DNA from: Owenia fusiformis
Lineage: Eukaryota; Annelida; Polychaeta; Sabellida; Oweniidae
Reading direction: 5' to 3'
Assembly: GCA_903813345.2 (NCBI GenBank)
Contig: CAIIXF020000001.1
Coordinates: 42,315,366-42,379,365 of the forward strand
DNA: 64,000 nt
Shown: positions 1 through 64,000 of the stretch, one piece after another
How the letters are laid out: every line of letters begins with the position of its first letter
Position numbering within the stretch: the first letter of the stretch is position 1
Program-made: the position numbers and the translations under genes
Notes under the pieces: generated by a model
Database searches by the model: none
What the model was told of the DNA's origin: nothing
Seen by the model: the letters and a program-made list of their open reading frames with translations, nothing else

Positions 1-469
1 ACTTTAATGACAAAATACCACTTTTAATTTTTCGGCAAATATAAACTCGGATTTCTTAACCTAAAATGTATCGATTGTGTTGATTTTTTGAGCATGTTAA
101 TAAAATGTACGTGCTACCAACTCTTAAAAGCGGGATGTTTGATATGTCTTAGTCACATAATTAAGTATGCGATTTGTCAAATATTTGTATCCTCCAACAC
201 ATTGGCCATATTAATATACACTATTGATTCTTTATTTGGTGAAAGCTATGCCTGAAGGTGCATTTTGATAACATATCTTCGATTGCAGACAATGGAGATA
301 TATAATTGAGTGTAGGTTTTTCTGTCGTGAATTCATGTTGTCTAGATTAGGTTGTCCAATATTTTGTATCCTCCAAACATTAAAATATCATTTTTAGATT
401 ATTATTTTGAGAAATGAAAGTACTTAATAAAAGTGTTTAGATCATCATTATTTAATTTTTGAATTATTT
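1..469. other. Unassigned AT-rich DNA
   Basis: No gene or transposon end is visible. A short phrase, roughly TTTGTATCCTCCAACATT, occurs twice (near 185 and 363), so this may be an old duplicated repeat. It is not coding in any frame I could follow. Confidence 0.4.
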
Positions 470-728
470 GAATTGTCTTTAATACAATACAATACTCTTT
501 CACTTGATCTCAAAAAGTCTAAACATATCAAATCATTTGAACGAAAGTTAAAGTTTGATTTGCTAAGTCATTATTAGATCTTCTTTGAAAAATGCTTTCT
601 TCTTATTACTTGTATTTTATTGTGATGCATGTTATGCTTTGTCATTTTTTTTTGTTTCCATATAACCTGACTGTTAATTTAATTTAACTACATTTGAAAT
701 AAAGTGAATTGAATTGAATTGAATTGAA
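470..728 (+). mobile_element. LINE 3' end with (GAATT)n tail
   Basis: A short open frame from about 470 ends at TAG 575-577. It reads like the extreme C-terminus of a LINE ORF2, including NTLSLDLKKSKH and then SFERKLKFDLLSHY, matching the usual 'W-N-x-L ... S-F-K-x-x-L-K-x-x-L' ending of CR1/L2/Jockey-type ORF2. About 120 bases of 3' UTR follow, then AATAAAG at 698-704 and about five GAATT units (706-728). CR1/L2-like elements often end in short tandem repeats rather than poly(A). Everything upstream of the last ~35 codons is missing, so this is a strongly 5'-truncated dead copy. Confidence 0.6.
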
Positions 729-834
729 AATTTTATTAAGCCTGTATATATTTCGCACTTCTTTGCTTATCATTTGCCGGAACTGTTATAAGCATTTGGA
801 TATACATCAAAATACTTTCAATGGATGCAAACTA

Positions 835-1128
835 GATTGTTCTAGCACTTTTTGTCGCTGAGATATTGTCAGTCTACTAACCTGTAGTCTACTGGGGGAG
901 GGGGTCAAAAATAAAAATTGATTTCGGCCACTTTTATTCTTAAAACATGTTTTATTAGATTTGCAAGGGGTTATTTTGTTATTTTATGATAAAAAACTTC
1001 TAAAATATTCAAATTGTTGACAGAAAAGAAAAACATTCGTGAATTTAACTGCCCAATACATGCTTTATTTGTTTGACCCCTGGACCAGTAGATCTGCAAT
1101 ATCTTTGCGATAAAAGTGCTAGAACACT
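835..1128. mobile_element. Miniature inverted-repeat element, ~295 bp
   Basis: The left arm (835-907, starting TTGTTCTAGCACTTTTTGTC) and the right arm (1071-1128, ending AAAAGTGCTAGAACA) are imperfect reverse complements. The match continues inward through 'agatattg' to 'ggggtcaaa'. The interior is AT-rich and non-coding. The structure fits a miniature inverted-repeat transposable element (MITE) or foldback sequence. I could not fix a target duplication. It lies just beyond the 3' tail of the minus-strand LINE. Confidence 0.5.
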
Positions 1129-1139
1129 CCAATTTACAT

Positions 1140-1190
1140 CAATTGTATTCTTGTATTGTATTGTATTGTATTGTACTGTATTGCAATTGT
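1140..1190 (-). repeat. Pentamer tail of minus-strand LINE
   Basis: Read on the minus strand this is AATAAAGGATACAATTGC followed by about five to seven TACAA units. It lies roughly 70 to 120 bases beyond the stop codon of the minus-strand LINE. Position and form match a tandem-repeat 3' terminus of a non-LTR retrotransposon. Confidence 0.6.
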
Positions 1191-1260
1191 ATCCTTTATT
1201 AACACATCATTTCTATGTGAGTACATTACAATTTTCAACATTTAAAAAAACATATTTACA

Positions 1261-2058
1261 TCAACAGGTTGCGTTTTTATACATAAAATAAATTGCCTTG
1301 GCCTTTAAAATCATATTAAAATCATCATCCTCTTTAGAAATCTGGAGTACATTATCTTCTCTCATTTTAAAAAGGGCTAGTAGAGCTACCCTTTCAGCAT
1401 CTAGAGAGCTACAAAATATAGTAAAATGTTCTAATGTCTCAATCTCGCCGGAATTACATATAAGGCATTTTTATTGCCCCATTTATTGTTTCCATTCAAT
1501 GTTTGGTGTGTTAATAGCTAAACCATAAGTTTAAAATACATGTATTTATCAGGATATCTGTTGCACAGTACCCACCAGATTAGTGGTTTAAATGAACATC
1601 TTATTCGAATATACAAATGGGTAGAATATTTCAAAGTAGTTTATCATTAAGTTAAGTTTCCGAGTGCATCTTACCCATCCTACTACTAATTTGTGCCACT
1701 CTGATTTTAGAGGGATAAATACCAGTGTTTAACATGTTTTTTGTCGTGTCCAATAAATTGAACCTTATCAGAGTATTCCAAATAGTATGAATAGGAGATA
1801 CAACTCCGATGTTACCATTATGCTCTAATTCAGTGGCTCGAAATATGAGGATTTGTTTGTAAATATTTTTGATTGGCAATTTCATTAGCATTAAGAAAAA
1901 CATCAGTTTATCTATTACAATTCTGAATTCTAAATTCAGCCAACCCAGAGGCTCGGTGGCAAATATGTTGTCTGAGAATTTTGGTAGGCATTTAATACTC
2001 TTACCAATTGTTCTATGTCCTAATTCAGGTTTTTCTATGTCCCTGCCATAGTATGGTA
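1261..2058 (-). pseudogene. LINE ORF2 C-terminal part with CCHC-like motif
   Basis: The final frame carries CLICNSGEIETLEHFTIFC, a C-x2-C ... E-T-x-x-H-F ... C arrangement typical of the zinc-binding C-terminus of LINE ORF2 proteins, and ends ...FMYKNATC then stop at 1261. Upstream, 2058-1652 holds an open stretch with SPIHTIWNTL, a common post-RT segment. The two stretches are in different frames, so the gene is broken by frameshifts as well as by the insertion at 2059-2514. Confidence 0.7.
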
Positions 2059-2514
2059 TTAACACCCCAGTCACATTTGTCGCACGGCGGCCGCAAGTCG
2101 ACCGCAGAACAATTAAATCGGTGAATTTCTGCGGCGAGCGTAGAAAAACTACGGTCGCCTTGCGGCCTCCGTACGGCGTATGCAGAGTTATAATATTTGT
2201 TCATTTCTGGGGTCCCCGTAGAAATCAACTGGCTCAACAAGATTGAATCATTATTTGTCAATGTTTCACGATCACTTTTCATTTGATATTACATCCTAGC
2301 ACTTTGAATAACATTTATAAATTGTCCCGATGTAAAAAACCTGAAAAAACTATTTATAATCAATAGAAATTTAAAATTCACCGTGCGGCTGCCGTGGGAA
2401 ATGTGACTGCAAAAGTATGAGAGCGCAGAAATTCTGCGGCGAGCGTAGAAAAGCTACTGGCCGCAGAAATGATAGACCGCAAGGTCGCCGTAGGAAATGT
2501 GACTGGGGTGTTAA
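2059..2514. mobile_element. TTAA-flanked miniature element, 456 bp with flanks
   Basis: A perfect 20-bp inverted repeat bounds this insert: TTAACACCCCAGTCACATTT at 2059-2078 and its complement at 2495-2514. TTAA lies at both extremities (2059-2062, 2511-2514), consistent with a TTAA target duplication of the piggyBac/Kolobok kind. The interior is unusually GC-rich, with short repeated blocks such as 'gcggcgagcgtagaaaa' and 'gaccgcaaggtcgccgta', and has no transposase. Removing it rejoins two parts of the minus-strand LINE, so it arrived after the LINE. A related partial copy is at 39165-39290. Confidence 0.75.
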
Positions 2515-2614
2515 GGGCTTCCATAGAGCATTGTAGGAACAGATATTGCTCATGCAGTCGTGATGCTGTTAAAGGACAAAGTCCCCCACAGTTGCCATGC
2601 ACCCAGCCCGAGGA

Positions 2615-3361
2615 GTGAATAGTATTTCCGTTTACCTGAGCTTATAGCATTGTCAATAAAATCTGTAATGTCACCATTAACTGATAATGGTATACCTACA
2701 TGTATTTGTTTCTGAACAACATTAACATTTCTATTACCAATTTTAACACTGGTTCCACTGCATGATGTCTATCACCATAAATCATTATATTGCATTGGCC
2801 AGGATGAATCTCATATCTCCATTTCATACTGTGAATTTATGCTAAATTAAGTAATGTATTCATAGATGTCGTACTAGTATTTAGAAAAGAGGTATCGTCG
2901 GCATATGCAGGACAGGTGACATCCATTTCCCCCACCGATGCACCTATGCCCAGGGCTTGTTACTCAGTTAGTAAGTCAGCATTGAACAATTGGTACATCA
3001 GCATGGAATAGACCCCACCTTGATGGACCCCCTGGAGTATATCGAATGGATCAGACAGCATGTTACTTACTCGCACCATGCATTTGTAATTAGTGTAGGA
3101 CTTGTGCAGTATTCTCCACAATTTTCCATTAATACCTATGTTAAACAGTTTAAAAGTAGCCCATTCAAATACACAGTAGCATAGGCTTTACGAATATCAA
3201 TTGTACAAACATAAACATTCTCTCCCTTATCGAGATTATGAGCTATTGCTTCTTGCAAAATCAGAGAAGTGTGAACCGATGAGCAGCCATCTCGTGACGC
3301 TCCCTGCAGTTGGGGAATATGTTTTAGAATAGTGGGCTTACTTCTGGTTAGAACGATATTG
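2615..3361 (-). pseudogene. LINE reverse transcriptase core (YADD)
   Basis: The minus strand encodes a recognisable RT palm. A GVHQGGV-like block (about 3020-3040) is followed by CPAYADDTS, with the catalytic YADD at 2894-2905, then a KWRYEIHPGQC-type segment and SLLGLGAW, ending near VPTMLYG just before the TTAA element. Several stops and frameshifts interrupt it. It is the middle of the same ORF2 as its neighbours and cannot be functional. Confidence 0.75.
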
Positions 3362-4002
3362 TCAAAAGATCTTTCTTAAGACTGTCATGAGAGTTATTCC
3401 TCTAAAACTGTCCTGCTCTAATGGATCACGGTTACCTGATTTTAAAAGTGGCAATAAAATACCCATTTGAAAATTTTGTGGAATAAATTCATTGCCAATT
3501 ATATTTTGTATTAATATCCTAACTATGGAACAAACATATTTACCGCCATAACGGAGGTGTTCCGCTGAAACATTGTCAAAACCAGTTGCACGTTTCAAAT
3601 TCAGGGAAAGAATAGCATTTAAGACCTCTTCATCAGTCAGAGGATCACATAACACGGTATCCTCATAATTGCTAGATTCAGTCAACATATGCTCTATGGC
3701 GTTGTTTACTACCAATTCGTGGTTGGGATCAAAGTTCTGATTATTACCCGGAGTGGCAAGGTTTTTAAAGTAATTTCGCCATTCTTCACAAATATCACTC
3801 GGGTTTGACAATTTTTCATTGGTATGTGTACGTCGGATTAAATTAGAGTTAACCTTACACCCACCTCGGCTTTTTTGCACCAAATGCCAATACATCCGGG
3901 GATTTATATCGTCCAATTCATACAATCTTTTCAATTCATTCTGTTCATATTTATATTCTTCAGCTTTATAAGATTTTCTAAATAGTTTCTTAGCTTTAAG
4001 AT
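3362..4002 (-). pseudogene. LINE ORF2 linker and RT N-terminus
   Basis: About 213 codons are open. Landmarks are NPRMYWHLVQKSRGG (linker), LTDEEVLNAILSLNLKRATG followed by DNVSAEHLRYGG (RT region 0/1, the usual 'K-s-x-G-x-D' block), then LLPLLKSGNRDP and FRGITLMTVLRKIF (the equivalent of 'NYRPISLLS'). The frame runs into the repeat family starting near 4003, so the apparent start codon at 4012 is not the native one and the upstream endonuclease is missing. Confidence 0.8.
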
Positions 4003-5425
4003 CACACCCCATTCTCTTATACGTCGTAACACCGGAAGTTTACGACGGTATACAAGTATTTTCGGCGGCAGATTTGTAAGTACTGATTTATGTCGACGTT
4101 TTGACAGAATATGGTTCTTTCCCTTTCGAAGAAACATTGACCATACCATATAGATATACCTCTTGTATCACTGCGTCTCAACATGTCGTCTGAACACGGT
4201 CTAGAACTTCTCAAATCTTGTAGAAAGCACCACAAATTTTGGAAACAGATAATCATTTTTCACAAGAATGAGCATAGTTTCTATAATTCTAACCCTGACA
4301 TCTTGAAATATTGATTAGATTAACAATGCATTTTTTATACGTCATCTAGATACCTCAGTTTCCAAAATCAATGAAAGAATTCCGACAAATTAATTTTTCT
4401 TTGAAGATATACGACGTTAAGGAGGTTTATGACGTTTGCCATGACATTGTTTCTTTATATTATCTTGATCTTTTACCTCACTAAACACGTATTAAATAAT
4501 ATTTACGTTGCTTTAACATTAAACGTATTTATGAGTTCATGGATTTATAAATTTATATTCTTTTAGTTGGGTCAGTATTAGAGTTGCAAGGCCATGGAGG
4601 CTAATATTGTCCCTCGGAGCAATAAGAAAAAAAGAATAAAATTGAGAGGCTTTACTTCTCCCATAAGAGAATTTTTGTGAAAGCTCGGTGATACAATGCC
4701 CGTGATGCACTAAAATTCTGAACGCCAGAAAAAACTTTTACTAAAAAATGTTCATGATTTTTTCATGCTGTAATTATGAGAACAAATAGCAAGTATAAAG
4801 ATCACTCACAATAACAATATATTACTATAAACTGTGCATTGATTATGAAGAAGATGTTTCAACAATGGAACACAAATGGCTTCATTTTGGAAACACATTC
4901 AATCAAATCAAAATTTGAGCAGTGTTTGATTCAAGGAAACAAACATTATTATTTTCGGTCAGGACTCACTTCAGAAATTGTTTTCTCTCATCGCTACTCA
5001 CATTCTTGCCAATATTTGCGCCCCATATATTTGAAGAGCACATTCTGCAAGTGATTGAAAATTCAAATAACTGTATAACATAACCTAGTCTTGAATTGAA
5101 TTTGGACGGTTCTATATCTGATAATTTCTGTATTAAAGTATGTGCTCTGCCATGGTCTTGAGCTATTTATTTTGCTGAATTAATCATTCAGGGTGTTTGG
5201 AACGTAAAATTTATTTAGCGATTTACTCGTAAATGGAACTTTTAATAAATGGGCCAAATTAGAGAAATATAAATTTCTAGTATTCCCTTAAATGTTCCAA
5301 ATGAGCAAAATTGGTCAACATTTGGGATATTTGACCACATTCAAGCTTTGACCAGATTTAAGCAAATGACAACATTTAAGTAAATTTAGCAAATTTTAAG
5401 CAAAAGTAGGATATCGATATGGAGA
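4003..5425 (+). mobile_element. Repeat family with TATACGTCGTAA terminus, copy 1
   Basis: The left end (4003-4440) matches 22710-23112 on the same strand and, inverted, 24200-24411. It contains TATACGTCGTAACACCGG, 'ttcgacgttttgacagaatatgg' split by small changes, and 'tctgaacacggtct'. The segment 4900-5420 matches 24180-23660 inverted, including 'ggacggttctatatctgataa' and the 'aaatttgcttaaat' block. The order of parts differs from the other copy, so one is rearranged. No coding frame is convincing. Its left end truncates the minus-strand LINE. Confidence 0.6.
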
Positions 5426-5911
5426 ACTTAATTCAATATTTTTTTCTCTGAAACCAGTTATCCAAAAATATGAAAAAATTAGACAGTAACAATGCAATAT
5501 AATAGTCATCTTTCCAATTGTACCAATTTTATTTGATAATAATTATAATTTACCTTTTTTTTATATATATTTCTTTTAGTAGACCCATCTAACACAGTAT
5601 TTTCTTTTCGCTACCAATTCTTTGGGAATTTTTTAAACAATTTTCTGAAGCTGGTTCGAACAAACTAAGATACACATATGTTTTGTAATTATCTCAATAT
5701 CCTCGTTAATTAAAAACAGTTAGGCTGAATTGAGATAAGTATCGAAAAGAATGAAATGAACATAAAATACCCCCCAAAAACTGGAAATGCACCTTTTCCA
5801 GGGGTTTTCCATGAACAATTACTTTTGATCAACGTGTTGATAGATAGATGGAACTGGTGCTTTAGTTGATATGGGTGACATATGATTGAGACGCTAATGA
5901 ATGTATGAGGA
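5426..5911. other. Unassigned AT-rich DNA
   Basis: No repeat end, gene or structured motif is evident between the repeat family to the left and the foldback arm to the right. Confidence 0.35.
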
Positions 5912-6169
5912 TCAGCATTTTAGTGTGCGCCAAAACTCCAGAAAATCCCATTAACTGATGTTGAGGTAGGTTACTATGATTTGACCCATAGTCAATATAG
6001 ATTGGTTCATTGACTATTCATTTTTACTTGTCTGCACTCAAAGAAGTGACACGAAAGGGCTAAACGGCTTGCCCCAAGGTGCAACCGTCAAAAAGATGAG
6101 TTTGACAAAAATCTTTTTTTCAAATAATAGCAGCGAGTATATGAAATAGGAGGCATTTGATATTGATAT

Positions 6170-7078
6170 GACGTGTCGCAAAAAGGTGGCGCATTTGTTT
6201 TTTAAGGTTATCGCGTGGATGTAACTTTGATTCCCCGGAATATAAGATAATATTCTAATTAAAGTTATATATCATTTTAAAGCTGTTTCGATGAAGATTT
6301 TAGATAAACTACACTCCGTTCACATTTTTGCGCGTTCGTTTTTAAAAAAGAGTTTTTTACCAAAACATCTGGCAAATATCCCATGTTGACACGTTACATT
6401 TTGATTTATTTTTCGTCTTTAAACGCTCATAACTCAAACAATATATGACTATTATACTTATTTTTCATCTTGATAAAGGTAGATGGAAGTTTTATTTCAA
6501 AGGATGAATTTTAGTAAGCGTCCCATATTGTGACGTCATAGAGTCTGAAAAATAGAATCTGTTGACAGCGACCTTTTTTGCTCATTTTTTGGTACCTTCA
6601 ACTTTTCAGGTGTACATTAAACCAAAAATACGAGATCAATTTTTAATAAATCATACATGATTATTTTGCTCCTAAACTCTAGTTTATTAATAAATAGTTG
6701 ATTTTGTTCACAAAAGTATGTGTTTTCTGTTGTATGTGGAAAAGTGGAGGACGAAAGGTTTTCGAAATTCATTAAAATAAGGCTAATTTACGCCATTCGC
6801 CTATTTTCAAGCACAGCAACACGTATATTTATTTCACCTAAAGTATCAATTGATTCGTGTTTTATGATGCTCCTAGCCCATTAACAATATATATATGATA
6901 TCAGAGTTATTCGTCTAAAATGTTTTGAGATATAGATGTAAATGTGGAGGACGAAAGGATTTTCATGTGTGTACATTTTTCTCAAAAACGTCACATTCTA
7001 TCATGTTAAAAGCGAGGATCCTCTGGATTACGCCACAAAATGTGTAACAATGCGTGCGCGAGCTTTTTGCGACACGTC
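6170..7078 (+). mobile_element. 909-bp TIR element with TAT duplication, copy 1
   Basis: The termini are GACGTGTCGCAAAAAGG (from 6170) and CTTTTTGCGACACGTC (to 7078). TAT is present on both sides (6167-6169 and 7079-7081). The matching region of the opposite foldback arm (near 9505-9530) shows the empty site with a single TAT, fixing both boundaries and the 3-bp duplication. The interior is AT-rich and non-coding, and includes conserved phrases such as 'caacttttcaggtgtaca'. A second, inverted full-length copy is at 34193-35068. A 3-bp duplication occurs in PIF/Harbinger and a few other superfamilies; the family is not assigned. Confidence 0.8.
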
Positions 7079-7339
7079 TATGTATATAGTCCATTTGGGT
7101 GTGGTCATTTTTATTAAAAACAATAATATTGAAGAATTATACATTTCTGACCTTAAAATGCCATTTTAATACAAAAGTCACGGTTGCTATTAATTATATT
7201 CCTATTTTACTCCTGTTTTCTATATATTACACTTACCATTATATTCATTTTTGGCAAAGTAATTAATAATGAGGCTCACACAAGGATCCACTTTATTTAC
7301 AACTTTTTCATATTTAGTGATGTTTTGAAAAATTACTAC

Positions 7340-8340
7340 GCAATGACTTTGACCCCAAGTCGCCTAGTAATGGTTCACCAAGCATCACATCATCTCCCGA
7401 ATGCCTTGAAACACCAATACCTAGATATTGACCTCGACCTTGAGATGATCTTGAATTGAACCATTAAATGATGACTGACCTCATGTCACCTTATCATGAG
7501 TCGCCAAGGGCCACTTCACGACAGCAGCCCATGTGGCCTTAAAACGCCAAACACTAATATATTGAAATTTGACCTTAGATTGACCTTGACCTCAGGTCAC
7601 GTTTCAATGGAGTCAAGTGCAGCAGCCACTCCAAAACGCCAAATATTTAGATATTGATCTCTGGCCTTGACCTATAAAAATGACACTGATCTCAGGTCAC
7701 TTTATCATTGGTGATCAAATGTCAGTGTAGCCACAAACAAGCCAACTACCTAGATATTGACCTTTGACCTTACTATAATTTTGAACCATAGATATTGACT
7801 TTGACCTCATGTCACCTTAGCTTGAGTTGGCAAGGGTTATAGCAGCCCCCAGGGCTTCAAAATGCCAAATACAGATATTATGACCTTGTAGGAATGACCT
7901 TGACCTCAGAACACATATCAATGGGTCCTCACATGAAGCAGCATCCCCAAAATGCCAAATATTCAGATACTGACCTCTGACCGTGAGATGACCTTGACCC
8001 ATAAACAGTGACATTGACCGTAGGTCACTTTATCTTTGGTGATCAAATGTTACTGAAGACCCACAGTTGTCAACTATCTATGACCTAGATATTTGACCGT
8101 TGACCTTGAAACTACCTTGAAATCACCTTATCATTGGTCGCCAAAGGTCACAATTGTTCTCACGTCAACTTGCTAGATATTGACCCTTGAACTTGTAATT
8201 TCCTTGATCCATTCAGACCTTGACTTCAGGTCACCTAATCATTGGTCGTGGAGGGTCAAATCAACGACCAGGTGTCTTAAAAAGCCAACTACCTAAATAT
8301 TGACATTGTACCTTGAAATGACCTTGACTTTTGTAGTATA
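7340..8340. repeat. AGGTCA-rich tandem array with three-monomer higher-order unit
   Basis: A degenerate monomer of about 105 bp recurs eight to nine times. Its core reads TGACCTTGACCTCAGGTCAC, then 'cttatcattggt', then 'aaaatgccaaat' and 'agatattgacct'. Core positions near 7484, 7593, 7693, 7808, 7904, 8013, 8113 and 8223 are spaced 109, 100, 115, 96, 109, 100 and 110. Monomers three apart resemble each other best, for example 'ggtgatcaaatgt' at 7693 and 8013. The higher-order period is therefore about 320 bp. Non-coding. Confidence 0.75.
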
Positions 8341-8954
8341 CACTTTTTATGAACAAAAATGGAACATTCAAAGTTGAAAACTGACCGTTTGAAAATTGCT
8401 GCTAATGTTTCACAACGAAGGTATCTGTATTGTAAAAGTAATGTTCGAATTGAATAAACTCAAAGAAATATACTTCAATTATATAATTTTCTATCAGACT
8501 AAGTAAAATTGTAACTGTTCTAAATGTAAATGTTGCAATGAAAGCTCACATATATCTTGTTGCATATCAGTCTAGTGCAGCTGCTACAGGTATCACTCTG
8601 ACAAACATCGGTGAACAAATCAAACTTGATGTGATGCAAATCGGTATCTTTTAATTTGGCGTCCACGCAGAATGTTGGACAAAATGGCTAACTGTTAGAT
8701 AAACCATGAATAATAGAATTGTCAAAAGTTGCATTTATAAAATCAATTCCTGCCTCATCACTGTTACACCCATTACTACAAGATGTTGTCTCGACTAGGT
8801 CACTGTCTGCAAGCTAAAAAAGTATCAAAATCACTGCCTACTTTATCACAATAAACGTTAGTTACAAATAATTTCAGTAAAATGCAAATAGAAGGCCCAT
8901 TTGATATTAATATGGAAAGATAGTCAACTTTGGTGCGGTAATTTTACTGCAACA
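8341..8954. other. Non-coding interior of foldback element
   Basis: AT-rich spacer between the tandem array and the inner arm copy. No frame, tRNA-like motif or inner repeat was recognised. Confidence 0.35.
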
Positions 8955-9765
8955 ACTACATAATATATGTACATGTATAATGCCTTTTTATTCAAAAGTC
9001 AATCATTGTATTCCTATTTAACATATTAAAGGATTTTTATATATCTGAATAATCGTTATATTCATTTTTGGCAAAGTAAATAATCATAGGGCTCACACAA
9101 GGATCAACTTTATTGAAGACTTTTTGTACTGGTATATGCCCTGCAGCTCTAAGAGCAAGAGCAATGAATTGCGATTTTTAGTTGAAACAATGAAACAAAC
9201 ACAATACCACCATTACATTTAATATTTAACAAACACAATTGTGTTAAACTTAGTAAACTTTGAAATCATCACTAAATATGAAAAAGTTGTAAATAAAGTG
9301 GATCCTTGTGTGACCCCTATAATTATTTACTTATTGCCAAAACCTAACATAATGGTAATTGAAACATTTAGAAAACACTGAATAAGTAAAATAGGAATAT
9401 TATGATTAGCAACAGTGACTTTTGGATTAAAATGGCATTTCAAGGTCAGCAATATATAATTCTTCACCATTATTGTTTTAAATAAAAAGATCACACCCAA
9501 ATAGACTATCATACATATCAATATCAAATATGGCTCTTATTTCATATACTCACTGCTATTATTTGAAAAACATGATTTTTTCAAACTCATATTTTTGACG
9601 GTTGCACCTTGGGGTGTCACCTTTTTAACTACAGACAAGTGAAAATGAATAGTCAATGAACCAATCTATAATGACTATGGGCCACTTCTTAGTAATCTAC
9701 CTCAACATCGATTTAGACTAACTAAGCCACTTTGGAAGTGATTTGGCGCATACTATTTAGCACAT

Positions 9766-12700
9766 TTGATTGTGAAACACTTTTCATATTCTATACGAAT
9801 TTTTCATATGTAATAAAGTATTTATAGGGGCTCAACTCACAAAAGTGACATTCACAGTAAGCATATCGTACAAATAATGTCTGGTCTGGTTCCAATAAAA
9901 TGTTAATAGAAATCAAAATGAAATCTCAAATGTTCTGGATTGAAGTTCTAGTCAATTGGAATATTGGGACATCACAACTACCTGTGTCTCAACAGTTTAG
10001 TTATCGCTACCCTAGTCGATATTATGGCCGGTGATCTTGTCAAGGTTGAACTAAATTATATCCCGAAGTTGACCATCGGTTATGGTATCCATATTTGCTA
10101 AATCAGGCCAACACACCTGGCGCTAGTGACGACTTAATCAGCTTTATCCTAACCCTAAAATGGAACACGTTTACACGCTCATGTGACGATTTTCAAAAAT
10201 TTTCAAAAATTTATCTTTATCATCAATTTTCGACTTATTGTAATTGAGGAAAAAATTGAGAAAATTTGAGGGTATTGGAAATAAAGTCAAATTACGTTCC
10301 CATCAATAGTATTTTCATCGCAGGTTTAGTAAATAAAAATTCAAAGGTAAAGGGGCTTTAACACTTAGTTCAATGGGGGAGCTAAGGTTGCCAAACTTAT
10401 GGAGGGGAGTGTATACGTATTCTAAATAACTTATATCGAAAGCTCTCTTAGTACTAACGACATTTTGACGTTTTCGTTGTTGGAAATTATGAGTTGCGAT
10501 CCTGGGAGCCAATCCTCATTGCTTTCTTAAGGAAGAACAAGAACAGCAGTTCGGCCATCTGATTGCATCCGAATTTATGCCAGAATAAAGCTATTCAATA
10601 TATGAATTACATCTCCCCCAGCGGAAATCTATCGGCGGCTACTTCATGCAACAGAGGCTCTCTGCTTGACTAGATTTGCCAATTTCATAATTAAAGATTA
10701 CATCCATGGGGCCGGGGGCTCAGGTGCCAAGGAGTTGAATTTGATAAATTTACCACGCTAAGGTGCAGTGGTAGTTAACAGGAAATGACAAAACAAAAAA
10801 ATGACCAAACTATGCTGGATTTTCAAAAATTTTGGAACCAAGATAACAGAGTTCTGTTTTGGCTACGGACCTGCTATATATCCTAACTTCAGGAGCTCGC
10901 AAACGCATTATTTGCACGAATCGAACGTCATATTCTCGTTATATCGGAAAGTTCCTATTTCTGTTCGTTGGCGATGCTATTATGAAGCAGCCAAATGGCA
11001 GAAGAAAGTTAGTTTTTGCATTGTAGCAGTCTATTACTTTCCTGGTTTTGTTTTTACCTCTATGTATGTAGATGAGGATTAACTAATTAAAGTCAAAAAT
11101 ATTTTGCTACCTACAGTATGTGACCTCATCGTGACCCCACTCAGGTGTCAAAACTTTATGTATAATAAAAAAATCCTTTCCATGTCAATATTTTCTAGAT
11201 ATGTTAAAATTCAAAAATAAACCAATGCTGATTTTCTGAACAGCTCAAAAAAAGAATATATTATGTTTTAAATATTATTGTACCATGGGTTTCTATGAGA
11301 ACTAAACTTTTGAAATTCATTTTTTTCTCTGGACCATTTGCATGTTTGGACGAGTTCATTTCATTAGTTTTAAAGGAATTCTAAAAATATATCACACTTT
11401 GATAACTTTGGGTAAGACTACAATATAAGCGTGGCTTAAGCCTAAACTTTATACGAGGGCTTCAATTTTTTTCTTCATTTTACAAGAATATGTATGAGAT
11501 TAAGACCCCATATCAATTTCTTGGCATTAATCACTTTGTATACCTTTGCCGATGTGGTGAAAATTGAAACAAATTATTTGCTAATGGGACCTTTATAAAC
11601 AAAATTGCAACGGATATCATATTGATGAAAGATCTAGTACGGGACAATATATCTCTTGCTGATTTATTTTGTTCATTAGCGTTGGTACATATTAATGGTT
11701 GTTTAAACACACATTACGACCCTCAAGGCTCAAGGAAAAATAAGGAATTAAGCAATCATTAGTTTTACAGCCTTAGTTATACCTCTCCTCATTAAAACGG
11801 AACGGGGAAAAGCAATCATGCATATATTTCTGACCACAATGGACACGAGTTATACAAACCGTGACTTGGAAACACTAAGGAAACATCATATGAATGCTTA
11901 ATGAAATTAATTTGGGATATATTGAATCAAATGGTCAGTTATTAAATTTTAAAAATGTTGATTTTGGATTTCCTCAAATAACGTTGCAACTTGCAGTGGT
12001 TGTCACATGTCTAGAGTCTAGACCAAGGATCAAAATGGTTCCTTTACTTAATATTAGAGTATGAAATCAAGTCTTTTCCAAGCCTTACTTCTTTACAGAT
12101 CGTTCGCAGATCGCTAAGTGCTTCGGTACTGACAACATCCCAACATTTATCGTTGAATTCCACAGGGATCTACTCTTCCACCCATCTCATAATATACTCG
12201 TACATCAACGCCTTACTTACATCACAGGTTTAACAGTTCATCACATATTCGTATGATAATTTTATTTCCTCATTTTCCCTTTCCTGATGATAGTATCGAT
12301 ATTTGAATGGACGTGCCAATATTCTAAATATGCCACTCGCCTTACTAACTTGCACATCGAGATAGTCAACTTTTGAAACTATATACGGGATTTTTGTTAA
12401 GGTTGAGGTCAAAAGGTTTTACCTCTTCATAATCCATTTTATAGAATGAAAATGAACTTTGCAACTAGCAAAAGAGCAGTATGTTCAGAAAATCCGATCC
12501 CATTTGTGAAACTGTTCAACTTATCACAGCTTCAATCGGAGCAGGAGCTGGCAAGAGTCATATATCCATAAATTGAAGACAAATTGGACTGGGCGCCAGG
12601 GTTTGCAATGCTCAACATGCAACATTCCTAATTTTAAATTTTGATTAATACTGCGTTTTAAGGTCTCTATTGGCCATTATTATGTTAAATTAGTATTCAA

Positions 12701-13500
12701 ATGGAGCCTCGCGTCCACAATTTATGACCAAAGTGAAACAAGAAACATTGTGACATTGAAATTTAAAGCGATCTAAACAAAATTTATGATGCTCAAAATC
12801 ACTCGATGGAAGTAATATAATACATAATTGGACTTACGGATATCAAAATGTATTTGACATTCATGTCCCTGTAAATCAGCATGGGAGCACAAGTGTCACC
12901 GGGAGAAAGAACAAAAACCTATTAAAATGATGGGTACAATTGGTCATAGGGGAAAATCGTCCCCAGCATTTCAACCAATATCATTTTCAACAGTTCAAAC
13001 CTATCTTACCATACACGAACTATTGTCCCGATTCAGTACTACAAAATGGTACATTTCGCTCATACTGAAATCACAGTCAGACAATGCACGTCAAAGAACG
13101 ATTGAAAGACTACATAACTACTCATATCATAGCATTATCTGTTTTCTAGAATAGTTTTTGCTCACACAAATACATCAATTCACAAGATCATTCAATATCA
13201 GCTAAAGTTGGACAGACACAATGACTTATCTGGTGTGCATATCGTTAATATTCATAAATTATAAATATTATATCATTATATAATATATATTTCTTCTTTC
13301 AGATTAAGTTGTTTTTGCTTTTAAGTCTTGTACATAATTATAATGACTATTATGCCTCCTAGCTCTAAATTGGAAGTTAAATATATCTTTGAAAGAATTG
13401 TAAACGGGTATAATTAGTAATACGATATGACATTTCATTCCCTTGAAAGTAGCAGATATACTACTTTTTGTCATCCTTAATATTTCCATTAGGAATGAAA
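9766..13500. other. Unassigned region
   Basis: No transposon end or known domain was recognised. A 93-codon frame at 10801-11082 (+) has no motif I know and no codon-bias support, and a 60-codon minus frame at 12230-12412 likewise. Minor items are a TTTTCAAAAA direct repeat near 10190-10211 and a G-rich patch (GGGGCCGGGGG) near 10707. Confidence 0.35.
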
Positions 13501-13530
13501 TGCAAAATTGTAGTTGGCTCAGATGTCTAG

Positions 13531-13929
13531 CTAATTTAATAACTCGTAAAAGAACAATATGTCAGCAAATTGTATTGTCATCTTGACCGTCAAATAAACC
13601 AGTACGATTGCCACTGGGAGTGTAATTGGAATGTAGAGATACCTCAAGAAAAGCCGGAGATCGCCGAAGATTTTCTTTGCAAACGAAGTTGGCCGAGGGT
13701 ACCACGAATGTGAAGAGGACGTCTCTAATTGGTCAAAAATAGGGGCTCGGCATTCTCCGTCAGATTGAATCGGCAAAATTCGGTCGTATGGCTTACCTCC
13801 GGTTGTATGGCTTACCTTCGGCTGCATAGCCCAACCTCGATTGAATGGAAAAGATGCAAAGAGACACCTCAAAGAGATAATTCTTGATATTTCAAGAAAA
13901 GAAGGAAGAGGAAAAAAATTAGTCAACAA
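13531..13929 (-). other. Unrecognised 132-codon open frame
   Basis: This frame is longer than most chance frames here and locally less AT-rich, with hydrophobic stretches at both ends and a polar centre (TTGGKPYDRILPIQSDGEC). No conserved domain is recognised. It could be an exon, part of a decayed element, or chance. A repeated 'atggcttacct' phrase on the plus strand (13788-13815) suggests local duplication. Confidence 0.2.
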
Positions 13930-13951
13930 ATGAAAATCTGCTGAATGAGTA

Positions 13952-14004
13952 AAAATCCAGTGACCTACGTTTCAAAGTACAAAAGATGAAGGTGACTGGA
14001 TTTT
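13952..14004. repeat. Inverted repeat, 15-bp arms
   Basis: AAAATCCAGTGACCT (13952-13966) faces AGGTGACTGGATTTT (13990-14004) with one mismatch and a 23-bp spacer. It may be the remnant ends of a tiny element or a chance hairpin. Confidence 0.5.
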
Positions 14005-15030
14005 CTCCTCTTCATATATCGGGAAAATTTGTTAATCCTCGTCTAATAAACAGAATATGTATCTTTGTCTTTGGGAAACCTAGGATATAGACCATCTGAG
14101 AACTTTTTAACCGTTTGCACTTGTGTTCCGATTAATTTAATTTCATAATAACAACTATTGGTTTTCTGACGTACACGTGCACTTTTACATTTAAGCTAAA
14201 AATAAATATTCCAGACTTTACGGAAAGATATTAACCATCATTTGATATGATAAAATAATATTATACAATCCTCATACAAAACAGCAACCAACTTTTCAAG
14301 TTCAGATATTGGGATGTCATAATATGAAGTCGGTTAATATAGCCTATGGCAATGGCATGGCATTTCTTATTTCAATAAGCTCAGATTGACTTAATGATTA
14401 TATTTATGAAATATGAGAATTCATCTTAAATACACATTTACACCAGGAAACAGTTCCCGTATGCTGACGAGTAATCTGCATTTGTGTGATTCTGTAATTA
14501 TGATAGTAAGTTGGTAGTAATGTTCATTCAACCATCACGGAAAGAGAACTATTTTCTCTCAATATATCATATTTTACAGCTTTCCAAGTATAACCTCGGT
14601 ACAACTAAACTACAGATTCCCCGTTGTTTATGATCAAATTCTACTTTTTAAATTGTTTTTCTTTTGGTTCAGTGACTTAATTAATCCTTATTTAATAGCA
14701 ATGACATCAAATTCACTTTAATGTAAAGATTATTATCGTTCAGCGGTTTTTGAATAGGTTATGGCGGCGTACAAGAGCCAAATGACAAAAGAAGATGGTT
14801 AAACAATTCAACGATTCCATTAAACGTTTTAAACGTTGACGATATGGCTCTGACATTTAACATTGTCAATGATAAAGCAAATGGAGATGACCTACTCAAA
14901 AACATACATCGGTGACGTTTCGGTATTTCAAATATATCAACAATTAGCAATCGATGTGTTTTTGCTAATATCTTGTTTCTAATGGACCGGCGCAAAAATA
15001 TATCTTCTTTCGCCTCGATTATAATAACAA
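14005..15030. other. Unassigned region
   Basis: AT-rich DNA with no recognised element. A 78-codon minus frame (14759-14995) has no recognisable motif. Confidence 0.3.
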
Positions 15031-15032
15031 TG

Positions 15033-15180
15033 TCAGATCAAGGCATTAGCATGCAAAATGTCAGCACCTGCCATTTGTTACAGACGCCAACCGGCGAACT
15101 CCAAACACCAACCGCTAAACACCATCCACAAAAAGTAGAAGACTATAGCAATATGTCACCTCATGAGGTGGTGACATAAA
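15033..15180. repeat. Short repeat ending in TATGTCACC hairpin, copy 1
   Basis: This block shares 'ggcattarcatgcaa', 'atgtcagcacc' and the terminal 'tagcaatatgtcacc...ggtgacata' with 42705-42804. The end is a hairpin (15152-15178, arms TATGTCACC/GGTGACATA) that encloses the perfect 14-bp palindrome CACCTCATGAGGTG (15157-15170). Likely a small MITE-like family. Confidence 0.55.
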
Positions 15181-16380
15181 AACGTCGCTGTATTGTAAGT
15201 TTGGATATTTTTATTTAGATAAAGTTATGTCAAAGTTAGTACGTTTTTCTTGGTGTAGTGTGTCATTTCTCGTTGATATACTGTGAATGTGAAGACTTGA
15301 AAAAGCAACGACGTCATCGATGCAAACGGTAGCCCTCAATTTGGTAAAATACGAACATATTATCTTTGAGGACTTTCAGTATATTACAAGATATAATGTA
15401 CTCATTTAAATTAACGAACAAAAATGTGCAAACAATGTTTACAGACATAAAGATACGAACAACGAATGCAAATGTCCAATTTACGAAAACCAAACATTTA
15501 ACGCCTCCTCAAATGAACTAGCATGGGTAAATTTTGTCACGACAAAGTGACATTATCAGACATATTTTTTAATTTCAAAGTCGGGGCCAACGATTTTTGG
15601 CCCCTACCTCTTGATTTCCCGCACGGCCCATGTACAGGGTGGGCAAATAAAAATTGGAACATTTTTCTATTTATTCAATTGTCTCTATTATTGCAGTTCA
15701 ATCGACAAAAATTCGGATACTAGTAAAACGGTGAAACGATTCTTTGTGAAAATGCGACGAATGTGTCATATTCATTTGCGGTGAATGACAGATTCACTTG
15801 CGGTCTATGGCATTGTCACTTACCAATGAGAACGCGATACGGAAGTACGCAAGTGTCAATACATCCATTGAACGAACAGACAAAGGCTTATAAATATATC
15901 ACAATGATTACTGATTCACACATAGCTAGGCAAGGTGTGTCCGATTCCAGCCAATGCGTATAGAGTATTCACATAATGAATAGTGTGTGAAATATCAATA
16001 ACACATGCAAGGTCTCTAGTTAAGCAGTTGTCATGCATGGTTATGAGTGGATTCTTCACATTGGATTTGATGACTTGCCAACTTGACCCTTGCAAAAGAT
16101 CTCATTGAAAATGTGTTCATTTGGTGATTTCGTTCCTTTTAGATGATTTTATAGAAAAATTTGCAATGTGTGAAAAGATGTAAGCCCAAGACTCAATGCA
16201 TTGTACCTGCTTCATTCCACTTAGGCGTTGTTTTCTAAACTTTGCATTCCCGCTGCACGGTCATGCAAAGGTTTGGAAACAATACCTTCATGGTATGATT
16301 CAGCAAACAATTCACTGAGTCCAGGGCTTAAATTCTTTAATCAACAGGTCAGTGCATTGATTACATCAACTAATACTATA
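15181..16380. other. Unassigned, with a lone TA-CAGGGTGGGC terminus
   Basis: Mostly unique-looking DNA. At 15633-15655 the sequence TACAGGGTGGGCAAATAAAA resembles a Tc1/mariner-superfamily terminus beside a TA, but I found no opposing end, so it may be a truncated copy or coincidence. Nothing else is recognised. Confidence 0.3.
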
Positions 16381-16795
16381 TTATAAGTTATTCAATGATT
16401 CGAGTGAAATACAGAAAATATTCTTCCCGAGAAGGTCTGTATTTCACGATGGGCTAGCAGGGTGAAATGCAGACATTCAAGGGAAGAATAGTTCCTGTGC
16501 AAGATAAATCATTGAATAACGTTTTTATTCCATGATCACTCAGATAAAACTCCCCCAAATCAAGTCCGTTTCTTTGGCCTGGGACCGGAGAAATAGATCA
16601 ACCTTCTCACCTCATATAATTTTTGATGGTATTCCTTCAAAATCGTTTCGGCCTTGTTAGCTTTTATTGTACGGCACTTTTGATTTTCAGTATTTTCTCT
16701 TGAATTTCATGAGCTGGAAGTGCAGTGTAGCGAAACGTTTTTTCGACTTTCGTCAGCCATATTGGATTTTTACAAAATACTCAATCGACTGGGCG
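16381..16795 (+). mobile_element. Foldback family member lacking its outer ends
   Basis: Matches 43681-44085 along its whole length: 'taagttattcaatgattcgag' and 'gaaatacagaaaatattcttcc' at the left, an inverted 'aatcattgaataacgttttt', then a unique right part with 'gaagtgcagtgtagcgaaacg' and 'tttttcgactttcgtc'. The inner stem (arms near 16386 and 16507) is degraded. The 35-bp terminal repeats seen in the 43.6-kb copy are absent here, so this is a truncated copy. Confidence 0.65.
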
Positions 16796-17024
16796 CCGTA
16801 GAGAAAATTGGAGCAAATGTGACCAAAGCATTATGGAGTATAAGGGCTGGTTTGAATTAATACCCAAGGGCCTTGACCCGAGGCTAAAGTACTCATAAAC
16901 CCAAGTATGAATGGTTTATCTAACCTACACCCACGGTGACTCTTATGAAAGTAAATGGCCCATGATCCAATTTAGATCTGTTTTAGTGCATTTCATGTGA
17001 CAGTGAAAATCCCTTGGAGATATT

Positions 17025-17815
17025 CTGTATTCTCTCTATTGCTATTGAGATTGTCCCCTCCGTACCAATATTTTCTGTATTGCTACTGAGATGATCAATA
17101 GTGACAATCCCAGTAGCAATACAGATTGGTACAGCACAATAATGGACCAATCAGAGGGCTTCATTTTACAGATCATACGATAATATAAGTTATTGAATGA
17201 TTTGAGGTGCAATGCAGGTTATATTCTGCTCGAGAAATTCCGTATTGGAACGAGACGAAGTCGAGTGCCAATACAGAATATCTATAACGTTTTTATCGTG
17301 TGATCCTCTGTATTGCTACTGAGAATGTCCCATCCGTTCCAAATTTTCTCTGTATTGCTCTGGAGATGATCAATGAGGGCAATCTCAGGAGCAATACATA
17401 TTGGTACAGCACAAGAACTGACCAATCAGAAAGCTTCATTTTACAGATCATACGATAATATAAGTTATTGAATGATTTAAAGTGCAATACAGGATATATT
17501 CTGTTCGAGAAATTTTGTATTGGGACGAGACGAAGTCGAGTGCCAATACAGAATATCGAGACGAAGTCGAGTTCCAATACAGAATATCGAGACAGCATAT
17601 ATCCTGTATTGCACTTCAAATCATTCTATAACGTTTTTATCGTGTGATCCTCTGTATTGCTACTGAGATTGTCCCCTCCGTACCAATATTTTCTGTATTG
17701 CGACAGAGATGATCAATGGGGACAATCTCAGTAGCAATACAGATTGGTACATTACATGAACTGACCAATTAGAGGGCTTCATCATACGGATCATACGATA
17801 ATACCTCATGTCATT
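17025..17815. repeat. Three-unit tandem array related to the foldback family
   Basis: Units beginning 'ctctgtattgctactgaga' recur near 17030, 17305 and 17648 (spacings about 275 and 343). Each contains 'ccaatcagagggcttcat', 'gatcatacgataatataag' and a stem of 'taagttattgaatgattt...gtgcaatacagg' against its inverse followed by 'ataacgtttttatcgtgtgatcc'. The middle unit also has a ~31-bp tandem duplication (17526-17590, 'cgagacgaagtcgag'). The stem is a diverged form of that at 16381 and 43681. Confidence 0.7.
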
Positions 17816-17953
17816 ATTCGTATTTAACTTTTTTTATTCGTATGCCACATATTGAGACTTGGGTATATTGGGTATAATAGTTTTTCACGTGTATTATGAA
17901 TTAGATTTGCTTGATATGACCAGATGTCGAAAGACAAGACACACAGTGATAAA

Positions 17954-19312
17954 TATCGCACTTTGAAGAGCAAACTGGCCACCATGCAATTTACCCAGCA
18001 TGGCCAAAACCTAATCAAACCTTGACACTAGTCTGCTCTTGCATCTGTAAACAATTCAAGTTGACAAGGTTAGCGGTTTTCCTGCAATTTTGATGACAAG
18101 AATTTATTTGTAGTCTTGAACTTTGGGAAAATTTAGATAACATTGTTTGTGACCTAATTTGATGACCTTCGACCTTGAAAATTTCACTTTTTCAGACCTC
18201 AGTAGGTGTTTTGTAATTAAGCTGACCTAAATTTAAATCCAAAATATCAATTTAGAAAATCAACTTTTTGACCTTTTCAATTTGGTCAATTTGGAGCAAT
18301 TTGAAAAATTCAAAATGGCCGCCAAATTGAAAAATTCAAAATGGCCACCATGTAATTCAGCCAGCATACCCAAAACCTCATCAGATCTTGGCAATAGTCT
18401 GCTCTTGCATCTGTAAAAATTTCAAGTTGAACGGATAAGTGGTTTTCCTGGAATTTTGATGACAAGATTTGTTGAAAAATTCAAAATGGCCACCACGTAG
18501 TTTACCCAGCATGGCCTAAACCTAATCAGATCTTGGCACTAGTCTGCTATTGCATGTGTAAAAATTTCAAGTTGAACAGGTTAGCAGTTTTCTTGGAATT
18601 TTGATGACAAGAATTGATTTGTTGTCTCAATCTTTGAGAAACTTGGATAACATCATTTGTGACCTAGTTTAATTACCTTGACATTCGACCTTGAAAATTT
18701 CACTTTTTCAGACCTCAGTAGGTCTTTTGTAATTAAGCTGACCTAAATTTAAATCCAAAATATCAATTTAGAAAATCAACTTTTTGACCTTTTCAAGGTC
18801 ACTGAAGGTGAATGAAAGGTCAAATTTGAAATCTAAGGTCAGATTTGAACTTCTGAGAACTTGCTGATGTTTTAAAAAAAGAATTTGGTCAATTTGGAGC
18901 AAGTCGAAAAATTCAAAATGGCCGCCAAATTGAAAAATTCACAATGGCCAACATGTAATTCAGCCAGCATACCCAATACCTAATCAGATCTTGGCAATAG
19001 TCTGCTCTTGCATCTGTAAAAATTTCAAGTTGAACGGATAAGTGGTTTTCCTGGAATTTTGATGACAAGATTTGTTGAAAAATTCAAAATGGCTGCCACG
19101 TAGTTTACCCAGCATGCCCTTAACCTAATCAGATCTTGGTACTAGTCTGCTCTTGCATCTGTAAAAATTTCAAGTTGAACAGGTAAGCAGTTATCCTGGA
19201 AATTTGATGACAAGATTTGGTTTATGTGCCGCCCGCACGCCCGCCCGCCCGCCCTGCCGCCCGCCCAACAGCACAAGACGACGACAATATAGCACTTTTT
19301 CAAAGTGCGATA
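17954..19312. mobile_element. 1.36-kb TIR element with internal repeats and GCCC-rich edge
   Basis: TATCGCACTTTGAA (17954-17967) and its perfect complement (19299-19312) bound the unit. Inside, a block starting 'cccagcatggccaaaacctaatcag' recurs near 17992, 18359, 18505, 18961 and 19106. It alternates between two subtypes (A-B-A-B-A), showing duplication of a ~510-600-bp segment. Blocks of 'ttcaaaatggccgccaaattg' and 'agacctcagtaggt' recur between them. A GCCC-rich stretch (19228-19266) sits just inside the right end. Frames over this stretch are artefacts of the repeat. Confidence 0.65.
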
Positions 19313-20325
19313 AAAATGACCAGAAAATACAGCCAGGTACATAGGGTTTACCAGCTGTTCGTTATTTGGTTTAGTTAATTTTTTGACGCGTGTCTGTTCA
19401 CAAATGCACACAGTTATTTTCATAAATCTGAACAGGGGGCCTATGACCTCTGAATCATTTGCATCATAAAGCAAAAACACAAGATTTATTATTGACATTA
19501 TAAGTACTTATGGAAATTATTTGACTGTATAAGTGCGATATTGGAATTTATTTTTTAAAACTATAGGAAACTGTCAAGTAATAAATTACAAGTCACTTTA
19601 GGTTACAGCCATACATTCCCATTGTAACCTCGATCATGGCTTCCAAATAAGCAAGAAATGATATAGCTAAGCAAATTATAGTCTCAAATTACTAAGACTC
19701 CGATATATAGTAATAATACCATATGAAAGTTGGCATTTGCTTTAAGGATCTGGCCTGCTTATAGAGTTCAATTTACAAAGTGGGTAAATCAAATGTAACG
19801 AAAAACGTTTGTGAAAGTTACGATATTTCCAAAATATTAAGTACAAACAATTGAATTTGTTCCATGGATTATCACTCAATTCAATCGACATTTTAATCAC
19901 TGTTTTATGTAACATTCTGGATGAGAAATTCGGTGTTGTGGCAGTGAAGATCAAATACCAAAGCATTGTTGGTCAGTATCTCGTAATATATTAATATTTA
20001 GCGTATTTTCTTTTTTACATGAAAATGTCCCCATTAATATTTTTGAATGTGAAAGTTGTCACCCGTTCATGAAAGCACTGATCACACACAATTTGAGAAA
20101 TTATTGGCAGATATGAAACCTATTTAAATTTGCATTTGTATTATTCAAAAGCGTTGAGCACAATGATTCCAAGCCCTCTGAAGTGGACTTTAATCCATAG
20201 ATAATCCTTGAAAATGAGAACTATTTTTGGGATTATATGGTGCAATCTTATAGTTAATAAAATGTTTTAAAGTGTATTGATGTTTTTTTAGTAGAAAGAC
20301 ATAAGTAAAATGCATGAAAAAACTC
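19313..20325. other. Unassigned AT-rich DNA
   Basis: No gene or repeat boundary was recognised between the TIR element and the LINE. Confidence 0.35.
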
Positions 20326-20349
20326 ATTCGATTCATTCTACAAACAAAT

Positions 20350-21542
20350 CGCCCAATTTCACTTCTGTCCGTTTTTTTCTAAGATTTTAGAAAGAGTTAT
20401 GGCCAACAGAATTGTTGATTTTTTGGAAAAATTAAAAATATTTTGTGAACAACAGTTTGGTTTTAGAAAAAAACAGATCAACTTATATGGCACTTTTGAA
20501 GTTTCTGGAATCACTTCGTTCATCACTTATTGATAAAAAATTTAATATTGCAATATTTATAGACTTATCGAAAGCCTTTGACACTGTTAACCATGAGATT
20601 CTTTTGGAAAAATTACATTTCTATGGAATAAGGGGTATCGCTCATAACTGGTTTGCAAGTTACTTAACAAATAGAACTCAATCGACGGAGTATGACAATT
20701 GTGTTTCACATCCTATCCGAATATCATGTGGTGTACCACAAGGGTCGATTCTAGGACCAATATTATTTCTCATTTATATTAATGATATTGTGAAAACAAC
20801 TTCTTTTCCAAAGCTTATAATTTTTGCTGACGATACAAATTTACTTGCTTCTGGTATAAATTTAAACGAATTAGTTAATCTTATTAACAATGATCTAGAC
20901 ATTTTAGATGACTGGTTAAGGGTGAACAAACTCTCGCTCAATATTGACAAAACTAAATTCATGTTTTTCTCACATCGCAAACTCACTCAAAATGAATCAC
21001 ACCTTTTGAAAATAAAAATACGGAACAGTAGTATTGAACGAATTAACAAAACTAACTTTCTTGGTGTAATAATCGATGATAACCTATCATGGGAAAGTCA
21101 TATCAAACATGTCACTGTGAAAATCTCACAAACACTGGGTGTTTTATTTAAGGTACACAACCGATTAAACTTTGAATCTTTAAAATCAATTTATTATTCG
21201 CTTATATATAGTCACTTAAATTATTGTATTCTTGCATGGGGAACTGCTACCAAACGATTAATGGATATGATTTTAAAGCTACAGAAACAGTTCCTGAGAC
21301 TAATATCACACAGTGCCAAAGATACACCTTCAGCACCTCTCTTTAAGAAATATAGATTTATTGATATGTTTGAAGTTTATAAACTCAACGCTGCCTTGTT
21401 TGTATTTAATTGTATCAAAAGACCCAAGGAATTCCCTATCAACATGTTCAATGATTATTTTATAGCAAATAGCAGAGTCCATAAAAGAGATACAAGAAAC
21501 AAATTTGATCTCAGGTCCATTAAATCGTACAATAGAAAATCA
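20350..21542 (+). pseudogene. LINE reverse transcriptase (FADD box)
   Basis: A 408-codon open frame (20445-21671) carries the core; its first codon is GTG and is not a native start. Motifs with residue positions in that frame: IFIDLSKAFDTVNH (37-50, RT motif A), GVPQGSILGPILF (96-108, motif B), IIFADDTNLL (125-134, catalytic FADD), then LSLNIDKTKFM and NFLGVIIDDNLSWESHI (thumb region). Upstream, NRPISLLSV and CEQQFGFRK are present but shifted by single-base gains in a poly-T (about 20376) and a poly-A (about 20466) run. Two small indels plus the insertion make it non-functional. The last ~44 codons of the open frame belong to the insert. Confidence 0.85.
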
Positions 21543-22047
21543 TCCGCTGACAGGTCACCTGACTTGGCTAACTTGTCCACCAGGTCAACCAACATTTTGT
21601 CTCTTGCGAGTTCTGATGTTGTAATAAGTTTGACAGGTTTGCTATCACTCTCTGATCCGAGTGTTGCCTGATCCTGAGTCTTGATGACAGGTTTGTGTAG
21701 CGATCCAATTGCGAATTCTAAAGCCCTCTCAAGTCCCAATCTGCCTAATTTTAGAGCAGCAATGTCACTGATTTGCATGGCTAACAAGGCATTTAAAGTG
21801 TCAAAACCTTCCTTCATCAATGAATCTATAGTATCATTGTGTAGCTTATTATCCACTGTCCATTGTTGGAAATTAAATTCTGACATGTTGACTATTTACA
21901 ATGACTATTTTTGAGACAAAACAAAGAAACAAGAAAACTTTCCAAAACTTTGCATGCTGCTATTGCGCAATGGAACTGGCCCTCTATAGTGTATAAGCAA
22001 AACTAAACTAAATTAAAGTGCTGCCCTCTTTATGACCTTTCCTCTCT
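21543..22047 (-). mobile_element. 505-bp insert flanked by AAATCA
   Basis: AAATCA occurs at 21537-21542 and again at 22048-22053. Deleting one copy plus the 505 bp between them keeps the LINE in the same frame on both sides, supporting a true insertion with a 6-bp duplication. I see no clear terminal inverted repeat and no poly(A) end. The insert carries an antisense ORF that runs open through its own left edge, so it looks like a fragment of a longer source. Confidence 0.6.
21545..21886 (-). CDS. SAM-like domain ORF fragment in LINE insert
   Basis: The ATG at 21886-21884 opens a frame of about 114 codons to the insert edge, after which it reads antisense LINE. The N-terminus (MSEFNFQQWTVDNKLHNDTI, then a segment with SDIAALKLGRLGLERALEFA) has the helix pattern and the 'L-x-x-L-G-x-x-x-x-A-L' ending of a SAM/pointed-like helical bundle. 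Similar SAM-like N-termini occur in ORFs of invertebrate mobile elements. The rest is polar (TQDQATLGSESDSKPVKL, LVDLVDKLAKSGDLSADDF). Base composition is less AT-rich than the host LINE. Function is not established; incomplete at its C-terminus. Confidence 0.45.
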
Positions 22048-22053
22048 AAATCA

Positions 22054-22227
22054 AAATAACAAGGTTATTTATCACATAATTTTAAATCAGTATTTGGTCA
22101 AAAATCCATCAAACATAGAGGCCAAATTATATGGAATGAACTCCAAAACTCCATTAGAGAAATTAATAGCAGAAATAAATTCAAATCGGATTATAAAAAA
22201 TTACTCATAAAAAATCATAGAAGTTAA
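22054..22227 (+). pseudogene. LINE ORF2 C-terminal segment after insert
   Basis: In frame with the RT part once the insert is removed, apart from one TAA just after the junction. It encodes HNFKSVFGQKSIKHRGQIIW and then NELQNSIREINSRNKFKSDY, the classic 'S-I-K-x-R-G-P-x-L-W-N-x-L ... S-x-x-x-F-K' ending of CR1/Jockey/L2 ORF2 proteins, and stops at 22225-22227. Confidence 0.8.
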
Positions 22228-22545
22228 CATTAAATTCTAATCCTGTTGGTGCAGACTTACAGTAATGCAAGTGAAAGAGCCCCATAAACCTAATTTAACT
22301 CCGGATTCTTATGTTTATACAATATGCTATGCAAACCCTGCAACTCTCTCTTCTTTTCTTTTCCTTTCTCTCTCGTTTCTTCTTGTTTATTAAATGTTTA
22401 ATGTTCAAGCATCAGCTATCTATTTGAATATTTATATAAAAAAGGCTATATACATCCAAGAGGATGTCAAGCCGAGATGTGTAAAGAATATGTAAATGTA
22501 AAGAATAGATGAATAAAAACAACAACAAAAAAAAACAAAAAAATT

Positions 22546-22709
22546 CGCGCTCCTTTGGGAATAGTGTGGATGGTATCCGGATTCTTTCGAATGTGCGTGT
22601 TAACAATATGCAGAAATTTCATTTTAAATAAACCTGTATAATATACACTTGTTACTAAAACATTTTGTGGAATGCGAACTTGATTGGCTCTTACCAAATA
22701 GGCTACATA
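22546..22709. other. Unassigned spacer
   Basis: Short stretch between the LINE tail and the next element; nothing recognised. Confidence 0.3.
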
Positions 22710-24411
22710 TCCACATCCCATTCTCCTATACGTCGTAATACCGGAAGTTTACGACGTTATACCCAGTATTTTCGGCGGGAGATTTGTAAGATCTCGTTTA
22801 TTTCGACGTTTTGACAGAATATGGTCCCTTCCGCAGGCATACCTCTAGTATCATTACGTCTAAACATTTCGTCTGAACACGGTCTAAAACTTCTCAAACC
22901 TTCCAGAAAGCACGACAATTTCTTGAAAACTTTTCATGAAAACCATTATACTTTCTACAATTGTAGCCCTATCATCTTGGAATATTGATAATCATAACAA
23001 TACAATTTTTATATATCATCCAGACACTTCAGTTTCCCAAATTAATGAAAGGATTCCGAGAAATTAATTTTTCTTTGAAAGTATATAACGTTAAGGAAAT
23101 TACGACGTTCAAAGATCGGTCCTTCACTGCTTTCATAGCAGATGAGCTCATGTAATGCAATGAATTACTTTTGGGCCAAGGATGCGTTCACCATGACATT
23201 GTTACTTCTCCCCAAAGTCAATCGGGTTACCAACCCCCAAAGCCTAACCACGTCGGAAAAGAAAGTATTCTCAGTCACCATATCTATTGAGTTGAAGTCG
23301 CCACTTTCTAAGTGTTTCAAAATACATCTGTAAATCCGGGGGTACCATAAACTTCCTAACTAGCATTTGGTTGTCCATATTGATTGTTCAATGTATACAT
23401 GTCATACAATGTCAACATATTGTTTCCACGTCCACGCCAACCTAATTAAAAAGTATTTTGGACTGGTAAACATGTCTCTCTTGCCTTGCCTAATTGCCTG
23501 ATTCAAGTAGGTTGTGAAAATCTCTATGAGGGTAGAATAGAGCAGCAGATTTATACACACATAAATCTATACATAAAGCTGTACATCTATAATCATTTAT
23601 TTATGTTTTGTAAAAAAACTATACTTACAATGTATTTCGTCAACTTTTTGCGGAGACATTTACTTTTTGCTTAATTTATGCCAAATTTGCTTAAATTTTG
23701 CCAAATTTGCTTACAATTTGCTAAATTTACTTAAATGTTGCCAAAATTTGCTTAGATCTGGTCAAATTTGCTTAAATGTGGTCAAATATCCCAAATGTTG
23801 AGCAGTTTTGTTCATTTGGAACATTTAAGGGAATACTAGTTTATATTTCTCTAATTTGGCCCGTTCTTTTCAAAGGTCCATTTACGGTCCATCCCTAAAT
23901 ACATTTTACTTTTCAACCACCCTGAATAATTAAATCAGCAAAATAAATAGCTCGAGACCATAACAGAGCACACACTTACAGAAATTATCAGATATAGAAC
24001 CGTCCAAACTCAATTCAAGGTTAGGTTGTGTTATACGGTTATTTTGAATTTTCGATCACTTGCAGAATGTGGTCTTCAAATATCTAGGGCGCAAAAATTG
24101 GAAAGAATGTGAGTTCCGATGAAGGAAAACAATTTGTGAAGTGAGTCCCGACCAAAAATAATAATGTTTTTTCTGCAAGACATTTTTTGTGAAAAATGAT
24201 CAATTCCTTCCCAGAAGGTTTGAGAAGTTCTAGACCGTGTTCAGACGAAATGTTGAGACGCAGTGATACAAGAGGTATATCTGCATGGTATGGTCTACGA
24301 AAGGGAAAGAACCATATTCTGTCAAAACGTCGAAATAAATGAATACTTACAAATCTCCAGCCGAAAATAACGTCGTAAACTTCCGGTGTTACGACGTATA
24401 CGGGGGTGTGA
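22710..24411. mobile_element. 1.7-kb element with ~230-bp terminal inverted repeats
   Basis: The left end (from about 22710, with CCTATACGTCGTAATACCGG) and the right end (to about 24411, the complement of TATACGTCGTAACACCGG) are reverse complements for roughly 230 bp. Shared marks are 'cgacgttttgacagaatatgg' in two pieces, 'tcgtctgaacacggtct' and 'aacttctcaaacct'. The interior has no transposase. The segment 23660-24180 matches 5420-4900 inverted, including the minisatellite block. Related to the repeat at 4003-5425. Confidence 0.65.
23665..23800. repeat. Degenerate AAATTTGCTTAAAT minisatellite
   Basis: Six or seven imperfect units of roughly 18-22 bp ('gccaaatttgcttaaattt') are followed by 'ggtcaaatatccc'. 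An inverted counterpart is at about 5285-5410. Non-coding. Confidence 0.6.
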
Positions 24412-25100
24412 TATCAGGGCACGGATTTTGCGGAAACATGCATGACAATTTTAATGACCGACGGACAAGCTTCTGGCAATCGTTACATAATTTCTGTCTT
24501 GCAATAAGCAGAGTTCTCTGATACATAATCTAATTAATATCGAAGAAGTGTTCATAAAGTGCGATGGTTATTATATTTGTTGGTTGATCTTCGAACTGAA
24601 TTTCAGATAAATTTGATAAGTTGTGTCAATGCAATCTCAGTTGGTAAAAATGAAGACAAATTCAGTATGCATTCAGGATGTTAAGTCTCTTAAAATTTTA
24701 TCACTCCAATTTGGTTGTTATTATCTCAATTTTACAGCACTTTAAAATGTTTAAATCCCCCAGATCGCGAAACTACATTTTCGCCATTATATCATGGCCT
24801 CCCAGGATTCAGAATGAAGGATATTTATCACTTTGCAAGACAATGGTATTAGTTTTCACGATGAAAACGACCTCTAAGGTACCGATCTATCTTAATCTGA
24901 TTTATAAGATCACTGTATATGACAAGAATATTTCAAAAAGGCTCAATGTGTAATCGTTATCCGCAACTGACGCTCAGCACTCTTCTAAATTAAAATTCGA
25001 AACTGATCGATGATAGCACATTATAGAAAAGGATTTAATTTCTCGCATTCTCAAATATTGTGCAAAGTAGAACGATGATGCAAGTGTCATAGTAGCCCTA
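24412..25100. other. Unassigned region
   Basis: A 91-codon frame at 24678-24953 (+) shows no recognised motif. No repeat ends seen. Confidence 0.3.
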
Positions 25101-25102
25101 TT

Positions 25103-25688
25103 CACACTACACGCGGCATTCCAAGACGTCTTGGTTGAAACGTTTTAGAAAAATTGTGTTGAGTTTACACCACCATTTTCAAGACGACTTACAAAATATG
25201 ATTGAGTTTACACCTGTTTTCTAAAATGTCTTAGAGATGTAGGTATACATGTAAAATGAAAAAGCAGTTCAGTACTGATCGAAGGACGGTTCAGTCAATA
25301 TATCTATTCCTTTCCCGCTTCTATACTTTGTACTAAAGAATGCATCGGTTTCACAAAAATATTATCCTAAAGACAGCATTGTTAAAAGCATGAAAGAGAT
25401 CAGGAAGATTTTATGCATAAATTAGGATTGTGATAAATCGCCAGGCAAATAAGTTCTTCTCGATAATTTGGGGATGATATTGGGAACAAGGGATGAGACA
25501 AAAGAAAGGACCATGCGACATTATGTAAATGGAAAGTTTATAAAACGTTTTAACGCTAAGACGTCTTGGCTATGACTAGGGTCCTGAAACGTTTTAGCTC
25601 TTGAGAAAATCTGGATTTACATTACATTTGTAAAACGTTTTAACGCTAAAACGTTTTAGCTAAGACGTCTTAGGGCTCTAGTGTAAAT
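25103..25688. mobile_element. ~585-bp inverted-repeat element rich in AAGACGTCTT and AAAACGTTTT
   Basis: The left end ('cacactacacgc', then CCAAGACGTCTTGG, 'tgaaacgttttag') faces the right end ('aaaacgttttagc', TAAGACGTCTTA, 'gggctctagtgtaaat'). The palindromes AAGACGTCTT and AAAACGTTTT recur several times near both ends, so the terminal repeats are themselves built of palindromes. No frame inside. Boundaries are approximate. Confidence 0.5.
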
Positions 25689-26139
25689 CCAACAATTGAG
25701 AATATCACTACATTTAGATGTTTATTATCATACAAACTATTGGTACATTTTTGCATTATCATTTGCATATACACTGTATGTACGCTATGAATATTCCGAT
25801 TGCTATACCCTCTGTCAAGAAACAAGGTGCATGATCCTTTATCAGTCATAACATTTTAAAAAATTTGTATAATATTACTTATCTCTTGGGCGCATAGTGT
25901 GTCAATATTGTGAATATCGGAAGTTTTGAAGAATTATGAAAATTTGTCTCACAACTCACTGTGACTTTTCCTTTAAATCACGTCATAAATTACAATTTGC
26001 TATCATACAGTGTAATACATTTTTCTCTATAGACATCGACAGAAATTTATGGAACTGCCAAAACCCGTCTAAAACATGATTTTCAGACAATTTTAGGTCT
26101 TAAATAGCAGTGAAATTAGGGATAGGGTGTGACGATCTA
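25689..26139. other. Unassigned AT-rich spacer
   Basis: Nothing recognised between two inverted-repeat elements. Confidence 0.3.
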
Positions 26140-26629
26140 GCTTTGTATAAAAAACCTCCTACCTCATACTCACCTACCCACCTACGTGGAACATGATACA
26201 GTCATTGAAGGGTTCAATTTTAAAGATTATTAAATCTCAAAATAGCTCAAATTATTATCATTTCTACAATTCCGGCTTTATTTTATGACTAGACAGATCC
26301 ATAAATAAAGGCATATGGATGCATTTTAATGTGTAATGACCCGAGGGCGCCCCAGGGGAATAAATAACTAACGACCGCGAGCATAGGTCTAACAAGCCAG
26401 ATAAAGAAATTGAAAGAAAGTGTGCTAAATTCGATGCCCCGAGTGGGAATCGAACCCAGCTGGGATGTCGTAGCAACTTCCAATCATGGTCCTTACAAAT
26501 GCATCTATAATTCATTATAAACTAAGATTTAATAAACTAAGATCTTTAAAATTGAACCCTTCAAAGACTGTATCATGTCCTACGTACGTGGGTAGGTGGG
26601 TATGAGGTAGGAGGTTTTTTATACAAAGC
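26140..26629. mobile_element. 490-bp element with ~87-bp TIRs
   Basis: The left arm 26140-26226 (starting GCTTTGTATAAAAAACCTCC) and right arm 26544-26629 are near-perfect reverse complements, sharing 'cctacctcatactcacctac', 'acatgatacagt' and 'gaagggttcaattttaaag'. Between them lies a more GC-rich ~250-bp core with a tRNA-like B box on the minus strand. The high arm identity suggests a fairly recent insertion. No transposase. Confidence 0.75.
26270..26500 (-). repeat. SINE-like core with Pol III B-box motif
   Basis: On the minus strand the core contains GGTTCGATTCCCACTCGGGGC (26434-26456 region), an almost canonical RNA polymerase III B box and tRNA 3' half. The expected 5' half and acceptor pairing are poor ('aaggaccatgattggaagttg' upstream), so it is not an intact tRNA. 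After the tRNA-like part comes an unrelated tail of ~150 bp ('ttgttagacctatgctcgcgg'). This layout fits a tRNA-derived SINE captured inside a TIR element. Confidence 0.45.
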
Positions 26630-27035
26630 CTGACGGTTTTGCTTGAAATAAACAGATTTATATCACATCTGACATTTTTTGGTATGCATAAGTTAAGTAT
26701 AGGATAGGATAGGATATAACATATCTGTGGGTCATTGTGAAAATTATGGGCTATAATTATCTAACAATTTCAAGTTTATTGTAAGATATGTTACCCATGC
26801 CCCTATTTTTGAACTGAGAAGAGACTTCTGGATCGCATCAAATGCTTTCACAAAATGTTTGTTACTAATCGGATTTTCATTCTGTTGTTTTATTCAAGCC
26901 TTTGTAACTTTTTACCATATGTACGAAATTCTTTGAAATTTTCTCCATTTGGTCAAAGTACACAAGGCATTCATTATACATCTGAATGTTTGGTATGATA
27001 ATAACGAAAAATAAATATGATTAGGATATGGTTGG
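26630..27035. other. Unassigned, with short GGATA run
   Basis: AGGATAGGATAGGATA (26700-26715) is a three-unit pentamer. The remainder is unremarkable AT-rich DNA. Confidence 0.35.
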
Positions 27036-27829
27036 TAACCCCCCTATCACACCAAACTAGTTCTTACCCGTTCTTGCCAGTCCTACGAAAAAGTCGTAAA
27101 ACGGGCTCAATCTGGTTGTGGTCGGGAAATATGTCTAAAATAATTAGCTAATTCGTTCATAAACAGTCTTCAATACGTCCATCTCATTCGCAGTTCGTTC
27201 AGGTCGCACCAGGTCGGTGTGCAACGTCGTATAACGCGTCCCCAAGTCTAGAAGGTCATCATGACCTGATTACAGAACGGTATGGTCGCATCGAATTTTG
27301 AATCGATTCAAAATTCTAAAATCACCTTCCAGTCTGAGAACGTTTATGAAGTTCGTAAAGAGACCTTAGAAAGTTGCAGCTACGTTCATTCCGTTCGCAC
27401 ACAGTTTAAAACCAGTTTTGAAGAACGCAGTGGCAAAATTTTTGGTGTGATAGCTATAATTTTGCTAACTCGTTCATAAGCAGTCTTAAATACGTTCTTA
27501 AACAGTTCAAACCCGTTTGCAATTAGTTCTACCTCGTTCTCAATACGTCCTCAGACAGTCCAACTCGTTGTTAAAACGTCCCTAGTAGGAATGAAGTACG
27601 ACGGTTCCGTTCGTAGTACGTCCAGCTCGTCGTTAGTACGTTGTCACTCGTTCTAATTCTAAAACTTATCGACCACTAGAACATGTTCTAAGTTATAAGG
27701 GACCTACCCGTTCGAGTACGTTCGATGAAGTTAGTAAATAGGTTCTAAATACGTCCAGTTCGTTCGTACACAGTTGAAGCCCATTTTCGAGAACGTAGTG
27801 AAAACTAGTTTGGTGTGATAGTAGGGTTA
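27036..27829 (+). mobile_element. ~795-bp TIR element (TATCACACCAAAC), copy 1
   Basis: The ends are TAACCCCCCTATCACACC, 'aaactagttct' and the complement ...AACTAGTTTGGTGTGATAG, 'tagggtta'. A second, inverted copy is at 32634-33435. The interior is a patchwork of short phrases rich in ACGT, such as 'ttcaatacgtcc', 'cagttcgttc', 'cgttcgtagtacgtcc' and 'agaacatgttct', in both orientations. The 24-bp perfect palindrome at 27293-27316 (half-site GAATTTTGAATC) and AGGTCATCATGACCT at 27253-27267 lie inside. Open frames here lack domains. Confidence 0.75.
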
Positions 27830-28299
27830 AGGGCAATGTACCCTTTTTCTTCACAGAGTGTATTACCAATTGTCCAATTTATATGTCAGTGTATATCTTT
27901 ATGTCATTCTCCAAATCAACTGCATCTGTCAAAAATTGATTAATTATGTCAGTGTTAATCTGTGGGAGAGAAAGTTGGTGCCACAAATGCGATGACATAA
28001 CTAAACGGGGAATGGAGATGTTTATGCTGTTACGTTTGTGCCACAATTTTGTGTGAAAATAATCTCTCTTGGGACTAGTTAGTTTACAGTTGCTGCTTTT
28101 TATTTGTTATAGAGACATTACTTTATATGACTGCACGGATGTAATCATATCTATATATTGAATGGGAAGCACAGTAGTGAAATAATCGGTCGAAGTGACA
28201 AGGAAATCATGGTTGCACTATATATATGCAATTGATTGCCCATACAGACACATGGATGACATGGATAACTAGACATGTAAATTGAACAAGTTCAATTTA
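27830..28299. other. Unassigned spacer
   Basis: No gene recognised. ATTGAACAAGTTCAAT (28281-28296) is a small inverted repeat just outside the next element. Confidence 0.3.
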
Positions 28300-30216
28300 A
28301 GACTCCAGATTTAAAACTTTTTTTAAGCTGAGTCATCCAAAATACTGTAAGCTGAGCCATTCAGAATAAGCTGAGTCATCTAGAATACAGACATTTAGAC
28401 AACTCTTAAGTAGCTTATCTTCGTCTACATTGGCTTAACATGGGGATATCATAATATCGACTTTTCGAGACTTCAAACAGCTATAACTATCTAACCAGAA
28501 TTTGGGTCGAAATTTGGTTTAAAGATTCGAATTTCTGAGAAAATTCTACGTTTGTGTCATAACTCATACATTAAATTTTGAGAACTTTTTATGTTGACCT
28601 ACTTTCCGGACGCCATTCCTCAAAATCGGTAAGAGTAATCAAAAAGACAGTTACAATAATGAAAGGACTGTCTTTAAGCTACATGCTGAAAAAAAGATAA
28701 AGGAATAACGACGAATAGTGACAAAGATAATTGACATAACATGGGATATCAAAATACCAATTTTTTAATTTTTCAAAACGTCATTACTTCCAAACCAGGT
28801 GTCGGATTGAAATTTGATTTGCAGATTCGGATTCCTGAGAAAATTCTACCCTCAATTCATAACTCATACGTTAAATTTGGAGAAACTTTCATGTTGACCT
28901 ACTTTTCGGACACTATATCTCAAAAGTGGGTCAAAATACTTTCTGACGGCAAAAGGCTAACACTATAAGCACACTCTTTGCTACCTGTATACAAAATTTT
29001 GAAGCAAATAATTAAAGTGTAGTGTCAGAATCGCAAAAATAAGTTAAAACTATAAATTTGACCTAGATTTTGACCCAGGCATTTTGGTGACCAAATTGTG
29101 AAGCTAGCTAGCTTTTGAGGTCCCTTTCTTTTATAGGCTTTCATTATGTGAAGCTGTACTCAGTCTTTATCTCGTATTTTACACTTCAAAAATAATGTTT
29201 TTTCCCATTGCCATAACATGGGGCACCAAATTTAGCAATTTTTGAGCTTTCAAAACGACATAACTTCCAAACCGAAAGTCGGATTGAAATTTAGTTTGCA
29301 GATTTGGATTCCTGAGAAAATTCTACCCTTAATTCATAACTCATACGTTAAATTAAGAGAACTTTTTAGTTTGACCTACTTTTCGGACACCATATCTCAA
29401 AAGTGGGTCAAAATACTTTCTGACGGCAAAAGGCTAACACTATTAGCACACTCTTGGCTACATGTATACAAAATTTCGAAGAATATAATTAATCTGTAGT
29501 GTCAGAATCGCAAAAATAAGAAAAAACTTTGAATTTGACCTAGATTTTGACCTAGGCATTTTGGTGTCCAAATTTTTATGAAAAGAAGGTCTTGTGGTCC
29601 CTTTCTTTTATGGGCTTCCATTATGTTTAGCTGTGCTAAGTCTATATCTCGTATTTTACACTTCAAAAAAATATTTTTTCCCATTGAATTAACATGGGGC
29701 ACCAAATTTAGCGATTTTTGAATTTTCAAAACGCCATAACTTCTGAACCGGAAGTCAGATCGAAATTTCGTTTTCAGATTCGGAATCCTGAGAAAATTTC
29801 CTATAAGACTGATATCCTGGACATTGGATTCGGAGAAATTTTTTTTGGACCTCGTTTTCGGACACTGATATCTCGAAATCGGTTTGAGATACCAAAAAAC
29901 TAAATCGACCCTAGGTTTTCTACTTTTTTATGAGGAACACAATGAAAAAAACCAGGATCAAAAATATTGAAGGACGACCGAGATAATGGGAAAAAGTGAC
30001 AAAGTACCGGATTTGACCTAGTTCTTGACATTTGACCTAGATAAAAATTTGACCTAATTTCCCAGAAAGCCGGATACAGTCTCAAGTTAACCATGTAAGT
30101 TGGATTAAGTAAGCTGTTATAGTTGACGAGAAATTTGGTAAGGAGGAAGAAAAAAGAATAATAATAATAAGAAAACAGGCAAAAACAATAGACTCCAGAT
30201 TTTCAATCTGGAGTCT
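28300..30216. mobile_element. 1.9-kb element ending in AGACTCCAGATT, with ~475-bp tandem units
   Basis: AGACTCCAGATT stands at the left edge (28300-28311). The right edge is a hairpin, AGACTCCAGATT (30190-30201) against AATCTGGAGTCT (30205-30216). Inside, units starting near 28741, 29218 and 29693 (period about 475) share 'aacatgggg', 'cattacttccaaaccag', 'gattcctgagaaaattctac' and 'acttttcggacac'. A more diverged unit starts near 28441. Each unit keeps a short open frame, but these follow from DNA-level repetition. Confidence 0.65.
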
Positions 30217-31156
30217 AATAACGGGTATGCTCCTGGATCGACCTTGGCCAAATAAGATTGATTATCGAGATTTACCTGTACTATCGCACCATCGGAATAC
30301 TTGATTATTAAATAACCTGGTCAGGTCCATGAACTCCGCTCAGTAGAAGGGATCTGATACGGTAATGGTAGGTTTCAACTTCATAAATATCAAGAAACTG
30401 TCGTTTTTTCTCTCAACGAGAGCCAATTACATCGATCGATTCTGATAAGTTCTTACGCATATAAACTGCTGTCAAAGATCTTCATCCAGAGATTGTCGAC
30501 TGATAACAGACACCTTTGACTAATAAAAATCAGGACATTATCAGGCGTTGAGTTGAACAATATTCGTATACGTTGACAAATTAGTGGAGGTAAGTGAAAA
30601 TTACTATTATCATGATTCGTTTTCGGATGGAATTCTTATTTATTTTGCACCGTAGATTAGTTCAATATGGTATATTAACGTGTAACTATATCTAGTACAG
30701 TGTAGTAGAAAACAAAAACAACGTACAACAGCAATTGTGCTATCATTTATGATATAAGTACAAAATAATTGTCGAATTATACAGTACTTAGTAAAATCTA
30801 ATCTTGGAACAAGATAGTGGATTGTATAAAAATATAATTACGTATATACTCGTATATTAAAAGTTCGCCAAATAATGTTCATTTATGCCGAATTGATGTG
30901 TTGCTTCATCCAAAAATGCAAAATCTCTTTCATCACTCAAAATGCAAAAAGCTAGGGTTGAGATAATAATATCTAATATCTATCTAATAATTCTAAAATG
31001 GTGGGAGTTACAGGAAGTGTACCTTAGCTCCTCGTTGGTTTTACTTAAATATACTTTGATGACTTTGTTGAAAAGCTCGCCAACACGCGCATATGTGTAC
31101 ACGCACTACATGCCTCGCCTTAACGCGGGCACAAACACACAGTTGCCCGTTTTCAT
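30217..31156. other. Unassigned region
   Basis: AT-rich, no element ends recognised. The open frame at 30942-31268 overlaps the next miniature element and is not considered real. Confidence 0.3.
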
Positions 31157-31432
31157 TTGCTGGAATTACACCATGCGTTTTAGAAAGGCGCCTGAGGTTT
31201 TAACCCGTTTAAAAAATAGGTGTAATCAAGATTGCTGTTCTACAAAAGCACTTTCCCAAAACTCCTAGAACCATAGTCACCAAAAAACGTCAAAAATGCA
31301 ATAGGTCATCAAATTATATCGAAAAATTGAAAGCAAGTTCACATCACTGGCAAAAGTCTCGGTTACGTTTTCTCTAAGATGTTAAAATAATACATTAATT
31401 GTAGATGTACACATCTGCTGGATATTCTCTAG
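31157..31432 (+). mobile_element. Truncated copy of the TTGCTGGAATTACACCA element
   Basis: It starts with TTGCTGGAATTACACCA (31157-31173) and follows 39386 onwards ('ttttagaaaggcgcctgagg', 'aactcctagaaccatagtcac', 'gtacacatctgctgg') until about 31432, where similarity stops. The right terminal repeat is missing. Confidence 0.65.
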
Positions 31433-32633
31433 TAAAGAAAGACATTAATTAAAAACTGTGTGGCAGTAAAATGATTTTATAGCTCCTTTCTTCTTCTATT
31501 TAATAGTTCTATTTTCATTGGTTATGGGGGGGGGGGGGCACGCATCGCACTTATGAAAGATTCCTCTCACAAGACTCAGCTATTAATGCATCTGCATCAG
31601 ATGTACATCTGCAATCAGATATACATGATCTGATCTATATTCGATAACAAATATTGATACTCATGCTCATGATCTTGTCAGAAACAATAAGTGATTTTTT
31701 TCTACTTCATGGTAAGAACGATACATTTTTTGCAAGGTAATATTCTGTATTTACATTAAAGTCACTCATGCAGCTGTCACTCATGCAGCTGTCTTTTTTT
31801 CAATTAAATTACAGGTTTATCAAATCGAAGTATATGTCACTCTGGAAGAGATAAATAGAATTGATCAAGAAAGTAAATATTCAGATTGTTAAAAATTGAC
31901 TGCAATCTCACCTATTATAATGTGTATCATGGTAAAAGGTCTCAAAATTGAAATTTCGAGACTAATTAATGATAATCCTAAAATTCACGAAGCCTACCCC
32001 TATACATTTTAGGGGTGGGGATAAAAATGGCCAAAAGTGAAAAAATAATAGAGGAAAGGGCACAATTGATTTTGCACCCAGGAAGGTTGTCAGGTCATAT
32101 ATGGAGTTCCACGATTTGTTCCCTTTTTTAGGTTTTTTGCAATGGCGAGAATAATATTTGAGGTCATGTATTTGCCATAAATTATAAAAACGAGGTATTT
32201 GTTACACTTCTAATATGATAAAGATACAAGAAAAACATCTATTTGCATATTTTAATTATCATGTAATCAAGGCAAAACGTATATGCTCTATGTAAAAACA
32301 TGAATATTCAGTGGAATTGGCCAGTTGACTATGGTGAAAACAAGATCGCCATGATGTTTGGAAGCATGTACCTGGACATGACTTCTTTGCGCCCTATAGG
32401 AGATCCATTGAAAAATTCATGGTGGACCAATGTCCTGACACAGTAGGGACTCCTGGCACTTCAGTCCTTCATCAGAACCACACATCCAACATGCACATGA
32501 AGGGCACATGATATGGAATTTTACCTCTTGATTTTGAATCTTGGACAGATACCCAGCAGATTGAAGTAACCTATATTCAAATTCTGATGCATGGTACTCC
32601 AACTACAACTTTATTGTGTAACACAATTAATGT
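31433..32633. other. Unassigned, with G13 run and 15-bp tandem duplication
   Basis: Contains thirteen consecutive G (31526-31538) and two direct copies of GTCACTCATGCAGCT (31761-31790). No gene recognised. Confidence 0.4.
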
Positions 32634-33435
32634 TAACCCTACTATCACACCAAACGAGTTCTCACTACGTTCTCGAAAATGGGCTTCAACTGTGTACCAA
32701 CGGACTGGACGTACTTAGAACCGTTTGGGATCTTTTTACAAACTTCATCGATCGTACTCGAACGGGTAGGTCCTCTAGAACTTAGAACATGCTCAAAATG
32801 TTCTCTTGGTCGTCACGTTCTACAATTAGAACGAGTGACAACCTACTAACAACGAGCTGGACGTACTACGAACGGAACCGTCGTACTTCAATCCTACTAG
32901 GGACGTTTTTACAACGAGTTGAACTGTCCGAGGACGTATCGAGAACGAAGTAGAACTAATTGCAAACGGGTTAAAACTGATTAAGAACGTATTTATCACC
33001 GAGTTAGCAAAGATATAGCTATCACACCAAGCAAGTTGCCACTGCGTTTTTCAAAACTGGTTTTAAACTGTGTGCGAACGGAATGAACGTAGCTACAACG
33101 TTTTAGGGTCTGTTTACGAACTTCATGGACTTTCCTGGACGGGGAATGTGATTTAGAATTTTGAATCGATTCAAATTCGATGGCGACCATACCGTTCTGT
33201 AATCAGGTTATGATGACCTTCTAGACTAAGTGACGCGTTATACGACGTTGCACACCGACGTGGTGCGACCTGAACGAACTGCGAATGAGATGGACGTATT
33301 GAATACTGTTTATGAACGAAGTAGCTAATTATTTTAGACATATTTCCCGACCACAGCCAGATTGAGCCCGTTTTACGACGTTTTCGCAGGACTGGCAAGA
33401 ACAGGTAAGAACTAGTTTGGTGTGATAGGGGGGTA
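32634..33435 (-). mobile_element. ~800-bp TIR element (TATCACACCAAAC), copy 2 inverted
   Basis: Inverted relative to 27036-27829 and similar through most of its length, including the block 'acaccgacgtggtgcgacc', the GAATTTTGAATCGATTC palindrome (near 33156) and 'ccacagccagattgagccc'. The ends are TAACCCTACTATCACACC and ...GGTGTGATAGGGGGGTA. No transposase in either copy. Confidence 0.75.
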
Positions 33436-33639
33436 AGCTGTGAGACTTGGTGACTTCAAGCTTTATAAAGACATGTCAAGCAGTACAATTAACACATTGA
33501 ACACAACCGAAGAAAATGGAAAAATGTGAAACACATATAAAGAAGAAAATTATTTAAAGATGAGAACCAGCAATTCCCCCCATCACTTTAACAAGATGGC
33601 ACGATCAAGACTGGACTTAAGGCAGATATCTTAAAACCA
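33436..33639. other. Unassigned spacer
   Basis: Short non-coding stretch; nothing recognised. Confidence 0.3.
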
Positions 33640-34105
33640 ATTGAAGATGTCTAAATGGAGAGATCAATACACCAGTTGTTGAAGCCCTCTTTCTCGATGG
33701 TGCAGTAATACTCCACCTGCTGAAAACACATGAAGCAAGAACCTTCCACAGTACTCGAATACTCGAATCTTCATGAGAAAAGTATGTTGCAGATCATTAC
33801 TTAATAGAGTAAAAAACTGATATTGTTTGTTCAATGTGTACCAAATAGTCTCAAATCTTCAACTGTGATCTGGAAAGTGTCATCTAGTTTATCAAAAAAA
33901 CAAATTGCCAGGAAATTGGCCAGAATTTTACGCTCAGACGACAACAAAATTGATCTCTACCTTCCTTGCATCACATTTCTCAGTCATTCCAGTATCAGAG
34001 AATAAAGTCCTGGTTATATTAATTGGAAATACTGCAGAAGCATATCCTAGGCAGAATGTTTCTGGAATTTCGCCATCGTCCATGAATAGGCAGACTCTCT
34101 AATTA
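33640..34105 (+). pseudogene. Relic of a widespread invertebrate gene of unknown function
   Basis: Scattered frames give LFLDGAVILHLLKTHEARTF (about 33690-33750), VQCVPNSLKSST (33829-33866), LPGNWPEFY-like residues (33905 on), DDNKIDLYLP (33940-33975) and SENKVLVILIGNT (34000-34040). From memory, the order 'I-D-G-A-x-x-x-x-x-L-K ... T-F', 'V-P-x-S-L-K', 'P-x-N-W-x-x-F', 'D-x-N-K-x-x-L' recurs in a family of uncharacterised, highly repeated proteins of marine invertebrates and fish. Several frameshifts and stops separate the blocks. It lies between two TIR elements. The assignment needs a protein search. Confidence 0.45.
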
Positions 34106-34192
34106 ATTAAATTTCTGCACATACATGACACAATGAAAAAACGTTACACAAAAATGATGATTAAAACAGTTGATTGTTCTGGCAGTTAGTAT

Positions 34193-35068
34193 GACGTGTC
34201 GCAAAAAGGTCGCGCACGCATTGTTACACATTTTCGCTTTTTAACACCACAGAATGTGACGTTTTTTGAGAAAAATGTACACATATGGAAATCCTTTCGT
34301 CCTCCACATTTGCCTCTATATCTCAAAATATTTAAAGCGAATAACTCTGATATCGTATATGTATTAACAATGGGATAGGAGCATCATAAAACACGAATCA
34401 ATTGATATTTTAGGTGAAATAAATATACGTGTTGCTATGCTTGAAAATATGCGAATGGCGTAAATTAGCCTTATTTTAATGAACTTTAAAAATCTTTCGT
34501 CTTCCACTTTTCCACATACAACAGAAAACACATACTTTTGCGAACAAAATCAACTATTTATTAATAAACTAGAGTTTAGGAGCAAAATAATCATGTATGA
34601 TTTATTAAAAATTGATCTCGTATTTTTTGTTTAATGTACACCTGAAAAGTTGAAGGTAACAAAAATGAGCAAAAAAGGTCGCTGTCAACAGATTCTATTT
34701 TTCAAACTCTATGACGTCACAATATGGGACGCTTACTAAAATTCATCCTTTAAAATAAAACTTCCATCTACCTTTATCAAGACGAAAAATAAGTATATTA
34801 GTCATATATTGTTTGAGTTATGAGCGTTTAAAGACGAAAAATAATTCAAAATGTAACGTGTCAACTTGCCAGATGTTTTGGTAAAAAACTCTTTTTAAAA
34901 GAACACGCAAGAATCGTGAACGGATCGTAGTTGATCAAAAAACTTCATCGAAGCAGCTTTAAAATGATATATAACTTTAATTAGAATATTATCTTATAAT
35001 CCGGGGAATTAATGTTACATTCACGCGATACCCTTAAAAACAAATGCGCCACCTTTTTGCGACACGTC
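34193..35068 (-). mobile_element. 876-bp TIR element with TAT duplication, copy 2
   Basis: Same family as 6170-7078, inverted. The ends are GACGTGTCGCAAAAAGG (from 34193) and CTTTTTGCGACACGTC (to 35068), with TAT at 34190-34192 and 35069-35071. Similar to copy 1 throughout, so both descend from one non-autonomous source. Confidence 0.8.
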
Positions 35069-35862
35069 TATAGCTACACAACTCAATATACAAATCTGGC
35101 TAGCCTTTGGCAAGGGAAAGTCCTATAGATACCTATCCAGTCCATAAAATTACCCATGTAATGACTCAGAAAGTCACATTTCCCAATATTTCATGCTATG
35201 ACTGGGTGGGACACCACCTCAGGGTTTAATGGAAAATGTTAGACATCAGAAGCCTTATTCATAAAGCCAACGTAAATATTTCCATTTACGTCCACGTTAC
35301 TCAATTGTACGTTGGACGTAAAAACGTCTCTCCGTCGTATTCATAAACATATGCGGAAATTGAAGATCTACGTTTAACTTTCCGCAAGGACCTATGCAAT
35401 GAAAATAATATACTATATACTCCCATATCATGTCCCAATTCTGTGACCACCTGCATGTACGTATTTAAATATGGTTGCATCGTCAACGTACGCGTAATTT
35501 GACACGTTTCTCGTTGTTATGGTTGCGTCTTGATGCTTATACTCCTATATAAAAGCTTACTGTATTCCATTCGAGTTCATTTTCACCACATTCCCAAGCA
35601 AAATCATGTCTGAGAAATAAAGACAAGTAAACTCTCCATCTTCGGAAAATGAAAATTGAACTTAAACAAGAGATATATGCCTGCTATAGTCGTTGGTTGG
35701 CTGGCCCCGACCATATCCTCTGTCACATATTTAAAGGTACTCGTGGAAAAAGAGCGCAGTGCTAGAGTAACAAAAAGAAATGAACCCCAATTGATTTACA
35801 AAAACTACTACTGTTTTTGGCAATACCTGAATTATTGGTGTGAATACTACAATGTACATGTA

Positions 35863-36510
35863 CCAGGTCGTTCAATAAGTTCTCATAATTTTGCTCTCAT
35901 TTTAAGAGTTTTTTATATTTTTCCATGAAAATTTCACAGACGATGCAGAATGTATCTGTGTAACAACCCTGCAAAAATTAAGTTTTAATTCTAATGGTCG
36001 TGAAAATGGCGGTTGTTATAGTAACATGAAAAATGGGTAGGCGGGGCAGATTATTTGACGTCATAGTGGCATATAATTCAGTTCAACATTGTGGAGAGTA
36101 ACAAGTGTTTTAATGTCATGTAGTCCCATTTATCCCATGAAATAGTATGGGGTAAATGTTTCTATTCCTACTTTAAATGCTCAAAATAATGTCCATTGGA
36201 TGCGACACACTTTCGATGACGTTCTACCCAATCCTGGAAGATTTTATGGAATCCATCAGGAAATCTAGCTCTGAGAGCATTTTGGACTGCATTCTGCAAA
36301 TCTTCTGTCGATGCAAATCGAAAACCTCTCAGCTCATCTTTCATTCGGCCAAACACGCCAAAGTCGCATGGGGCTTCATCAGGTGAATATGGTGCCTGTG
36401 GGAGAACTTCCATTCCGAGTTCTCCTATGGTGTTCAGTACAAGTTCTGCCCGGTGACACGGGGCATTATCCTGATGAAATATTCTTGTCGCCAACTCTAG
36501 GAGGGGGCGT
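35863..36510 (-). mobile_element. Truncated mariner transposon
   Basis: A mariner-type terminus CCAGGTCGTTCAATAAGTTC (35863-35882) next to TA (35861-35862) marks the 3' end of a minus-strand element. The transposase C-terminal half lies upstream, and the copy stops near 36510 in AT-rich repeat. The N-terminal half and the other terminus are missing. Confidence 0.7.
36168..36507 (-). pseudogene. Mariner transposase, C-terminal catalytic part (DD34D)
   Basis: About 112 codons read LELATRIFHQDNAPCHRA, then PQAPYSPDEAPCDFGVFGRM, and end in a typical ...WVERHRKCVASNGHYFEHL tail. The Asp of QDNA and the Asp of APCD have exactly 34 residues between them, the DD34D spacing that defines mariner. The first catalytic Asp and the helix-turn-helix N-terminus are absent. 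The segment is less AT-rich than its surroundings and has no stop, so it may be a relatively recent arrival, but it cannot be active. Confidence 0.85.
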
Positions 36511-37108
36511 TTCTAATTAATTAATTAGTAATTAGTAATTAATTAATAAGTAATTCGCTGTACCAACTCCAAAATTAAATACCTCGGTAATCTAAACCTC
36601 GTAAGAAGCTCCCTATCATCAAAGATTTCGAGGGGAAGCTACGATCCTTGAACAATCGCCCTCGTCTTAGTGCATGCGTTCTTTCTTGTAAGTAATGATG
36701 GCGCATTGGCATTCGAAAATGATTTACGTTGAACGTATACGAAAGATAAGTTGCTGTTTACGTTTGGACAACTAACAATTAATGGCATTTTCGTACCTAT
36801 CTTTGGGACCAGCAATATATTTGAAGATGTCAAGCAAATGACAAATAATTACAATTATACGCATTACATCTAAGACAAGTGTTTCAAAAAATCTCATGGT
36901 AATTGGATACCAAACATATGAATAAACCGTGTTTTTAAGGCTGGACGTAAAGTTACACGGTGAAGATACTTGGCGTAAATATTTTGTAAGATCCGCAGGA
37001 CTTTACGTTCATCGTAAACTTACGTTGTTACTTTATGAATACCAAAATAAATTTCCGCAATACGATACGTTGACGAAAGTCTTACGTTGGCTTTATGAAT
37101 AAGGCTTC

Positions 37109-39164
37109 AGCCTGGAACCGATGGAGTAGTCCTTCCCTGAATTGACTATAGTATTAACAGAAATCTCTATAAGGCCCGATGTTCTGCTTTATTTTAAGAG
37201 TAGCGCATTTAGTGATCATTTGAGGATTTGTTTCGCAAACGGCGATTTCTTTTACACTATTTAATCCGCTATACGCGATTTCGGTCTTTTAACAATGAAC
37301 AGAATAACAAAGGTACCGTCCCAACAGACTCCCATTTCTGCCCCCATCAGAATCAAACTTATTTTGCATCTAAAGTATCCTCACAAATGTACTTCACAAT
37401 AATATTTCAAAATTAGGTCAAATGATGTGCCAATGAGGTCACTGGGTGCAAAAAGGTCAAGTTGGTAAAATCAATCTAATGATCAAGTAATTTCCTTAAA
37501 CATACCTAAATAAATAAAATCATGAGTTAAACCTGACTTTACATTTATTTCCATGGGAAATAGGTATCTTAATAGCCTTTGAGTAGTATTTGCACGAACA
37601 CAAGGAAAATGTTTGGACATTTTTTAGTCAAAATACATGTACTGGTATACTGTCAAAATATTGTATTGTAATATATTTGATATTAATATTCTAAAGCTTT
37701 GATACAACATATTAGTATTTATTGAATTTCTATGGGTACCAATAGGTACAATTGCTGAAACTTGAATGTACAGTCCTTCAAAAAACTTAATTAATTTATT
37801 TAGGTCTAACCACCCTCCCCTCCCCCTTGTAACAAAACCAAAAATCTTGAAAAGTGGTGGAGAACACAGCTCATAGTGAATTTGTCCATTCAATGAACCA
37901 TGGTTCATGTTCAATTGAGACGGGTAAATAATGGGAGTCTGGATTATAATCCCTTTTTATGCCACATATCATGCATCATCAGACATAAATCTGCTGGATA
38001 CATTTCAGTAGGGATTACATTATGCGTAGTTCACTTAAATACTACTTGAAAATTGTTTTTAAGGCTTTATTTACCACATTTTCTAAAGAACACTAAATTT
38101 CACAAATAATCTGCCATAATGGGAGTGGTTACAAAAATGGGCCAGAAATCATATTGTTTACAAAAATATTCACTATATTTTTCAAGAAAATGAAAATACA
38201 CATATCAGTCAACAATATTTTGAATTCTTTTTTTCAAAAATCTATAATTGCGTCCTAAAAGGGATCTCAATAAGACTGTACCTTTCGGTCATATATTGCG
38301 TCATAAATCATAAAGTCTTGGTCTTATTCCTTAAATATGACTGCATGTTCATAAATTACCACAGAGAAAGACAATGAAAAAAACTGAATGTTTTTTTGTT
38401 GTTGGCTAATGCGACATTGAATGATTTAGAATCATCTAGATCATCTAAATCATAACATTTATTGACCTCCCTTATTGTATTGTATTGTCTAAACTTAGCA
38501 AATGAAAAAATATTTGTTCTCAAACAAGTGCATTGTCATTTATAAGTGTTTCAACATCCTTATGAAAAATGTAAGAAATGAATAATAATGATTGATGAGT
38601 GATAAATTTCACGTTGTCATGAAGATCAATTTGTCTAAAATGTACCAGATGTTTTTTTATCAATATTTGCTAATAAATTAATAATTTCTTTGTTACATCT
38701 GAAAGGTTACAATCTCCAAAAATATAAACTTGACTTCGCTCGACTTTTTTTGTGACAAAGCTATAATATAGTTGAAACCTTTAGGTTTTGGGTTACAACT
38801 TTCTTAATCCATTCACGACGACAATCGATGATCGAGTAGATGAAACTTAATTTGCAGTGGGAATATAATAGGCAGAATAGATTAACGTTGAGATTTTTTG
38901 TTTGTTAAGTTGCTGATGGGGCAATACGAATGATGTCACAGATGAAATTGTTCCGTCATAACTTTGAATCACAATTATATCATATGACGAATTGATAGTT
39001 ACCTTGACGACTTATATGACTTGGTCCCTTCGGTTGTTCGTACGTTTGTGCATAGCCACGCGGTCTGTATTCGTGTATATAACGCCTGCTCTTCGGTCTA
39101 TATTTCTTAAATAAAGGCGTGGGAATCATGTCACCGGAAGTCACGCCCTCGCGGCCTCACGGCT
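37109..39164. other. Unassigned region
   Basis: About 2 kb with no recognised gene or element. Short TATTG pentamer run near 38474-38488. Confidence 0.35.
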
Positions 39165-39290
39165 CTCGTAACAAATGTGACTGCTTAAGTATCTGACCGT
39201 AGAAATTCCAAAGATAGCCGTAGGAATGTTGCTTGTCGCAGAAACGATAGACCGTACAGTCGCCGTAGTAAATGTGACTGAGGCATTAGT
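39165..39290. repeat. Partial copy of the TTAA miniature element
   Basis: Matches 2385-2510 ('aatgtgactgc', 'gcagaaatgatagaccg', 'gtcgccgtagtaaatgtgac') with many changes. The terminal GGGGTGTTAA has become GAGGCATTAG. Degenerate and older than the 2.0-kb copy. Confidence 0.6.
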
Positions 39291-39385
39291 TAGTTACACA
39301 ATAAACATATAACACACCTGATAGCTATAGTCCCCTGAAAATAATGCGAAGTTGTGTTATAGAATTATGAACAATTAAATTATAC

Positions 39386-39976
39386 TTGCTGGAATTACAC
39401 CATGCGTTTTAGAAAGGCGCCTAAGGTTTTAAACCGATTTAAAAAATCGGTGTAATCACGATTGGGGATTTACAAAAGCGCTTATCCAAAACTCCTAGAA
39501 CCCTAGTCACTAAAAACGCCTTAAATCGTTAGGCGCTTTTGGAGTGTAGTGTAATACCGATCGGTTTTTGTAAAATGCCTTACCCGGGTTTTTACCATTT
39601 GCACTAAACGAAATAAGACGTATTTCGAATGCTACACATTTGTATATTGCGCCACCGCAAAAATACAGGAAATGATGGATGGGACACAAAAGTGCATTAG
39701 GTCATCAATTATATCGCAAAAATTCAAAGTTAGTTCCCACCGCTGGCAAAAGTATTTTCTCTTATATCCTAAAATAATACATTTATTGTATATGTACACA
39801 TCTGCTGGTTATTCTCCATATCTTCATCGTTGAAAAGCGTTTTAGAAATGACAGATGTAATTTCAAAATAAAATTCCTAAGGCGCTTTAGAAATGTCGAT
39901 GTAATCAGGATGGCGATTTTGTAAAGCGCTTTCCACTAACGCGCTTTTAGCGTTTTTTCTGGTGTAATTCCAGCAA
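39386..39976. mobile_element. 591-bp MITE with perfect 17-bp TIRs
   Basis: TTGCTGGAATTACACCA at 39386-39402 and its perfect complement at 39960-39976. The interior is rich in 'aaagcgctt', 'aaggcgcctaagg' and 'ggtgtaatca' phrases and is non-coding. A left-end copy is at 31157. No transposase. Confidence 0.75.
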
Positions 39977-41391
39977 ATGTTAGCAATAGTTGAACATGTC
40001 TTTGTCTTAGTAGATAGGTTTTTGCAGGTCTAATGATCTCCTAATGGCTCCTAATAGAAGTATCAATTGTATCTAGAAAGCTTAACATGCTCATCAGGGG
40101 TCACAAAACGAACAGTAAAATGGTATACTTAAGAGCACACGATGTTCTGCTGACACTTTGCCTATAACAGGATAATCACAATTAATGTGCATCCTTGCAT
40201 CATCACGTAACCTTCCAATGCTATTAACTATTTCCAGTCGCAGATAGAGGTTATTTTGTAAATTATGCACCGGAGAACACCCAATTCCACATTGACTCCT
40301 CGAGTTAATCTACTACCTAGCAATCTGGTCTTGGTACAATAAATCGTGTTGCATTCTTAGTTGAAAATTGTGATTTTCATACCTTGTATCGAAAATTCCA
40401 AAGGAACTTATTTCATTCCAGTTGTATTTTCAAATTCTTAACTGATACTTACATAACTCGAAAGCCAAAAAACATTATTAATAAAATAATGATAATCAAT
40501 AAATTTATGTTGCCAAAATAATAAGCTTCAATCTATTTATTAATGTAGGCTCGCAGGATTAAACAATGACCAGACAATTCGAAAGAGTCTTGGAATGTGA
40601 CTAGATTAAATTATGTTCTCTTTTTCGAGCAGAATAATCGTTTAAACAAGCATATCACGAGGATAGTATCGTGTTCAAATATCGTTCATCACATTATCCA
40701 CAGAGAAATGGCAATTGAGTAAAGACATTTAGATATTAATAATTTCTATTTCCATTAGCGGCACTTGTTGCGAGATGAAACTTGATATGAAATGTTCATT
40801 CTATCGCTTAAACCTTCGAGATTGCAATGCAACTAACAAAAACACTGATTTGATTTGTATTCTTTAGAAAACAACCTCTCGAATAATTGACGTAAGAATC
40901 CAGATGAATACCGATCAGAGTTTTGTTTCTTGTATTGTCGATAGGCCTGAAAATGAGAAAACCCGAAGAAAGACATCTATCATTCTAAATGAAAGAAATT
41001 TCACAAAAATGCGTCAATAATTCTAACCTCGAAGAAACTTGACTTTTATATATGATTATCTTTGAACACTCGTCCTGTTGATCCAAACTTACTGTTCATT
41101 GCAAACATCTTATGCAGATATAAATATGTCGTTTGCCATTTCATTGGTAACATGAGATTTACACTAAATCAGGATAATGTGATTACTGTATTTGATTAAC
41201 GATATGAAAACAGAAAGACATATAATGACATATGCAGAGGCGTTATTAATCAGATAGCAGGACCGCTGTGTTCGTAAACGCAATTTCGAATAAAAATCAT
41301 AACAATTTATGGAAATTATCAATAATATGACACACATTAATATCGGGCAAGGCGAGCAATTTATTTATACGTTTGAATTAGTAAAAAGATG
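39977..41391. other. Unassigned AT-rich region
   Basis: No recognised element or gene over 1.4 kb. Confidence 0.35.
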
Positions 41392-41518
41392 GAGTTTAAG
41401 CTTGCAGTGTTTATCACAACTTAAACACGAATGGAAAATATTTAAGCGATGCATTTGTATGGGTGATTGGTCATACGTATAGGTTGGCGTTTCGACTTTT
41501 TATGCAAGCTTAAGGTCT
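41392..41518 (+). mobile_element. ~125-bp miniature element, copy 1
   Basis: Starts GAGTTTAAGCTTGCA and ends TGCAAGCTTAAGGTCTC. The interior ('aaatatttaagcgatgcattt', 'catacgtataggttggcg') matches 57255-57379 inverted. Non-coding. Confidence 0.7.
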
Positions 41519-41918
41519 CGATTATATCTGCTGCAGGCAGGATGAATATAACCAAGGGAAACAGCGTCAACACTTCGGAAACAGTACGGCAGTACTTAAA
41601 TGCAACTTCAACTTGCTTCAATTTTTTAAAAAACCATCTACAAGTTCTCATGAGAAAGATGAAATCTGACTTTAGATTTGAGATTTCACCTTCAATGACC
41701 TTCTCAGGGTCAAAAAAGGTATTTTTTCAACTTGCTTCAAATTGACCAATTTTTTCAAAATCATCTACAGAGTTCTCAGAAATTCAAATCTTAAAGATTG
41801 AACTAATAATATTGTGGTGGTGGTGACATTTTGTCATGTTAATGCATTGTGTAATTTAGCCGTTCACCAATCGGACATGATCAAACATCGAGGAAGTTAT
41901 AGGGTATATATTTTTAAC
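41519..41918. other. Unassigned spacer
   Basis: An overlapping plus/minus pair of frames has no domain. A 'gtggtggtggtgacatt' patch lies near 41815. Confidence 0.3.
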
Positions 41919-42262
41919 GGACATGCAAGGACAATTGTGCACGTCGGACATCAATAAACGTCGTCCGTCGTCGAACTGTTTCGTCTGCTCTCCGGACATT
42001 GTCCGTCGTTGTCCAGTTTTGTCCGTTTTTATCCGATGGAAAGAATGAACATGTTAATTTCTTATATCGGACATCACCGGACAATGCAAGGCATTTTATC
42101 ACGCAACGGTCATATGATCACTTTCTCACAAAATAGCGCTGTACTTTGGACATCATTGGACAAAACAGGACATCATGGGATAAAAAAGACTACTTCGAAC
42201 AATGTCCAGCTGACAAGTTTGGATAAAATGGACAAAGTTGTCCGATTGATGTGCGACTAGCT
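41919..42262. repeat. Cluster of GGACA/TGTCC pentamers
   Basis: More than fifteen GGACA or TGTCC words occur in ~340 bp in both orientations ('ccggacattgtccgtcgttgtcc', 'aatggacaaagttgtccg' in parts). GTCGGACATCAA near 41943 faces TTGATGTGCGAC near 42247 with one mismatch, which may be its inverted ends. The 83- and 62-codon frames here follow from the repetition. Confidence 0.55.
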
Positions 42263-42704
42263 TAAATCATATTTTTGTCCTCTTTGTATGTTGTTTTATT
42301 CGCCTGAAATACACTGTGCAAAGGCATCTTTGACCACTTCAATATTCAAAAAAGTATATTTTGCCTTTAAAAACCTCAAAAATGATCACCAAAATCCATC
42401 GATAGATTTATTATGAATACATGTATATTTGCATAATGCATTAGATTCAATACGAAATGAAAAAGTTATGAATCTGCAAAAATGATTGGATTAACTTACC
42501 AAAGACGTTTGTCAAGAAAGAAACAACCACGCGTTTTCGCCAACATGACATCCTCTTTCCATTTCTAATCTTTTGAACGCTATAATTTGCATAATACGTG
42601 TAAGTATTAAAATAGCAGCCTTGTGATCATCACATCATACTTTATGGTTTATAACAACCATAAATTTCTTATAACGACCATGATTAGCCAAGCTATGTGA
42701 GAGC
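42263..42704. other. Unassigned spacer
   Basis: AT-rich, nothing recognised. Confidence 0.3.
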
Positions 42705-42804
42705 ACAGTACATGGCATTAACATGCAATATGTCACCACTCCAAACGCCGTCAAAAACGTTGGAGACCATGACAATATGTCACCACTTTTGGTGGTGACA
42801 TAAC
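42705..42804. repeat. Short repeat ending in TATGTCACCAC hairpin, copy 2
   Basis: Homologue of 15033-15180. The right end is a perfect hairpin, TATGTCACCAC (42776-42786) and GTGGTGACATA (42792-42802) around a 5-nt loop. The left end has another direct TATGTCACCAC (42729-42739). Confidence 0.6.
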
Positions 42805-43648
42805 AATAACGATTCTAACATATAAATTCTATCGCCTTGAAGGATGCCTCTAGATTTCTTCATGATACTTTTAAGACAAGATGGTTCAGTATTCCCCCAT
42901 ATGTTCTTAACTTAGCTTTGTTCGAGAGAATGGGGTCTGAACGTTATCCATGCCTTTTCAGATGTTCTTAACCAGGTCGAGTTTTATGGGTGGAACATTA
43001 ATAATATAAAGTACAAAGTTGATTGTTGCGTATGGAATCATCAAATGCTAAATCAGGACACGTTTGTGCATTTTGGGGTTAATTGAATAAAGTCCATAAA
43101 TATGAGTAACGGTGTATTTTAACAAACGTCAATTATTTCAAGATGCCAGATGTTATATCACATTGTTAATGATGATTGGTGGTGCTAGGCACCCCTACGG
43201 ATTAATCAACAAATTACTTCAGACGTATTTGATATATAAACTATGAAGACGTGCTATTTATTAAGTAATATAAATTGATGATTATACACAGCTGTTATTG
43301 TGTTATTGTGTTACATGACACTTCATAAAAAGTAAATTCGTTGGTTTTCGACCAATCTATTTCTTGATGAGCAGGTTCATCCTTTGGCAAAAATCACGAA
43401 TATCGATCTTCACTCTTGCTTTCATGGATACACTACATATAATACTTACACTCTCATAGATATGAATTTAAACCACAGTATATTCATCTGTCATTAAACG
43501 TTATTATTTAAGCCATGGAAGAATATTGTACCATTCCTGATTTAGCAAACGGCTCCAATAAACAAGTACATGTGAAATAAGCAACTACACCATATTTTCG
43601 AGGGAATAACATAAGATGTCTGCAGGTATATAGAGATTATCTTATATG
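42805..43648. other. Unassigned AT-rich region
   Basis: No gene or element recognised. Confidence 0.3.
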
Positions 43649-44533
43649 AGGTTCAGGAAATTGGGATTATCCCGAGGCCAATATAAGTTATTCAATGATT
43701 CGAGTGAAATACAGAAAATATTCTTCCCGAGAAGGTTGTATTTCACGATGCGCTAGCAGAGTGAAATACAGACGTTCAAGGGAAGAATATTTTCTGTATT
43801 TCACGAGAAATCATTGAATAACGTTTTTATTCCATGATTACCCATATAAAACTTGCCTAAATCAAGTCCCTTGGCTTGGAGCCGTTGAAACAGATCAACC
43901 TTCACACCTCAGAGATATTTTACATCGATATTCCTTCAAAATCTTTATGGCCTTGTTGTTTGCTTTTTATTGTATTATACGAGACATTTGATTTTCTTTC
44001 TTTTTTCTTCAATTTCATCAGCTGGAAGTGCAGTGTAGCGAAACGTTTTTTCGACTTTCGTCTGCCATATTGGATTTTAAATTTTTTTACTAGTTCATGA
44101 AAACAATGTGCATGCTTCATATTGATCTTTTTATATTCACAAATGTGTGTTTTTTATCCTAAAATTATAAATTGTGATGATCACCGTATCATTTCCTGAT
44201 ATTCAAATCAGATATTTCTAGCAAAATGCAAATATTAGCATGCGTTGGTGTAAACTGATCACCATTGATTTTTTCAGTAATAGTCATATCCTGGATGGAA
44301 ATCTGGGGCGTTGGGATACTAGACCGTATCCCAACGCTGACGTCTTTTTCACTCTGTATCCAACGCTTAGTGGAATTTGCGTGTAAACACAGGATATATT
44401 AAGTCACGTGCACCAATCAGATTGCAGGGAATTTCACCATCATGGAATAATATAATATATCTGACCGAGGGCCGTAGGTCCCGAGGATAGATATGTTATT
44501 TTGGCCAAGGGATAATCCTAATATCCTGAACCG
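43649..44533. mobile_element. ~885-bp foldback element with ~35-bp TIRs
   Basis: Left GGTTCAGGAAATTGGGATTA, 'tcccgaggccaatat' (43650-43684) faces right 'ttggccaagggataatccta', 'atatcctgaacc' (44499-44533). Next to the left end is a strong internal stem: 'ttattcaatgattcgagtga' and 'aatacagaaaatattcttcc' (43688 on) against their inverse (43785-43823). The middle ('gcagtgtagcgaaacg') is shared with 16381-16795. The right part holds 'accgagggccgtaggtcccg', itself palindromic. Non-coding. Confidence 0.65.
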
Positions 44534-44600
44534 ACTAAATGATGATCGTAAAAACTTATAATTTCATCAACGGGCAGATATAGCTTTACGTCCCGCTCTA

Positions 44601-44629
44601 AGCGGGCAGATATAGTATATCTGCCCGCT
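44601..44629. repeat. Perfect palindrome, 14-bp arms, 1-nt centre
   Basis: AGCGGGCAGATATA, G, TATATCTGCCCGCT. A further GGGCAGATATAGC lies at 44573-44585 and CCCGCT at 44592-44597, so the unit was probably duplicated. Possibly a hairpin end of a small element. Confidence 0.75.
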
Positions 44630-44924
44630 ACGTCATAATTGCCGTTCGCACATTGGTTCATTCTTTAACATTCGCAGAATAATAATTGTAAACGACAACA
44701 GAGAAAAGCGCAAACAATTGCGATTTGTTTGATGCTTTAAAGAAGGGAGGGAGCAGTATGCCCTGTTAATAATCAAAGATGCGAGAAAATAAATGTGGAT
44801 GAATATCCGAAAGAACAGGAAAATCCAGCTACGGCCAATAATTCAAAACTGAACATGAATATTTTAAAATAATTCCATTGTTGGTTGCAAAGTTTCGTTT
44901 CTGCAATATCCTGTACCTCATATA

Positions 44925-46959
44925 CACTGTATGTACAGTGATCGCCTACTATTACAAGTGCGTGATCACAGACTCGACAAGATGCGCAAAATTCGAAATG
45001 TCGGAGGAAAGGTATGTTTGTTCATCTTCTCTTTACCACCTTAATGTCATTTTACCTACAGATGGTATTCCATATGCTGTATAAGAGACTCGGGATTCAT
45101 TTGGTAACAGGATTCAGTGATTGGTTCAACCGAAATACCTGAATTGAGTTGATAAATAAAGCAAAATCTAAAACCCGCCGAACGAAAATGTATATTTCAC
45201 CAAATTTTCTGCTTTTAGATTACCAAAACCACAAAAACCAACATGCCTGTGGTTAATATACATAATACTTAACATTACATGCATATCAGTCGTTCCAACT
45301 CCCCTTCAGTATCGAGTAAGAAGGATGTTCATATGAAAACAATTTATGATCAGCCAAGTGTGTGATTTTACCATGATTGTATATTCCAATGATATGTTCT
45401 TTGCATTTCAGAGTGGTTGGGTTTACATGATTTTACCGTCCTTCATTACGAACTCCTAAATTTCAAATCATTATAAACCACCTTGTAGAACATCATGAAG
45501 AAGAAGAGATGAAGATGAGAAAGATTACTGAAAATAGAGGCAAATTTAGAATGATAACAAGAAATTTCTCTGGAAAATACCAAATGAAGTGAAATCAATA
45601 AATAAACACAGTGGTGAATTTATGACAATTTCAGTGATTGACAATAACTGAATGCAATCATCCAAAATCTCTGATTCAACTGCTACACACTTTGTAGAGT
45701 TTCTCTAAACACGCCCACTGGGCGTTTATTTTGCATTCGTTTACATACAATTCTAAAATTCTCAAGCTAATCACCTACAGACCTTAGTTGAAAATTGATC
45801 AATAAATCTACTGAATATTGAACTTTAGAGGAGCTTTCGCTTATATCTGTCAGTTATATGACCCAAGTTAGCCACCTCGTGGTGAACCTGAGAACTGACT
45901 ATTGGCATCTACTGAAGGTTATTACGTCATTACATTTTTAATATAAATTATTGGTACCTTGCTGCAAAATAATGATTTAACTCCCCAATGAAGTAGAAAG
46001 TGTACAATTCAGATTTTATATTTTATACGTTTATTATGAGACCCCATGTCCAAAACAGGCGCAAACATGACAATGGGTGATACAGTGACATGCATTTTCA
46101 TTCATAATTTATTCAATTCTTGCATTACAATTCGACAATCGTCTTGGATGCCAAGGTGTAAAGTTCTCATACCTTGGAATCAGAGGGTAAAATAAATGGA
46201 CTGAAATGGGACTTTAAAAAACTGTTCCACTTATAATGTGTTACGCTTCAAGAGGTGTTTCACTTAGCAGGTTCTACTGTGCAGTATACATATCATATGA
46301 TGGTAATGTATTCAAACCTAGGGAGAAAAACAAAATGTACGCACACACAATGACCATTTAATTGACTGAATCAGTGAACAGTGATGTACATGTTTATTTT
46401 GGACATACATTTTGCGATAAACCCCATTTTTCTTCTCTTGAAAAGCATATAGCTATTGGCGTATGGTTTGCTGAAACTCACGCTATAGGCTGATCCATTC
46501 GTTTCTGTGTTAAAATATTTATTCCATGTTATTTAAGAGGAAACGTGAATTTCATCATGGTTAAATGGAAGCCCAAGACCCTACCTAAGTATAAAAAATC
46601 AAAGAGAGTAAAAATGTTCTATTGTTTTTGATATTTTTGAGCTTTTTAAATAAAATAACACATATTATATCGCATTTATATCTTTACATCGTAAAATCAA
46701 TAACACTTAGCCGAAAGGGATTTTTTAGTACAATAAAGCATTGAATATATATATACGAAAAATGGTCAAACTGATATATATTTCTCAAATCATATGGGTG
46801 TTCTTGTGCTTACAAAACCTAATTGAATCACCGATAGCCTGTAATATAAACACAAATAAACCTTTCAAAATAACCGTTACAAAATATTTGAATTTTGCGC
46901 ATCTTGTCGAGTCTTTGATCACGCACTTGTAATAGTAGGCGATCACTGTACATACAGTG
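44925..46959. mobile_element. 2.03-kb element with 70-bp TIRs and 5-bp ATATA duplication
   Basis: The left end 44925-44994 and the right end 46890-46959 are reverse complements over 70 bp with one or two mismatches. Each begins CACTGTATGTACAGTG, which is itself a hairpin, then 'atcgcctactattacaagtg' and 'cgtgatca'. ATATA flanks both sides (44920-44924, 46960-46964). The interior contains no transposase-like frame. The CAC start and 5-bp duplication resemble Transib-type transposons, but this is inference from ends only. Confidence 0.75.
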
Positions 46960-46964
46960 ATATA

Positions 46965-48148
46965 GGATAATCTCTATTTATGTGAACTTCATGGTTATCG
47001 AGTAATGCTACGTATACAGGCATTCCATTTTTTGATTATTGCTGGACAGCTACATCATGTAGCTTACGATATAATCAGTAAAAATCCGCCATAATAATGT
47101 TTAAGTTAGAGTTACGGCTATACATCATTATCAATCATTGTCAGAACCTACATTGTCAAGTACCAGAATGCATTATAATATGATATCTTAATCAGCGAAG
47201 GGTACCCTGCGGTGTCGTTTATTCATTTGGGTCGTCGTTGCTGTTCTTCTAATGCTCCAAGGCATTGTAATTCAAATGTAAAAAATCCATTAATATAGAG
47301 GCTTCATAAATTATATCGCACGTTTGCGTATTTTAAGGGATATAAACAAATACGATGGTTTAGTGAAAATGTGCAAATATCGGATATGTCTTAACGAATT
47401 TCTTGCAGGAGCACGGTTTACATTATCATTGTTTGTGCTGGTTCATTTAATCTGCTTTTCAGTTTAGTTATTAACTGTGTTGAAACATTAAAACTTGTAA
47501 AAACGACTTGGTATACTCCATTGTTCAAAATTGCCGATGACAGCCTGTGATGATGATACTGAAAAATATGTTTCCATATAACATTGTATTTATCAATGTA
47601 TAAACTATTGTTGCGTTTTGTGGATTATGATGGCGGCTTTGCGAACGGATGTTGACCCTTTGAGTTGCCTATGGACTTCGAGACTGGATTTTATCTATCC
47701 CACATCGTTTGAGACTGAATACTCTGTCTTTTATGAGTGCTAGTATCTACAACTGTTTTTGATGTTATGAGTATTGGCTATCATTTTTTTCAATTTTTCT
47801 TCAACATGTATTGTAATGACTTCAGTATGAATGAAAAGTCCCTTGGTGTTCTGGTCCTAGATTGTGATATTGGTTCTCGATTGAAGGGGGGTGTTAGACA
47901 TTGTTTCTTTTCACGTTTGATTATGGTTTTGGGATATATAGGGTCTACTTTTCTTATGACAGATTTACGTCTTACAGTTCCACTTCTAGTTGGGTTTCTT
48001 TAAAGTTTTTAGTCACCCTTCCCTTTGGCATTTGTGCTTATATATTTACATATGTTTTATAGTGTTATTTAGTAAACTGATCTTTGTGGTGTTTGCAAAG
48101 GTTTTTGATACATTGAAATATGTATTATTGGTATGATATTTACCATTA
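46965..48148. other. Unassigned region
   Basis: An 88-codon frame at 47737-48003 (+) is hydrophobic with no recognised domain. The small hairpin AGCTACATCATGTAGCT lies at 47049-47065. Confidence 0.3.
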
Positions 48149-48432
48149 TTATATCACTATCTAGCTAGCGACAGTATGATTGGTCAAAACCGGGTCACAT
48201 GTCGTGGGATATCTGGCGATATTCAATGGCATTGCTAATCAGATAAGACAACCGTGAGATATCTAGCGATATCCCACGCTCCCGGGAATTTTCAAAGAAT
48301 TTGTTTTCGTTCAGTGTAAATAATTTAGTTCAGTGTAAGTAAAAATGGCAGACGAACGAGTAGATTCGTAAAAATATCTGAAGACTTAATGACTTAATAA
48401 TATTAGGGATGTTTAGCTAGACAGTGATATAA
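48149..48432. mobile_element. 284-bp element with 19-bp TIRs
   Basis: TTATATCACTATCTAGCTA (48149-48167) and its complement with one mismatch (48414-48432). Inside is a second inverted pair, 'gtgggatatct' near 48203 and 'gatatcccac' near 48267. Non-coding; MITE-like. Confidence 0.65.
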
Positions 48433-48438
48433 TAAAAC

Positions 48439-48571
48439 AAATATTTCACTTTATTTTCGGTGAATACCTGTAGCACTTTCACAAGGTGATATTCCACTTG
48501 CCCTTCGGGCTTCGTGAAATATCACTTGTGAAAGATGTACAGGTATTCACCTCAATAGAGTGAAATATTTG
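48439..48571. repeat. Long hairpin, ~55-bp arms
   Basis: The left arm (CAAATATTTCACTTTATTTT, 'cggtgaatacctgta', 'cactttcaca') pairs with the right arm across a 20-nt loop containing CCCTTCGGGC. It immediately follows the 284-bp TIR element. DNA of this form is typical of foldback elements. Confidence 0.75.
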
Positions 48572-48702
48572 TTCAATATTCTTTACTTCTATGAATGTGT
48601 GAATAATATAACAGATGGGATATGACGGAATGTAGGTCGGAATAAAATTGAATTAAAATATATATTGTCTTCTTGGTGAAATGCCAATACATTAACCATT
48701 TA

Positions 48703-49325
48703 TTTCACTATACATATGATGCCAACCACAAGAGAAATCTGTAAAAACTTCCCCAAATCACCAAATTCGATCAAAAATGTTTATTTTCACTTTTTTAATA
48801 CTCAGCCAAATTGTATTTACTAAAATAAAATTTCTAAAAAAAGTTAATGTTTAATTTCTGCAAAACACACATTTTTACCCCAAAACACATTTTGACACCT
48901 ATTTCTTCTTGTTAAATCTCTGTCAGCATCAATTAAGAAACCATCATTTACCTTTCAATTAGTAAACATTAATTGCCTACTCGTCAAAAATATGTCATTA
49001 TATTTTCAATGCACTGATTTTGGTCTACATTCATTTCACTATATGCCAACCACAAGAGAAATCTCTAAAATCGATCAAAAATGGTTTATTTTCACTTATC
49101 CATAGTTAACCAGATTGTATCTACTAAAATACAATTTCTAAATTAAAAAAAATTCTGCAAAAACACATCTTTTTACCCAAAAACACATTTTGATACATAT
49201 TTCGTCTTGTTAAATCTCAGTATTAATTAAGGAGCCATTTTCCTTTCAATTAGTAAACATGACTTGCCTGGTCGTCAAAATATAAGATGTTATTATATTT
49301 TCAACGCACTGATTCTAGTCTACTA
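48703..49325 (+). repeat. Two-unit tandem duplication, ~300-325 bp each
   Basis: Unit 1 (48703-49028) and unit 2 (49029-49325) share 'tgccaaccacaagagaaatct', 'gtttattttcac', 'aaacacattttga', 'ttcttgttaaatctc', 'cctttcaattagtaaacat' and 'gcactgatt'. Unit 2 has small deletions. Non-coding. Confidence 0.75.
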
Positions 49326-51189
49326 TTATTTTCTGTTAAATATATTGTATGTGTGTTTCGTTATTTTCGGAGTCTTTCAATGGATTTATTTATGTCAGTT
49401 TATATTTATGCTGTCTAACATGTATATAATTTTGTACTTTTATTATGATGGTGAGATTGGGAACTGTTTACCACTACCTTCTGGCATCTTTGTAATTGCG
49501 TTTCAGAAGTCAAGCTGTGACAGATATCGTCAATTTATAATTTATAGAATTCCCTCTCAATTTTGTCAAATGTGTCGCAATGCAACCATGATACGTTGAT
49601 GACTCCCACCTGAAAACATCTAATAGGCATTAGAATGACAGGAAAATACGGGTTACGTGGAAACATATCAAAAATAGATATAATAGGAATAATTGGACAG
49701 ATTTGTTTCAACAGACCCTGATTGACTAGAAAAACCAAGCAAAACATACCTTATCAAATCACTCATTTTGAACATAACAGTAGTTGAACATAACAGTAGT
49801 ACTAGTACTGCTTCCTTTTGGCAAAATCTACCCCCATGTTGTGACGTGGAGCCATGCTATAAACTCCTTTTCGAGTAAAGGTCTTATGACCACAAGGCAT
49901 TCGATTATGAACTTTCGACCAAATGGTATTTGCGTTATTGAAAAATCATATATGGCCTTAGAAATTTAGAATTCACGTCCATTTTGAATACAGCATTCCT
50001 CCTAAGTACGGACCTATGCCAATCTGGTATCAGAACAGAACATAAACTCTGAAACAAATCTGATATCTGGTACTTGAATGAATCTTTTCAGTCATTCCAT
50101 ATATAAGGAGACATTTAAGGTTCCAAACTTTTGAAAAATGAACTAATCGTTTCATTGCATTCATTTTCAGATTTTGATTTTGTTTTATGTATCCTCTATA
50201 AAATCCCCAAGTTTTGGCATTTTAACTTTTATATATCAAAAGTTGCACTATTTTGAAATTAAGAGGTGTAAAATTATAAAAAGCATATAGTTTAAGATTC
50301 GTTCTCGATACCTCTTTTATTCTATGGAGATTTTAGCTAACTTGATATGCGATGTCTTCCTCTGGTAATCTCTATTCTATAGATCACTAAGAAACAAAAC
50401 TATAAATTGCATTTGGGAAATCACTAATCATTTTAATCAAGAAATAACATAAATTTACGTTGTAATGCATAAATGCAGTCGCTCTCAAAAAAATTGTTTT
50501 ACAAAACGCAACACTGTCATGTATTCTCATGATGTTTAACACAACATGTGAAAAGTTATTTTGGGCATACAATGAAACTGTGGGATTTCGCTTTCAAATC
50601 ATCATATATTTGTATGTGACAAAGACATCTAGTAATAATCAGAAATAAGTTAAACTTGTCAGTGCAAAACAACGTCGCTTAAAGTAAAAATTGACGCAAT
50701 TGTTAATCCACTGAATCTTTCTCGTATATATCCAAAGTCTTAAAACACAAGCTCCTGTCCATTGTATTGTCACCATAAACCATTTTATATCTTTTAATAG
50801 AGATAAAAAATTACTTAAATAATAACGTATCTTAATATCATTATCAAAACATTTTAACTCGATCAATATCATTTATTTATTTGTTTAGAAGAACATAAAC
50901 TCGTGATATGACTAACTACAAACAATAACAACTTCTTAAACAACAAAACATAAAATGCTTCATAGCAGAGGCAATTGCAAATGAAAGAGAACGTCGCTTA
51001 AAGCGGAAATAATGTCAGGTATTCTAATCATCATTATATGTAGTTACAATACTACTGAATAAAATGCAATAAGTTGAAAATCTTGTTATGTGTTAGTTTT
51101 TGTATAATATTGAAAATAAAAATCATAAATTGACCCAGTGACCCAGTTGTCTGTTGGACGGGGCTCGCCATATTTCCCTCAGAGACCCG
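49326..51189. other. Unassigned AT-rich region
   Basis: Several short frames (for example 49264-49599, rich in Tyr, Phe and Ile) have no domain and follow base composition. A phrase 'aacgtcgcttaaag' occurs near 50670 and 50990. Confidence 0.35.
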
Positions 51190-51259
51190 GATGTAGACCG
51201 GAAGTGTGACGTTTCTGCGACCTGAGCCGCCATCTTGAAAGCATTCACAACAAAGGAAA
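51190..51259 (+). promoter_or_regulatory. Candidate TATA-less promoter: ETS and YY1 motifs
   Basis: ACCGGAAGTG (51197-51206) is a consensus ETS/GABPA site, TGACG follows at 51207, and GCCGCCATCTTG (51226-51237) is a consensus YY1 element. An ATG follows 22 bases later. This spacing is typical of TATA-less housekeeping promoters and 5' UTRs in animals. The block is clearly more GC-rich than the surrounding DNA. Confidence 0.5.
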
Positions 51260-51343
51260 ATGCCTATGTGTTGTGCGGTAAATTGTTCAAATATTTCCAC
51301 TGATGGAGCTAGACTTGGGATAAGGACTTTAAAAGAAATGCCT
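51260..51343 (+). pseudogene. THAP-like first exon, interrupted
   Basis: The ATG at 51260 opens MPMCCAVNCSNISTDGARLG. 'M-P-x-C-C-A-V-x-x-C-S-N' is the usual beginning of the THAP zinc finger (C-x2-4-C ... C-x2-H), a DNA-binding domain of animal transcription factors and domesticated P-element relatives. The expected W and C-x2-H parts do not follow; the frame enters a TIR element at 51340. Beyond that element (52098 on) the sequence reads KKPKKTDSRRAIRSQKEN, reminiscent of the THAP middle, but then hits a stop. So this is either a disrupted THAP gene or a partly coincidental match. Confidence 0.4.
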
Positions 51344-52097
51344 GAACGACAGTACGACAGTCGGCTGGTGACGGTAGAATTAAAATCTGTCGACAGTACA
51401 AACCAGCTGTCGTTGTCGTGGACCGAATCCCCGGGGAATAGAACACATTTAAAACAGTGTCACTTACTATAGTTTCTGAAAAGTTTCATGCACGGCTTTT
51501 AACAATCAAAGATTCCTACTTATTATTGTCTTGTTTGTCGTCCTATATCTATCCTGGGGTTGTGTTTTTTCTCCCCAATACGGGAAAACATTTTGAATAA
51601 AGAATTTTCCAATTCCGGCATGGAATAAGTAGGGTAATCTGCAGCAGTTTCGTTTTTGCTTCAACTCTTCACGCATGCCTAGTAGTTTGAAATAATTTAC
51701 AAGTGAGCATGTGTTTTTGGAATTAAGCCAATCAAATTATTCATTCTAATGCGCATGAACTAGATTCCGAATCAAGAGGAACTGGCGCAGTGCCTCAAAT
51801 GCTGAAATCGCTCTTCAAAAGCTCTTCAAAATAGATTGGTGAATAAAAATGAATAACAACTGAAGTTACATTGGTTTATTTAGTTCGATGTCAGGATATT
51901 TCAAGTAAGTACTGATTATATAGACGCTACAGTGATGATGGTTCTAGACACACGGGGCAAGTTGTTTTAGCTGATATTCTCCTCAAACGGCGTAGATTGA
52001 ACACAATTTTACTTCCGGGTTTACCCACGACAGTTTACTAACGGCAACAGAAATAACACTGTCGTTATCGACAATGGAATCTCACTGTCGTTCGGGC
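51340..52097. mobile_element. 758-bp TIR element with ACGACAGT repeats
   Basis: GCCTGAACGACAGT (51340-51353) faces ACTGTCGTTCGGGC (52084-52097), 13 of 14 matched. ACGACAGT or ACTGTCGT recurs several times inside each end. The middle is non-coding, with AATAAAG near 51597. It interrupts the THAP-like frame. Confidence 0.5.
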
Positions 52098-52235
52098 AGT
52101 TGCCATACCATACATATTCTCTCACAAGAAACCAAAGAAAACGGATTCAAGGCGAGCAATCCGGTCCCAAAAAGAGAACTGAACCAGGCCATGTGCCGGC
52201 TAGGTCGACGCCATTTTGAAAGAAAATTTTGAATT

Positions 52236-52280
52236 GTATCGTATCGTATCGTATCGTATCGTATCGTATCGTATCGTATG
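52236..52280 (+). repeat. (GTATC)n microsatellite
   Basis: Eight full GTATC units and one GTATG. Read on the minus strand it follows ATTAAAGACATACGATACG, so it could be the pentamer tail of a minus-strand LINE whose body I cannot recognise. Confidence 0.9.
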
Positions 52281-52820
52281 TCTTTAATAGCTTTATAACT
52301 TAATACCATATTTGTGAAATAAATATAACATACTAGGTCTACGAGCCTTTAAATTGTTTGTTGTCTACTGTAAATACAACAGAAATACACCTCCATGGTG
52401 ATCGAAATGACGAACCTTGCGTCATCGATCGCGATCATTCATGACGGGGAATACATTATCAGTTCTGCCTTATATTTATAACAGAGTGTCAAAAATCCAA
52501 TTAATATCTGCCATTCGTCATTTTATTAAATAAAAGATCCGAATATGTTTAATCTTCAAGCAAAACGATCGAGAGATAATTGATTGTCAACATAAAATTA
52601 ACGCATTTTCCTGTCATGTCGGTAACCAACGTTCACGAGTTGGTCAGTTTTTGGTTTTGATTGGCACTTTGGGAGTTAATTCTATGAATTGTGAGTATTG
52701 ATGTGAACATGGTCATGTTTTTCTCGAACAGGTGATGTCATATTATAGTATGTCAATATGCCAAATACATAGTCAAAATCTTCAAATTGCTCCATTTTCT
52801 TGTTAAGAAGTTCGTAATAT
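52281..52820. other. Unassigned spacer
   Basis: No gene or repeat end recognised. Confidence 0.3.
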
Positions 52821-52827
52821 TTTTCAA

Positions 52828-52925
52828 TGTGGCCGCCCCGCTACAATTGCGCATGCGCATTTTTCGGGCCAATCAGAATGCTGGAATTTGTCGAGTCGCA
52901 GTGACGCCGCTCATGAATATTCATA
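52828..52925. promoter_or_regulatory. Candidate promoter: NRF-1 palindrome and CCAAT box
   Basis: TGCGCATGCGCA (52848-52859) is a perfect NRF-1 binding palindrome, followed by CCAAT at 52869-52873 in GGGCCAATCAG. 'gtggccgccccg' lies just upstream and 'cagtgacgccgctcatg' just downstream. NRF-1 and CCAAT sites in a GC-richer island often mark TATA-less, sometimes bidirectional, promoters. I cannot identify the transcript it would drive. Confidence 0.4.
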
Positions 52926-53337
52926 GGTAGGTTATGGCGACCTCCATAACCCAGGTGAAGATCCAATACCTCAATACCTCATATCTGCCGATGCATTAGA
53001 AGATCGTCGCTCATACCGGGGTCATGTTTTTGATTATAGACTTATTATTCTGATGAATCATAGTTTTTACTTGAGGTTATTATCCCTTTAAATCTAAGAC
53101 ATCCGTTCCTTTACAAATGTCAAATGTTTACTTCACTGGAATAAGGCTTTAACCAACGTTTTCACTAGATGTGCTCCACTTTTGCAAGATCAATTGTATG
53201 TCACTGGCGGCGATTTTCATCATCTTATTTCAATTGTTTTCCATTTAGCTCAGCACGGGGCACATAGTATCGTCTTCTTCTCAATACGTTCCTTTTCAAG
53301 GTATTTTTGACCCTCGATTCTTTTCTTTCTTTCTCTA

Positions 53338-54308
53338 CAGTGCGTATCAAAAAAACAACGCAACAGATTGTTATCTTGGAAAAGCACAAAACCAGTGATA
53401 ACAGCATTGATTTCATTCAATGCACCATAAAGCCATGTACCTCCTCTTTACAATGATACAGATATTTGGTCATGTTTGGGTGAGTAATCATTCCATTTGC
53501 AAAGTGGGCCAAGATTAGCTTCGGGCCAAGTTATAAACATTGTAAAAGTCAGTGTACGGAGCCCGATGCAATATTGGACGAAAACATAAAACCAATGCTG
53601 ACTGCATCCTTTTAATTCAATGTACCAAAAAGCCAAATTACTCCTCTTTGCAATGGAATATCATTCATTCACAGGGAGTCATCTCTGACCGAATAATAAT
53701 TAATTTTGCAAAATTCAACTTGGACCCAAGTTTAAAACATTGCAAAAGTCAGTACAAGGGGCATAGGGGCTATTGGAAGAAGGTGTGACAGGTATGGCAT
53801 AGACAGTAAAGTGTTCATACTCATACTCTTGCAAGAATACATCCTAAACCCTTCCAAATTACCACCACTTCCTTGCACATAAAGATGCGCTCATCTGTCC
53901 ACGTTATGCATGGTTCAGCCCTGAATCATGTGTGGGTTAAAGCAAAGAAAAGCAGCCCATGGGCAAATCTTTCTCGAGGTTTTGCAATATCTGGTGGAGG
54001 AATTGTGAACACAGATGCTCCTGAGATAGCTCCAAAAGAAAAAGTCACAACAATTAAAGGGGAACTTCCATTGGCACTTAGCCCTTGCACTGATTTTTTC
54101 AATATCTAAAACTTGGCGCAGAGCCGATTTTGACCCACTGTGCAAATGGAAGGATTTCTCACCCAACCATTACCACATGTGAATGAATGACATATCATTG
54201 CAAAGAGGAGAGACATGGCTTTGTGGTACATTAAATGAAATTGATGTAGTCCTTACTAGTTATGTGATTTTACGAGATAACAACTTGTTGCGTTTTTTAT
54301 ACGCCCTG
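53338..54308. mobile_element. 971-bp Tc1/mariner-like non-autonomous element
   Basis: The ends are CAGTGCGTATCAAAAAAAC (53338 on) and the complement of CAGGGCGTATAAAAAACGC (to 54308), with TA on both sides (53336-53337, 54309-54310). The arms continue inward about 230 bp with 'gttgttatct', 'aagccatgt', 'cctcctctttacaatgata' and 'tccatttgcaaagtgggcc'. A second copy of the arm sequence in direct orientation (53600-53770) shows internal duplication. The TA target and CAG start fit the Tc1/mariner superfamily. There is no transposase. Confidence 0.7.
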
Positions 54309-54310
54309 TA

Positions 54311-55680
54311 TAATTCTTTTGAATTTCTGCTTTAGTCTTGGCCATATTCTGCAACAAATATTGTGAATTCCCGGGCTAGTTACCACTATTAAGACAAAAA
54401 TAAAACAAGTATTAAGCGACGTTATCAAAAGCAACGTACCTTAATTGATATAAAACTCAAGTCGTATGTGATTTGAGAAAAAGGTGGACATCATGTTTTA
54501 ACAATGACCAATTAAGTTGTTTATTTAGAATATCTTTCAACCGAATCGGGATATCCTAGATCTTTGATTAACCAGCTTTGCTTGGGCAAAAGATACGGGG
54601 TGTTGTAGTTACGCGATTGCTGTATTATTTATTATTTATTATATGATTATTAGGAAGAAATCCCATTTCCTTTGACTGCAAATAAAGTATGGCGTATCAT
54701 GAGATCACGTGCATCTCCTCCTCTTGAGTTAACAGCATTTATTGCTGAGTTATCAACTAATTATTATTTCGCACTTTCCGTAACGTACCTTATTGCCACG
54801 TACATGAGGAAAACTCTTTACATGTTTCAATAAAGCAATATAACAGAGCGAACAAAGGTAATGAGCACATTCTATTGAATGTCCGCCTTGTCATATTCAA
54901 GAATTTTTTTACTAATTCCATCAAGATATTACAAAATGTTGGAAAATGTTGTAACGTACCTTAAAATCCTTATCTTTTGAATTGAAAAATGACACATTTA
55001 TGACCTATAACTTTTGTTCTGGATAGAGTACAGTTTTTAAACTTTGCATGCATTTTGATAAATCATTTTCTGATAAAATATCACTCTGGGTTAAACATTT
55101 AAGTGATTCGTGCATGCATTCTCTAGAAATTGAAATATCTAAAGTGGCATTTTAGAAAAAACTGGCGACATGGTTTCCGGGCATTTGATTATTATGTTGG
55201 AAAGGATTAAATTTCGTGAAACGTTGGTACCCACAGGTATCTTTTCAGGAAGTTTGGATGTTCTGTGTTTTGGTGTTCTGAAATCTATAACTACTTCAGT
55301 TATGCTTATAAAACATCACTATGCACTCTGGCGACATAACGTACCTGAGGAATTTGTCATCAAATTAAGTTACTCACTTACTACCAAACAATTAAAATTT
55401 GCTGTTTGATTGGTGGTTGTACAAGTGAGTATTGGTCCTAAGTAGATGTTCTTAAAAAGTTTCTATATAAATCTATAAACGCTTGAGAAAAAACCCTTGG
55501 CGACACGAATGTCTGCTTATATATGGAATGACTGTTTTCAAGAAATAAAGCAGCCATTTTTAATCCAGCTGTCATTTTGGAAATTCGATCCTCATCTATG
55601 TCCCCAAGACACCAGTATATTAAATTTGAACCCAATCTGTCAAATTAAATGTGGTCTTTGGGTTATCATTGATTACATTT
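54311..55680. other. Unassigned, with recurring TAACGTACCTTA
   Basis: AACGTACC(T) occurs near 54433, 54782, 54953 and 55339, three times followed by TTA. No gene recognised; the 79-codon frame at 55170 contains one of these words and lacks a domain. Confidence 0.35.
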
Positions 55681-55699
55681 ACAAAGATTAATGACGGCC

Positions 55700-56225
55700 A
55701 GTCTGAAAAGAGCGGTTATATTGAGATTGCCTACACTTGAGTAGAGGTCCTTTGCCCATAAGACATTGGCCTATAGAATTTAAATGAAATTCCAAAACCT
55801 TGTTAAATTATCAAAATGACATTTTGGGCAGCAATATTGGAAATCCCATCTCCAGCAGAGTTCCTATGCCAAAAATGCATCAGCTTATAAAACGTATATT
55901 GAGAATCCCCACACTTGAGTAAAGGAAAGGTCAGTTGCCTTTAAGACCACTGGCCCATAGATTTGGGATTATATTCTAAAACCTTGTTTAATTATCAAAA
56001 TTACATTTTAATGAAAATGGCGGCCATTTTAAAATGAGCTGCCATATTGAAAATTCCATCCCGAGCAGAGGTGCTATGCAAAAATGCACCAGCCATATAA
56101 AACTTGAGTTAAATCCGTCAAATGGTATTTGAGTTCTTGTCCGGACAGACAAAAGAACAAACGGATTGACGACGGTCGACTACTCTATATCCCCCTCGAA
56201 CGATATTACCCGGAAGTCTAAACCA
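55700..56225 (+). repeat. Degenerate tandem repeat, ~180-bp period
   Basis: Blocks near 55720 and 55897 share 'tattgaga', 'cacacttgagtaaagg', 'gcccatag', 'aaaaccttgtt' and 'aattatcaaaat'. A third block has 'aaaatggcggccattttaaaatg'. It ends in 'ggacagacaaaagaac' and 'cggattgacgacgg', a phrase style seen at the edges of similar arrays. Non-coding. Confidence 0.55.
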
Positions 56226-57254
56226 TTAATTCATATTATGTTTTTTATGGAATTAATTTCAAATAAGACTTGTAGTGACAATGGATAGTAAACAAGACTT
56301 AAGATTAATCAAGACAGGGAGATAAACCAATCAACACGGTAATTGTAGGAAATTACAAGGAATCAAGGCACTTAATGATCAGTGATCTCTTGATGCTGTT
56401 GCATATCTTTCAGGCCTTTGTCAGGCCTTATCTTTAAAAGGAAGTTACCCAGAACACTTACAATTTGTTTAATTAGAGGTCAGGTGACGCGGTTAGCAGT
56501 GAAATATCTAGATTATATATAGTTCTGAAACGCATGATTATCTCAAGATCAGATGTAAATTATGAAGCGATTACAACTGTTTTGATATATTGTTTTAACC
56601 AGTCAGTGCAGAGAGCGTGGCTTTCGTTGATTTACATCGTACCTCTTAAAAACGTATTGTAAATGGAATAGTTAGGGAAAGTGTCCCTTATTCACATGCT
56701 TTTGCTGGCATATCTGCATAAGTACTTGAAGGCAATTAACACATTAAAGGTGCAATAATGAATACAGAGGGGTCATTCAACGATCATGGACCAGTATCAA
56801 AATATATTTAAGTTTGGATATTTCCTGAAGACTAACATATATTTTTATAATCTCCAAAGAAACCCCCTGGATGAACATTATTTCAGCTGATATTCCTCTT
56901 GAAATGTGGTGGATCTTAAAAATCTATAAGCTAAATGTTGCCCCGATAGCTCAGAAAAAGTAAAAAATTCTAATTTTCTCTCAGGCCTTGGTACCCCTTT
57001 AATACTGTCTGTATTTTACGTACGAAGCAGGGTTCTACAGTTACCGAGACGTGAGAATACAACCAACTTCTTGTTCCATTGAGATATATGTTAAATTGAC
57101 AAAGTTCAAATTATAAATTCTCAAATCTCAGCCCATCGAATCGAAACCTTGCATCCATACAAAAACTTCCCGTTGGCTTACATGTTAAGAATATCTGCAG
57201 TCAGAAGGCTTTGAATGATGGCCTCTACAAGCCGGCCTCTATGACTATAATAGT
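56226..57254. other. Unassigned AT-rich region
   Basis: No gene or element recognised. Confidence 0.3.
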
Positions 57255-57379
57255 GAGTTTAAGCTTGCATATAAAATCGAAACGCCAACCTATACGTATG
57301 ACCAATTGCCCAAAGAAATGCATCGCTTAAATATTTTCCGCTTTCCTTAGGTTGTGAAAAAAATTGCAAGCTTAAACTC
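57255..57379 (-). mobile_element. 125-bp miniature element, copy 2
   Basis: Perfect 15-bp ends GAGTTTAAGCTTGCA (57255-57269) and TGCAAGCTTAAACTC (57365-57379). The interior matches 41392-41518 inverted. This is the better-preserved copy. Confidence 0.75.
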
Positions 57380-58120
57380 CCCATTATTTCATCTATACCA
57401 TTTATTCTGAACTGATCATGTAAAGTACGGAAGGAACTACGTTTATATATATCGCCTGTCTTACCCCCTCTCCATAACCTGCCCGTTTGACACAGATACG
57501 ATTCATGGCACATACTAACTAAAGGGCGTTCTCATTTTGGTGCGAGCTATGCAGCCATATTATTCTTGGATGTATCATATTTTTCTATTTTATTCCAAGA
57601 TTTCACTTTTAGCGATAACTATAAGACTGTGAATTGCATTCTACAGTGTTCTAACGATAAACATCGACGAAGACGATAACGTTAATCAATTCTGAACTGA
57701 TTATGCATCGTATTTCCTAAGTTACGGAAAACAGATCGCTCATTTTTCAAAACTGACTCCAAGAAATCTCTTGGAAGTTTTCCATAAAAAAATTCAAAGA
57801 TAAACATCGATGAAGACGATCACTTTCGTGAGGGCTTGGCCCAAGAGCTAATGTGCCTTATGTGATACAGATACAAGGCAGACAATTCTAAACTAATTTT
57901 AATTGGATGAACCACTTTTGAAATAGGAGTGTTACGCCCTGCGTATCTGACATACGATGCATAATCAGTTCAGAAGTGTCTGTCATAATAGTGTTCACAT
58001 CTAAAAAGTATATATTATATATGATTACTCTGGACAAATAATTGGCTAACTTGAAACAGAATAATTCATCATGACGGCTACATGACATTTCAAGCCTGCC
58101 CCTGATTACTTTCAGGGACT
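57380..58120. other. Unassigned region
   Basis: Contains two similar phrases 'aaacatcgacgaagacgat' (57658) and 'aaacatcgatgaagacgat' (57802), spaced ~143 bp, possibly a duplicated segment. No gene recognised. Confidence 0.35.
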
Positions 58121-58127
58121 GGCATTT

Positions 58128-58250
58128 AAAAGCCTAGAAGCCGGATTTGTTCTCAAAGCCGGCTTTAGAATCAGCTTTGTAGAAGCCAGCTTCATATGGC
58201 TTTTCAAGGCCGGCTTCTGGGGTCCTATAGAAGCCGGCTTTCTATATTTG
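58128..58250. repeat. Cluster of GAAGCCGGCTTT words
   Basis: GAAGCCGGATTT, AAAGCCGGCTTT, GAAGCCAGCTTC, AAGGCCGGCTTC and GAAGCCGGCTTT occur in ~115 bp. Most are near-palindromic around GCCGGC, and the block is markedly GC-richer than its surroundings. A related CAAGCCGGCCTC lies at 57228. Non-coding. Confidence 0.6.
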
Positions 58251-59587
58251 CCGTCTACCCTTACTCCATACGTCTCCATAATGAGAGGCTTAGCCTGCAG
58301 TACGATGGTGTTGTTCTTTTGACATTCGCAAAAGTATACAAGGGGTGATTAACAAATAATGCAAATAGAGCCCTATCTCAGAAACTAATTAACTAATCAG
58401 AAACAAAAACAGTGCAGTAATATCATCATTTGCTATTTGGGCAATTGCAATATTAGTTATTAATAATTGGAAATAAGATCGATGTTACTTAAAATTACAT
58501 TTTTCAGATATTATATTTATTGTCCATACATATTAGAATGATGTTACATTAAATTCTTAAGAAAATAAAAACATTTATGCACCAGTCATAAGGTAAATAA
58601 ACCCCACTATCCCAAATCATAATCCAACGTGAAGAGATACAATGCTTAACAGCCTTTCCCCACCCCACCATGCAAGTACCAGAAGCACAATCCCAGACCA
58701 TAACACCAAGCGACAGTTCAGTTCATTTATACAGAAGTCATTACAACAACTGTTGAAGAAAAAATCTAGTTGAAGATACCTAGTACGATTTTAGTAGATA
58801 CTAAATTGAACTCAAGCTAGATCAATTTATTTGATATAGGCTGCAAGAAGGAAACTAACAATGGTTTGCAGCTGGAACATAGATCATATGCAACAAATCT
58901 CTTCTCTAGTAGCTGCTTTGATGTGGCAGTCCGCAATTGCACAGAACAAATCGTTATCATTAATTCTAAAAAACATGAGTCCTTAATACTATTACTCAAT
59001 ACCGAGCAAATTGTTTTAAAGAAAGTTGATTAAATTGAGTTAGACTAAATGTCAGTGATGACTGTTACTCCTGTTTGAATCTATTACAATATGGAATTCA
59101 TCATATAAGATAGTATTTGTTAAATGGCTTTATATAATGGTAATGGTGTAGGGAATACATACCACATACACCCCCCCACCTTCATGGAATACATACAAAA
59201 CACCAGCTTTCATAAGGTGGTAATCGGATACCCTCTTTCAAATCACCAAGCCTGTTTGGGGTTTTAAGAAAATCATTAAATTTCCGAATCATTGAAATGG
59301 AGTCCTGAACAAAATTAGAATTCAAACGTTGTAAGGCGTTGATATGCTATCAACTGAAAAAATCAAACTTACGAATGGTAGTACACATACTTTTCAATAC
59401 GTTTTTGAAGCACCCCTTCAAAGAAAAAGGTATAAACAAATAATATTAGAAAAATTTCACAACGCACTTATAGCGTGTTTATACATCCCTTATGTTTATA
59501 ACTTATAAAAGTATGTTAACTACGTCATCATTTGTTGCTCAGCTCTATCCATTTATAAGGAACCATCGCTTATAGAACATTGTTTAT
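58251..59587. other. Unassigned region
   Basis: No recognisable gene. The RT part of the LINE fragment that follows could not be traced here. Confidence 0.3.
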
Positions 59588-60121
59588 GTGAGTAAATACT
59601 TATCTCGTGTAGACATAGTTTTTGATGAGACTCTTGGTGAAAGGAACATTAAAATTGATCGATACAATATACATTTCTCTACGGATAAAATAATAAATGC
59701 CATAAGAGAATGGGAAGCCATTCCAAATTATCTAAAAAGTTCACCATCAAGAGTTACTTTCAAAACCAATTTACGTAAATATTCAGGGAAAATGAGACAA
59801 TTAACAACCACAAACCTGGATCTTACAAGAAAAGAAGAAATTTTATGTGATTTCATTTTTACTGGTCATCTTTTTCAACATAATTTTCAAGGTATTGACA
59901 GTCCCAAATGCATCTGTGGTTTTAAACAACAAACTACAAAGCATCTAATATTCAAGTGCCCTCTGTTGAGTGTTATAAGAAAGAAACTTTGGGGGGAACT
60001 CAGGAACATGCCAGAAATTAGCATTTATCTTAATGTATGGCAGAGATGGAGTAAGCATAACATGCAATTCTTCAATATTGAAGCATTTTACATCGTTTTT
60101 TGTGTGAATGCATTGATATAA
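59588..60121 (+). pseudogene. LINE ORF2 C-terminal domain with CCHC motif
   Basis: The frame begins at a GTG, which is not a native start. It carries AIREWEAIPNYLKSSPSRVT, resembling the 'W-N-x-L-P ... S' post-RT segment, then SPKCICGFKQQTTKHLIFKC, a C-x-C-G ... T-x-K-H-x-x-x-x-C zinc motif typical of LINE ORF2 tails (I, Jockey and R1-like groups). It ends in ...IVFCVNALI. No stops interrupt it, so decay is modest, but reverse transcriptase and endonuclease are absent. Confidence 0.65.
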
Positions 60122-60300
60122 TTATTTAGTTTTAACACATTCCTGCCATGCATACGTACATGTTGGTAGTCATTTTTGTTGCTATTTTGTAAATTTGAAT
60201 AAACTTTGTATTAACAGGGCCAATAATGCTGAATTCAGCCTCGGCCCTGTCATTGGTAGATCATATTGCAAAGAAAAATAAAGGAACCATAAAAACTAAA
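59588..60300 (+). mobile_element. LINE C-terminal fragment with 3' UTR
   Basis: A 177-codon frame followed by ~180 bp of 3' UTR with AATAAA (60198-60203 and 60277-60282). The UTR has a nested hairpin: ACAGGGCC (60214-60221) against GGCCCTGT (60243-60250) around the perfect palindrome GCTGAATTCAGC (60228-60239). 5' parts of the element are missing. Confidence 0.65.
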
Positions 60301-61017
60301 CTATTTCTCTACGGATAAGTACATTTATGCTAAACCACTGGTACCGTACTCACCTGGTTACGCTGACGATACGTCAGCGTAACAAGATAGAGGAACTTCG
60401 GGGTTTCGTTTTCGGTAAGATATTTTTATTTCTCGATTCTACACCACTTGTCAGTCAAGTTGTGGACAATAATTTGACTCAAAGTTGAGGAAGATAGTTT
60501 AGTTTGAGAATATGCAGGCGGTTCTATGTTTGGTATATTAACGAAGACGCAATTCACATATTTAGTCCATTGCTTCTGTTACGCTGACGTAAGATCAATA
60601 TTACGCTAACGAAGATGTGACTTGGAGCTATTGTAACGTTGACGAACCATATGTATTAACATTGGCGTATATTGGGCAACAATCATGAATACATAGTTCA
60701 ACTATTTCAGAGAGTCCTGAAAGTTCTAAAATCACGAGGGTGATGCACTGAGCGTTCAGAGACAGGTACTACACGAGAAATGAAAATCCTATATTTACAG
60801 ATCCCATTATTTTGGTGTGAAACGCAGGAAGGTTAAACTTTGCAAGATGAGGGACATCGGATACAAATTGATTCGAACTTTAAGTTGTACTCAAACCATT
60901 TTACTCGGTTTTGTTATGCCATCTGATTCTTTATGATAGTGAACCATCAACAATTCCAAAAGTTCATTTTAACATGATATTGCCATGGTGATATAAAGTC
61001 AGCACATGTCTGTTTTT

Positions 61018-62155
61018 CATAGCATAACATAGCATAGCATAGCATAGCACAGCACAGCACAGCAGAGCACGGAAAGCATAGCATAGCATAGCAGCAAAGC
61101 ATAGCATAGCATTGTACTGCACTGAATAGCATAGCATAGCATTGAATTGTATTGTATTGCACTGCATTGTATTGTATTTTATTGCACTGCATTGTATTGT
61201 ATTTCACTGCATTGTATTTTATTGTATTATATTGCACTGCATTGTATTATATTGCACAGCATTGTATTGTACTGCAATGCGCTGCATTGCACTGCATTGT
61301 ATTGTATTGCACTGTATTGCATTTCAATGAATTACACTGCATTGTCTTGTATTGCAATACATTGCACTACATTGTATTGCACTGCAATATATTGCATTTC
61401 ACTGCATTGCATTGTATTGCACTGCAATATATTGCATTTCACTGCATTGTATTGCATTGTACTGCAACATATTGTATTGTACTGCATTTTATTGTACTGC
61501 AGTACGCTGCATTGTATTGTATTATACTGCATTGTAATGTATTGCACTGTTTTGTATTGCATTGTATTGAATTACACTGCATTGTATTGTATTGCACTGC
61601 ATCACATTGTATTGTACTGTATTTTATTTCACTGCATTGTATTGTATTGCACAGCACCACATTGTATTGCATTGTATTGTACTGCAGTACGCTGCATTGT
61701 ATTATACTGCATTGTATTGTATTGCACTGCACCACATTGTATCGCACTGCATTTTATAACACTGCATTATATTGTATTGTACTACATTGTGTTGCACTGC
61801 AATGTATTGTATTGCATTGTATTGCAATGTACTACATTGTGTTGCACTGCACTACATTGTTTTGCATTGTATTGCATTGCACTGCATAGTAATGCATTAT
61901 ATTGCACTATATTGTATTGTATTATATTGCACTACATTGTATTGTATCATATTACATTGTATTGTATTGCATCATATTGTACTGCTTTGTATTGCATCAT
62001 ATTACACTACATTGTATTGCATCATATTGCACTGCAGTATATTGCATCATATTGGTCTGCATTGTATTGTATCATATTGCACTGCATTGTATTGCATCAT
62101 ATTGCACTGCATTGTGTTGCATCATATTGCACTGCATTGTATTGCATCATATTCC
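61018..62155 (+). repeat. 1.1-kb pentanucleotide array (ATWGY/AYTGY)
   Basis: The array begins with AGCAT and AGCAC units (61018-61135) and passes to ATTGT, ATTGC, ACTGC and ATTAT units that keep a 5-bp register for over 1 kb. Because five is not a multiple of three and the units lack stop words in most phases, several frames stay open (the longest spans 61147-62190); their Tyr-Cys-Ile-rich products are artefacts. Confidence 0.95.
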
Positions 62156-62547
62156 GTATTTACTATTTCAGTTACAGTTTTATGACATAAAATGTTATTT
62201 ATAAGATTATAATTTTCAAACATTGAAAAACAACATCACTTAAAAAATATGAAATGGCCCAAAATAATATTTTTTCAATGGAACCCTTTGCAGGGGTACC
62301 TTCTGTATGTGACAGTCGGTAATACTAGTATGGATTGTCACCCCTACAACAATACAACACTTAAAAATTGAAATGCGTTCAATAGCACTAAGGTTGTTAA
62401 TATTCTTTTTTAGTCAATAATATAATTTCATAAGCGGGGAGGGGGGGGCGAATCTTTCTATTTGTTGTCAACAATAAATTACACAGATCAAAGTCACACT
62501 TGCTAACTTTTGTTATGTCGATGATTGGATCTCTTGAAAAATTAAAA

Positions 62548-62631
62548 TGCTTCCCCACTTTCGACCCGTGCATAACAGGAGGTCCTTAGGCCAAGACAAC
62601 GCTCTACCAATAACGCTATCAGATCATCCAA
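62548..62631 (-). repeat. tRNA-like sequence (SINE or tRNA pseudogene)
   Basis: On the minus strand TAGCGTTATTGGTAGAGCG resembles a D-arm and Pol III A box, and GCACGGGTCGAAAGTGGGG a degraded B box, at tRNA-like spacing. Acceptor-stem pairing is poor. It lies inside the 2.83-kb TIR element. Likely a degenerate tRNA-derived SINE head rather than a functional gene. Confidence 0.4.
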
Positions 62632-62689
62632 AGTTATTTGAGCCTCTAATGAATTAAATTGTGAATACGATGTCAGTGTTGTATCAATA

Positions 62690-62708
62690 TTGGAATGGAA
62701 TGGAATGC
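62690..62708 (+). repeat. Short (GGAAT) run
   Basis: Three to four GGAAT units inside the TIR element; another pentamer microsatellite. Confidence 0.6.
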
Positions 62709-63171
62709 ACATATTATAAGAATATATCTGAGAATTATTACAATTATTACAATTATCTCAGCTTCAGCTTTACAAATGCCCCGGGCACATGCCAAAAATC
62801 TATGAGCCTGGATCTGGAGCTTTCGATACCCCATGACATTCCAAAGATCAACATTTGTCCTTCGTCAGCGTGACAAAGTGTCTTCGTCAACGTCACATGA
62901 GCAATATTCATGCACATCGTCAACGTTACAAAAGCGAGGGACTAAATATGTGATTTGCGTCTTCGTTAATATACCAAACATAAAACCGCATGTATATTCT
63001 CAAACTAGACTATCTTCCTCAACTTTGAGCCAAATCATCGTCCACAACTTGACTTATAAGTGGTTTAAAATCAAGAAATAAAAATTTCTTAACGAAAACG
63101 AAGCCCGGAAGTTCTTCCATCTTGTTACGCTGACGTATCGTCAGCGTAACTAGGTGAGTACCAGTGTAAAC

Positions 63172-64000
63172 GCCATATTCCAATTCGCTTACACGTTTAG
63201 CGTATTCAGGCATTAACATAAGTTGTGCTTTCATGTATGAGCGACATTTCTCTAATCAGTCAAGACGACAAAACGTTTAGAAATGTGAAATTGTATGTCA
63301 CAGCAAAATAAGTATATATGCAACAATGGTGACGCAGTTGTTTATTTAAAAGTATTAAAAGTGTTAAAATATGTATGAATTGCCCGAACAGGTAAGGAAT
63401 AATTCATGTGTGACATGTTTCCTCGTCGACATGTTTTAGGGCTGTGTAGTAAAAACAGTGGTGCATTTAATTATATTATACTGCGCTGTTAGATTACCGA
63501 TAGAGCAAATATACCTGTTTACAATGTTTATTATATATTTTCCAATTTTTGTTAATATAAGATGTCCACATGCACGTCCCTGGGGAATATTTTTGAAGAC
63601 CATTTTGGTTTTTTGTAAGGTTTTGCATTCTCATACACCAATATACCATGATTTGTTTTCCACAATATGAACTTGTATACCAATACTTTAATTCCCCCAA
63701 AATGTTTCTGAACAAATAATTAAAAAATCAAAATTGCAACGAGTCTGTCAATTTATGTTGCGACTCATATTTTGAGAATATCACATTAACTTTCATGTTT
63801 CTCACAAAAAGCAATGAATACGCCAACATCTGATATTTGTTTCTTCAGTCTTTGGCATAATATATCTCAACTAATTTAACCAAACGATAACCAAGCATTT
63901 TCCATAGCTACCATATATATTACATAAAAGTATTTTAATATACCCACCCCTTGTCACCCATCAACAAATGGTCAGCTTTCACTCATTCGTAGTCTAGCTT
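63172..64000. other. Unassigned AT-rich DNA
   Basis: No gene, repeat end or structured motif recognised to the end of the window. Confidence 0.35.

Follow-up and report, generated by a model that had tools for sequence, protein, structure and literature searches.

MITEs and other non-autonomous TIR DNA transposons carry TIRs, are bordered by a target duplication, have no coding capacity and occur in more than one copy. Most MITEs are shorter than 876–909 bp. Further traits are a high genomic copy number for MITE-like elements, a Zator/TP36-type transposase for the autonomous partner of Zator elements, and an Academ transposase and nuclease for that of AcademX elements. The target preference of PIF/Harbinger elements is TWA, i.e. 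TAA/TTA, and the termini of EnSpm/CACTA elements are CACTN. According to one report, Repbase uses the first 11 bases of the termini, together with the length of the duplication, to class non-autonomous elements (PMC4455052). In the papers cited here, 3-bp duplications are mentioned for Zator (PMC10045372), for PIF/Harbinger and Tourist-like MITEs (PMC2213677) and, as the TA-containing TAA, for most Fot elements of pogo/Fot (PMC7386202); AcademX is given duplications of 3 or 4 bp (PMC10045372). Other reports place Zator in bivalves, report Academ as amplified there (both PMC10294476) and pair Zator with the bacterial ISAzo13 (PMC5718144).

Here, we analyzed one stretch of 64 kb from the annelid Owenia fusiformis (contig CAIIXF020000001.1), referred to below as the window. 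It contains two copies of an element that has TIRs, a target duplication, no coding capacity and more than one copy in common with MITEs, whereas its length of 876–909 bp exceeds that of most of them. Zator and AcademX are both compatible with the element, by duplication length only: the 3-bp duplication is common to Zator and agrees with that of AcademX, and the element has no transposase or other coding sequence to compare. The occurrence of both groups in bivalves would bear on the element only if its host were a bivalve. A 3-bp TA-containing duplication is also shared with pogo/Fot, but it is TAT/ATA in the element and TAA in Fot. Two candidates were rejected. The element shares the 3-bp length of the duplication with PIF/Harbinger but has TAT/ATA, not TWA, in 2/2 copies, and its termini are not the CACTN of EnSpm/CACTA. 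The best reading of the pair is two copies of one non-autonomous MITE-like DNA transposon family, a known kind of element.

Results

Copy 1 is located on the forward strand at positions 6170–7078 (909 bp). Its TIRs, detected as an inverted-repeat pair at 6170–6193 (plus strand) and 7055–7078 (minus strand), start with GACGTGTCGCAAAAAG; the 24-nt arms are complementary at 22 of 24 positions (92%), and the termini read GACGT...ACGTC. The TIRs lie at the exact ends of copy 1, and the same holds for copy 2. TAT was found on both sides of copy 1, at 6167–6169 and 7079–7081. The 17-mer end motif GACGTGTCGCAAAAAGG was searched with at most 3 mismatches and occurred four times in the window, each time at an end of one of the two copies; the mean expectation was 0.11, and 0/100 shuffles reached four. 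When TIRs of at least 13 bp with flanking duplications of at least 3 bp were sought across the window, seven candidates emerged, both copies included; the same settings returned 2, 1 and 1 candidates in three shuffles that kept the dinucleotide content only partly.

In a six-frame translation, the longest stop-free stretch was 60 codons for copy 1 and 63 codons for copy 2, and a transposase gene is absent from both. The window has 109 stop-to-stop frames of at least 70 codons; Pfam analysis (E up to 0.01) covered ten of them, none inside the element. One frame had a match above the cut-off, one had a match below it (2-oxogl_dehyd_N, 17.3 versus a cut-off of 27 bits), and eight had no match. 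Rfam analysis of the whole window at gathering thresholds gave 0 matches. No autonomous partner was found within the 64-kb window. Copy 1 contains a decayed internal direct duplication on the plus strand (6661–6763 and 6862–6964, spacing of about 200 bp), whose score was 48.5 versus a maximum of 38 over 200 shuffles. Inside the TIRs, palindromy of the element was not above shuffles, nor was the direct-orientation likeness between its two halves. As single-stranded DNA, the element folds better than its 20 shuffles (z = −3.47); this fold is presumed to be driven mainly by the TIRs and was not counted as evidence of function.

Copy 2 is located at 34193–35068 (876 bp) on the minus strand, in the opposite orientation, with TAT on either side at 34190–34192 and 35069–35071. 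The two copies differ by 48 substitutions in 873 aligned bases (94.5% alike) and by 8 gap runs. Their flanks are unrelated except for the TAT, which was present in 2/2 copies. At this base composition, the two flanking triplets would agree by chance with a probability of about 0.021 per insertion. These two copies in 64 kb are the entire sample examined, and they suggested a target preference for TAT/ATA.

Copy 1 interrupts the left arm of an inverted repeat. BLAST analysis placed this arm on the plus strand at 5957–6169, left of the insert, and at 7079–7338, right of it; the right arm was located by BLAST and alignment on the minus strand at 9251–9709. Compared with the reverse-complemented right arm, 7079–7338 was 84.7% identical to 9517–9251, and 5957–6169 was 81.0% identical to 9709–9515. 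On the right arm, the two matches share 9515–9517 and no other base, and these 3 bases are the duplication. After joining, the flanks of copy 1 aligned through the insertion point to 9251–9709, and no insert was present there. The empty site at 9506–9525 on the minus strand is GATATTGATATGTATGATAG, with a single TAT at the junction, whereas the filled site in the left arm reads GATATTGATAT, the element and TATGTATATAG, with two TAT. An earlier note on this DNA had proposed a nested TIR element of 909 bp, a 3-bp TAT duplication, an empty site preserved in the opposite arm and a copy with the same TAT flanks at 34193–35068. The TIR pair and the flank alignment bore out its limits, and the other three proposals agreed with the sites described above.

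A third arm copy, partial and more divergent, was found in direct orientation on the plus strand at 8862–9125 by BLAST (8976–9125) and three-way alignment. Its site at 8903–8923 reads GATATTAATATGGAAAGATAG, without an insert. The stretch around this site (8862–8946), analyzed alone, had a score of 49, whereas the best of 1000 dinucleotide-preserving shuffles scored 33. In the 337 columns of the three-way alignment, the left and right arms agreed in 293, and the third copy agreed with the left arm in 223 and with the right arm in 223. The third copy is farther from either arm than the arms are from each other and therefore serves as the outgroup. A homologous empty site was present for copy 1 in 2/2 other arm copies; none was seen for copy 2. 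With the outgroup copy, the empty state would most simply be ancestral, one gain in the left arm being simpler than two precise losses, and we infer by parsimony that the filled site is derived.

Significant homology of the arms spans 5957–7338 and 9251–9709. The arm alignment that had been suggested therefore held in this range, but its outer limits, 5912 and 9765, were unsupported on their own. An outward comparison of 5600–5956 with the reverse complement of 9710–10069 had a score of 63.9, versus a 95% shuffle level of 76.3; beyond the significant limits, the joined-flank alignment still contains a short match, TGCGCCAAA. No outer termini or duplication bounding the arms were found. Among exact direct repeats of 6–11 bases between 5840–5959 and 9700–9829, only CATATG (5879/9805) and TGATTG (5883/9767) were present, and neither is placed at matching arm ends. 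Given the lack of outer termini and duplication and the presence of the third copy inside the loop, the two arms need not belong to a single foldback element, as the earlier note had it. With this third copy, they may equally well be members of a repeat family that occurs in both orientations; for an old element, the ends may conceivably have been lost. At 7409–8328, the loop also contains degenerate repeats in which TGACCTTGACCTCAGGTCA-like sequence is abundant and which match one another at 67–71%.

Relatives of the element were searched for in sequence collections and in the literature. The TIR pattern and an internal 21-mer pattern had 0 exact loci in viral contigs and 0 in prokaryote contigs, the arm pattern had 0 exact loci in viral contigs, and blastn of the element gave no match in plasmid records; these viral, prokaryote and plasmid collections are not built for eukaryote genomes, so absence from them says little. 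A full-text literature search for the 10-mer GACGTGTCGC returned no transposon-titled paper, as judged by titles. Searches on 3-bp duplications, MITEs, Zator, Academ, foldback elements and nested insertions gave no title tied to the element among the matches listed.

The rest of the window has a low coding density, with 5 ORFs of at least 150 aa in 64 kb, and many dispersed repeats. Retroelement sequence is present too: a reverse transcriptase frame at 20436–21668 matched RVT_1 above the Pfam cut-off (E = 4.9e-26). Coding density, repeats and this frame together suggest eukaryotic DNA, for which empty scans of viral, prokaryote and plasmid records are to be expected. A further TIR element at 44925–46959 has 83-bp inverted repeats starting with CACTGTATGTACAGTG and a 5-bp ATATA duplication; its CAC termini and 5-bp duplication presumably recall Transib. 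Two inverted copies of about 0.8 kb, 88% alike, at 27038–27830 and 32633–33434, have ends like AACCCTACTATCACACCAAAC and lie beside TTAA or GTAA; the pair may be a candidate TTAA-targeting non-autonomous transposon. At 17954–19312, 145-bp tandem repeats (18327–18616 and 18930–19219) lie within a pair of 17-bp inverted repeats flanked by AAA. Degenerate tandem repeats of the ATTGT type, with units of 5 bp and 25 bp, make up about 1 kb at 61139–62147, and the long frames there are probably spurious.

Discussion

Copy 1 is very probably a non-autonomous, MITE-like cut-and-paste DNA transposon that inserted at TAT within a pre-existing inverted-repeat arm. We observed TIRs, 3-bp duplications, the lack of coding capacity, two copies and two homologous empty sites. 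These features point to a cut-and-paste route and a trans-acting transposase. In this model, a transposase encoded elsewhere would recognize the 24-bp TIRs, excise the element and join its ends to a target opened by cuts 3 bp apart; gap repair would then duplicate TAT.

The length of the duplication bears on the most serious alternative, a Tc1/mariner-type element whose duplication is the 2-bp TA and for which the third base is coincidental. TA lies inside TAT and is contained in both duplications, as this reading needs. However, the T-A-T of the target is the same for both copies, and their orientations are opposite. Read in the direction of the element, the flanks are TAT/TAT for copy 1 and ATA/ATA for copy 2. 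A 2-bp TA or AT model would thus have to place the additional base to the left of one copy but to the right of the other, and to attribute its agreement to chance both times; a 3-bp duplication calls for no further assumption. Because of the opposite orientations relative to the target, a duplication of 3 bp appears to fit the sequence better than one of 2 bp, and we consider a Tc1/mariner-type element unlikely. We regard it as very unlikely that the pair belongs to a lineage of DNA transposons outside every described superfamily, one with GACGT termini and a 3-bp target that would be specific for TAT.

The MITE-like reading also places the insertion after the origin of the arms. The earlier note had regarded the empty right arm as proof of this order. 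Such wording is too strong, because one empty arm alone may also result from precise excision: if all arm copies were once filled, precise excision that retained one copy of the duplication would leave right-arm and third-copy sites of identical appearance. That history would require two independent precise losses, including one from the copy that has diverged most, and it also conflicts with arms that are more diverged than the element copies, which makes it most improbable. The order itself gained support from other evidence, namely the empty third copy and the lower divergence of the element copies, and these sequence comparisons suggest that the insertion was later than the arms. The arms differ by 49 substitutions in 448 bases versus 48 in 873 for the element copies (Fisher p = 5e-4), a comparison that pits different sequences against each other and that, should copy 2 have arisen from copy 1, sets no bound on the age of the insertion. 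The outgroup argument is independent of it. The 94.5% likeness over aligned bases could also be explained if copy 1 were a segment transferred from 34193–35068 by recombination or gene conversion, with no transposon involved; yet the likeness does not extend past the TIRs, and the flanks of the two copies are unrelated, with a separate duplication around each copy, which leaves this reading next to no probability.

The kind of element described here is ordinary and belongs to everyday transposon biology. Paralogous repeat copies within one window provided its empty sites, and the ends and the duplication were fixed without a second genome. Together, the TIR and TAT form an exact query for the family and for its autonomous partner.
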